DNA of 40,670 bases from Acidobacteriaceae bacterium (GTDB taxonomy: Bacteria > Acidobacteriota > Terriglobia > Terriglobales > Acidobacteriaceae): assembly GCA_025934135.1 (NCBI GenBank), contig JAICYR010000007.1, forward strand, positions 1 through 40,670, written 5' to 3'. The position numbers and the translations under genes are program-made. The notes beneath the pieces were generated by a model. That model did not search any database. It saw only the letters and a program-made list of their open reading frames with translations, and was not told the origin of the DNA. This document shows positions 1 through 40,670 of this stretch, one piece after another. Positions within the stretch are counted from its first letter, which is position 1. Each line of letters begins with the position of its first letter.

Positions 1-571
1 CCGGCAGCGCGTAGGTGTAGGTCCTGAAGTGTTGGCCGTACTTCGCGCGCTCCTCATCTACAATCGGACGCGGGCCCACAAGGCTCATGTCTCCGGCCAG
101 CACGTTCAGCAGTTGCGGAATCTCATCCAGACTCGTCTTCCGCAGCAGCCGTCCAATCGGAGTCACGCGCGGATCGTCCCGCAGCTTCTGTGTCCGGACC
201 CACTCTTCGCGCGCCTCGCCGTTTGCTGTCAGGTACTCATCCAGCAGCGTGTCGCTGTCCTCATACATCGTCCGGAACTTCCAGACGTCAAGCGGCTTCT
301 GATACTGCCCGATGCGTCGATGGCGATAAAGTACCGAGCCGTCGGATGTGAGTCGAATCACGCCCGCCACAAGCAGCCCCAGCGGAAGCGCGATGGGCAG
401 TGCCAGAATGACCAGCACGAGATCCAGCACCGGCTTCAGCATGTTGTACTGGAAGGAAGCAACCGGCAGGCCACGCATCGCCGCCTCAAAGGCTGGATCG
501 GCAAAGCCCGCTGCTCGAAAATTCTCTTCTTTATAAGAAAGATCTGCTGTAACTATCTCAGGTGTGGCCAT
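1..571 (-). CDS. Bacterial sugar transferase (ExoY/WbaP C-terminal type), 3' end outside window
   Basis: I translated this directly from the reverse strand; about 190 residues are present and the C-terminus lies beyond base 1. Such enzymes move a hexose-1-phosphate from a UDP-sugar onto undecaprenyl phosphate at the inner membrane, starting exopolysaccharide or O-antigen units. A hydrophobic stretch (about residues 48-72) is followed by the family signatures RIGQYQKPLDVWKFRTM (about 86-102), RKTSLDEIPQLLNVL (about 144-158) and GDMSLVGPRP (about 160-169). The single N-terminal membrane segment fits the short monotopic ExoY-like form, so only some 30-40 residues should be missing. The ATG at 571 is preceded by AGAGGA about 11 bases upstream. 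The acceptor sugar cannot be told from the sequence. Confidence 0.9.
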   Translation of the reverse strand, partial: MATPEIVTADLSYKEENFRAAGFADPAFEAAMRGLPVASFQYNMLKPVLDLVLVILALPIALPLGLLVAGVIRLTSDGSVLYRHRRIGQYQKPLDVWKFRTMYEDSDTLLDEYLTANGEAREEWVRTQKLRDDPRVTPIGRLLRKTSLDEIPQLLNVLAGDMSLVGPRPIVDEERAKYGQHFRTYTYALP

Positions 572-1256
572 CCCCCAAAAACGTCCTCTGCTATAAATTT
601 GGCTATCATTCCGGGCCGAGGTTTTCCCCGAGGTCTCCGGATTTTTTGTCGGCCACGCCCCGGCGCAATGATCGGAGGCTTGGCCAAGTTATCGGAATGC
701 TAGACGGCCCGGCATCGGCGAAAACTCACCGGTCCGCGCAGCTCATCTATTCCTGCCCTATGATTTATATCAGTCGGCACAATCCTACTCATCCATTAGA
801 AACATCAATGGATCAAAGCAATTCCAGATTGGGCCCAGTATCCCAAAATGAACCCGGCGCATATCTATAAGTTGCGCACAGGCTTGCGTAAATCGCCGTT
901 CTCCGGATTACCTAAAGTCGCAGCTCGGGAAAAAACACAACGGATTCGACGCCTGAACAAGTATCTGCTCGACATGGATCGCAGATTTTTATAACTTATG
1001 TTTGAAGCTCGCACTATCTTAACCCCTAATCAGGGAAAATATAAATGCCAAAAGTAATATGATTAACTTGATAACCCCCTAACATCTGTTAACTCACGTA
1101 TGAAGCCGGTGTCATAACGACGCATGATACCCGCAGTAGATGGACAATCGCAGATCTGCCTCGGTGCCCCGTTCAGAATTCTGAACACCTCCGCCCGGCC
1201 ACGTCCGCCGCACGCTGGCAATTTCGCAAGCTTTTCATCAAACTATATGCAGACCT
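572..1256. other. Intergenic region, 685 bases, divergent promoters expected
   Basis: No convincing coding sequence lies here; short open frames show no recognisable family. It separates the divergent sugar transferase (-) and dehydrogenase (+). The part from about 960 to 1110 is clearly richer in A/T than the surrounding DNA, as expected for promoters, but I could not fix a confident -35/-10 pair. A perfect 16-base palindrome lies at 1171-1186 and is listed separately. Confidence 0.6.
1171..1186. promoter_or_regulatory. Perfect 16-base palindrome, possible operator
   Basis: GTTCAGAATTCTGAAC is identical to its reverse complement. It lies about 70 bases upstream of the proposed GTG start of the FAD/Fe-S dehydrogenase, where a regulator of lactate or glycolate use could bind. 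No regulator gene is adjacent, so the link is inference. Confidence 0.4.
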
Positions 1257-4184
1257 GTGGACTCTTCACTTCCAATTCGCGGCAGCGCTCGTTCCGCTAC
1301 TCCGGACTTCCATGCCGCGCGCGAGCTTGAGGCCCGTCTCGCATTCGTAGTTCGCGGAGAAGCCCGCTTCGACTCAGGCTCCCGCGCGCTCTACACCACT
1401 GACTCGTCCAATTACCGCCAGGTCCCCATCGGCGCGGTTCTTCCTCGCGATGCAGCCGACGTCGAAGCCGCCGTGGCCGCGTGCCGCGAATTTGGCGCGC
1501 CGGTCCTCTCGCGCGGAGGCGGCACCAGTCTCGCCGGACAATGCTGCAATGTGGCCGTGGTCCTCGACTTCTCCAAGTACATGCGCTCCATTCACTCGCT
1601 CGATCCTGAACGCAAGCTGGCCTGTGTCGAGCCGGGAATCGTCCTCGACCGCGTTCGGGAAGCCGCCGAGAAGCACCACCTCACCTTCGCGCCCGATCCC
1701 GCGACGCATTCGCGCTGCACCATCGGCGGCATGATCGGCAACAACTCCTGCGGGGTACACGCTCTCATGGGCGGCAAGACTGACGACAACATCCGGTCCC
1801 TCGACGTGCTGCTTTACGACGGCACCCGCCTCACCGTCGGTGCGACCAGTGACGACGAGCTTGCCTCGATCCTCGCCGGCGGAGATCGTCGCGCTGAGAT
1901 CTACCGCGCCCTTGCCGGCATTCGCGACCGCTACGCCCCACTTATCCGTGAGCGCTTTCCCAAAATTCCCCGCCGCGTCTCCGGTTACAATCTCGACGCA
2001 CTGCTTCCCGAAAATGGCTTCCACGTCGCCCGTGCTCTCGTCGGCAGCGAAGGCACCTGCGTCACGGTTCTCTCCGCCGAACTCGACTTGAAACCCAGTC
2101 CGCCGCATCGCCGCCTTGTGGTTGCTGCTTTCTCGGACGCCTTCGCCGCCGCCGACAGCGTGCCCGCCGTCCTTGAACACAAGCCCATCGGACTCGAAGG
2201 TTTCGACGGCATGCTCATCGACTTCATGCGTCGCAAAAGCCTAGCCGAAGACGACATCCCGCTGCTGCCCGAAGGCAAAGGTTTTCTGCTCATTGAATTC
2301 GGCGGCTGGTCGCCCGAGGACGCCGACCGCCAAGCCAGCGAATTCGCGGCAGCCGCTCAGTCCTTCTCGCCGAAGCCGTCCGTCCGCCAATATTCACCAG
2401 ACGAGGCGAAGCGGGTCTGGTTCGTTCGCGAATCCGCCCTCGGGGCAACGGTCTTTGTCCCCGGCGAGCCGCATGGATGGGAAGGATGGGAAGATTCCGC
2501 TGTGCCTCCCGACAAGCTGGGCTCCTACCTGCGCCAGCTTCATGCGCTGATGGAGCGGTATGAATATCGCGGCCCCATGTACGGCCACTATGGACAAGGC
2601 TGCGTCCATCTCCGCATCAACTTCGATCTTGAGACCGTTGAAGGCATCGCCAAATACCGCGACTTCATTGACCACGCCGCTGATATCGTCGTGGCTCACG
2701 GAGGCTCCTTCTCCGGCGAGCATGGAGATGGCCAGTCCCGCTCGGCGCTGCTGCCCAAAATGTTCGGTCCCGAGCTCATTCAGGCCTTTCGCGAATTCAA
2801 GGCCATCTGGGACCCCGAAAACCGCATGAATCCTGGCAAGCTCTCCGGCCCGGAAATCTACAGCCCCACCGACAATCTTCGCCTCGGCGCGGGCTACAAA
2901 TCCCATCACGAAAACACCTTCTTCCGCTTTCCCGACGACAAAGGCTCACTCTCCGAGGCCTCGCTCCGCTGCGTCGGCGTCGGCGCTTGTCGCAAGGTTG
3001 ACGCCGGTTCAATGTGCCCCAGCTACATGGCCACCCGCGAGGAGAAGCACTCCACGCGCGGCCGCGCTCACCTGCTATGGGAAATGCTCGAAGGGAATGT
3101 CCTGAACCACGACTGGCAGAGCGAAGCCGTAAAGGAGTCGCTCGACCTCTGCCTCTCCTGCAAAGCCTGCAAAACTGAGTGCCCCGTCAATGTGGACATC
3201 GCCACCTACAAGGCCGAGTTCCTCGCCCACTATTATCAGCAACACCGGCACCCGCTTCGCGATTATGCCTTCGCCTTTATGGATAAGTGGGCGCGCCTGG
3301 CATCTGTAATCCCCGGCGTTACGCCTAGGCTCGCCAATCTGCCGCTCCAGGTTTTCGGCGTCAGTGGTATTGCCAAATCCATCCTCGGAGTCGCGCCTCA
3401 GCGCACGCTGCCGCAATTCGCGCCCTATAGCTTTACGAGCCGCCATCGCGGTACGCCCGCATCGTCGGAAAACCGCGTCATTCTCTGGCCCGATACCTGG
3501 AACAACTACTACCATCCGCAGACCCTTACCGCCGCCCAGCAGGTGCTTGAGTCCGCCGGATGCGGCGTCACCGTGCCCCGTCAGCATATTTGCTGCGGAC
3601 GCCCGCTCTACGATTTCGGGTTCCTCACCGCCGCCCGCAAATATCTTCAGCACGCCATGCAGGCGCTCGGCGCTGAAATCGACTCAGGAACTCCCATCGT
3701 TTTCCTCGAACCCTCCTGTGCCAGCGTTTTCCGTGACGAGCTTCGCAATTTCTTCCCGAAGGACGCCCGCGCCGCCGCCCTTCGCAACCAGACATATATA
3801 TTGAGCGACTTCCTTGCCCAGCGCGCGCCCGCCTACCAGCCTCCCGACCTCTCCGGACAATCCATCGTCCTCCACGGCCATTGCCACCATAAGTCATTGA
3901 TGAAAATGGACTCCGAGCTGGATCTGCTTCGCCGCACCGGGGCCGCCGTCACCCTGCTCGATTCCGGATGCTGCGGCATGGCCGGCCCTTTCGGCTTTGA
4001 GCGAGAGAAGTTCGAGGTTTCTCAGATCCTCGCGGAGCGGGTCCTTTTGCCCGCCGTCCGGAGCGCCGCACCGGAAACCCTCCTCGTTACCGACGGCTTC
4101 AGTTGCCGCGAGCAGATCGCCCAGAACTCCCCCCGCCGCGCCCTGCACCTGGCCGAGGTTCTGGCCCGATCGAACTCGCGGTAG
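1257..4184 (+). CDS. FAD-binding and (Fe-S)-binding oxidoreductase, D-lactate/glycolate/2-hydroxyacid dehydrogenase type
   Basis: A 975-residue fusion like the YdiJ class, which oxidises D-2-hydroxyacids and passes electrons to the membrane pool. Domains in order are: a PP-loop FAD domain (about residues 50-190, with RGGGTSLAGQCCN at 86-98 and IGGMIGNNSCGVHAL near 156-170); the FAD-oxidase C-terminal domain (to about 530, with HYGQGCVHLRINFD and GEHGDGQSRSALLPKMFG, ending WDPENRMNPGKL); a ferredoxin-like domain (about 570-655, cysteines in CVGVGACRK and CLSCKACKTECPVN); and two CCG domains (HICCGRPLYDFG near 778, HGHCHHKS near 873 and GCCGMAGPFG near 905). It thus combines the functions of GlcD and GlcF/LldE-type subunits in one chain. 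The start is GTG at 1257; the true start is uncertain because no clear ribosome site is visible. The exact substrate is unknown. Confidence 0.92.
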   Translation: MDSSLPIRGSARSATPDFHAARELEARLAFVVRGEARFDSGSRALYTTDSSNYRQVPIGAVLPRDAADVEAAVAACREFGAPVLSRGGGTSLAGQCCNVAVVLDFSKYMRSIHSLDPERKLACVEPGIVLDRVREAAEKHHLTFAPDPATHSRCTIGGMIGNNSCGVHALMGGKTDDNIRSLDVLLYDGTRLTVGATSDDELASILAGGDRRAEIYRALAGIRDRYAPLIRERFPKIPRRVSGYNLDALLPENGFHVARALVGSEGTCVTVLSAELDLKPSPPHRRLVVAAFSDAFAAADSVPAVLEHKPIGLEGFDGMLIDFMRRKSLAEDDIPLLPEGKGFLLIEFGGWSPEDADRQASEFAAAAQSFSPKPSVRQYSPDEAKRVWFVRESALGATVFVPGEPHGWEGWEDSAVPPDKLGSYLRQLHALMERYEYRGPMYGHYGQGCVHLRINFDLETVEGIAKYRDFIDHAADIVVAHGGSFSGEHGDGQSRSALLPKMFGPELIQAFREFKAIWDPENRMNPGKLSGPEIYSPTDNLRLGAGYKSHHENTFFRFPDDKGSLSEASLRCVGVGACRKVDAGSMCPSYMATREEKHSTRGRAHLLWEMLEGNVLNHDWQSEAVKESLDLCLSCKACKTECPVNVDIATYKAEFLAHYYQQHRHPLRDYAFAFMDKWARLASVIPGVTPRLANLPLQVFGVSGIAKSILGVAPQRTLPQFAPYSFTSRHRGTPASSENRVILWPDTWNNYYHPQTLTAAQQVLESAGCGVTVPRQHICCGRPLYDFGFLTAARKYLQHAMQALGAEIDSGTPIVFLEPSCASVFRDELRNFFPKDARAAALRNQTYILSDFLAQRAPAYQPPDLSGQSIVLHGHCHHKSLMKMDSELDLLRRTGAAVTLLDSGCCGMAGPFGFEREKFEVSQILAERVLLPAVRSAAPETLLVTDGFSCREQIAQNSPRRALHLAEVLARSNSR

Positions 4185-4186
4185 CC

Positions 4187-4218
4187 GCCCTATTCTTTCT
4201 CTCGCAGGGCAGTTTTTT
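4187..4218 (+). terminator. Weak intrinsic terminator after the dehydrogenase
   Basis: A short stem GCCCT (4187-4191) pairs with AGGGC (4206-4210) across a 14-base loop and is followed by a run of six T (4213-4218), directly after the stop codon. The stem is only five pairs, so this is tentative. Confidence 0.4.
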
Positions 4219-4433
4219 CCCTCTCCCCTCCCCAAAAGTCATCCATCGGTAACTTTTACACGGCGTAGTCAATTGGTTACACCCAACCAAAATTAAGTTT
4301 GCCACATCTTATCAACGAGTTACGATTTCTCTGGTGACTCCATCCTTTTGGCACGCAACCTGCTGTATTCCGGGCATAAGGACGCTGCGCAGCTTCCGGT
4401 GTGCTCGGTAAGAACATACAAGGAAGGCAGTTC

Positions 4434-5399
4434 ATGACGACGATGAGAACCAAGAGCAAAATGACGTACCTTTCGATCCCCTCGGCATTCACGGCACTGT
4501 GCGTAGCGGCCGCCTTGGGAGTACCTGCGTACGCCCAGCAGCAAGCCCCACCGCAGCAGAACCCTCCGGCGCAAGTGCAGACCGGAGCAACCACTGGCGC
4601 GAACACCACCGACAATGAAACTTACGCCACCGGGCAGCCCCTTCCGACCAAGTCTAACGAAGGCTTCTGGGGCCATATGAACCCCTTCGCCCGCAAAAAG
4701 TGGGTACATAGGCAGCTTGACCCCGTCAAGGACCGCCTCAATGAGCTGGATCAGCTTCAGGCCCGCAACGCCCGCGACATTAAGGATGTAGACTCCCGCG
4801 CCCAGGCTGGCATTCACCGCGCCGAAGCCAAAGCCGGAGAAGCGAGCGAAACGGCGACCGCGGCCAACAACACCGCGAACCAAGCCAACCAGATGGCCGA
4901 ACAGGCCAGCAACCATACCCAGCAGTTGGGGGAGACCGTCAGCAATCTCGACCAGTATCACAAGGTCAACGACACGGAAATCCGTTTCCGTCCCGGCCAG
5001 ACCCATCTCAACCAGCGCGCACAAGATGCCCTCTCCCAGCTTGCTTCTTCTGTCCAGGGACAGAAGGGCTACATTATCGAAATCACCGGATACTCGCACC
5101 TGCGTGGTCAGGCCGGGATCCGCAGCTCGCAGCACATGGCCGATGCGGTCGCCCGCTATCTGGCCGAACATCAGGTGCCCATCTATCGCATTCATCAAGT
5201 TGCGATGGGACACACCGAAATAGATAACCAACCCGTCACGCGCGGCACGGTGGTGCACGTGATGCTTATGCAGAACAGTTTAGCGGCCTTGAACACGCCT
5301 TCAGCCGATGGCGGTTCGCCGATTGGTGCGACGCAGCAGTCTTCCGCGCAGCCCTCCCCTCAGGGTGCTGCGTCGCAGCCAGCGGTCATTAATAACTAG
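4434..5399 (+). CDS. OmpA-family outer membrane/periplasmic protein with coiled-coil region
   Basis: 321 residues from the ATG at 4434, chosen because AGGAAGGCAG lies just upstream; an earlier in-frame ATG at 4401 lacks this. A signal peptide ends near AYA-QQ (residue 34). Next come a Pro/Gln-rich linker and a long alanine-rich helical stretch (about residues 90-170) that looks like a coiled coil. A C-terminal OmpA/MotB-like domain (about 172-280, with the RFRPGQTHLNQRAQDAL strand-helix) is followed by a disordered Ser/Gln/Pro tail. In classical OmpA domains a conserved Asp and Arg hold peptidoglycan. Here the aligned places appear to be His222 (GYSHLRG) and Met235 (SSQHMADAV), so peptidoglycan binding may be altered. 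No beta-barrel is visible. It is probably a single-gene transcript closed by the terminator at 5452-5479. Confidence 0.8.
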   Translation: MTTMRTKSKMTYLSIPSAFTALCVAAALGVPAYAQQQAPPQQNPPAQVQTGATTGANTTDNETYATGQPLPTKSNEGFWGHMNPFARKKWVHRQLDPVKDRLNELDQLQARNARDIKDVDSRAQAGIHRAEAKAGEASETATAANNTANQANQMAEQASNHTQQLGETVSNLDQYHKVNDTEIRFRPGQTHLNQRAQDALSQLASSVQGQKGYIIEITGYSHLRGQAGIRSSQHMADAVARYLAEHQVPIYRIHQVAMGHTEIDNQPVTRGTVVHVMLMQNSLAALNTPSADGGSPIGATQQSSAQPSPQGAASQPAVINN

Positions 5400-5451
5400 A
5401 AGAAAAAGGCACGCAACAAGCTCTCACACAACGAGAGAACCAAGGCAGATT

Positions 5452-5479
5452 GGCCCCTCACTCGAGGGGCCCTTTTTTT
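5452..5479 (+). terminator. Strong rho-independent terminator
   Basis: GGCCCCTC (5452-5459), loop ACTC and GAGGGGCC (5464-5471) form a perfect 8-pair GC-rich stem followed by seven T (5473-5479). It lies 52 bases after the OmpA-like gene and separates it from the metal regulator. Confidence 0.9.
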
Positions 5480-5547
5480 GCCTGAACGCTGACCGCTTTT
5501 CCTCTCCCCTTTACAACTCCCCCCGCGCACGCGATGCTGGAGAAGCC

Positions 5548-6243
5548 GTGAAGAACAGCATCAGCATTTCGAAGGAAGACTATTTGAAGGCCGCGCTGGA
5601 GGCTGAGTGCGAGGGCCAGACCGTGATCGCGGCCACGCTGGCGCACTGGCTTGGCGTCTCGCCGCCCGCGGTTTCCATGGCGCTGCGCCGACTGAAGCGC
5701 GACGGTTATGTAGAGGTGAAGCCCGACGGGATAGTGAAGCTCACTCCAAAAGGCCGCCAGGTGGCGCGCCGCACCGCGCTGCGGCACCACCTGATCGAGC
5801 GCATGTTGTCGGAGATGTTCGGGATGCCGTGGTATGAAGTCCATGACGAGGCGGAGCGGCTGGAGCACGCCGTTTCCCCAGCCTTCGAGGCGCGGCTGCT
5901 CGAAAAGCTGGGCGAGCAGGGGACGTGTCCCCACGGCAACTCGGTCTTGCCGGAAAGCCCCGCCCGGCGCGCACGCCGCGGCCTGCTGACGCTGGCTGAG
6001 AGCGAGGAGCGGGCCGACTACACCGTCGCGAGCCTTTACGAGCGCGACCCCAAACTGCTGCGCTTTCTGCACGAGATCGGAATCGCCCCCGGCGGCGCGG
6101 TCCGCGTACTCAGAAAGAACTACGACCAGACGCTGACGATCGAGACAGATTCGGGACGGGTGACGATCGGCGCTCCGGCAGCGGAAAAGGTGTGGATAAT
6201 GCCACAAGCGGTGCCGCAAGTGGTGGCGAAAAAGCGCGGGTAG
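5548..6243 (+). CDS. DtxR/MntR-family metal-dependent transcriptional regulator with FeoA-like domain
   Basis: 231 residues from the GTG at 5548, which has GGAG five bases upstream; a longer reading from 5308 would run through the preceding terminator and is rejected. Order: winged helix (about 1-70, VSPPAVSMALRRLKRDGYV), metal/dimer domain (about 75-145, including HDEAERLEH and CPHGN), and a C-terminal SH3-like FeoA domain (about 155-222). Compared with DtxR, the primary-site Met10 is Asp11 and Cys102 is Glu103, with Glu106 and His107 kept. That Asp/Glu/Glu/His set is the one found in the manganese sensor MntR. The ancillary ligands His80, Glu84 and His99 also appear present. It likely represses metal uptake genes when Mn(II) or Fe(II) is plentiful; no target gene is adjacent except possibly the downstream operon containing MbfA. 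Confidence 0.88.
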   Translation: MKNSISISKEDYLKAALEAECEGQTVIAATLAHWLGVSPPAVSMALRRLKRDGYVEVKPDGIVKLTPKGRQVARRTALRHHLIERMLSEMFGMPWYEVHDEAERLEHAVSPAFEARLLEKLGEQGTCPHGNSVLPESPARRARRGLLTLAESEERADYTVASLYERDPKLLRFLHEIGIAPGGAVRVLRKNYDQTLTIETDSGRVTIGAPAAEKVWIMPQAVPQVVAKKRG

Positions 6244-6273
6244 AAAGCCGCCAGATGTAGGATTCAGGCAAGG

Positions 6274-9200
6274 ATGCGAACCCACAGCCGAAGTTTCTAC
6301 TCCGCCGTCCCGGCCTGCTCGCTCATGGCTGCGTTGCTGTTGTGCGCGGCGGCGTGTTGGGCGCTCGATCCCCACCAGGACCTGCGGTACTACGGCTATC
6401 AATCCTGGCAAACCGACAACGGGCTGCCGCAGAACACGGTCCACGCGGTGGTGCAGGGCCGCGACGGATTCATGTGGTTCGGCACCGAAGCGGGGCTGGT
6501 CCGCTTCGATTCAGTCCGGTTCCGCGTCTACACGCGCAAGACTACGCCGCAGCTTCCCGGCGATTTGATTTACGCGCTCATGCAAGACCGCGCGGGCGCG
6601 CTCTGGATCGGCACCGCCAACGGAATCGTACGCTACAGCGATGGCGCTTTCCGCGGTTTCCCCGACACGGCGGGCAGCATCGTGTGGTCGCTCTTCGAGG
6701 ACCACGATGGACGCGTCTGGGCGGCGACCTCCTCGGGATTGTCGCGGCAGGATGGCGCACGCTTCGTGAATGTGCCCGGCGTTCCGCCTCTCGATGAACA
6801 CAGCCGCTTACTGGAACTCGGCGATGGCTCGCTCTGGCTCTCGACCACTGAGGGACTCTTCCATGCCGCACCCGGAAACGCGACCTACTTCACGCTGGCC
6901 GGAACGCCATCGCCAGTCGAGGCCCTCGCACTCGACGAGGCTGGGCGCGTGTGGGCGGGCACCCGCAACGGTGTGGAAGTCTGCAATATGGCAAGCTGCG
7001 GGTCCATTGCGGCTCTGGCCAACAAGCGCGTTCATGCGCTGGCCGCCGCGCCGAACGGAGCGGTCTGGATAGGCGGCGACGCGGGGCTCTGGTTCTATGA
7101 CCCGGCGCATCCATCGAAAATCCAAAGCTATTCGGAAAAAGACGGCCTGCCCGCCGCTCGCGTCAACCTGCTCTTCCGCGATCGCGAAGGCGCGCTCTGG
7201 ATCGGAACCTCGTCCGGCATTGCGCGGCTGGCCGACGGGAAGATCGAGTCGTTCACGCCGCGAGAGGGCTTCTCCAGCAACCTCGTCCTCTCCATCGCCG
7301 AGGACCGCGAAGGGAACCTCTGGCTGGGCACCGAATCCGGCGGCGTGGACATTCTCCGCAACCGCAAGTTCACCACCTACACGGCGGCTGACGGCATCTC
7401 CGACGACCACATCCTCGCTGTCACGCAGGACCGTGCCGGGACCGTGTGGCTGGGCACTGATGGCGGAGGGCTGGACTACGCGAATCCAGCTGCGATTGAC
7501 CAACACGGCTTCTCCACGCTAACCACTGCGAACGGCCTTTCCAGCAACGTCATTCTGTCGCTGGCTGCCGCGCCCAACGGAGACCTCTGGATCGGAACTC
7601 CCGACGGTCTCGACCGTATGCACGGCAGCATCGTCAAGGTCTTCACGTCTGCCGATGGCCTCGCGGACGACTTTGTGCGGTCGCTCTATTTTGACACCCA
7701 GGGCACACTCTGGATCGGCACGCGGCGCGGCCTGTCGCAGTTTCAGAATGGCAAATTCACTACATGGACCGCACTCGACGGCCTAGGCAGCGACCTGGTC
7801 GGGGCCATCGCGCAGGCGCGCGGCGACGGCCTCTGGATCGCCACGCTTGGTGGCCTGACGCGAATGCGGGACGGCCATTTCCGAAACTACTCCACCCGCG
7901 ACGGCCTCTCTAATCGAGTCATCACGGCGCTGCATGAGGACGACGATGGCACGCTCTGGATCGGCACGAACGGCGGCGGGCTCAACCGTTGGCGCGACGG
8001 CGTCTTCAAGTCCGTGCGGCCCGAAGGTGCGGACCTGCCCGCGAACATCTACAGCATTCTCGCCGATGACAGCGGCCATTTATGGATCAGTTCCAACGAG
8101 GGCATTGACCGCGTCGACCGCGATGCGCTCAACCGCTACATCGATGGCAAGGCCGCTTCGCTTCCGGTCCAGCGCTACGGCACCGCCGACGGCATGAAGA
8201 TCAGCGAGGCCAGCAGCGGCGGACATCCGGCGGCGTGGCGGCTGCGCAACGGGGCGCTCTGGTTCGCGACTCTGAAGGGCGTGGCCACGGTCGACCCGGC
8301 GCACCTGGACACCAACCGCTTGCCTCCGCTTATGGCAATTGTGAGCTTCAGCGTGGACGACCAGCCCGCGCCGGACGACGCTTCCGGCCCGCTCAAGATC
8401 GCCGTCGGCAGCCGCCGCTTCGCTTTCGATTACGCCGCCATGAGCTTTTCCGCGCCCAACAAGGCCCGCTTCCGCTACAAGCTCGACGGCTTCGACCACA
8501 AGTGGATCGACGCCGGTTCCGAGCGCAGCGCGTACTACACCAACCTTCCGCCGGGGCACTACCGGTTCGAGGTCATGGCCAGCAATAACGACGGCGTATG
8601 GAGCGCGGCCCCGGCCACGCTTTCGTTTCAGTTGCGGCCGTACTTCTACCAGACCATCTGGTTTTACGTGCTGCTGATCGTCTCCGCTGCGCTGCTTGGC
8701 TACCTCGCGTACCTGTGGCGTGTGCGCCAGGTAGAATCGCGCTTCAACGCGGTGCTGGCCGAGCGCAACCGTATCGCCCGCGAAATCCACGACACGCTGG
8801 CGCAGGGCTTCGTCGCCGTCTCCGTTCAGTTGCAGCTCGCAAGGCAACTGCTTTCGCATTCGGGCGAGGACGCACGCGAGTCTCTGGACGAGGCGCAGAA
8901 TCTGGTGAAGACCGGCCTTGATGACGCGCGGCGCGCCATCTGGGAGCTGCGCTCGCAAGGTTTGGAGAACCGCGACCTCGCATCGCAACTCGTCCAGATG
9001 TCTGAGCGCGTGACGAACGGCTCGCAGATCAAACCACAGGTCGAAGTCCAGGGAACCTACCGCCCCCTCTCCGAGCGCACCGAGAGCGAACTGTTGCGCA
9101 TCGCGCAGGAGGCGGTCACGAACGTCGTCCGGCATTCCGGAGCCAGCAGCGTGGAGATCACGCTCAAGTTCTCGCGGCGGCGCGTTAGCATGACGATCAC

Positions 9201-9375
9201 GGATAATGGACGAGGATTCACTGGCCCGGCTCCATCCGTCCCTGACGGCCATTTTGGCCTCACAGGCATGAGTGAGCGCGCGCAGCAGATTGGCGGAACC
9301 GTTACGATAACCAGCAGCGAGGGAGAAGGGACCCGGGTGCGGGTGGAAGTCCCGACCGGAGGCGAAACGCGATGA
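6274..9375 (+). CDS. Two-component sensor histidine kinase with Reg_prop beta-propeller sensor
   Basis: 1033 residues. A signal sequence (about 12-31) is followed by about fourteen Reg_prop repeats, each ending in a motif like GTLWIGTNGGGL, enough for two seven-bladed propellers in the periplasm. A Y_Y_Y domain (about 700-785; FRYKLDGFDHKWIDAG) and one membrane helix (about 793-815) follow. The cytoplasmic part has a HisKA_3 dimer/phosphoacceptor helix (REIHDTLAQGF, His839) and an HATPase_c domain with an N box (RIAQEAVTNVVRHSG, about 940) and G boxes (DNGRGFTG; FGLTGMSERAQQIGG). This architecture resembles the extracellular part of Bacteroidetes polysaccharide sensors, but here joined to a NarL-type kinase. 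The next gene overlaps by four bases and is its partner regulator. The ligand is not predictable. Confidence 0.95.
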   Translation: MRTHSRSFYSAVPACSLMAALLLCAAACWALDPHQDLRYYGYQSWQTDNGLPQNTVHAVVQGRDGFMWFGTEAGLVRFDSVRFRVYTRKTTPQLPGDLIYALMQDRAGALWIGTANGIVRYSDGAFRGFPDTAGSIVWSLFEDHDGRVWAATSSGLSRQDGARFVNVPGVPPLDEHSRLLELGDGSLWLSTTEGLFHAAPGNATYFTLAGTPSPVEALALDEAGRVWAGTRNGVEVCNMASCGSIAALANKRVHALAAAPNGAVWIGGDAGLWFYDPAHPSKIQSYSEKDGLPAARVNLLFRDREGALWIGTSSGIARLADGKIESFTPREGFSSNLVLSIAEDREGNLWLGTESGGVDILRNRKFTTYTAADGISDDHILAVTQDRAGTVWLGTDGGGLDYANPAAIDQHGFSTLTTANGLSSNVILSLAAAPNGDLWIGTPDGLDRMHGSIVKVFTSADGLADDFVRSLYFDTQGTLWIGTRRGLSQFQNGKFTTWTALDGLGSDLVGAIAQARGDGLWIATLGGLTRMRDGHFRNYSTRDGLSNRVITALHEDDDGTLWIGTNGGGLNRWRDGVFKSVRPEGADLPANIYSILADDSGHLWISSNEGIDRVDRDALNRYIDGKAASLPVQRYGTADGMKISEASSGGHPAAWRLRNGALWFATLKGVATVDPAHLDTNRLPPLMAIVSFSVDDQPAPDDASGPLKIAVGSRRFAFDYAAMSFSAPNKARFRYKLDGFDHKWIDAGSERSAYYTNLPPGHYRFEVMASNNDGVWSAAPATLSFQLRPYFYQTIWFYVLLIVSAALLGYLAYLWRVRQVESRFNAVLAERNRIAREIHDTLAQGFVAVSVQLQLARQLLSHSGEDARESLDEAQNLVKTGLDDARRAIWELRSQGLENRDLASQLVQMSERVTNGSQIKPQVEVQGTYRPLSERTESELLRIAQEAVTNVVRHSGASSVEITLKFSRRRVSMTITDNGRGFTGPAPSVPDGHFGLTGMSERAQQIGGTVTITSSEGEGTRVRVEVPTGGETR

Positions 9376-10022
9376 ACGAGCCAACACGCATAGATAAGGA
9401 TGCGCCGATCAAAATCCTCGTCGTGGACGATCACGCCATCGTCCGCAAAGGTCTTGTCGCGCTGCTGAACACGGTCGAGGGCCTGCGCGTCGTCGCTGAA
9501 GCCTCGGACGGCGAAGAGGCGATTCTGGCGCATCGCACCCACAAGCCCGACGTCACGCTTATGGACCTGCGCCTGCCGAAAATGAGCGGCGCCGACGCCA
9601 TCGCACGCATCCGGCGTGAGCAGCCCGCAGCCCGCATTATTGTGCTCACCACCTTCGATGGCGACGAGGACATCTTTCGCGCCCTTCAGGCCGGGGCCAA
9701 AGGCTACCTGCTCAAGGGCATGGACGCGGAGGAGCTGACCGAGGCCATTCGCGCTGTCTACGCGGGCAAGTCGAAAATTCCGGCTGTTGTGGCGGAGAAG
9801 CTCGCCGGGCGCATGGGCGGCCCCGCGCTCACCGCGCGCGAGCTTGAGGTCCTGAAGCGCATCGTCGCAGGCCGCAGCAACAAGGAGATCGGCAGCGACC
9901 TCCACATCTCAGAAGCCACGGTCAAGACCCACATCAACAGCATCCTCAGCAAGCTGGGCGTCAGCGACCGCACGCAGGCCGCCACCAGCGCGCTGCAGCG
10001 CGGCATTGTGTATCTGGAGTAG
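9372..10022 (+). CDS. NarL/FixJ-family response regulator
   Basis: 216 residues. The receiver domain (about 14-130) has the acidic pair Asp19-Asp20, phosphoacceptor Asp65 (LMDLRLPKMSG), Thr93/Thr94 and Lys115 (YLLKG). The LuxR-type helix-turn-helix (about 150-210) contains LTARELEVLKRIVAG and ATVKTHINSILSKLGV. The ATG overlaps the TGA of the kinase gene (ATGA), indicating translational coupling, so it is almost certainly phosphorylated by that kinase. Likely targets are its own operon or nearby genes, but no binding site was identified. Confidence 0.96.
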   Translation: MNEPTRIDKDAPIKILVVDDHAIVRKGLVALLNTVEGLRVVAEASDGEEAILAHRTHKPDVTLMDLRLPKMSGADAIARIRREQPAARIIVLTTFDGDEDIFRALQAGAKGYLLKGMDAEELTEAIRAVYAGKSKIPAVVAEKLAGRMGGPALTARELEVLKRIVAGRSNKEIGSDLHISEATVKTHINSILSKLGVSDRTQAATSALQRGIVYLE

Positions 10023-10028
10023 TTCCAA

Positions 10029-10553
10029 ATGCGAAGACTCATTGCGGTTGCGATTTTGCTTCTCGGCTGCGGCCTTCTGTGCCAGGCCCAGCCCGCGCAT
10101 GAAAGCTGGCGTCCGGCAACAGCGGCGGAGCTGAAGGCGCTGCTTCCACCGCGAGCGCCCGTGGTCCGCGAGCGCATCGAAACGGAGATGCGCACCGCCT
10201 CCGGCATCACGGACGGCAAGGGCAAATACGTCGCCGGGGTGGTGCTCATCACCGCCGGATACTCGGCCAACGGCAAGTATTCGCACTTCTTTGTGACCCA
10301 GGTGCCGCTCAAAATCGGAGACTTCGACCTTGCGCCTGGCCAATACCTGATTGGCTGGGAACACGGAGAAGACCTGCTCAATGTCAGGTTCTACGAGGCC
10401 ACGTCGGGACGCCTGCTCGGCTCGGTAACAGCGCGGCTGAACCCGTCTATCAAGAGAGTGGAGTCGTTCCGCATCTGGCCTCCGGCCGACCGCTCGCTCA
10501 TCCAGATCGGCCGGTTCACTTTTTCGTACCAAATTGGAGGCGAAGCGAACTGA
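10029..10553 (+). CDS. Secreted protein of unknown function
   Basis: 174 residues. A clear signal peptide (about 1-21, LIAVAILLLGCGLLCQAQ) indicates export. The mature part is a compact, probably beta-rich domain of about 150 residues with GQYLIGWEHGEDLLNVRFYE; I do not recognise a family. A GGAG site lies nine bases before the ATG. It starts six bases after the response regulator and its TGA overlaps the next ATG (TGATG), so it belongs to the kinase-regulator-MbfA transcript. It could be a periplasmic accessory of the sensor or of the iron protein; that is a guess from position. Confidence 0.75.
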   Translation: MRRLIAVAILLLGCGLLCQAQPAHESWRPATAAELKALLPPRAPVVRERIETEMRTASGITDGKGKYVAGVVLITAGYSANGKYSHFFVTQVPLKIGDFDLAPGQYLIGWEHGEDLLNVRFYEATSGRLLGSVTARLNPSIKRVESFRIWPPADRSLIQIGRFTFSYQIGGEAN

Positions 10554-11761
10554 TGCGGTCCGGCAAGTCCGAACAGAAGCGGCGGCGCAAGCTGCTCCGC
10601 GCCCTTGAGCTCAACTGGCAAACCGAGATGAGCGGCTTCTACACATATCAGGAGCTCGCCCGGCGCGATTCCGATCCCATTCGCGCCGAGGCGCTCCGGC
10701 AGATGGCCGAGGCCGAGCGGCAGCACGCCGAGCAGTGGGCCGGACGCATCCGCGAGCTTGGCGCGCACGTGCCGAAGTACCACGGCAGGTCCACAGGCGA
10801 CGCGGACAGTCTCGCCAATCGCCTGGGCGGCGAACGAATGGCGCTGCGCCGGCTGGAGATTGACGAGAGCCGCGCCATCGCCCTCTACAGCCGCCAGCTT
10901 CGCGAACTGGACGACGAGCGGAGCCTCGAAATTCTGCGCCAGGTCATCCAGGAGGAGCGCGAGCATTACCACGAGCTCAGCAACCTCATTCGCCATCGCT
11001 ACCCGCGCCACGCGGTCGAGGAGCAACGCGCCAACCCGCGGGCCATGCTCGAAGAACTGCTGGCCAAGCGTCACGACTCGGGCCGGCAGGCGGCGGGCTG
11101 GATCGGCGATGCCATTTACGGCGTCAACGACGGGCTGGGCGCGATCTTCGGAATCGTCTCCGGCGTCTCCGGCGCAACGCTCGGCAACAGCCACTACGTG
11201 CTGCTGGCCGGAATTGCCGGCATGATCGCCAGTGCGCTCTCCATGGGCTCCGGCGCATACCTTGGCGCGAAGAGCGAGCGGGAGATCTATGAAGCCGAGA
11301 TCCAGCGCGAGCGCGAAGCCATTGAGATGAACGCTCCCGAGGCCCGCGAGATGCTCTCGCTCTACTATCAGGTCAAGGGCCTGCCCGAGGACGATGCCGA
11401 TCGCTTCGTCGACCACATCGCCCGAGACAAGGACCAGTTCCTGCGCGCTCTTGCCTCCGAGCGTTTCAGCACCAGCGAAGAGGGGCTGCGTAAGCCGCTG
11501 ATCGCGGCGTCCTCCGCCGCGCTCTCCACCGCCGTCGGTGCGTTCATCCCCATTATCCCGTTCTTTTTCCTCCGCGGATACGAGGCCATCATCGTCTCCG
11601 GCATCGTTTCGCTGGCCGCGCATTTCGCCGTTGGGGCGGCCAAATCGCTCATCACGGTGCGCTCGTGGTGGGCCAGCGGATTCGAGATGACGGCAGTCGG
11701 CGCAGTCGAGGGCCTGGTCACGTACTTCATCGGAGTCGGGCTGGGACACGTGGGGGCATAA
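10553..11761 (+). CDS. mbfA: Membrane-bound ferritin/VIT1-family protein (MbfA-like)
   Basis: 402 residues. The N-terminal half (about 10-165) is a ferritin/rubrerythrin-like four-helix domain with di-iron type motifs AEAERQHAEQW and QEEREHYHEL. The C-terminal half (about 180-402) is a VIT1/CCC1-type membrane domain starting GWIGDAIYGVNDGLGAIFG, with GMIASALSMGSGAYLGAKSE and several hydrophobic helices near the end. MbfA proteins of alpha-proteobacteria have this arrangement and export iron, protecting against iron plus peroxide stress. The start overlaps the upstream stop by one base, with GGAGG 12 bases upstream. Being last in a sensor-regulator operon suggests that the sensed signal may relate to metal or oxidative stress. 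Function is by family; metal specificity is not proven. Confidence 0.88.
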   Translation: MRSGKSEQKRRRKLLRALELNWQTEMSGFYTYQELARRDSDPIRAEALRQMAEAERQHAEQWAGRIRELGAHVPKYHGRSTGDADSLANRLGGERMALRRLEIDESRAIALYSRQLRELDDERSLEILRQVIQEEREHYHELSNLIRHRYPRHAVEEQRANPRAMLEELLAKRHDSGRQAAGWIGDAIYGVNDGLGAIFGIVSGVSGATLGNSHYVLLAGIAGMIASALSMGSGAYLGAKSEREIYEAEIQREREAIEMNAPEAREMLSLYYQVKGLPEDDADRFVDHIARDKDQFLRALASERFSTSEEGLRKPLIAASSAALSTAVGAFIPIIPFFFLRGYEAIIVSGIVSLAAHFAVGAAKSLITVRSWWASGFEMTAVGAVEGLVTYFIGVGLGHVGA

Positions 11762-11775
11762 CTACCACGCGGAAA

Positions 11776-13575
11776 CTATGGCTGCATCCCCGCGTAATAT
11801 TTTTGGAGAACGAAGAACGCCTTCTTCTTCTCGCCCGTGTTGGAGACAAGTCCCTTGCGGTTGTAGCCGTCCTGAATTCCCGGCAACTGCCGGGTGGGAG
11901 AGCGGAAATCCATCAGGACCCATGGCGACAGGCCGCGCAGAAAAGGAATCTTTCGGAACATCAGGAACTGGTTCCTGTAAAGCGCCGCCTGGTACTCCTC
12001 GGTAAATCGCTCGGTTGCCGCACCGTGCATGCCGGCCTTCGCCCCTCCGCCAAATTCGCTCATAATCACCGGCTTATGGAGTGGGTCTTCAAAGTGGTGG
12101 GAAGGGGCTGACGACGGAGTATCAATATACCAGCCGATGTATTCGTTGTAGCCAATCACGTCCAGGCTCTTCATCAGCGGATCGCTCAGCACGGCGGTTT
12201 GATTGTGGATGGACTCCGCAAAGGCGGATGTAATCAGGCGCGTTGGGTCATCCTTGCGGGCCTGCGCAACCAGCTTCTCGATAAAGGCCGTGCGGTCCGG
12301 CCTATCCGGTGTCTCGTTTGACATGGACCAAAGAATCACCGAAGCTCGGTTGCGGTCCCGGCGAATCATCTCGTGCAGTTGCTGCTGGGCCACGGCAAGC
12401 GTGTGCGGATTGGTCCAGTCATTGCCCCAATAAACCGGAATTTCCGACCACACCATGATGCCCATCTTGTCGGCGAGCCGGATCTGGCGCTCATCATGCG
12501 GAAAATGTACCAGCCGCGCATAATTGCAATGCAGTTCTTTCGCCCATCCCAATAACGTTTCGGCGTCCGCATCCGATCGGGCTGGGCCCCCGCGGTAAGG
12601 CGCATCGTTCTGAATGCTCACACCGCGCAGGAAGATCGGCTTTCCGTTCAGCAAAATCTCATCACCACGCACCGCGATAGTGCGAAAACCAACGTCGTCG
12701 GCGAGCCGGTCCTCGCCCGTCGAAAAGACCACGTGGTAGAGCCGCGGATGCTCCGGCGACCACCGCTCCAGATCCTTCGGATGGAACGAAAAATCAGCGC
12801 GGCCATCCGCTCCTGTTGTCGCATTCAGCGACTCGTGCATGTCCGGAATACTCAACGCGACTTTGGTTCCCGGCGCCGCTCCCTCCACGTGCGCGTAGCC
12901 CGCGATGCTCCCGTCGGCGTTCAAGTGCAGCGACTCATCATCAATGAATGCCTCCGGGACTTCCACGAGGGAAACATCGCGTGTCAGGCCGCCATAGTTC
13001 CACCAATCGGTTTTGATTCCGGGCACCCGGTCGGGCTTGCGCCGGTTGTCCACCGCGATCACCACGAAGTTGCCGCCGTCCTTCACCGCCTGAGGGATCT
13101 CGCAGTCAAACGGGGTGAAGCCGCCCTCGTGGTCACAAATATGCACATCATTCACAAAGACGTGCGCCGCATAATTCGCCGCGCCGATATGCAGAAACAC
13201 TCGCGAATGCGGCTTGCGGTGAAATGTAAAGTCGCGCTCATACCACAGCAATCCTTCGTAATAAGAAAGCTCGTTGCTGTGCGTATTCCAGGTACCCGGA
13301 ACCTGAAGCACGCGCGACTTCGCAAAATCATATTCCAGCAGCTGACCGCCCGGTGTGTAGTGCCGATTGGCCGCGTATCCACGCACCCCGGGGACCTCGG
13401 TGCTGGAGCCCCACCCACCGCGATATGGATCGACGATGATGCGCCAAGGCCCATCCAGGCTGATGGATGGCCGATGATCTACGTCCACCAGCAATGTTGT
13501 TGCGGACTGAGCGGACGCGAAAACGGTGGAAAGAGAAAGGGCGAGCACGAGCAGAATCCTGGGCATGAGTCCCAT
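11776..13575 (-). CDS. Secreted glycoside hydrolase family 2, beta-glucuronidase type
   Basis: 599 residues with a signal peptide (about 1-23). Order: sugar-binding jelly roll (about 30-205; GLLWYERDF, KTDWWNYGGLTRDV), immunoglobulin-like domain (about 210-300) and TIM barrel (about 305-599). The acid/base is Glu421 (WSMSNETPD) and the nucleophile Glu507 (VIMSEFGGG). Near the C-terminus YNRKGLVS holds Asn572-x-Lys574, the NxK motif that in beta-glucuronidases recognises the sugar carboxylate. This favours glucuronidase over galactosidase. It would act in the periplasm or outside the cell on glucuronides. It lies 17 bases downstream of tyrA on the same strand and converges on mbfA (14-base gap). 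Cotranscription with the aromatic operon is possible but functionally unexplained. Starts at 13575 or 13566 are both possible. Confidence 0.9.
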   Translation of the reverse strand: MGLMPRILLVLALSLSTVFASAQSATTLLVDVDHRPSISLDGPWRIIVDPYRGGWGSSTEVPGVRGYAANRHYTPGGQLLEYDFAKSRVLQVPGTWNTHSNELSYYEGLLWYERDFTFHRKPHSRVFLHIGAANYAAHVFVNDVHICDHEGGFTPFDCEIPQAVKDGGNFVVIAVDNRRKPDRVPGIKTDWWNYGGLTRDVSLVEVPEAFIDDESLHLNADGSIAGYAHVEGAAPGTKVALSIPDMHESLNATTGADGRADFSFHPKDLERWSPEHPRLYHVVFSTGEDRLADDVGFRTIAVRGDEILLNGKPIFLRGVSIQNDAPYRGGPARSDADAETLLGWAKELHCNYARLVHFPHDERQIRLADKMGIMVWSEIPVYWGNDWTNPHTLAVAQQQLHEMIRRDRNRASVILWSMSNETPDRPDRTAFIEKLVAQARKDDPTRLITSAFAESIHNQTAVLSDPLMKSLDVIGYNEYIGWYIDTPSSAPSHHFEDPLHKPVIMSEFGGGAKAGMHGAATERFTEEYQAALYRNQFLMFRKIPFLRGLSPWVLMDFRSPTRQLPGIQDGYNRKGLVSNTGEKKKAFFVLQKYYAGMQP

Positions 13576-13592
13576 ATTATTCGCGCAGGCGT

Positions 13593-14468
13593 CTATTTCT
13601 TCGCGGAGGATGCCGGACGGAACTGGTTCGCCCGCTCAAATTCCTCGCGGAGGGCTGGGGTCTTCAGGTTTTCGCGGAGGTGCGCCAGCCTCTGTTCCAG
13701 AGCAAGCAGGGTAGCGGTGATGGCCTCAGTATTCGTGTGGGCCACGTCGCGCCACATGGAATAGGGGCTTGATCCGAGGCGCGTCATTTCGCGCAGAGCG
13801 CGTCCGCCGATGGGCAGCACCTCGTCCTTGGCGGCGAACTCGTCCTGTAGTAATGCGGTCAGGGCTGTAGACACGAACTGCGGCAGATGGCTGACCCAGG
13901 CGCACAGCACATCGTGGCGCTCGGGCTCGAGATCGAGTACTCGGCAGCCGAGCTTTTCCGTCCAATCGCGCCACTCGTCGGCGAGTGCGCGGGAGTCCGG
14001 GTGCATGGCGTGCGACTCGGGTGTTTCGGTAAAGAGCCAGGCTGCGCCATTAAACAGGTTGGCGTCGGCATTGGCCGCGCCGCTTACTTCCTTTCCGGCC
14101 ATGGGATGCCCGGGAAGAAACCCGGCGCTATCTGGAAGATTGTAATGGCCGCGTGCCTGATCGACGAGCGCGCGTTTGACGCTGCCCACATCGGTCACGA
14201 GCTGGCCGGGTCTGAGCACGGGAGCGAGGCGGTCGAGCCAATCGAGAATGGTGAGGACCGGCCCGCAGAGCAGGACCACATCGGCGGCTTGCGCGGCGGA
14301 GAGTCCATCGGCCGCGGCGGAGTGGATCGAGCCGCGCTCCAGCGCAAGTGCCAGTTCGCTGGGGTTGGGGTCCCATCCGGAGATTTCTCCAGTGAAGCCG
14401 TGCGCGCTCAGCGCAAGGCCCACTGAGGCCCCAATGAGACCCGTGCCCAGAATAGCGAGGCTCTTCAT
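13593..14468 (-). CDS. tyrA: Prephenate dehydrogenase
   Basis: 291 residues. It converts prephenate to 4-hydroxyphenylpyruvate with NAD(P)+, the tyrosine branch. The Rossmann motif ILGTGLIGASVGLAL is at residues 6-20. A helical prephenate-binding region follows, with LPGHPMAGKEVSG (about 118-130) and WVSHLPQFVSTAL (about 191-203). The length matches dehydrogenases without an attached ACT or chorismate mutase domain. It starts five bases after the DAHP synthase stop and is the last biosynthetic gene of the aromatic operon. Confidence 0.93.
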   Translation of the reverse strand: MKSLAILGTGLIGASVGLALSAHGFTGEISGWDPNPSELALALERGSIHSAAADGLSAAQAADVVLLCGPVLTILDWLDRLAPVLRPGQLVTDVGSVKRALVDQARGHYNLPDSAGFLPGHPMAGKEVSGAANADANLFNGAAWLFTETPESHAMHPDSRALADEWRDWTEKLGCRVLDLEPERHDVLCAWVSHLPQFVSTALTALLQDEFAAKDEVLPIGGRALREMTRLGSSPYSMWRDVAHTNTEAITATLLALEQRLAHLRENLKTPALREEFERANQFRPASSAKK

Positions 14469-14473
14469 CGCCT

Positions 14474-15523
14474 TTAGACGGCCACCGTGGCTGCCGCGGC
14501 CGGCTCCATGATGGTGCGCCCGACGGCCGGAGCGATGAGCCGCAGCTCATCCATGAGCCTGACAAGCTGCTCGGGGAAGAGCGACTGCGCCCCATCGGAG
14601 ACAGCCTTGTCAGGGTTGGGATGGACCTCGATGAGCAGCCCGTCCGCGCCCGCCGCCACGCTGGCGCGAGCCATCGGCGCAACCATGTCGCGGCGTCCGG
14701 TGCCGTGCGACGGGTCGCCGACGATGGGCAGGTGCGAGAGGTGCTTGATGACCGGAATCGCCGAAATGTCCATGGTATTGCGAGTGTAGGTTTCGTAGGT
14801 GCGGATGCCGCGCTCGCAGAGGATCACGTCATAGTTGCCGCCGGAGAGGATGTATTCGGCCGAGAGCAGGACCTCTTCGATGGTAGCGGCGATGCCGCGC
14901 TTGAGCAGCACGGGCTTGCGCACGGTCCCGAGTTCGCGCAGCAGGTTGAAGTTCTGCATGTTGCGCGCGCCCACCTGGAAGCAATCGACGTAGGGCAGCA
15001 TGAGCTCAATCTGTGAGATCTCCATGACCTCGCTGATGATGAGCAGCCCGGTGGCGTCGCCGACTTCGCGCAGCAGCTTGAGGCCTTCGAGGCCCATTCC
15101 CTGGAAGGAGTAGGGCGAACTGCGCGGCTTGAACGCGCCTCCACGCAGGAACTTGGCTCCGGCGGCTTTGACCTGCGCGGCGCAGGTGAAGATCTGGTCG
15201 CGGCCTTCGACCGAGCACGGCCCGGCCATCACGACCAGCTCGTTGCCTCCGATCTCCACTCCGTTGGGGAAGCGGACGATGGTGCCTTCGGGGCGGAAGC
15301 CGCGCCCGGCGAGCTTGTAGGGCGAGGAGATGCGGACAGCCTCGGAGACGCCGGGCAGCAGCTCGAAATCCTTGTGGTCGAACTGCGCCGGGCGGCCCAC
15401 TCCGGCCAGGATGGTCTGCAAGGCCCCGGTGGTGCGGTGGACGTTGAAGCCGATGGCGACCATGCGCTCGACTACGGTTTGTATCTGTTCTTCAGTGGCG
15501 TTTTCCTGCATTGCGACAATCAT
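14474..15523 (-). CDS. aroF: 3-deoxy-7-phosphoheptulonate (DAHP) synthase, type I-beta with N-terminal regulatory domain
   Basis: 349 residues from the ATG at 15523 (MIVAMQ start typical of the family, AGAGAG upstream). An in-frame ATG at 15562 would overlap the chorismate mutase and is less likely. It catalyses PEP plus erythrose-4-phosphate to DAHP, the first step to all aromatic amino acids. A ferredoxin-like regulatory domain (about 1-70) precedes the barrel with VVMAGPCSVEG, KFLRGGAFKPRSSPYSFQG, VLLKRGIAAT and IVGDPSHGTGRRDMV. This is the Thermotoga-type layout, where the N-terminal domain gives feedback inhibition by Tyr/Phe. It starts 22 bases after the chorismate mutase. Confidence 0.95.
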   Translation of the reverse strand: MIVAMQENATEEQIQTVVERMVAIGFNVHRTTGALQTILAGVGRPAQFDHKDFELLPGVSEAVRISSPYKLAGRGFRPEGTIVRFPNGVEIGGNELVVMAGPCSVEGRDQIFTCAAQVKAAGAKFLRGGAFKPRSSPYSFQGMGLEGLKLLREVGDATGLLIISEVMEISQIELMLPYVDCFQVGARNMQNFNLLRELGTVRKPVLLKRGIAATIEEVLLSAEYILSGGNYDVILCERGIRTYETYTRNTMDISAIPVIKHLSHLPIVGDPSHGTGRRDMVAPMARASVAAGADGLLIEVHPNPDKAVSDGAQSLFPEQLVRLMDELRLIAPAVGRTIMEPAAAATVAV

Positions 15524-15545
15524 TGGTTCTCTCTTTTCTGTTCTC

Positions 15546-15839
15546 TTACTGATCTTTGCCATTCGCTCCGGCCGAGGCCAGCTCGTCCTTCTGGAGCGCG
15601 CGCATCACGTCGATGATGCGCTCGTAGATGTGCTGCAGCTCAATGTCCGGGAGCGGTCCGTTGTTGGCCGCGCGGACATTGTCGAAGATGACGCGCTCGC
15701 GGTTCGGCTCGTAAATGGGGAGGTCGGTGGAGCGCTTGAGCTTGCCGATCTCGTGCGCCGCCGCGGCCCTCTGGTTGAGCAGCGCGACGACCTGCCGGTC
15801 GATTTCGTCGATCTTCCGTCGCCAGTCCGCTATGTCCAT
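15546..15839 (-). CDS. Chorismate mutase, AroQ class
   Basis: 97 residues, all helical. It isomerises chorismate to prephenate for Phe and Tyr. The family pattern is clear: WRRKIDEIDRQVVALLNQRA (residues 6-25), then AHEIGKLKRS and YEPNRERVI, with the second helix containing IYERIIDVMRALQ. It is a free-standing mutase, not fused to dehydratase or dehydrogenase. An AAAGGA-like site lies upstream. It sits 69 bases after trpA and is followed by DAHP synthase; free AroQ mutases are known to form complexes with DAHP synthase in some bacteria, so an interaction is possible. Confidence 0.93.
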   Translation of the reverse strand: MDIADWRRKIDEIDRQVVALLNQRAAAAHEIGKLKRSTDLPIYEPNRERVIFDNVRAANNGPLPDIELQHIYERIIDVMRALQKDELASAGANGKDQ

Positions 15840-15908
15840 ACCTGCTTCCTTTCGTTCGGAGCGCCGTTGCGTTCCGGTGAGTGTTGAGTCTGTACACGGG
15901 CCGTCATT

Positions 15909-16688
15909 TTAGCGGGCCTGCAGCGCCGGGGCGTACAGGCCCTGAATAAATCGTGCGATGGAGTTGGGCGCTTCCGCCGGGGCTGATTTCTCGATGATGG
16001 CCACCAGCGCGCTTCCGATTACAGCCGCGTCGGCGAACTGGCCCACGGCAGCAAAATGCTCCGCATTGGATACGCCGAATCCCACCGCGATGGGCAGATC
16101 GGTATATTGCCGCAGGCGCTTAACCAGCGATTTGGCATCCGACGCGAGCGACTGCTGCGTGCCGGTGATGCCGATGCGCGAGATGGCGTAGACAAAGCCC
16201 TTGGAGACGGCAGCGATTCGTTCGAGGCGGTCGTCTGGGCTGGTGGGTGCGGCCAGAAAGATGGGTGCGAGGTGGTGCCGTTCGAGCGCGGCGAGGTAGT
16301 CGGCGGCCTCCTCGACAATCATGTCGGTCACGAGTACGCCATCCACTCCGGCGGCCTCGGCGGCCGCACAGAATTTTTCCAGGCCGAAGCGCAGGATGGG
16401 ATTGAAGTAGGAGAAGATGACCAGGCCGGATTCCGGCCGCGCGGCGCGCAGGTCTTTGGCGAGAGCGAGCACATGGGCGAGGCTCGTGCCGCGAGCCACA
16501 GCGCGTTCACTGGCGCGCTGGATCACGGGGCCATCGGCCAGAGGATCGCTGAAGGGTACGCCCAGCTCGATCACGTCCGCGCCCGCGTCAATGGCGGCCA
16601 GCGCGATGGCGCGGGTAGTCTTGAGGTCGGGATCGCCGGCCGTGAGATAAGCAACGAGGCCGGGCTTGCCGGCAAATTGAATCGGCAT
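15909..16688 (-). CDS. trpA: Tryptophan synthase alpha subunit
   Basis: 259 residues, TIM barrel. It cleaves indole-3-glycerol phosphate to indole, passed to TrpB. The catalytic residues are Glu41 (DVIELGVPFSDPLADGP) and Asp52. Later motifs are GVDGVLVTDM and YAISRIGITGTQ, and VGFGVSNAEH for the phosphate site. Its start lies three bases after the trpB stop, the usual coupled arrangement. Length is normal and no defect is seen. Confidence 0.97.
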   Translation of the reverse strand: MPIQFAGKPGLVAYLTAGDPDLKTTRAIALAAIDAGADVIELGVPFSDPLADGPVIQRASERAVARGTSLAHVLALAKDLRAARPESGLVIFSYFNPILRFGLEKFCAAAEAAGVDGVLVTDMIVEEAADYLAALERHHLAPIFLAAPTSPDDRLERIAAVSKGFVYAISRIGITGTQQSLASDAKSLVKRLRQYTDLPIAVGFGVSNAEHFAAVGQFADAAVIGSALVAIIEKSAPAEAPNSIARFIQGLYAPALQAR

Positions 16689-16691
16689 CGC

Positions 16692-17897
16692 TCAGGCTCC
16701 CTTTAGATTGAGTTCGCGGGAAAGAATTCCCATGTCTTTGTCGCCGCGTCCGGAGAGGTTGACTACAAGTATGTCATGGCGCGGAAGCGTGGGCGCGAGC
16801 CGAATGCACTCGGCCACGGCATGAGCACTTTCGAGAGCGGGCAGGATTCCTTCGGTGCGGGCCAGCTTCACGGTTGCGTCCAGCGCGGCTTCGTCCGTGG
16901 CGCTGACGTACTCGGCGCGCCCTGTGTCGTGGAGGGCCGCATGCTCGGGACCGATGGAGGCGTAGTCGAGTCCGGCGGAAACGGAATGCGTCAACGCGAT
17001 CTGGCCGTTGTCGTCCTGTAGGACATAAGAATAGGTGCCTTGCAGCACACCCGGCGCTCCTCCCTGGAAGCGCGCTGCGTGTTCGCCGAGCTTGGTGCCG
17101 CGTCCTCCGGCTTCGACGCCGATGAGGCGGACGTTCTTGTCGGGAATGAATTCGTAGAATGCGCCGATGGCGTTCGATCCGCCGCCGACGCAGGCAATGA
17201 TGGCGGTGGGCAGGCGACCTTCCTTCTCCTGAATTTGCTGGCGCGCCTCACGGCTGATGACGCGGTGGAAGTCGCGCACCATGGCCGGATAAGGATGCGC
17301 ACCGAGCACGCTGCCGAGCAGGTAGTGCGTGGTGCGGACATTGGTGACCCAGTCACGCATGGCCTCGTTAATGGCATCCTTGAGTGTCTTTGAGCCGGAG
17401 CTGACGCCGCGCACCTCCGCGCCCAGCAGCCTCATGCGGTAGACGTTCAGCTCCTGGCGACGCATGTCCTCTTCGCCCATGTAGACGACGCACTCCATGC
17501 CGAGCAGCGCGCAGACGGTGGCGGTGGCCACTCCGTGCTGGCCCGCGCCGGTTTCGGCAATGATGCGATGTTTGCCCATGCGCTGGGCGAGCAGTCCCTG
17601 GCCCAGGCAGTTGTTGATCTTGTGCGCGCCGGTGTGCAGCAGATCTTCGCGCTTGAGGTAGATCTTCGCGCCGCCAAGGGATCCAGTCAGGCGTTCGGCG
17701 AAATAGAGCGGAGTGGGACGGCCAGCGTAGTCGCGCAGCAGCGAATCGAGTCGAGCGTGAAAGGTGGGATCGGCCTGCGCCTCGGCGTAGGCGCGCTCGA
17801 GTTCGTCGAGCGCGGCCACCAGCGTCTCCGGCACGTACCGGCCGCCATAGGGGCCGAAGCGCCCGGCGACTTGCGATATTGTTTCAGCGGTGCTCAC
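16692..17897 (-). CDS. trpB: Tryptophan synthase beta subunit
   Basis: About 401 residues. A PLP enzyme condensing indole with serine. The PLP lysine lies in [19 protein letters not shown]; the phosphate loop is [24 protein letters not shown] and [12 protein letters not shown] are conserved. It is of the common TrpB1 type. I prefer GTG at 17897 because AGGA lies seven bases upstream; TTG at 17900 is the alternative. It is the first gene after the attenuator at 17922-18073. Confidence 0.96.
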
Positions 17898-17921
17898 CAA
17901 ACCGTCCTTTCAGGGGCAATC

Positions 17922-17953
17922 AAAAAGCCGCGACCTTTGTCGGCCGCGGCTCT
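17922..17953 (-). terminator. Attenuator terminator (segments 3 and 4) upstream of trpB
   Basis: Read on the minus strand, AGCCGCGGCC (17951-17942), a six-base loop and GGTCGCGGCT (17935-17926) form a ten-pair stem with one G-U pair, followed directly by a T run (17925-17922, plus the stem's last T). It ends about 25 bases before the trpB start and after the leader peptide stop, so it would stop transcription before trpB. Its 5' arm also belongs to the antiterminator described at 17946-18019. Confidence 0.88.
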
Positions 17954-18038
17954 TTCGGAAAATCGTAGAATCTGAATCTCGTTGCTGAATCTTCAGATGT
18001 GCACGTCCGCCAGAGCCGCTATTGAGAACCAATAGCGG
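17946..18038 (-). promoter_or_regulatory. Alternative RNA pairings of an aromatic amino-acid attenuator
   Basis: Minus-strand segments: 1 = CCGCTATTG (18038-18030); 2 = CAATAGCGGCTCT (18024-18012); 3 = AGAGCCGCGGCC (17953-17942); 4 = GGTCGCGGCT (17935-17926). Segments 1 and 2 pair perfectly over nine bases with a five-base loop. GCGGCTCT of segment 2 pairs perfectly over eight bases with AGAGCCGC of segment 3. Segments 3 and 4 form the terminator. Segment 1 covers Tyr12 (last base)-Arg13-Tyr14-Trp15 codons of the leader peptide, so a ribosome held there frees segment 2 to block the terminator. Confidence 0.85.
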
Positions 18039-18073
18039 TACGTAAAGGCGAAGAACTGCGGATGCGTACTCAT
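17993..18073 (-). CDS. Aromatic leader peptide of the trpB operon (26 residues)
   Basis: A short frame starts at ATG 18073 and ends TGA at 17995-17993. Residues 7-16 read FFAFTYRYWF: four Phe, two Tyr and one Trp in ten positions. Codons are TTC TTC GCC TTT ACG TAC CGC TAT TGG TTC. A weak GGA site lies seven bases upstream. It lies wholly between trpF and trpB and overlaps hairpin segments 1 and 2, as expected for a ribosome-sensing leader. The clustering of aromatic residues exactly where segment 1 lies is the main evidence that it is translated. A longer overlapping frame in this gap has no such bias. Confidence 0.82.
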   Translation of the reverse strand: MSTHPQFFAFTYRYWFSIAALADVHI

Positions 18074-18121
18074 CTTGATATCCAAGATACATGGAGCGGG
18101 GAGGAACGGCAACTGAAATTT

Positions 18122-18799
18122 TCAGGCGCTGACTTCGCCGGTGTTTCCTAGTCGCATGGCGGCAATGCGCGCGTTCTCGATGAAGGCCCTGACTTTCGCC
18201 GGGTCTTTTTTGCCGGGAGCGGCCTCGACGCCGGATGCGACATCCACGCCCCAGGGACGGAGTACGGTGATGGCCTCGCCCACGTTCTCGGGATTGAGAC
18301 CACCAGCGACGATGATCCGCAGCGGCGAGCCGGCAACTTTTTCCCGTGCCGCTTTCCAATCAAACGGAACCCCTGTTCCGCCCAGCAGCGTGGCGGTACG
18401 TGAGTCGACAAGAACCGCGTCCACCGCCCCGTCGGCCCGCGCCATGCGCAACTCCATCTCCAGCCCCTGCTGGAAATGGACCACTTTCAGAATATGCAGA
18501 TGTTGCGAAGAGAAGCGCTCGCGCAGCCGGGGGGCCGCATCGGATTCGCATCCGGAGTGAAGTTGGACTCCGGTCAGTCCGCAGTCCTGAACCGCGGCGA
18601 TCAGGTCATTCAGGCCCGCATTGACGAACACCCCTATTTTCTCCACGCTCTCGGGCAAGTGCGGCGTGATGGCCCGGACCTGCGCGGGAGTGACGCGCCG
18701 CGCGCTCTCAGCAAAGACGAATCCAACGGCATTCGCGCCCGACTCGGCGGCGAGCAGAGCGTCTTCAAGAGAGGTGTTCGCGCAAACCTTTATCCACAT
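18122..18799 (-). CDS. trpF: Phosphoribosylanthranilate isomerase
   Basis: 225 residues, TIM barrel. It turns N-(5-phosphoribosyl)anthranilate into CdRP. The general base is Cys6 (IKVCANTS, where the usual motif is KICGxT) and the general acid Asp132 (AVLVDSRT), followed by GGTGVPFDW and the phosphate site IIVAGGLNPENV. The change from CG to CA after the catalytic Cys is unusual but mild. It overlaps the end of trpC by ten bases. The leader peptide begins 49 bases after its stop, so trpCF can be expressed without passing the attenuator. Confidence 0.95.
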   Translation of the reverse strand: MWIKVCANTSLEDALLAAESGANAVGFVFAESARRVTPAQVRAITPHLPESVEKIGVFVNAGLNDLIAAVQDCGLTGVQLHSGCESDAAPRLRERFSSQHLHILKVVHFQQGLEMELRMARADGAVDAVLVDSRTATLLGGTGVPFDWKAAREKVAGSPLRIIVAGGLNPENVGEAITVLRPWGVDVASGVEAAPGKKDPAKVRAFIENARIAAMRLGNTGEVSA

Positions 18800-19587
18800 G
18801 GCGCGACCTTTTCGGCAAGCAGGGCCCGCAGCGCGGCACCGGGATCGGGCCTCCGCATGAGCGATTCGCCAATGAGGAAAGCGTCGAAACCGGCCGCGCG
18901 GAGTTGCTCCATATCGTCCGCAGTATGGATGCCGCTTTCGGCGACGTGCACCGCGCCTTTGGGCAATGATTCGGCCAGCCGCAACGAGGTTTCGAGCGAG
19001 ACGTCGAAGGTGCTGAGGTTGCGATTGTTCACTCCGTAGCAGTCGCAGCCGAGGTCGCGCGCCCGCGCCAGTTCTTCGGCAGTATGGACTTCGCAGAGGG
19101 TGTCCAATTCGAGCTGACGGGCGAAAGCCGCGAAGCGGGCGAGCTCGAGGTCTGCGAGGGCAGCGACGATCAGCAGAATCGCGTCTGCGCGGTGCGCCCG
19201 AGCCTCGACGATCTGGTACTCATCGACAATGAAGTCCTTGCGCAGGCAGGGGAGTCCGCTTCGTTCAGAGGCAATTTCGAGGTTCAGGAGACTGCCTTGA
19301 AAGTAGGGCGCGTCGGTCAGAACGGAAAGGGCGGCGGCTCCTCCTGCCTTGAGCGACTCGGCCAGCGCGGCCACATCGAAATCCGGACGGATCAGCCCCT
19401 TGGAGGGCGAGGCCTTCTTCAACTCGGCTATAATGGCCGCCCCGGATCCTGCACGCTCGCGGAGGGCGCGCGCGAATCCGCGAGGCTGGTGCAAGGAGGC
19501 TCGCTGCTCCAGCCCGGCCAAAGGCACACGCTGCTTGCGCTCCGCCACAGTCGCTCGGGTTGCTGCCAGAATGCGTTCCAGATGCAA
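18790..19587 (-). CDS. trpC: Indole-3-glycerol phosphate synthase
   Basis: 265 residues. It closes CdRP to indole-3-glycerol phosphate. Signatures are IIAELKKASPSKGLI (about 52-66, catalytic Lys), LRKDFIVDEYQIVEAR, LCEVHTAEEL, YGVNNRNLSTF and VAESGIHTADD. The start is TTG at 19587 with GGAG six bases upstream; no better ATG is near. trpD, trpE and trpG are not in the window. The 161 bases upstream hold no leader peptide rich in Trp; a TATACT at 19610-19605 on this strand could be part of a promoter but is too close to the start to be convincing. Confidence 0.95.
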   Translation of the reverse strand: MHLERILAATRATVAERKQRVPLAGLEQRASLHQPRGFARALRERAGSGAAIIAELKKASPSKGLIRPDFDVAALAESLKAGGAAALSVLTDAPYFQGSLLNLEIASERSGLPCLRKDFIVDEYQIVEARAHRADAILLIVAALADLELARFAAFARQLELDTLCEVHTAEELARARDLGCDCYGVNNRNLSTFDVSLETSLRLAESLPKGAVHVAESGIHTADDMEQLRAAGFDAFLIGESLMRRPDPGAALRALLAEKVAPCG

Positions 19588-19748
19588 GGGGTGCTCCAGA
19601 ACCCAGTATACGGGGCGGTGTTTACTAAAAACTCACATGATTCCGAACAACCCCATCCAGGAGGGGCAGAGAGCGTTCAGCGTCTCTTCGAGACATGGCA
19701 CCCGCACCCGCTATGGTAAAACCGCACCCGAAGCCGCACCTGCTGTGG

Positions 19749-21938
19749 CTACTTTTTCGCGCTGGTGCTTACGTCGACCAGGCCTCGGTATTTGAGCATT
19801 GGCTCGACGCTGGGTTTCGCGCCCAGCCAGCTTTCGTAGATCTTTTCGAGGTCCTCGGTGTTGCCGCGCGAGAGCACCATCTTGCGGAAGCGGTCGCCGT
19901 TGGCGCGGGTGAGGCCGCCGTGGTGTTCGAACCACTGGAAGGCGTCGTCGTCGAGCATTTCGGTCCAGAGATAGGCGTAGTATCCGGCCTGGTATCCGTT
20001 GCCCCAGATGTGCATGAAGTAGCTGGAGCGATAGCGCGGCGGCACATAGGAGATGAGCAGGTGCTTCTTCTGGAGCGCCTCTTTCTCGAAGACGTCTGGC
20101 TTCTGTATGGGTGCGCTGGCGGGGAGCGTGTGCCACTGCATGTCGAGTTCGGCGGCGGCGAGTAGCTCAGTCAGTTTGTATCCCTGATTGAAGGTGCGCG
20201 CGTTTTTGATTTTGGCGAAGAGCGCGGCGGGCATGGGAGCGCCGGTTTTGTAGTTCTTCGCATAGTGCTGGAAGACCTCGGGGTAGAGCGCCCAGTGCTC
20301 ATTGAACTGCGAGGGGAACTCGACGAAGTCATGCGGGACAGAAGTGCCGGAGAGGCTGGGATATTCGGTGTCGCCAAACATGCCATGGAGCGCATGGCCG
20401 AACTCGTGGAACATGGTGGTTACGTCATCAAAGCTGAGCAGCGCAGGTTCGCCGGGAGCGGGCTTGGTGAAGTTGGCCACGTTGTAGACGACGGGCAGCG
20501 TGCCCATCAGCTTTGAAGGATGGACGAAGCTACTCATCCACGCACCGCCGTTTTTGTTGTCGCGCTTGAAGTAGTCGCAATAGAAGAGCGCCATGGGCTT
20601 GTTGTTGGCGTCGAAGACCTCGAAGACGCGCACGTCGGGGTTGTAGACAGGCAGGTCGTGCCGCTCCTTGAAGGTGATGCCGTAGAGTTTGGTGGCGGCG
20701 TAGAAGACGCCATTCTCGAGTACGTTGTTCAGCTCGAAGTAGGGCTTCACTTCGCTTTCGTCGATGTCGTATTTGGCCTTGCGGACTTGCTCGGCGTAGA
20801 ACTCCCAATCCCACGGCTGGAGCTTGAAGCCGCCGTGCTGCGAGTCGATGAGGGCCTGAATGTCTTTGGCCTCGCTGGCGGCCTTGGCGGTGGAGGCGGG
20901 AACGAGCGCGTCCATGAACTTGAACGCGGCCTGGGGCGTTTTGGCCATCTGGTTCGTGAGTCTCCAGGCGGCGTAGTTGGGGAAGCCGAGCAGCTTGGCC
21001 TTTTCGGCGCGAATTTGCGCGAGGCGGGCGATGGTGGAGCGGGTGTCGTTAGCGTCGTTGCGCTCGGCGCGATTCCATGAATCTTCAAAGAGGGCCTTAC
21101 GGGTGGCGCGGTTCTGAAGATAGGTGAGGTCGGGCTGCTGGGTGGTGTTTTGCAACGGGAGAACGTACCCCTGCTGTTTGCGCTGGTCGGCGGACTGCGC
21201 GGCGGCGGCCAATTTCGCGGGATTGAGGCCAGCGAGGGCGGCCTTGTCTGTGGTGGAGTAAGCGGCGGCCTTGGTGGCGGCGAGCAGTTTGACGATGAAG
21301 TCGTTGGAGAGGGTGGATGCCTCTTCGTTCAGCTTCTTGAGTTTGGCCTTGTCGGAGTCGGAAAGCGCGGCGCCGTTGTGGACGAATTCGTTATATTGCC
21401 ACTCGACGAGGCGCAGGGACTCGGAGTCGAGATGGAGGGTGGCGCGCTGGTCGTATACGGCCTTGATGCGGGCGAAGAGCCCGGAGTTGAGATAGATGGC
21501 GTCCTGCGTGGCGGAGAGCTTGGGGGCCTCGATGGTCTGGATCTTCTGCAGTTCGGGGTTGGTGTTGGCTCCGGTGACTCCCTCAAAAACCGACATGACA
21601 CGGTCGAGCAGCTGGCCGGATTTTTCGAGCGCGATCAAGGTGTTCTCGAAGGTGGGCGCAGCCGGGTTGTCGGCGATGGCCTCGGCTTCCTTGACCTGCT
21701 GGGCCATTCCGGCTTCAATGGCCGGCTGGTAATCGCTGTCCTTGATTTTGTCGAAGGGGGGCGCGTGGAAGGGCAGGGTGCTGGGTGCGTAGAAAGGATT
21801 GTCCGGGCTGAAGGAGGGAGTGGTGGTCTGGCCGTTCGCGGAGCCGACCGCGATGGCGGCGGCTGCTGCCAAAGTAGCTGATTTCTGCAAGAGTCGTTTC
21901 GCCTTTGTGAGAGATGTGAGCGGGGGGAGTGAAGTCAT
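19749..21938 (-). CDS. dcp: M3-family metallopeptidase, peptidyl-dipeptidase Dcp type
   Basis: 729 residues from the ATG at 21938, which has AAAGGG upstream. The open frame continues further upstream, but that part is antisense or out-of-frame to the GNAT gene. A signal-like hydrophobic N-terminus (about 15-38) ending SANGQ suggests a periplasmic form. The zinc site is His511-Glu-Phe-Gly-His515 (MFHEFGHALHG), with Glu540 (HDFVEFPSQF) as third ligand. The C-terminal helix bundle has YFMHIWGNGYQAGYYAYLWT and GGLTRANGDRFRKMVLSRGN. The enzyme removes C-terminal dipeptides from peptides. Length is normal for the family. Confidence 0.94.
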   Translation of the reverse strand: MTSLPPLTSLTKAKRLLQKSATLAAAAAIAVGSANGQTTTPSFSPDNPFYAPSTLPFHAPPFDKIKDSDYQPAIEAGMAQQVKEAEAIADNPAAPTFENTLIALEKSGQLLDRVMSVFEGVTGANTNPELQKIQTIEAPKLSATQDAIYLNSGLFARIKAVYDQRATLHLDSESLRLVEWQYNEFVHNGAALSDSDKAKLKKLNEEASTLSNDFIVKLLAATKAAAYSTTDKAALAGLNPAKLAAAAQSADQRKQQGYVLPLQNTTQQPDLTYLQNRATRKALFEDSWNRAERNDANDTRSTIARLAQIRAEKAKLLGFPNYAAWRLTNQMAKTPQAAFKFMDALVPASTAKAASEAKDIQALIDSQHGGFKLQPWDWEFYAEQVRKAKYDIDESEVKPYFELNNVLENGVFYAATKLYGITFKERHDLPVYNPDVRVFEVFDANNKPMALFYCDYFKRDNKNGGAWMSSFVHPSKLMGTLPVVYNVANFTKPAPGEPALLSFDDVTTMFHEFGHALHGMFGDTEYPSLSGTSVPHDFVEFPSQFNEHWALYPEVFQHYAKNYKTGAPMPAALFAKIKNARTFNQGYKLTELLAAAELDMQWHTLPASAPIQKPDVFEKEALQKKHLLISYVPPRYRSSYFMHIWGNGYQAGYYAYLWTEMLDDDAFQWFEHHGGLTRANGDRFRKMVLSRGNTEDLEKIYESWLGAKPSVEPMLKYRGLVDVSTSAKK

Positions 21939-22003
21939 GAAGGGCCCTTTAGGAAATGTTTCCCGGAACCCACGATTGTATCGAATCGGCGGCGAGGGCG
22001 AGG

Positions 22004-22711
22004 CTATGAGTTGCGCTGGAGGCGGTGGAAGGAGACGTTGTGGGAGAGGACGAAGCCGAGCCGTTCGTAGACGGCGATGGCACGGTGGTTGGTTGCGCCG
22101 GTGTGCAGGAAGGAGAGCGAGCCGTCGCGGCGGTGGTCGGCGAGCAGGCGGGAGATGAGGGCGGCGGCGTGGCCGTGACCCCGGTGTTCGGGGTGCGTGC
22201 AGACGCCGCTGACCTCGACGTAGCGGTCGAAGGCCATGCGCTCGCCGGCCATGGCAACGAGTTGGCCCCCGGCGCGGATGCCATAATAGCGGCCCATCTC
22301 GCAGGTGCGGACGCGGAAGAATCCGGGAAAGGCAACTTCGATGAGGGCGAGCATTTCCGTTGCGTTGGCGCAGGAGAGGGATTCGATGGCGTGCGGGTGT
22401 GGCGGGAGTTCGGGCAGTGGGGCGTCTTCGGGGAAGATCATCCGGACGCCGGAGTGGGTGCTGTGGAACTGGATCCCGGGGGCCGGGAGCGGCGGCTGGG
22501 GGCCCATCATGTAGACGATTTCGCCGGGGGCGAGCAGCGAGTGGAGGTCGCGCATGGCTTCGGGAGTGCATTCGGAAACGGCGGCGAAGGGTGCGACGTC
22601 GGTCTGGTATTTGCAGGCGCTTCCGGCGTTCTGGGCGAAGCGCCGCTGACGGGTGTGGAGGGCGGGAAGGATGGGGTTCAGGAAGATCGTATCGTTCACA
22701 ACGTGGACCAA
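22004..22711 (-). CDS. GNAT-family N-acetyltransferase
   Basis: 235 residues. The C-terminal half is a GNAT fold with the acetyl-CoA loop VCTHPEHRGHGHAAALISRL (about 168-187) and the late motif HRAIAVYERLGF. The N-terminal 100 residues are less conserved and probably form a first, degenerate GNAT-like or substrate domain. The start is uncertain: TTG at 22711 overlaps the upstream antitoxin-like gene by 16 bases; GTG at 22699 is the alternative. The substrate is unknown. Being coupled to a Phd-like gene raises the idea of a toxin, but its length and layout differ from known GNAT toxins (about 160-175 residues), so ordinary acetylation is more likely. Confidence 0.85.
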   Translation of the reverse strand: MVHVVNDTIFLNPILPALHTRQRRFAQNAGSACKYQTDVAPFAAVSECTPEAMRDLHSLLAPGEIVYMMGPQPPLPAPGIQFHSTHSGVRMIFPEDAPLPELPPHPHAIESLSCANATEMLALIEVAFPGFFRVRTCEMGRYYGIRAGGQLVAMAGERMAFDRYVEVSGVCTHPEHRGHGHAAALISRLLADHRRDGSLSFLHTGATNHRAIAVYERLGFVLSHNVSFHRLQRNS

Positions 22712-22941
22712 TCATCCTGCCAGGCACGCTCCATCTCATCGCGGAGCGATTTCTCAATTCCCGGCGATTCGGGGTTGAGGACTTCAAGAGGAGTAATGCG
22801 GCTTAAACGGCTTCCCGGCGGGTTTTCCGGAGCGATTTTGAAGCGCCGTCCGTTATGGACTACCCAAACCTCGGCACCGCTCATGGCCCGATCCACCAGA
22901 TCGAACAAGTCACGGCGAAATTGTGTAATGGAGACTTCCAT
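22696..22941 (-). CDS. Phd/YefM-like antitoxin
   Basis: 81 residues. The N-terminal MEVSITQFRRDLFDLVDRA, followed by VWVVHNGRRFKIAP, is the Phd/YefM pattern: a DNA-binding dimer that also holds a toxin. The C-terminal 30 residues are charged and would be the toxin-binding tail. No RelE, Doc or PIN toxin follows; the next gene is the GNAT, overlapping its end. The gene before is a small unknown protein and a HipA-like kinase. It may be a solitary antitoxin. Confidence 0.75.
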   Translation of the reverse strand: MEVSITQFRRDLFDLVDRAMSGAEVWVVHNGRRFKIAPENPPGSRLSRITPLEVLNPESPGIEKSLRDEMERAWQDDWSTL

Positions 22942-22956
22942 CGGTATGAAAGCAGT

Positions 22957-23283
22957 TTATCGCTTGGGGGCGAGGAGGCGGTCGATCAAGGCCTGGCATT
23001 CGTCCGGGTGAAGGGTGCCGGAATTGGAGACCCGGAGGGGGCCGTGGGACTGGCGGGAGAGCTCGTCCAAGAGGGTGGGGATTTCGTCAGGCGGGGCGGA
23101 TTTCCATTCTTCCATTAAGGCGGACAGGTAGGAGCGGTCTTTCGCGTCGAGGCGCTGCGCCCAGTCGGGATGGACCCAAACTTCGAGGCCGGCGGCACTC
23201 CGCGCGATGACGAGCAGGTTGACCGCCTGATCATTGAAGCGGGAGAACTGAAGTTCCACAAATCTGGGCAGGTTCGGTTGCAT
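22957..23283 (-). CDS. Small protein of unknown function, coupled to HipA-like kinase
   Basis: 108 residues from the ATG at 23283; a longer version from 23328 is possible. Either start overlaps the 3' end of the HipA-like gene (stop at 23231), suggesting translational coupling, though no ribosome site is clear. It begins with a beta-rich part (FVELQFSRFNDQAVNLLVIA) and ends in helices with PLRVSNSGTLHPDECQALI. I do not recognise a family. Its position between a kinase and an antitoxin-like gene suggests a partner or regulator of the kinase. Confidence 0.6.
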   Translation of the reverse strand: MQPNLPRFVELQFSRFNDQAVNLLVIARSAAGLEVWVHPDWAQRLDAKDRSYLSALMEEWKSAPPDEIPTLLDELSRQSHGPLRVSNSGTLHPDECQALIDRLLAPKR

Positions 23284-24112
23284 GGCGCGGCCGGTGATAG
23301 CTGACGGAATAGCCTGAGGCGAGGACATGCCGGGCGTCGTTGAGCAGGCGAGGAAGGATGGAGCGGCGGGTCAGCAACTGACTGAAGATGCGGCGTCGCA
23401 ACTCCTCGGTGGCCCACTCCTCCGGCACGCTTGCTACAATCCGCCGGATGGTGTTCTCAGAAATTCCGTCAAACTTTTCTAGCCATTGTTGCACAGAATC
23501 CTCGTTCCACAAGCCGCTGTAGAGGGACAAATCGTGCACCATGGCCCGTCTTGGGCATGTGCGCTCGTATCCGAACTTGCCGCCGAACATAAAGTCGTTA
23601 TCGATGAAGCGGGCCTGAAGGCCGCGTCCAGTGCTGAGGTAGACGGCCTGTCTGCGGTCGCAGTTGTTGGCCCAGAGGTCGAGGACGAGCATTCCGAGGA
23701 AGTCGGCGCGGTTTTGGACGCGCTTGATCCAGGAGTGGGGAATCATCTGGTAGGTGCGCCGCTCGCCCGAGGCCTCGATGAGGCGGGAGCCGAAATGGAT
23801 TCCGGGGCGCGGGCGAATGGGGGCATTTCCGTTGCTGAACCAGAGGGCGGGGTTCTGGTCGAGGAAGTCGCTGGAGACCTCGATCGGCATCCAGTCGGGT
23901 GCGGGCAGCCCGGCGCGGCGAATCAGCGCGGTCCCGACGACCTCATTCGCGAGGGCCTGAGAGCCGGGAAAGCCGTTGAACTTGACGACGTAGAAGGCTC
24001 CGTCCGATGCCTGAAGGATGGACGGCTGGCTGCTTCCGCATAGCTTGTACAGAAATCTCGCTGCAGGAACCGCAGCACGCGCCACTCCATGTTTAGGTTC
24101 GGCCCGATTCAT
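23231..24112 (-). CDS. HipA-like kinase (HipA_2 type)
   Basis: 293 residues. The protein matches the HipA-related kinase fold: an ATP-binding N-lobe (YVVKFNGFPGSQALANEVVG, about 41-60), a catalytic loop ANNCDRRQAVYL (about 148-159) and a metal site FIDNDFMFGG (about 170-179). It lacks the N-terminal HipA couple domain and is shorter than E. coli HipA (440). HipA kinases phosphorylate translation factors and cause dormancy; the target of this shorter class is not known to me. The start has GAGGTGAG just upstream. No HipB-type helix-turn-helix gene is adjacent; the genes downstream are a small unknown protein and a Phd-like antitoxin. Confidence 0.78.
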   Translation of the reverse strand: MNRAEPKHGVARAAVPAARFLYKLCGSSQPSILQASDGAFYVVKFNGFPGSQALANEVVGTALIRRAGLPAPDWMPIEVSSDFLDQNPALWFSNGNAPIRPRPGIHFGSRLIEASGERRTYQMIPHSWIKRVQNRADFLGMLVLDLWANNCDRRQAVYLSTGRGLQARFIDNDFMFGGKFGYERTCPRRAMVHDLSLYSGLWNEDSVQQWLEKFDGISENTIRRIVASVPEEWATEELRRRIFSQLLTRRSILPRLLNDARHVLASGYSVSYHRPRHATEPAQICGTSVLPLQ

Positions 24113-24323
24113 ATCTCACCTCGAGAAGTGTATGGCAGAAAAGTATTCACAGATATGCAATTTCGGCTTTGATAACCTACCCCTCAGACAGAAGCGGTAG
24201 ACTAGCGACAACGCTAACCCATTTGGCCGACTTGTTTATATAACCGAGGTAACTATTTTGTAGGGTATCCGGTCATAATATGCAGAAATGGAACTCAATG
24301 GCAGGCTAGCCCCAATTTGGACT

Positions 24324-24596
24324 TCAGGCGGAGAGGTGGCAGAGTTCGGTTGAATTCACCTGACTCGAGAAGGTCTTGGGGTCGGCGCAGAACGGCGGGA
24401 GAAAACGCCAGAACATCATCTGAAGCGTTCGCATTCCAACGGCTTCATCCCAGATGATGACAGGCTGCATTGTTTGAGGCGCAACGTTGTAATTCGGGGA
24501 CAGGTCAAGCTCAAGCGCAAGGCCATCAAGATTGCCCAATGCGAATGCTTCCGCAATGCGCTGCTTATCGGACCGGCGCTGGTATCGGCCGCACAT
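24324..24596 (-). pseudogene. Truncated SRAP (YedK/HMCES-like) gene
   Basis: 90 residues. The start MCGRYQRRSDKQRIAEAF carries the catalytic Cys2 that crosslinks to abasic sites in single-stranded DNA, and LSPNYNVAPQTMQPVIIW and MMFWRFLPPF follow as in SRAP proteins. Family similarity breaks off after about residue 70 (ADPKTF), and the frame soon stops. The Asn-Ala-Arg segment, the conserved Glu and the His active-site part of a full protein (about 200-230 residues) are missing. The following DNA on this strand shows no continuation. This looks like a gene remnant, which may mark a past rearrangement at this boundary. Confidence 0.75.
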
Positions 24597-24691
24597 TCAG
24601 AACTGGACAGTGTTGTAGTCCATACTCCACGTTTATGGATTCAACCCTAGAGGCAATCTTCTCACGGGCCGCACCAGCGCGGGCAAATGTG

Positions 24692-25741
24692 CTAGCGGAG
24701 GAGGCGGAGAGCATTTTCGCGGTATACCTTGCGAAGGATGTCGTCCGGAAGATCGAGTCCGTAGATGTTCCATCGGCCCTGACGGGACGCGTGTGTGGGG
24801 TACTCGAAGTATTCGTCGGCGGTTTCGAGAAAACGATAGTAGAGACGGTACATTTCGACTTCCGGCAGCAGGTCTGCTCCGAAGAGAATGCGGTCGGGAA
24901 ATTCGAGGAAGAATTTGCGCGCCGAATACGGCTGGCGGCCAAGCTCGGACGCGCGGGCGCTGATGTCGACGAGAACATTTGGATGGGTCCGGAGTAGCTG
25001 AGTGACGCGGGGAAGATTTTCACTGCATTCCGCGATGTGCGCCAGCACGAACTTTGTGTTCGAGTGGCGGGCAATGACCCGGTCGCGCTGGTCGAGCAGG
25101 TCCCACTTGGAATACTTCGCTCCGTAAAAGCTCCAGTCCGGATGCGCCGCCAGCTCTTCAAAACGCTCATTTTCGGCATCAATGGGCAGAAAAAAAGCGG
25201 CAGGGTCGGCGATGTGGAACATGACGGGAATACCGAGAGCGGCGGCTTTGTCGAAGATGGGCGCGAGCCGTTCGTCATCGACGCGCAGCAGTTCGCCACT
25301 GGCGTCGCGCACGCTGAGCCCAAGGTCTTTCCAGAACTTGATGCCCTGCGCGCCGCGCTCAACCATTTTCTCAAGACGGTCGCAGCTGACCTGCGCGAAA
25401 TCATCCCGTTCGATGCCGGACCAGTCCATCCATGCGATGACGGCGAAACGCTTCGCGTCGGCGGAAAGGAATTTGTCGAGAATCCGAAATGCCTCATCGC
25501 CGGTATTCATGGTGATATTGACGATGCGCTCGATGCCGCAGGCGTCCATCACGCGCAGCACGTCGGCGGGTTCCATCGAATCGAGGTGATTGTGATAGTC
25601 GATAACCGGGAAGCGCGGCTTCGTGACCTCATGCTGCTCCGCCACGAGCGTGGATCGGGGATGGAAGTCGCTCAAAGGTAGACTTACGCTCGCGCTGGCC
25701 GTTACCATGGCGACGAATTTGTCCTGATCGGATTGTGGCAT
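24692..25741 (-). CDS. Amidohydrolase-2 family protein
   Basis: 349 residues from the ATG at 25741, chosen for AAAGGA nine bases upstream; the in-frame ATG at 25783 lacks a site, and earlier ones run into the divergent kinase gene. A TIM-barrel metal-dependent hydrolase or decarboxylase: VIDYHNHLDSME gives the His-x-His metal motif, with MFHIADPAAFF (His), FVLAHIAE (His) and RILFGADLLPE (Asp) as later ligands. The end DDILRKVYRENALRLL is typical. Members act on lactones, aromatic acids or uronate-derived compounds. Divergent from the PfkB kinase with an AT-rich gap, so the two may be coregulated. Confidence 0.88.
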   Translation of the reverse strand: MPQSDQDKFVAMVTASASVSLPLSDFHPRSTLVAEQHEVTKPRFPVIDYHNHLDSMEPADVLRVMDACGIERIVNITMNTGDEAFRILDKFLSADAKRFAVIAWMDWSGIERDDFAQVSCDRLEKMVERGAQGIKFWKDLGLSVRDASGELLRVDDERLAPIFDKAAALGIPVMFHIADPAAFFLPIDAENERFEELAAHPDWSFYGAKYSKWDLLDQRDRVIARHSNTKFVLAHIAECSENLPRVTQLLRTHPNVLVDISARASELGRQPYSARKFFLEFPDRILFGADLLPEVEMYRLYYRFLETADEYFEYPTHASRQGRWNIYGLDLPDDILRKVYRENALRLLR

Positions 25742-25856
25742 AGCGGATTTTCCTTTGGGCTTATGTGCTGGAATTTCGATCATGGTTGTTTGAACATAAG
25801 AAATTATAATAAAACGTAATGATACGAAATATAATGCGATCTGAGGTTTTCGGCGG
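25742..25856. promoter_or_regulatory. Divergent AT-rich promoter region
   Basis: Between the amidohydrolase (-) and the PfkB kinase (+). It is much richer in A/T than its surroundings and contains TATAAT-like hexamers at 25805-25810 and 25830-25835 on the plus strand and at 25808-25803 on the minus strand. A small inverted repeat CGTA-ATGA-TACG lies at about 25815-25826. I could not pair any hexamer with a good -35 box, so exact promoters are not assigned. Confidence 0.45.
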
Positions 25857-26843
25857 ATGCCATCGTTTGACATAACCATTGCCGGCGAAATCAATCTGGA
25901 TCTGATCCTCCACGGGCTGCCGGTTGAGATCCCGGTGGAGCGGGAAATTCTCGCTACCGGCTTTGAAGCCACGCTTGGCAGCTCCTCGGCAATTTTGACT
26001 CATAACCTTGCCTGTCTGGGAATGGCTACGGGATTTATCACACGGGTGGGACGCGACGAGCTTGGCCAGATGGCCTTGAAACGGCTCGCCGAGAGTGGGG
26101 CTGACCTATCCAAAGTGGTGAAGGCTGACAATGGAACCAAGACCGGGGTCACGGTGCTGCTCGACCACAGTGGGGAGCGGCGCATCCTTACCTATCCCGG
26201 CACGATGTTTGAGATGACCCGGGCCGATCTGGACGTTGAATATCTGGCGTCGGCGCGGCACTTTCATCTGTCGTCGCTGTTTCTTCATCGTGGTTTGCAG
26301 GCCGATTTGCCGGACCTATTTAATGAACTGAAGTCTCGCGGCTTAACGCTGTCGCTCGATACCAACGATGATCCGGAAGACAAGTGGGACGGAGTGCTGG
26401 CGCAGCTTCTTCCTTATATAGATATTCTGCTGCCCAACAGGGACGAGCTGTGCCGGATGACGCGCCGCGACAATCTGGAGGATGCGCTTGCCGAACTATC
26501 TTCCATAGTGCCGGTGATTGCGGTGAAATGCGGCAGGGAAGGCGCGGTGGTCCAGAACCGAGAGCGTCAGATGCGTGTCGCCGGGATCGCGGTAGAGCCT
26601 GTCGATAGCATCGGAGCGGGTGATAGCTTCAACGCCGGCTTTCTTGCCGCATGGCTTTCCGGATGCGGCTTGGAAGAGAGCGCGCGTGCGGGCAATATTA
26701 CGGGAGCATTTTCCACGCTCCGGCCGGGGGGCACGGAGGCATTTCGGCGGAGTGAAGAACGCGAACGCTTTCTAAAGCAGCATCGGTTTCCTTTCGTCCA
26801 TAGCCGCGCTGCGGAGAATGCCGGAATTACCAAGAACGCCTGA
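25857..26843 (+). CDS. PfkB-family carbohydrate kinase
   Basis: 328 residues. Ribokinase fold: substrate-lid strand ITIAGEINLDLILHGLP at the N-terminus, a glycine motif region HNLACLGMATGFITRVGRDELG (abridged here: GFITRVGRDELG, about 58-69), ILLPNRDEL (about 189-197) and the C-terminal signature DSIGAGDSFNAGFL with the catalytic Asp (about 254). Phosphorylates a sugar or sugar acid; fructose, KDG and ribose kinases share the fold and I cannot choose. It starts 115 bases from the divergent amidohydrolase and is followed 47 bases later by the permease, suggesting one catabolic unit. Confidence 0.9.
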   Translation: MPSFDITIAGEINLDLILHGLPVEIPVEREILATGFEATLGSSSAILTHNLACLGMATGFITRVGRDELGQMALKRLAESGADLSKVVKADNGTKTGVTVLLDHSGERRILTYPGTMFEMTRADLDVEYLASARHFHLSSLFLHRGLQADLPDLFNELKSRGLTLSLDTNDDPEDKWDGVLAQLLPYIDILLPNRDELCRMTRRDNLEDALAELSSIVPVIAVKCGREGAVVQNRERQMRVAGIAVEPVDSIGAGDSFNAGFLAAWLSGCGLEESARAGNITGAFSTLRPGGTEAFRRSEERERFLKQHRFPFVHSRAAENAGITKNA

Positions 26844-26890
26844 ACGCGGGCTGTCGCAAAATAGTAGTCTTTCTAGCATCGAGGATGTGA

Positions 26891-28216
26891 ATGTCCGCAG
26901 AACCCGCCGCTGTTTCCGGCCAGCCAACCTTAAAGCGCAGTCTTCGCTATTGGGACCTGGTGCTCTACGGCCTGATTCTTGTCCAGCCCACCGCGCCGAT
27001 GCCCGTCTTCGGGGTCATTTACAAGCAGTCCGACGGATTCGCGGTCAGCGCGGTGCTGTGCGCGCTGGTGGCCATGCTGTTCACCTCGATCAGCTACGGA
27101 CGTATGTCGCGCCGCTATACCGAGGGCGGCTCCGCCTACACCTATGTGGGGCGCGAGCTGCATCCGGCGCTCGGTTACATGGCCGGATGGTGCATGGCGC
27201 TGGACTATATTCTGAATCCGCTGATCTGCACCATCTGGTGCTCCAAGGCGGCGGGGAATTTTGTTCCCGGAGTCCCTTACGTTGTCTGGGCGATCTTCTT
27301 TGCGCTGCTGTTTACGATGCTTAACCTGAACGGCGTGGAGACCTCGGCGCGCATCAACACCATGATGGCCACCGCTCTGTTCGTGGTGGTGGCGCTGGTC
27401 ATCGTTGTGTTCCTGCGCTACATCCTTCACATGGACGATTCGTCGGCGTCATTTTATACCGACCCGTTTTACAACCACACGTTCACCTCGTCCGCGCTGT
27501 TCCGAGGTACTTCGATCGCCGTGCTTGCCTACATAGGCTTCGACGGCATCTCCACGCTCTCCGACGAGGCCAGGGACCCGGGCCGCAGCGTTCCGCGCGC
27601 CATTGTCTCCACCTGTCTCTTGACGGGGCTGTTGGTTTTCATTGAAGTGTATTTGGCGCAACTGGTGTGGCCGCGTGGGCTGGCCTTTCCTGAAATCGAC
27701 ACGGCCTACGTCCACATCGCCCGTCACGCCGGCGGGCCGATTCTGTTCGCCATCGTGAACGGAGCGCTGCTGCTGGCCACCATCGGCAGCGGCATGACCT
27801 CGCAGCTTGGGGCCTCGCGGCTGCTGCTGGCCATGGGGCAGGACGGCGCGATTCCCAGAAAATTTTTTGGGGCGGTTTCGCGCCGGAACCGCATTCCCGC
27901 CAACAACGTGCTGATGATCGGCGGGATCTGCCTCGTCGGCGCGCTGCTGATGAGCTATGAGCGCGGCGCGGAGCTGCTGAATTACGGAGCGCTGCTCGCA
28001 TTTATGGGCGTCAACGTTTCGTCCGCCGTGCTGGGCTGGAGGGAGGGCCGCGGCTCGCAGTGGTTCTGGATTACGATTTCGCTGCTCGGCTTCGCGGTGT
28101 GTTTCTTCATCTGGCTTCATCTGAGCCACGCGGCGATCGTTGTAGGTAGCATATGGGCGGCGTTCGGAATTGCTGTCTGGCTGCTGCACGGGCGCAGGGC
28201 GCGCTCGCTCGCATAG
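26891..28216 (+). CDS. APC-family permease
   Basis: 441 residues, about twelve hydrophobic segments. The first helix has GLILVQPTAPMPVFGVI, and helix 6 has GFDGISTLSDEARDPGRSVPRAI, the conserved APC segment after the substrate helix. The family moves amino acids, amines or related compounds with protons or by exchange. The start is ATG 26891 with GAGG six bases upstream. It follows the PfkB kinase, so the substrate may be linked to that pathway; known sugar carriers belong to other families. It converges on the next gene with only 24 bases between. Confidence 0.92.
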   Translation: MSAEPAAVSGQPTLKRSLRYWDLVLYGLILVQPTAPMPVFGVIYKQSDGFAVSAVLCALVAMLFTSISYGRMSRRYTEGGSAYTYVGRELHPALGYMAGWCMALDYILNPLICTIWCSKAAGNFVPGVPYVVWAIFFALLFTMLNLNGVETSARINTMMATALFVVVALVIVVFLRYILHMDDSSASFYTDPFYNHTFTSSALFRGTSIAVLAYIGFDGISTLSDEARDPGRSVPRAIVSTCLLTGLLVFIEVYLAQLVWPRGLAFPEIDTAYVHIARHAGGPILFAIVNGALLLATIGSGMTSQLGASRLLLAMGQDGAIPRKFFGAVSRRNRIPANNVLMIGGICLVGALLMSYERGAELLNYGALLAFMGVNVSSAVLGWREGRGSQWFWITISLLGFAVCFFIWLHLSHAAIVVGSIWAAFGIAVWLLHGRRARSLA

Positions 28217-28240
28217 TGCGGTCGGGGCACCCCGGTTTAT

Positions 28241-29815
28241 TTATGAGTCAAAGCGGCCGTTAGGGCGGAGCGTCAGTGTGCCGTCTTCATTCAGTTTCTG
28301 GTGGCAGGCCCAACGCACCGGATAGCGCATTCCCTTTACTTCTATCTCTGCTTTCAGCTTCAGCCCCTGCCATTTTGTTCCATTCGGCAGCACCAACTGC
28401 GCCTGGCGGATTTTGCCGGGGAGCGGGTATCCGGGGTCGAGACAACCGCTAGACAGCGGAGCGCCGTCGGGTCCTTCCACGGTTACCCGCAGCACTCCCG
28501 GAACGCCCGCGATTCCATCATTGGCGAAGCCGATGATTAAGCCGGCGCGGCCCGCTTCGTCATAACTCCAGATGAAAGATGGGCGCACGCGATAGCCGAT
28601 TTTCCGGTTAATGCGGTCGAAGGAGGCCGGGAATGCGTGGTAATAGGCCATGAGATTTTCCGCGCTGATGACGTGGAAATTCCATAGCGACCAGTAATTC
28701 GCGCCGATGTCGATGACATGCTCGATGATGTTGTCGGCGGGCGAGATGCCCTCGTGCATGGGAAGCGACGCAGATTTACCAGGCACGGCTTGTTCCAACG
28801 CAACAGCGGTCCATGGCGGACGGTTGCTGAGCGCCTCAATCTGCACGTTCTCGATAAAGATGGTGTCGCTGCGAATCCAGTTATTGCTGCGGACCGTCCG
28901 GTCGAGTACCTCTGAGTTTCCAACGCGGCTGCTGTCGGGCTGGGTGTTGGTGACAAGCGGGGTCTTTGTAAAATGCTCCAGTTGCACCTGAAGCATGTTT
29001 TCCCAGGTCCGCTCGGCGGTCTGGTAATCAGGGAAAGGATTGCTGGCGAACGGCCAGGTGTGGCCCTCTCCCCAGAAACCGTACATGAAAGTATCGATAC
29101 ACTCGACCGCCGGATTGCCGTTGAATTCAGCTGCCAGCAGCCCGACCAGTTCGCGGAATGCCTGCTGGAAAAATGGATTGTCGTACCGAGGCTGGAAATG
29201 CGCCCGCGGATTTTTGAGATACCTTACGTTGGGTGGCTGATCGGATTTCCAGTTGCCCACCAACTTCACCATCGGGACCTTATCGAGCACAAAATCCGGC
29301 AGCGCCGGCGCGTGGAAATAATCCGGAGCGGACATCTGGACACGGAACGCGATCCGCTTTTGGTTCTTTTTCGCAAGATCGAATATGAGCCGCAAATAAT
29401 CGGGAAAGTCGAGGCGTCCCGGACTGGATTGAATCTCACGCCATGTGGGGCGGACGTAAAGAAGCTGGCCCAGCGGAAACTGAACCAGCTTCTCAATCGC
29501 CTGCGGAATGTTGGTGGACTGAATTTCCTCCGTGCCCATATCCGCCGTGATGTAGGTGACTAGTCCTTTGCCGTAGTTGGGAACGGGCTGGTCCGATGGA
29601 GTCGTCGTCATTACCACCTGGTCGCCTGGAATAATGGCGTCAGGAGAATCTTGCGGGAAAGGCCCCTGGTTCAGCCGGTCAGTCACCGTGGGGCCGGAGC
29701 CAAAATCGTATTTGCCCCAATTGTGGGCGGCAACGGTTCCGTGCGCCTCGGTGGGTGCGAGGCTTGCGGCGACCGCGGCTACACCTCCGGCTTTTAGAAA
29801 GCTCCTTCGGTCCAT
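28241..29815 (-). CDS. Tat-exported TIM-barrel glycosidase-like protein of unknown specificity
   Basis: 524 residues. A twin-arginine signal (MDRRSFLKAGG, ending near residue 25) sends it folded to the periplasm. The middle part reads like a glycoside-hydrolase TIM barrel (VRPTWREIQSSPGRLDFPDY; IAFRVQMSAPDYF; IDTFMYGFWGEGHTW, which holds a likely catalytic Glu; NYWSLWNFHV). The last 120 residues form a beta-sandwich. It is most similar in style to DUF4832/GH42-like proteins, but I cannot assign a family firmly. It lies 34 bases downstream of the alpha-galactosidase stop, on the same strand, hence probably the same transcript and polymer. Confidence 0.72.
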   Translation of the reverse strand: MDRRSFLKAGGVAAVAASLAPTEAHGTVAAHNWGKYDFGSGPTVTDRLNQGPFPQDSPDAIIPGDQVVMTTTPSDQPVPNYGKGLVTYITADMGTEEIQSTNIPQAIEKLVQFPLGQLLYVRPTWREIQSSPGRLDFPDYLRLIFDLAKKNQKRIAFRVQMSAPDYFHAPALPDFVLDKVPMVKLVGNWKSDQPPNVRYLKNPRAHFQPRYDNPFFQQAFRELVGLLAAEFNGNPAVECIDTFMYGFWGEGHTWPFASNPFPDYQTAERTWENMLQVQLEHFTKTPLVTNTQPDSSRVGNSEVLDRTVRSNNWIRSDTIFIENVQIEALSNRPPWTAVALEQAVPGKSASLPMHEGISPADNIIEHVIDIGANYWSLWNFHVISAENLMAYYHAFPASFDRINRKIGYRVRPSFIWSYDEAGRAGLIIGFANDGIAGVPGVLRVTVEGPDGAPLSSGCLDPGYPLPGKIRQAQLVLPNGTKWQGLKLKAEIEVKGMRYPVRWACHQKLNEDGTLTLRPNGRFDS

Positions 29816-29849
29816 GAGGCCTTTCCTCTCCGCTCCGGCAAAATCCCGA

Positions 29850-31205
29850 TCAAAGCGACTTGACGCGGTAAAGGGCGACTCCGTGGGACGGGACAGTAGC
29901 TGTGATGGTGCTGCCCGCTTTTGTCGTCTTGCCCGTCCACAGGTCGTCCAGAGAGTAACCGTTTTGGTTTGCGGAAAGACCCAACGCGGAAGCTTTCACC
30001 GAGACTTTCTGCTCTTGATCCCCCGTGTTGAACAGGCCGACGATTACGTCTCCGTTTGGCTCCGTTTTGGCGAAGACCTGCCGGGCGCTCTCGTTGACGA
30101 TCCTTTTGGCGGCGATCGTGTCCTGGTCCACGGCTAGCACGGCCTTGTTCTCCAGCAACGTCATGTCGTATGGATCAAGATGCGTCAGATCAACTCCGAG
30201 AATCAGGGGCGCCGCGCCAAGAGACCACAAACTCAGTTGGGTTTTCCGCTCGTCTGGAGTGGTTCCGTTATTTTTTCCGTTGCCCACCTCAACGGAGTCG
30301 TAGTCGTTGAAACCTCCGGGGCCCGCGTATGGCTGCCATTTGGCAACATAGTCGAAGCGGTTCTTGATGCTGGGCCAACTGGTCAGCGGATAGCTGCCGT
30401 GCTTGTCGCAGCCATAGCACTCCAGGTCGGGTGCGAACTCCCATTGGTTCGCATACTTCATCAGCACGGGGGCAATTTCCGTAGTAAAGTGCCCCTGCGT
30501 GATGTTCAGAATCATTGGCCGCCCGCTTTGCCGAATCGCTTTCGACCATGCCTCGATGTCAGGCACGTTCTTGTTGTGCATACCGTCCAGTTTGATGTAG
30601 TCGACGCCCCACGACGCCATCCGGTCCACCAATGAGTTGATGTACTCCTGGGCACCCGGCTTGTTGTAGTCAATGCCCACCATGCCTTTGCAGTTGTAGT
30701 TGCTTTCCTCGACAGACGGCTCGGCAATCTGGGCGGCGGTGTACTGGGTGCCTTTAATCTGCGTGTTCTTCTTCACGGCCTGCATGGAAATGCCCGGAGT
30801 CATGTAGATTCCGAACTTCATTCCGAGGCTGTGAACATAATCAGCAACGACCTTGATGCCGTTGGCTTCACCTTCGGGAGGAAATATAGAAGGGTCCGTC
30901 ACCCAGCGGCCATACTGATCCACATTGGGGCCCTGGGGGCCTGGGCATTCGTACCAGAAATCGTCGATGTTGATGTATTCGTAGCCGAGGTTTTGCAGGC
31001 CGGAATGCTTCATGGCCTGCGCCTGGGCCTCGACGTTCGCCGCCGTGGGTTCCTTGCGAAGAAAGCTCCAACTGCTCCAGCCGAGCACGGGCGTGCGCCC
31101 GATGCCATTGTCCTCGGCCCTGGCGTTCGGCAATGCAACAAGGGCCCCGCCCCCCATCAATATAACCACCAGCGCCGCTGTTAAAGCCTGTGTCGATCTC
31201 CGCAT
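29850..31205 (-). CDS. Secreted alpha-galactosidase, glycoside hydrolase family 27
   Basis: 451 residues from the ATG at 31205 (AAAGGGA eight bases upstream); an upstream extension to 31448 would cross the promoter region. A signal peptide (about 1-30) ends PNARA. The barrel has TPVLGWSSWSF, YEYINIDDFWYE, GMKFGIYMTPG, WGVDYIKLDGMHNK (likely nucleophile Asp) and GGFNDYDSVEVGNG, the counterpart of GGWNDPDMLEVGNG. QLSLWSLGAAPLILGVDL is also typical. A C-terminal all-beta domain ends at ALYRVKSL. It removes terminal alpha-galactose from oligo- or polysaccharides. It is divergent from the TonB receptor and probably shares its control region. Confidence 0.92.
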   Translation of the reverse strand: MRRSTQALTAALVVILMGGGALVALPNARAEDNGIGRTPVLGWSSWSFLRKEPTAANVEAQAQAMKHSGLQNLGYEYINIDDFWYECPGPQGPNVDQYGRWVTDPSIFPPEGEANGIKVVADYVHSLGMKFGIYMTPGISMQAVKKNTQIKGTQYTAAQIAEPSVEESNYNCKGMVGIDYNKPGAQEYINSLVDRMASWGVDYIKLDGMHNKNVPDIEAWSKAIRQSGRPMILNITQGHFTTEIAPVLMKYANQWEFAPDLECYGCDKHGSYPLTSWPSIKNRFDYVAKWQPYAGPGGFNDYDSVEVGNGKNNGTTPDERKTQLSLWSLGAAPLILGVDLTHLDPYDMTLLENKAVLAVDQDTIAAKRIVNESARQVFAKTEPNGDVIVGLFNTGDQEQKVSVKASALGLSANQNGYSLDDLWTGKTTKAGSTITATVPSHGVALYRVKSL

Positions 31206-31438
31206 ACAATCATTCCCTTTCTTTATGAGTGGGTTGCGCAAGCGCGAAAAATAATAACGATAAGATACCACGAAGCGAGTGGCGGTTGGATTTGGGATCG
31301 ATTTTGCTTCGATTCTCCTCGGCCGACGGCAGGGGCAGGTGGCTTCTATGGGGATTTGGGAGAAGATTCCGGGCAAGTGCCAGAACGGTCGGGGCGGGGT
31401 GCAGACTATTAATGGGCCGACTCCTGTCTCGGCCTCCT

Positions 31439-31463
31439 TGTCAACCAAAAGTTTTGGTTGACA
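31439..31463. promoter_or_regulatory. 25-base palindromic operator
   Basis: TGTCAACCAAAA, a central G and TTTTGGTTGACA form perfect 12-base arms. The right arm contains the -35 box of the receptor promoter, so a bound repressor would block polymerase. The site is odd-length, unlike typical LacI sites. It may also control the divergent alpha-galactosidase, whose start is 234 bases away. Confidence 0.7.
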
Positions 31464-31486
31464 TTGCCTGAACCGTAAGGTAAAAC
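31458..31486 (+). promoter_or_regulatory. Sigma70-type promoter of the TonB receptor
   Basis: A perfect TTGACA (31458-31463) is followed by a 17-base spacer and TAAAAC (31481-31486, four of six matches to TATAAT). Transcription would start near 31493, giving a 5' untranslated region of about 160 bases. Confidence 0.6.
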
Positions 31487-31524
31487 AACCTTGCTTAATC
31501 GAATCCGGTATGTTTTGCTATGTA

Positions 31525-31543
31525 TCGAAACGTTTGAGCGATC
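31525..31543. promoter_or_regulatory. LacI-like operator in the receptor leader
   Basis: AAACGTTT (31528-31535), a perfect core with central CG as used by many LacI-family sugar regulators, is flanked by ATCG on the left and CGAT on the right in the stretch ATCGAAACGTTTGAGCGAT. It lies about 40 bases downstream of the -10 box, a position for roadblock repression. No LacI gene is in the window. Confidence 0.45.
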
Positions 31544-31654
31544 ATGGGCCTTGTGTCAGAAGGCCTCTTATAAGGAATCTGCTTAGGAATTCCATCGGCT
31601 GGGCCGAAACATTGCACTCCCCGAGACACTGGGGATTTTGAGGAGGTAAGAGAC

Positions 31655-34600
31655 ATGAGCAGGAAACTGCGAATCGCCACAAGGTCGTTTGGACTTTGTA
31701 TTGCGTTGGCGCTTTTCGTTGTAGCGGGTTTGTGCTACGGACAGAACAACGACGCTTCTCTGAGCGGAACTGTGACGGACACGACCGGTGCCGCAATTCC
31801 GAACGCAAATTTAACGTTAACAAACGAGGCGACTGGGATCAGCCGGACGGCGAAAACCGATGCCTCCGGCGGATACAGTATCACTGCTATCACGCCGGGA
31901 AAGTATGACCTTTCGGTGATCGCATCGGGGTTCAAAACCACCATCAACAAGGGAATTCAGCTCCAGATCAGCCAGGCCGGAACTGTGAATGTACAGCTCC
32001 CCGCGGGTGCAGCCGAGCAGACGGTGACGGTGCAGGGCGGGAGCTCCGCCATTAACGTCACGAATGCGCAATTGGGCGGCGGCATTGCTCCGGAGACGCT
32101 GCAGAATTTTCCGCTGATCATTTCCGGCGCGCCGCGTTCCTCAGTAACTGTGGCGTTGATGCTGCCCGGCGTCAGCACCGGCGGCACCGGCAATGCTTAT
32201 AACGCCCAGACCAACGGCGGTCTGGTGAGCGGCGACGAGGCTCTGGTGGATGGCGCCACCGCGATGGAAGGCTTCATGAACCAGAGCGGCATGGTCAGCC
32301 TTGAGACAGACTTCGGTATGTCCCCGGACATCACCAGCGAAGTAACGGTTCTGACGGCCAACTACCCCGCTCAGTACGGCAATACCACCTCCGGACAACT
32401 CATTGTTCAAACTCGGTCCGGTGGCAGCCAGTTCCACGGTGCGGCGTACGATTACATCAGCAACCGGATATTCAATGCGTATCAGTATGGTTTTACTGGG
32501 ACATCGAAACCGGAAGACACCCAGAACGATTACGGCGCCAACATTGGCGGCCCCATTCCTGGCGTTCACGGCCAGAACTCATTCCTGAAGGGCTTTTTCT
32601 ACTTCAGTTGGGAATCCTTTAAGGAAGCCGGCGGCGTCAACTCCGCCACCATGACCATTCCCTCGCTGAACGACCGCGTCGGGAACTTCAGCGGTGTGAC
32701 CACGCAATTGTATTACCCGGACGATCCGGCAAAATACGGTGCGGATGCGGGGCAGCCGATTGCCTACAATGGCGTGAAGAACGTGATCAATCCGGCCTAT
32801 GCGGATCCGATCGCCACGGCATGGATGGCGCCGTTGCCGACGCCGACAAGCGCTGGCGAGGTCAACAACTATTTCATTCCGAGGTCCGGACAGGGATCGC
32901 TGACCAACGGCGAGAACGTCTACTTCGGGCGGGTTGATTTCAACGTCGGCGACAATGATCACCTGTACTTCACTACCTGGTGGCAACGCGCGGCAGTCAA
33001 CGCGCAAAGTGATTTGCCTATCGCGCTTTCCACCGCGCAGCCGGCCGACCCGGAGAACGCGAATATTCAGCGCCTGAATTGGGAGCACATTTTCTCGAAC
33101 AGCATGAATAACCACGCGACGCTGGGTTACCTGAATCGCAACGAAGGCTACTATGCCTTGAACGGCAAGGCGGACCTGCCCAAGGTGTCAGGGACAGCCA
33201 ACGCCACCTATTTGCCGACCTTCACCATGGATGGCTATACCCAATTGGGCAACACAGCCGGTCCTAATGCCGCTGCAAACGTCACGACCCGCGGCACTTG
33301 GGCTTTCAATGATGTGTTTACCAAGGTCGCCGGGACGCATACCATCACGGCGGGGTTTCAGTGGCACATGGCGGGAACCACCATCAATAACTCTGGAAAT
33401 CAGGGCGGAACCTTCCAATTCAACGCGGACACGACCGGCAATCAGAACTGCCCTGCGACCGCTCCCTGCCCAGGCAATGGCGCAGCCGCCTTTTACCTCG
33501 GTGCAGTCGGTAATGCAAATGTCAGCTACTACAATGTGCCGGCGACATACCCCAGACAGTACGGCTATGCGGTATTCGCGGGTGACAGCTGGCGCTTAAA
33601 CCCCAAGCTGACGCTGAACTACAGCGTGCGCTGGGATTACATCACACCGTTCAAGGAGAAGTATAACCACCTCTCCTTCTTCGATCCGACTGGTCTAAAC
33701 CCTGGCGCTGTAACCAGCGACGGGACGGAATTGCCTGGGCGGCTGGCTTTTGCGGGGAACAAGTACGGCGACGCGAGCTACGGCGCTCCTTATCCCGAAG
33801 TCCCATTCAAGAAAGCAATCTCGCCGCGTGTGGGCTTCGCGTACGCCGTAACGCCGACGACAGTCATTCGCGCCGGCTACGGCATCTACTTCGGCCAGGC
33901 GTTCTATCCCGGCTGGAATGGCGGCATGAACCTGGACGGCTTCAATAAAACCTATAGCGTGAGCGAGGGCGCGAGCGGCGGACTGAAGATTCCTGCTCTG
34001 TATCTGGTCAACGGCATCAATCCAGACGCTGTGGGGCCCACGCAGGATATATCTTCCAGCTTCGACAATGGCCAGGGTGCCCCCATGTACCGGCCACTGG
34101 ATGGAAACCGGAGACCTTATTCTTCCCAGTGGAACGTCACTATCGGCAAAGAACTGCCTGGGAATACTGGCGTAACGCTGTCCTATGTTGGCACCAAGGG
34201 GACACACCTTCCTTCAGCGCTGAGCCAGCTCAACGTCCTCAATCCATTTAACTCGAAAATCGCCGGTCTGGGATCAGACCTTAATGTGAGCTACAACTCG
34301 GCCAATGGGCCGGCAACTTTCGCCGCCGACGGCGTGCCAGTTCCTTATATCGGATGGGCCGACCAGATGTCCGGATGCGACCCGACCATCGGACAGGCGC
34401 TCTTGCCGTATCCAATGTACTGCGGTACGATTCCGGGGCTGAACGAGGGGCACGCCAACTCCATCTACAACTCCTTCCAGGCCGAGGTGCAGCGGCGCAT
34501 GCACAATGGGCTGTATCTGCTTACCTCCCTCACCGTGGCCAAGATGTACACCAACGGCGCGTTTTCAACCCAATCCGCGTCCGGAGGCACCGGGAGCAAT

Positions 34601-35269
34601 AATGGCAGCTTCTCGCCTTTTGAGGCTAATCGTGAGTGGGCCTTGTCGCCGTCGAACGTACCCGTGACCTGGCAAGTCTCGGCTGTGTATGATCTTCCTT
34701 TCGGACACAATAAGAGATTCCTCAGCACCGGAGGACCGCTGAATGCTCTGGTGGGCGGATGGCAGGTCAGCCCGCTTTACCGCTACGAGTGGGGCATTCC
34801 CATGTCCTTCTCTTCATCCACCTGCCCAACGGCTGCGCTTGCTCCGTATTTCAACCAAGCCTGCGTTCCCGGTCTCCTCCCTGGCCAGCAGCCGTTCCTC
34901 CACGGACGGAATGGCTTTGACCCGGGGAAGGACGGCGCGCAATACCTGAATCCGCTAGCCTTTGAAAGCGACTTTTCCACCTTCGGCTATACCGGTTATG
35001 GAAAGGCTGTTTCCACGGTCTACGGTCCGTCCTATCAGGATTGGGATGTGGCCCTCTCCAAGAACACCAGGATTACCGAACGGGTAAACCTGAAGTTCAC
35101 GGCGAACTTCTTCAATCTCTTCAACAACCACTACTTCGTTAACCAGGGTAATGGTCCGGGCAACGCATTCAACACGGACGTGGCCGGTACCGGCAACTCC
35201 TTCGGGCAGTGGAACGGGACCGTCAGCAACCCGCGCAACATTCAGGTGGCCGGACGTATCGAATTCTGA
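31655..35269 (+). CDS. TonB-dependent receptor with carboxypeptidase-regulatory-like N-terminal domain (Oar-like)
   Basis: 1204 residues, a very common acidobacterial type. A signal peptide (about 1-29, ending CYGQ) is followed by a beta-sandwich (about 32-118: LSGTVTDTTGAAIPNANLTL, TDASGGYSITAITPGKYDL). Next come a plug-like region (about 135-250: FGMSPDITSEVTVLTANYPA, GNTTSGQLIVQTRSGG) and a large outer-membrane barrel. The last residues, VAGRIEF, end in Phe as expected for barrel assembly. It imports a large substrate, plausibly an oligosaccharide given the alpha-galactosidase and Tat-exported hydrolase next door. AGGAGGT seven bases before the ATG predicts strong translation. No SusD-like gene is adjacent. 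Confidence 0.94.
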   Translation: MSRKLRIATRSFGLCIALALFVVAGLCYGQNNDASLSGTVTDTTGAAIPNANLTLTNEATGISRTAKTDASGGYSITAITPGKYDLSVIASGFKTTINKGIQLQISQAGTVNVQLPAGAAEQTVTVQGGSSAINVTNAQLGGGIAPETLQNFPLIISGAPRSSVTVALMLPGVSTGGTGNAYNAQTNGGLVSGDEALVDGATAMEGFMNQSGMVSLETDFGMSPDITSEVTVLTANYPAQYGNTTSGQLIVQTRSGGSQFHGAAYDYISNRIFNAYQYGFTGTSKPEDTQNDYGANIGGPIPGVHGQNSFLKGFFYFSWESFKEAGGVNSATMTIPSLNDRVGNFSGVTTQLYYPDDPAKYGADAGQPIAYNGVKNVINPAYADPIATAWMAPLPTPTSAGEVNNYFIPRSGQGSLTNGENVYFGRVDFNVGDNDHLYFTTWWQRAAVNAQSDLPIALSTAQPADPENANIQRLNWEHIFSNSMNNHATLGYLNRNEGYYALNGKADLPKVSGTANATYLPTFTMDGYTQLGNTAGPNAAANVTTRGTWAFNDVFTKVAGTHTITAGFQWHMAGTTINNSGNQGGTFQFNADTTGNQNCPATAPCPGNGAAAFYLGAVGNANVSYYNVPATYPRQYGYAVFAGDSWRLNPKLTLNYSVRWDYITPFKEKYNHLSFFDPTGLNPGAVTSDGTELPGRLAFAGNKYGDASYGAPYPEVPFKKAISPRVGFAYAVTPTTVIRAGYGIYFGQAFYPGWNGGMNLDGFNKTYSVSEGASGGLKIPALYLVNGINPDAVGPTQDISSSFDNGQGAPMYRPLDGNRRPYSSQWNVTIGKELPGNTGVTLSYVGTKGTHLPSALSQLNVLNPFNSKIAGLGSDLNVSYNSANGPATFAADGVPVPYIGWADQMSGCDPTIGQALLPYPMYCGTIPGLNEGHANSIYNSFQAEVQRRMHNGLYLLTSLTVAKMYTNGAFSTQSASGGTGSNNGSFSPFEANREWALSPSNVPVTWQVSAVYDLPFGHNKRFLSTGGPLNALVGGWQVSPLYRYEWGIPMSFSSSTCPTAALAPYFNQACVPGLLPGQQPFLHGRNGFDPGKDGAQYLNPLAFESDFSTFGYTGYGKAVSTVYGPSYQDWDVALSKNTRITERVNLKFTANFFNLFNNHYFVNQGNGPGNAFNTDVAGTGNSFGQWNGTVSNPRNIQVAGRIEF

Positions 35270-35294
35270 ACTGTGTTGTCGCTGTCCTCCCCTT

Positions 35295-35344
35295 GGAACC
35301 GTTCGCGCCCGAGCAAATCCGGACGCGACGGTTCCAGATTTTTT
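35295..35344 (+). terminator. Rho-independent terminator after the TonB receptor
   Basis: GGAACCG (35295-35301) pairs with CGGTTCC (35329-35335), and after a bulged T, TCGCG (35303-35307) pairs with CGCGA (35324-35328); a T run follows at 35339-35344. The stem has twelve pairs and sits 26 bases after the stop codon. Confidence 0.82.
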
Positions 35345-35383
35345 GGGGGACAGAAAATTGCGGTTCGCTTCGGCGTAATCGAA

Positions 35384-36409
35384 TCAGGGATGCGAGGGTA
35401 GCGATGGGCCGGAGGCCTGCTCTTTGGGGCGCGAGTGGATGCGAATGTAGGTCTCTACTTCCCGCTTTGAAGCGGCGGCATCGCCGAGCTTCTTATAGAT
35501 GCGGGCCAGCGCGTAATGCGGCTCGGCATAATCGGCATCGAGACGGGCGGCGGTCTCGAATTCGCTGACGGCATCGGTCATCTGCCCGGAGTATTCGAGA
35601 ATGTTTCCCAACTGGAAATGCGCAGGCGCAAGATTCGGGTCAAGGCGAATGGCTTCGCGCAGGTGGGCTTCAGCCTGGATCCGCTGATCGAGAGCGCGTT
35701 CGGTGATGGCGAGGTTCAGGTACGGCCACGCATCGGGGTGGCTGGATTTAAGATTCAGGTCAATCGCCTTTTGATAGTTCACAACAGCGAGGCGGTTCTG
35801 GCGCTGCCGGTAATAACAGAGGCCGAGATTGTTATAGGCCGAGGCCATGTCGGGAGCGAGCTGAATTGCTTTTTGGAATTGCAGAATCGCGCTGTCGTAA
35901 TGATGAGCATCGTAGTCGAGTCGACCGAGCCAGTAGGGATAGAGGGCGTTTTTACCGTCCGCTTCGGCGAGCGCCTGGAGCTGTTTGCGCGCCCAGTCCG
36001 GGTGTCCAATGCGGATGTAGGCCATGGCCAGCGAGAAGCCGAGCGTAGGAGGAAGCGGCGCGATGGCCTTCGCTTTGTTCCAGGCGACCGCGGCGTGGAA
36101 AGCATCGTGATCGAGGAAATAAACTCCGCCGAGGAACTGGAGCAGGCGAGCGGCTTCGGGCGAATGCGGGGCGTCGCTGATCTTGGCCAGAAGCAGCTTT
36201 TCCGCAGCGATATAGTCGTGGGCTTCGAGCGCCTGTTTGAGTTGCGATGCGGCGACGGGCGGGAGTGCCAGCGCGTCGACCTGCGAGAAGCTTTGCGCCG
36301 GCGAGGCCGTCTGAGCGGAGGCCCTCGCGCTCAATATGGAAGGCTCCAGCATGAATAGCGCGAGCACACACGGGGCAAGAATTGAGCGGTGCTGCGAAGA
36401 CATCTTCAT
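35384..36409 (-). CDS. Secreted tetratricopeptide-repeat protein
   Basis: 341 residues from the ATG at 36409; the longer start at 36448 adds 13 residues before the signal peptide. The signal (about 6-33) ends near SAQT. Then at least six TPR units follow, for example AYNNLGLCYYRQRQNRLAVV, AHFQLGNILEYSGQMTDAVS and PHYALARIYKKLGDAAASKR, covering most of the chain. TPRs bind other proteins; a periplasmic scaffold role is likely. It diverges from a second TPR gene with a 220-base gap; the pairing with CRTAC1-type genes is repeated in acidobacteria as far as I recall. Confidence 0.85.
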   Translation of the reverse strand: MKMSSQHRSILAPCVLALFMLEPSILSARASAQTASPAQSFSQVDALALPPVAASQLKQALEAHDYIAAEKLLLAKISDAPHSPEAARLLQFLGGVYFLDHDAFHAAVAWNKAKAIAPLPPTLGFSLAMAYIRIGHPDWARKQLQALAEADGKNALYPYWLGRLDYDAHHYDSAILQFQKAIQLAPDMASAYNNLGLCYYRQRQNRLAVVNYQKAIDLNLKSSHPDAWPYLNLAITERALDQRIQAEAHLREAIRLDPNLAPAHFQLGNILEYSGQMTDAVSEFETAARLDADYAEPHYALARIYKKLGDAAASKREVETYIRIHSRPKEQASGPSLPSHP

Positions 36410-36513
36410 AGGTCGCGCTGCTATTCTGACCAGTATAATTGGGGCCAATATAGAGCGTTTCCCGAATAGTCATGCTCACTTTAGAATTCCTTCAGGGGCG
36501 CTGCTCGCTCCAT

Positions 36514-36539
36514 CCCGCGAACGAAGACCTGTTCGCGGG
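36514..36539 (+). promoter_or_regulatory. Hairpin in the leader of the second TPR gene
   Basis: CCCGCGAAC (36514-36522) and GTTCGCGGG (36531-36539) are a perfect nine-pair inverted repeat with an eight-base loop. A second smaller one, CGACCA-TGT-TGGTCG, follows at once (about 36546-36560). No T run follows, so it is not a normal terminator. A TATAAT occurs upstream at 36434-36439, so both may lie in the 5' untranslated RNA. Confidence 0.5.
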
Positions 36540-36629
36540 GGCCCCGACCATGTTGGTCGCATCGACTCGAAGGTTGTGGCTTCGAGACAAAGCATTCCTG
36601 GAACGGCTGTAGTGGAGGTTGGTCGGCGG

Positions 36630-38264
36630 GTGTCGAGTGGTTCACGCCTATTCCTGAGGCCGGATGTCCGACTGCGGATTCTACCCGCGTTGTTTGTGGC
36701 GCTCGCGCTGCTCGCTCCACAGCTTCGCGCGCAGTCCGCAGCAGATTCGTATCGGCATACCGTGGCGCAGATTCAGCAACAGATTGAACAAGGCCACCTG
36801 GCAGATGCGCAAAGGCTCATCAGCGCGGCGCTCAAAAGCTTTCCATCTAATGCGGGGCTTGAAAATCTGCTGGGAGTTGTTCAGGCCGAGCAGGGCCACA
36901 CGGATGCCGCCCGGCAAGCATTTTCCACCGCCATTCAACATGATCCGAAGCTCGTTGGCGCTTATCTGAATCTGGGACGCATTGAGATGCAGGAGGCGGG
37001 AGACCATGCCGCGCACAGGGCCAATGCGCTGCAACTTTATCAGAAGGTATTGGGACTGGATCCGGCCAATGCGGAAGCCAACTTCCAAGCGGCAACGCTG
37101 CTCATGTGGGAAGGGAAGTATGCGTCGTCGCTGGCGCACCTTGAGAAGGCGGGGGCGGCAATGCGCGGGCAGATTCGCGTGGAGGCGTTGCGATGCGCGG
37201 ATGAGGCCGGCCTCGGGCATAAGGCCGCAACGGACCAAGCCGCCGCTGCGATGATCGCCAACCCCGACCTGACCGAGCAGGATGCGGTATTCGTCCTGCC
37301 CGCTTTGCGCGCGGCACGGCGCGCGGACCTGATCGACTCCATTTTCACTGCGGCGAACGAGCGGAAACCGCTCTCCGCTTATGGTCTGCGCGTGCTTGGT
37401 CTGGCAAAGGAAGCGGAAGGGAAGCCGGCGGAGGCAACCGCGGCGCTCGAGCGCGCATTCGCGCAGGATGAAACGAACGTTGCGCCGTTGACGGACCTGA
37501 CGCGCATTGCGCTTGCCGGCAAGCAGTACAAGCAGGCGCTGGGCTACCTGGCGCACGCTCGCGCTCTCAAGCCCAATGACGCGGCGTTCGCGTACGAGTA
37601 CGGCCGAATCTGCCTGAAGCTGAACCTTCTGGGCGAAGCGCGCCGGGCCATGAGCGAGGCGGTCAAGCTGGCGCCGGATTCGCCGGAGTACAACTTCGCG
37701 ATGGGCGTCGTGTCCTCGTATGCGCAGGATGCCTCGGCGGGCCTGCCGTATTTGAAGAAGTACCATCAGATGCGACCCGGCGATGCGGATGGCGTTCTGG
37801 CGCTGGGGACGGCGTATTTCCGCGACGATGATTACGCGAACGCGGCGCTCTGGTTGAAGCAGGCCGCGAACCACGCGAGCAGCGCGGCTGAGGCGCATTA
37901 CTACCTTGGGCGCATTCTTCGCCAGCAGGGGAAGTTCGACGAGGCGCTGACGGAGTTGAAGCAAGCGGCGGCATTGCAGCCCGGCAACGCCGCTGTTTTC
38001 GCGGAATTGGGGCAGACCTATTTGCAGCAGCGGAAGTACCCTGAGGCGCAGGAGCAGCTTCATCATGCACTCACGCTGGACTCGAACAACTACGTGGCGA
38101 ACTTCGCGCTTATGCAGCTCTACGCTCAGACGCGCGACCCGAGGCTTGGCGCGCAGCAGAAGCGCTTCGGCGAGATCAAGCAGCAGAACCAGGAGCAGTA
38201 CCGCGAGGAGATGCTGGTGATTGAAGCCCGTCCCGAGGTCGCGTTGAAGGATACGCAACATTGA
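36630..38264 (+). CDS. Secreted tetratricopeptide-repeat protein
   Basis: 544 residues from the GTG at 36630, chosen because it puts a signal peptide (ILPALFVALALLAPQLRAQ) at residues 15-34 and GGAGG lies 11 bases before it. The open frame runs back to 36336 but that part overlaps the divergent gene and has no family features. Roughly ten or more TPR-like units follow, such as AGLENLLGVVQAEQGHTDAA, DAFAYEYG-like LKLNLLGEARRAMSEAVKLA, and NAAVFAELGQTYLQQRKYPE. It is probably periplasmic. Its TGA overlaps the TTG start of the next gene, so the two are coupled and likely form a complex. Confidence 0.85.
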   Translation: MSSGSRLFLRPDVRLRILPALFVALALLAPQLRAQSAADSYRHTVAQIQQQIEQGHLADAQRLISAALKSFPSNAGLENLLGVVQAEQGHTDAARQAFSTAIQHDPKLVGAYLNLGRIEMQEAGDHAAHRANALQLYQKVLGLDPANAEANFQAATLLMWEGKYASSLAHLEKAGAAMRGQIRVEALRCADEAGLGHKAATDQAAAAMIANPDLTEQDAVFVLPALRAARRADLIDSIFTAANERKPLSAYGLRVLGLAKEAEGKPAEATAALERAFAQDETNVAPLTDLTRIALAGKQYKQALGYLAHARALKPNDAAFAYEYGRICLKLNLLGEARRAMSEAVKLAPDSPEYNFAMGVVSSYAQDASAGLPYLKKYHQMRPGDADGVLALGTAYFRDDDYANAALWLKQAANHASSAAEAHYYLGRILRQQGKFDEALTELKQAAALQPGNAAVFAELGQTYLQQRKYPEAQEQLHHALTLDSNNYVANFALMQLYAQTRDPRLGAQQKRFGEIKQQNQEQYREEMLVIEARPEVALKDTQH

Positions 38265-39961
38265 GTACCGTATCGAGAAGAAGCCTGCTCGCGATGATGG
38301 CGGCGTGCGCGCCGGGCATGGTGCTGCCGCGAATGTTCGGTGCGGTGGCGACACAATCGCCAAAGCCATTGTTCGTGCCGGTCCCCGCGTCCCGCTCCGG
38401 CATTATGTGGACCCACACCAGCGGTCGCTCGCCCAACTACTATCTACCGGAGACCACCGGCGCCGGGTGCGCATTTCTTGACTACGACAATGACGGCTGG
38501 ATGGACATCTATCTGGTCAACAGCGGCGCGTGCGACTTCTACACTCCTCAGACTCCGCTGCGGAACGCGCTTTACCGCAACAATCGCAACGGCACGTTCA
38601 CGGACGTGACGGAGAAGGCCGGAGTAGCGGGCGGCGGCTACGGGATGGGCGTCGCGGTGGGTGACTACAACGGCGATGGCCTGCCGGACATGTTTGTGTC
38701 CGGCTACAACCGCTGCTTTCTGTATCGCAACAATGGAGACGGCACCTTCACCGACGTGACGAAGAAAGCCGGACTGAATCTTGATGGCTGGTCCACAAGC
38801 GCGGCCTGGTTCGATTACGACAATGACGGGCACCTCGACCTTTACGTCTGCCAGTTCGTTAAATACAACCGCGAGATGAACAAGTTCTGCGGCGACGCGG
38901 TCAGCAAGCAGCGCCACTACTGCATTCCGAGCATCTATCCTCCTACGCGAAGCTGGTTGTTTCACAACAACGGCGACGGAACCTTTACGGATGTTTCCGA
39001 GGAGAGCGGTGTTGCAGGCTCGCTCGGCAAGGGATGGGGCGTGGTGGCCGCCGACATCAACAACGACGGCTGGATGGACCTGTTCGTCGCGAATGACACC
39101 GTGGAAAACTTCCTGTTCGTGAACAACCGCGGCAAGTTTACGGACCAGGGGCTGGTGGCGGGTGTGGCCTACAGCGCGGACGGGCAGACGCGCTCGGGCA
39201 TGGGCGTGGACGCGGCAGACTTCGATCAGGACGGCTGGATGGACCTGTTCGTCACGAACATCGACCACCAGATGTATTCGCTCTATCGCAATCACCACGA
39301 CGGAACATTTGTGGACCTGGCGACGCAGACCCCGCTGGGGCGGTCCACCCGAGAGATGAGCGGTTGGGGAATGCGCTTTTTTGATTATGACAATGATGGC
39401 AACCTCGATCTGTTCATCGTGAACGGGCACCCTGACGACCAGATTTCGCTGATCTCGCCGGTTGTGACTTACCGCGAGCCGCTGCTCCTGTTCCACTACG
39501 ACGGCAAAACGCTCACCGATATCAGCGCCTCGGCGGGGCCGGTGTTCCAGAAGGACTTTGCCGCGCGAGGCCTTGCGCTGGGCGACTTCGATAATGACGG
39601 CTCGGTGGACGTGCTGATCTCGGTCAACAATGGCGCGCCGCTGCTTCTCCGCAACCAGGCGGCGCAGGGCCGCAACTGGCTGGGCGTCCATCTGGTCGGC
39701 AAAACGTGCAACCGGGACGCGATTGGCGCGCGTGTGAAGTGGCAGGCCGGCGGGCTGGAGCGGCACAGGATGAAGACCGGCGGCGGAAGCTTTCTTTCAA
39801 GCTCCGATCCGCGCATGGTGCTGGGCCTTGGGACAAGTCGCGTGGCGGACAGGCTGGAAGTCCACTGGCCGCTGCCGAGCACGCGGGTCGAGGTGCTGAC
39901 GAAGCTGCCGGTTAACCGCTACATCACGATTGAAGAAGGTAAAGGCATTGTGACGTCGTAG
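38261..39961 (+). CDS. CRTAC1-family protein: FG-GAP/VCBS repeats with ASPIC/UnbV C-terminal domain
   Basis: 566 residues. The start is TTG at 38261, overlapping the upstream stop (TTGA). The N-terminus STVSRRSLLAMMAACAPG looks like a Tat signal. The body (about 65-460) is a beta-propeller of repeats with calcium-binding loops such as DYDNDGWMDIYL, DYNGDGLPDMF, DINNDGWMDLF, DFDQDGWMDLF and DFDNDGSVDVL. The C-terminal ASPIC/UnbV domain (about 467-560) has NWLGVHLVGKTCNRDAIGA and GGGSFLSSSDPRMVLGLG. These proteins are secreted and thought to bind partners or polysaccharide; no enzyme activity is assigned. Coupled to the TPR protein before it, an arrangement that suggests a joint envelope complex. 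Confidence 0.93.
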   Translation: MSTVSRRSLLAMMAACAPGMVLPRMFGAVATQSPKPLFVPVPASRSGIMWTHTSGRSPNYYLPETTGAGCAFLDYDNDGWMDIYLVNSGACDFYTPQTPLRNALYRNNRNGTFTDVTEKAGVAGGGYGMGVAVGDYNGDGLPDMFVSGYNRCFLYRNNGDGTFTDVTKKAGLNLDGWSTSAAWFDYDNDGHLDLYVCQFVKYNREMNKFCGDAVSKQRHYCIPSIYPPTRSWLFHNNGDGTFTDVSEESGVAGSLGKGWGVVAADINNDGWMDLFVANDTVENFLFVNNRGKFTDQGLVAGVAYSADGQTRSGMGVDAADFDQDGWMDLFVTNIDHQMYSLYRNHHDGTFVDLATQTPLGRSTREMSGWGMRFFDYDNDGNLDLFIVNGHPDDQISLISPVVTYREPLLLFHYDGKTLTDISASAGPVFQKDFAARGLALGDFDNDGSVDVLISVNNGAPLLLRNQAAQGRNWLGVHLVGKTCNRDAIGARVKWQAGGLERHRMKTGGGSFLSSSDPRMVLGLGTSRVADRLEVHWPLPSTRVEVLTKLPVNRYITIEEGKGIVTS

Positions 39962-40065
39962 CCCGGGCCAGCGATCTTTTCGCCGTTAGTGCCTACTTTT
40001 TCGCAATTCCGTTTTTTTAGCGTTTTTATACATGATTGATTCCAGGCCACTTCCGAAATAGCTAT

Positions 40066-40151
40066 TTTGTAAGTGTTTGACTCTAGGTGGTTTGCAAGCC
40101 GTTGATTGAATTCAATGGCTTTAGCCCGGAGTGGTTTGTAAGTTTTTGATT
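40066..40151. repeat. Degenerate 17-base direct repeats
   Basis: TTTGTAAGTGTTTGACT (40066-40082), TTTGCAAGCCGTTGATT (40091-40107) and TTTGTAAGTTTTTGATT (40135-40151) share a consensus TTTGyAAGyykTTGAyT. A fourth, weaker copy (TTTATACATGATTGATT, 40025-40041) matches the third at 12 of 17 bases. Spacing is uneven, so it is not CRISPR-like. Confidence 0.5.
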
Positions 40152-40209
40152 GGCCTCGCCTTTTCGGCATCTATTTGATGCCAGCGCAGTTTCGCCTCCC
40201 ACACTTCAA

Positions 40210-40239
40210 AGAAAAAGGACCGCGTGGATGCGCGGTCCT
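40210..40239 (-). terminator. Rho-independent terminator for the gene ending at 40407
   Basis: On the minus strand AAGGACCGCG (40239-40230), a six-base loop and CGCGGTCCTT (40223-40214) form a perfect ten-pair stem that runs into a T-rich tail (TTTC). It lies about 170 bases downstream of the GH27-like stop. The plus strand lacks a T run after the stem, so the direction is clear. Confidence 0.72.
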
Positions 40240-40406
40240 TCACAGATTTTGTACTCTCTATTTCTATTCTACCAAGCTGAGAAAATTCAGATGCATGGCG
40301 CGACAAATAAAAGCGGAAGAGCGCCCCATTTTGGAACCCAGGGATAAGGGTGACTCTGAAGTTGGCGCGTTCTAACCCGCTTTCCTTAGAGTCACCGCTC
40401 GTCCAC

Positions 40407-40670
40407 TTACTTCGCGCTTACCCGCAGCATGAGGGTGCCATGCGCCGGGACGTCCGCCGAGTACTCACCGTTCTGGAACTCCACGTCCTTATGCGCCCAG
40501 AGGTCGCGGGCGTGCGCAACGTCGCCGCTCAAGTGCAGCTCGCTCGCCGGAATGGTTGCGCTGGCCGTGTCCGAGCCGAAATTCACGACCCCCACCGCGA
40601 CGCTTCCATCGGCCAGCGGCTTGACCCAGGTTTCAAGGTTTCCCTTGCGTACCGGGGTGGCCTGCTTCCC
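40407..40670 (-). CDS. C-terminal end of a glycoside hydrolase family 27 alpha-galactosidase-like protein (partial)
   Basis: The last 87 codons of a gene that enters from beyond the window. The translation TWVKPLADGSVAVGVVNFG and the following beta-strands, ending TLMLRVSAK, match the C-terminal antiparallel-beta domain of GH27 alpha-galactosidases. The first part of this (GKQATPVRKGNLETW) corresponds to the end of the barrel/linker. The frame stays open to the window edge, so any start codon inside the window is not the real one. It is a second GH27-type gene, about 9 kb from the first, and appears to be a separate gene with its own terminator. Confidence 0.8.
   Translation of the reverse strand, partial: GKQATPVRKGNLETWVKPLADGSVAVGVVNFGSDTASATIPASELHLSGDVAHARDLWAHKDVEFQNGEYSADVPAHGTLMLRVSAK

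Follow-up and report, generated by a model that had tools for sequence, protein, structure and literature searches.

A putative ribosome-mediated attenuator with phenylalanine, tyrosine and tryptophan codons before trpB and other aromatic-pathway genes of Acidobacteriaceae

Leader-peptide attenuators are known from the trp and pheA operons of Escherichia coli and the his operon of Salmonella, where, in the account consulted, the control region serves one amino acid (PMC1183508). Leaders with mixed codons are described as well. The aroR leader of Corynebacterium glutamicum, which precedes aroF and carries a Phe-Tyr-Phe motif, is reported to respond to Phe and not to Tyr (PMC11802643, PMC4046766), and the upstream open reading frame (uORF) of the Corynebacterium ilvB motif combines codons for several related amino acids, the branched-chain Ile, Leu and Val, with a terminator and an antiterminator before one target gene (PMC11109978). 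In Acholeplasma, the uORFC-13-1 motif before aroF (24 sequences, from one genus plus environmental ones) has a predicted uORF, a terminator, possible promoter boxes and a ribosome binding site, and is described for Phe only (PMC8632094). The trpB motif of Firmicutes and Fusobacteria, which comes with a terminator and lies mostly before a transporter gene and sometimes before trpB, is proposed to be a riboswitch, and its authors leave room for a classic attenuator (PMC11109978). Trp, cysteine and branched-chain elements are reported from Actinobacteria, with none for Phe or Tyr in the passages on these elements (PMC1262725), and short leader genes have been counted in Acidobacteria, with no aromatic ones named in the corresponding excerpt (PMC4833913).

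We analysed a stretch of 40,670 nucleotides (the window) from a genome of the Acidobacteriaceae, in which a short frame rich in all three aromatic amino acids lies between trpF and trpB. As in the trp, pheA and his leaders, its candidate control codons lie over segment 1 of a set of predicted alternative pairings (1:2, 2:3 and 3:4) that ends in a T run, with biosynthetic genes below; unlike those leaders, as they are described in the source cited above, it would serve three amino acids, its composition varies by target and its start codon adjoins the promoter. It shares with C. glutamicum aroR a mixed aromatic leader before a DAHP synthase gene, but that leader, compared by description, has no Trp in the motif given, a single described target and a host from another phylum. 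The likeness to the Acholeplasma motif lies in the uORF and terminator before aroF and in the possible promoter boxes, that to the ilvB motif in one leader with codons for related amino acids, and that to the trpB motif, which again was compared by description and occurs in other phyla, in the terminator and the occasional position before trpB. The mechanism read from these features would be a known one, of the classic trp, phe and his type, and is strongly supported; the mixed aromatic codons, the several targets with matched leader content and the probable leaderless start would be new. In the retrieved portions of the open-licence PubMed Central literature searched, neither an acidobacterial aromatic leader nor a Phe-Tyr-Trp leader is described, and the latter, its four target genes and its leaderless layout appear to be undescribed there.

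The leader frame and its pairings

The leader frame (Table 1) starts with an ATG at 18073 and stops with a TGA at 17995-17993 on the minus strand, and its residues 7-16 read FFAFTYRYWF. Of the 465 frames in the window that start with ATG and span 12-60 codons, it is the densest in aromatics, with 7 per 10 residues against 5 for the runner-up and 4 for the eleven frames that follow. Hairpin 1:2 has nine pairs (18038-18030 with 18024-18016), the alternative 2:3 exactly eight (18019-18012 with 17953-17946) and stem 3:4 ten, including one G-U (17951-17942 with 17935-17926), followed by T to 17922. A preliminary description had placed the frame and the pairings 1:2 and 2:3 at these positions and counted ten pairs in 3:4, and the sequence agrees in every case; the predicted 2:3 duplex is even longer than the exact eight pairs claimed, by four pairs (CGGA/TCCG). 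The start of trpB, said to follow the terminator after about 25 bases, is a GTG at 17897, 25 bases past the T run. Folding of the RNA, suggested there as a check, gave -65.7 kcal/mol for 18090-17915 (RNAfold), far more stable than shuffled sequences (z = -4.19, with 0 of 200 shuffles equally stable). A point that weighs against the attenuator reading is the position of the leader stop codon, 17 nt past segment 2: a ribosome resting there would leave segment 2 uncovered, and termination would thus depend on 1:2 re-forming.

The frames and the profile matches (Table 1) agree with the proposed gene order, trpF - leader - trpB - trpA - chorismate mutase - DAHP synthase - prephenate dehydrogenase.

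Table 1. Features of the leader region and its neighbouring genes in the window.
Feature	Coordinates	Strand	Description and basis
trpF, upstream neighbour	18122..18799	minus	best NCBIfam match phosphoribosylanthranilate isomerase NF002298, 185.5 bits, below the cut-off of 215
Promoter -35 box, TTGCCG	18107..18112	minus	9 nt past the trpF stop; sequence
Promoter -10 box, TATCTT	18084..18089	minus	17 nt spacer, 10 nt before the leader ATG; sequence
Leader peptide frame	17993..18073	minus	26 codons, translation MSTHPQFFAFTYRYWFSIAALADVHI; sequence and homologous leaders in relatives
Segment 1	18030..18038	minus	over the Tyr-Arg-Tyr-Trp codons (Tyr12-Trp15); sequence, fold, covariation
Segment 2	18012..18024	minus	predicted partner of segment 1, or of segment 3 as antiterminator; sequence, covariation, duplex energy
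Segment 3	17942..17953	minus	predicted terminator 5' arm, or partner of segment 2; sequence, covariation, duplex energy
Segment 4 and T run	17922..17935	minus	predicted terminator 3' arm; sequence, fold, covariation
trpB, tryptophan synthase beta	16692..17897	minus	candidate controlled gene; TIGR00263 over cut-off
trpA, tryptophan synthase alpha	15909..16688	minus	TIGR00262 over cut-off
aroQ, chorismate mutase type II	15546..15839	minus	PF01817 over cut-off
aroF, DAHP synthase	14474..15523	minus	NF006421 and TIGR01361 over cut-off; PF00793
tyrA, prephenate dehydrogenase	13593..14468	minus	PF02153 and PF20463 over cut-off

Distribution, target genes and conservation in relatives

Within the genus, the element lies between trpF and trpB in five of nine genomes (G000, G003, G004, G005 and G007), and in the other four (G001, G002, G006 and G008) the trpF-trpB gap holds no leader and the DNA search gave no match. 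The five leaders have F-T-Y-R-Y-W and I-A-A-L-A in common and vary in their N-termini and spacers. Conservation had been proposed beforehand as a check, and the leader frame is indeed conserved in relatives, the aromatic run being kept while its flanks change.

A pattern scan of 300 genomes of the family used a five-base loop, so that the window, whose loop has four bases, went unmatched; three of the matches to this pattern are leaders before aroF in other genera (L061, L073 and L074). Together with the five leaders of the genus, these three make up the eight sequences from which a covariance model (R1) was built. At E<=0.1, R1 has matches in 152 of the 300 genomes, spread over 40 of 79 genera; the weakest of these matches may have arisen by chance. 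The best 150 matches were listed, all with E<=4.6e-5, and 149 of these were fetched. Their first downstream gene is trpB in 51, aroF in 44, aroK in 36 and aroQ in 16; 147 of the 149 precede an aromatic-pathway gene and the other two run off the contig end. A first set of 109 matches divides into 44 before trpB, 29 before aroF, 20 before aroK, 15 before aroQ and one at a contig end, and a hold-out of 40 of the 41 remaining listed matches, mostly weaker and classified after the pattern was known from the first 109, into 16 before aroK, 15 before aroF, seven before trpB, one before aroQ and one at a contig end. Genes were labelled by blastp to reference proteins with profile-checked families, the family of a second aroF reference (from G011) being checked only via its similarity to the aroF of the window. 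As R1 ends at the terminator and carries no information on flanking genes, the association with these genes is independent evidence. The proposed placement before the trpBA operon holds, but trpBA is not singled out: related elements occur on aroF, aroK and aroQ too, and together with those on trpB they make up one family of predicted attenuators.

A second model (R2) was applied to 80 named trpB loci. In seven of these it detected a leader immediately before trpB, the carriers including Edaphobacter sp. RYN_7, Granulicella sp. bog_405 and an uncultured Terriglobus; its other matches include a weak one well away from trpB (L253, E 0.012) and one on the reverse strand at a terminator (L256). 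Upstream of the trpB-type leaders trpF was seen at 8 of 44 loci, an uninformative count, as most of these have only about 300 nt of upstream sequence. The genome of the window contains two weaker model matches besides, one of them the opposite strand of the same site; its second-best match (C115, L226, E 0.019), which has neither an aromatic reference gene downstream nor a leader, we attribute to chance. At several aroK loci (L129, L133, L155, L161 and others) the next gene encodes a multi-spanning membrane protein, presumably an AI-2E-type transporter, and this gene may share the attenuator. At four aroQ loci (L162, L166, L173 and L183) a frame that looks like lpxC lies downstream of aroQ and the leader, in the same direction.

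A TTG-type -35 box with a spacer of 16-18 nt recurs in many relatives. A promoter of this form, with its -10 box ending 5-12 nt before the ATG, was found in 81 of 109 leaders against 2.8 in shuffles, and at 13-20 nt in 17 of 109 against 2.5; the promoter-to-ATG stretch is longer in the more distant leader of G392. The sole resemblance to a ribosome binding site in the window is a GGA 7 nt before the ATG, between it and the -10 box, which from its position is probably transcribed at best in part. The spacing of promoter and ATG suggests leaderless or near-leaderless messages. The lack of a ribosome binding site, as proposed for the present leader, is also reported for the leader peptide of C. 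glutamicum ilvBNC, which belongs to a branched-chain operon.

A strong terminator sits between trpF and trpB, and one might therefore see in the element a plain terminator after trpF with a frame that arose by chance. We consider this scarcely credible, since the terminator stands behind a conserved promoter of its own, just before trpB, and the frame and the 1:2 pairing recur before four different genes.

In an alignment of 90 sequences, which was fitted to the model and so favours the attenuator reading, 10 of the 18 pairs of 1:2 and 3:4 are changed on both sides. Cells with such double-sided changes number 95, against 25.7 in shuffles, with 0 of 500 shuffles as high; 96.8% of cells pair, no shuffle of the 500 reaches any of the five observed measures, and control structures slid along the alignment do far worse than the 1:2/3:4 structure. 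The suggested check for covarying segments 1-4 thus shows compensatory changes in 1:2 and 3:4 and none in 2:3, the core of which (GCGGC/GCCGC) is almost invariant in the 90 sequences. Covariation is therefore silent on 2:3, for which the support comes from energy, and the invariance is expected because one segment must pair with two others. Median duplex energies are -19.7 kcal/mol for 2:3, -16.2 for 1:2 and -21.8 for 3:4. When 2:3 was compared with shuffles of segment 2, at most 5% of these did as well in 78 of 109 leaders, and more than 5% in 31.

Probable control codons and amino acid content

Counted from the codon at the start of segment 1 in 103 distinct leaders, with the frame of each match chosen for the most aromatic residues (a bias toward the attenuator reading), the aromatic fraction is 0.54, 0.87, 0.87, 0.95, 0.88 and 0.61 at codon offsets -4, -2, 0, +2, +3 and +4, drops to 0.11 at +5 and is at most 0.07 from +6 to +13; further upstream, at offsets -8 to -5, it is intermediate (0.24-0.34). 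The run is not a plain block, as aromatics are rare at offsets -3, -1 and +1 (0.16, 0.10 and 0.01). The front edge of a ribosome reaches about 12-14 nt past the A-site codon, and ribosomes at offsets -3 to +4 would thus block segment 1 and leave 2:3 free. Aromatic residues are concentrated at codons from which a stalled ribosome would cover segment 1. By the geometry of these footprints, Phe10, Tyr12, Tyr14 and Trp15 are the likely control codons, and Phe codons 7 and 8 are probably too far upstream for a ribosome stalled there to block segment 1.

The Trp content of the leader depends on the gene below. In the control window, defined for Trp as the residues up to five past the segment-1-start codon, Trp is present in all fetched leaders before trpB (51/51) and aroK (36/36), in 36 of 44 before aroF, the eight without it being the exceptions to the rule, and in none of 16 before aroQ. 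The corresponding counts are 44/44, 20/20, 23/29 and 0/15 in the first 109 matches and 7/7, 16/16, 13/15 and 0/1 in the hold-out. Presence in 64 of 64 leaders of trpB and aroK against 0 of 15 of aroQ gives a Fisher value of 1.9e-16, which ignores relatedness; by genus, nine Trp-bearing trpB/aroK genera stand against five Trp-free aroQ genera among the first 109. Phe and Tyr, in the same 109, are both present in 44/44 leaders before trpB, 20/20 before aroK, 27/29 before aroF and 15/15 before aroQ. Some aroK and trpB leaders have lost the usual Trp codon and have Trp a few codons upstream instead (FWYRYC in L178, L187 and L194; IYWRFTYRYR in L338). Outside the family, Trp occurs in two of seven aroQ leaders (G402 and G362) and in none of the other five.

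That Trp codons track the downstream gene strengthens the reading in which three amino acids are sensed, and we consider it somewhat more likely than not that the element truly responds to Phe, to Tyr and to Trp. Codon content does not prove such a response, because the Phe-Tyr-Phe leader of C. glutamicum aroF is reported to be unresponsive to Tyr. With that leader, which responds to Phe, as precedent, the element could be a true attenuator that answers in vivo to no more than one or two amino acids (at trpB most probably to Trp, and perhaps also to Tyr), the other aromatic codons being fixed by RNA pairing or descent. The Tyr12-Arg-Tyr14-Trp15 codons do largely coincide with segment 1, so that the motif is partly constrained by pairing; yet offsets -4, -2 and +4 lie outside the paired columns and are still aromatic in fractions of 0.54, 0.87 and 0.61, which pairing alone cannot explain. 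The retention of Trp elsewhere in the leader after loss of the usual codon, and its absence before aroQ in the family though the hairpin persists, also speak against a response to fewer amino acids, which we regard as possible but rather unlikely.

Conserved hairpins and a terminator could also serve a ligand- or protein-binding device, that is, a riboswitch or the site of an RNA-binding protein, with the frame accidental. However, the peptide changes with the downstream gene, the start codon keeps a narrow distance from the promoter in most leaders, and Rfam release 15 (including Trp leader and T-box RF00230) gave no match at the gathering cut-off in the window, the only two matches around the leader being far below it, at E 5-7. 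We therefore consider such a device very improbable. The probability that the mechanism is a ribosome-mediated transcription attenuator is, in our estimate, very high.

Two features of codon usage were seen in passing. Phe at offsets -6 and -2 is almost always encoded by TTT (23/23 and 87/88, in leaders L116-L224); the downstream genes have 505 TTT and 698 TTC, and the leaders overall 248 TTT and 141 TTC. The bias at these two offsets might reflect an RNA constraint or a deliberately slow codon. In one aroF leader (L174) the Trp codon TGG is TGA, and the peptide ends MHTKRFSSAFEYRY at the expected stall site.

Occurrence beyond the family and proposed regulation

Run on 297 genomes of the phylum, R2 gave matches at E<=0.001 in 31, of which 26 belong to the family itself. 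One match was inspected in each of four of the five out-of-family genomes (leaving out G520 and a second match in G575). Two are leaders before aroQ-pheA-aroF, with FYFAFTYRFFF (L248, in G392) and FSFYFYF (L249, in G575). The other two are false: L250 is a terminator between two unrelated frames, presumably rpmA and obg, and L251 lies inside a coding frame. In a survey of 119 genomes, 45 of them with aroQ, 29 aroQ loci were inspected under a rule of 5 aromatics in 10 residues; an aromatic uORF was present at 8 and absent at 21. Aromatic leaders with terminators were also found by this survey in G402, G369, G345, G350 and G362; a doubtful uORF 313 nt from aroQ, with no terminator (L401), was left uncounted. 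A looser form of the predicted attenuator thus reaches beyond the family.

Searches of 31 relatives, some of them without the attenuator, detected the positive controls and no TrpR (PF01371) or T-box (RF00230). It is fairly probable that the family possesses a regulon of leaderless attenuators at trpB, aroF, aroK and aroQ, looser in other families, in which each leader works as an OR-gate and its Phe, Tyr and Trp content corresponds to the branch served: all three amino acids for the Trp genes, aroK and most aroF, and Phe and Tyr only for chorismate mutase. This regulon may replace control by TrpR or T-box.

The course of events proposed for the locus is as follows. A ribosome would start at or near the 5' end of a leaderless or near-leaderless message. 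Shortage of Phe-, Tyr- or Trp-tRNA would make it stall on Phe10, Tyr12, Tyr14 or Trp15 and cover segment 1, whereupon 2:3 would form and RNA polymerase would read into trpBA-aroQ-aroF-tyrA. When none of the three amino acids is scarce, the ribosome would reach the stop codon, 1:2 and then 3:4 would form, and transcription would end near 17922. Given the related devices before aroF, aroK and aroQ in relatives, the element would be one node of an aromatic amino acid regulon. What can be read directly from the DNA is the frame, the mutually exclusive pairings 1:2, 2:3 and 3:4 predicted with their T run, their conservation and the placement before aromatic-pathway genes; the explanation as a whole, that is, an attenuator with its own promoter between trpF and trpB, stall-dependent read-through and a place in the regulon, we consider highly likely.

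With these findings, multi-target leader-peptide attenuation would be known from a major soil phylum as well, and the leaders would form a natural series of sensors whose amino acid content matches the pathway branch under control. Such a series would make the integration of three tRNA charging levels by one leader directly testable, and the apparent leaderless start raises the question of whether ribosome loading at the 5' end sets the race between ribosome and polymerase. With the RNA model, operons for aromatic amino acids could also be located in these bacteria, many of which are uncultured.
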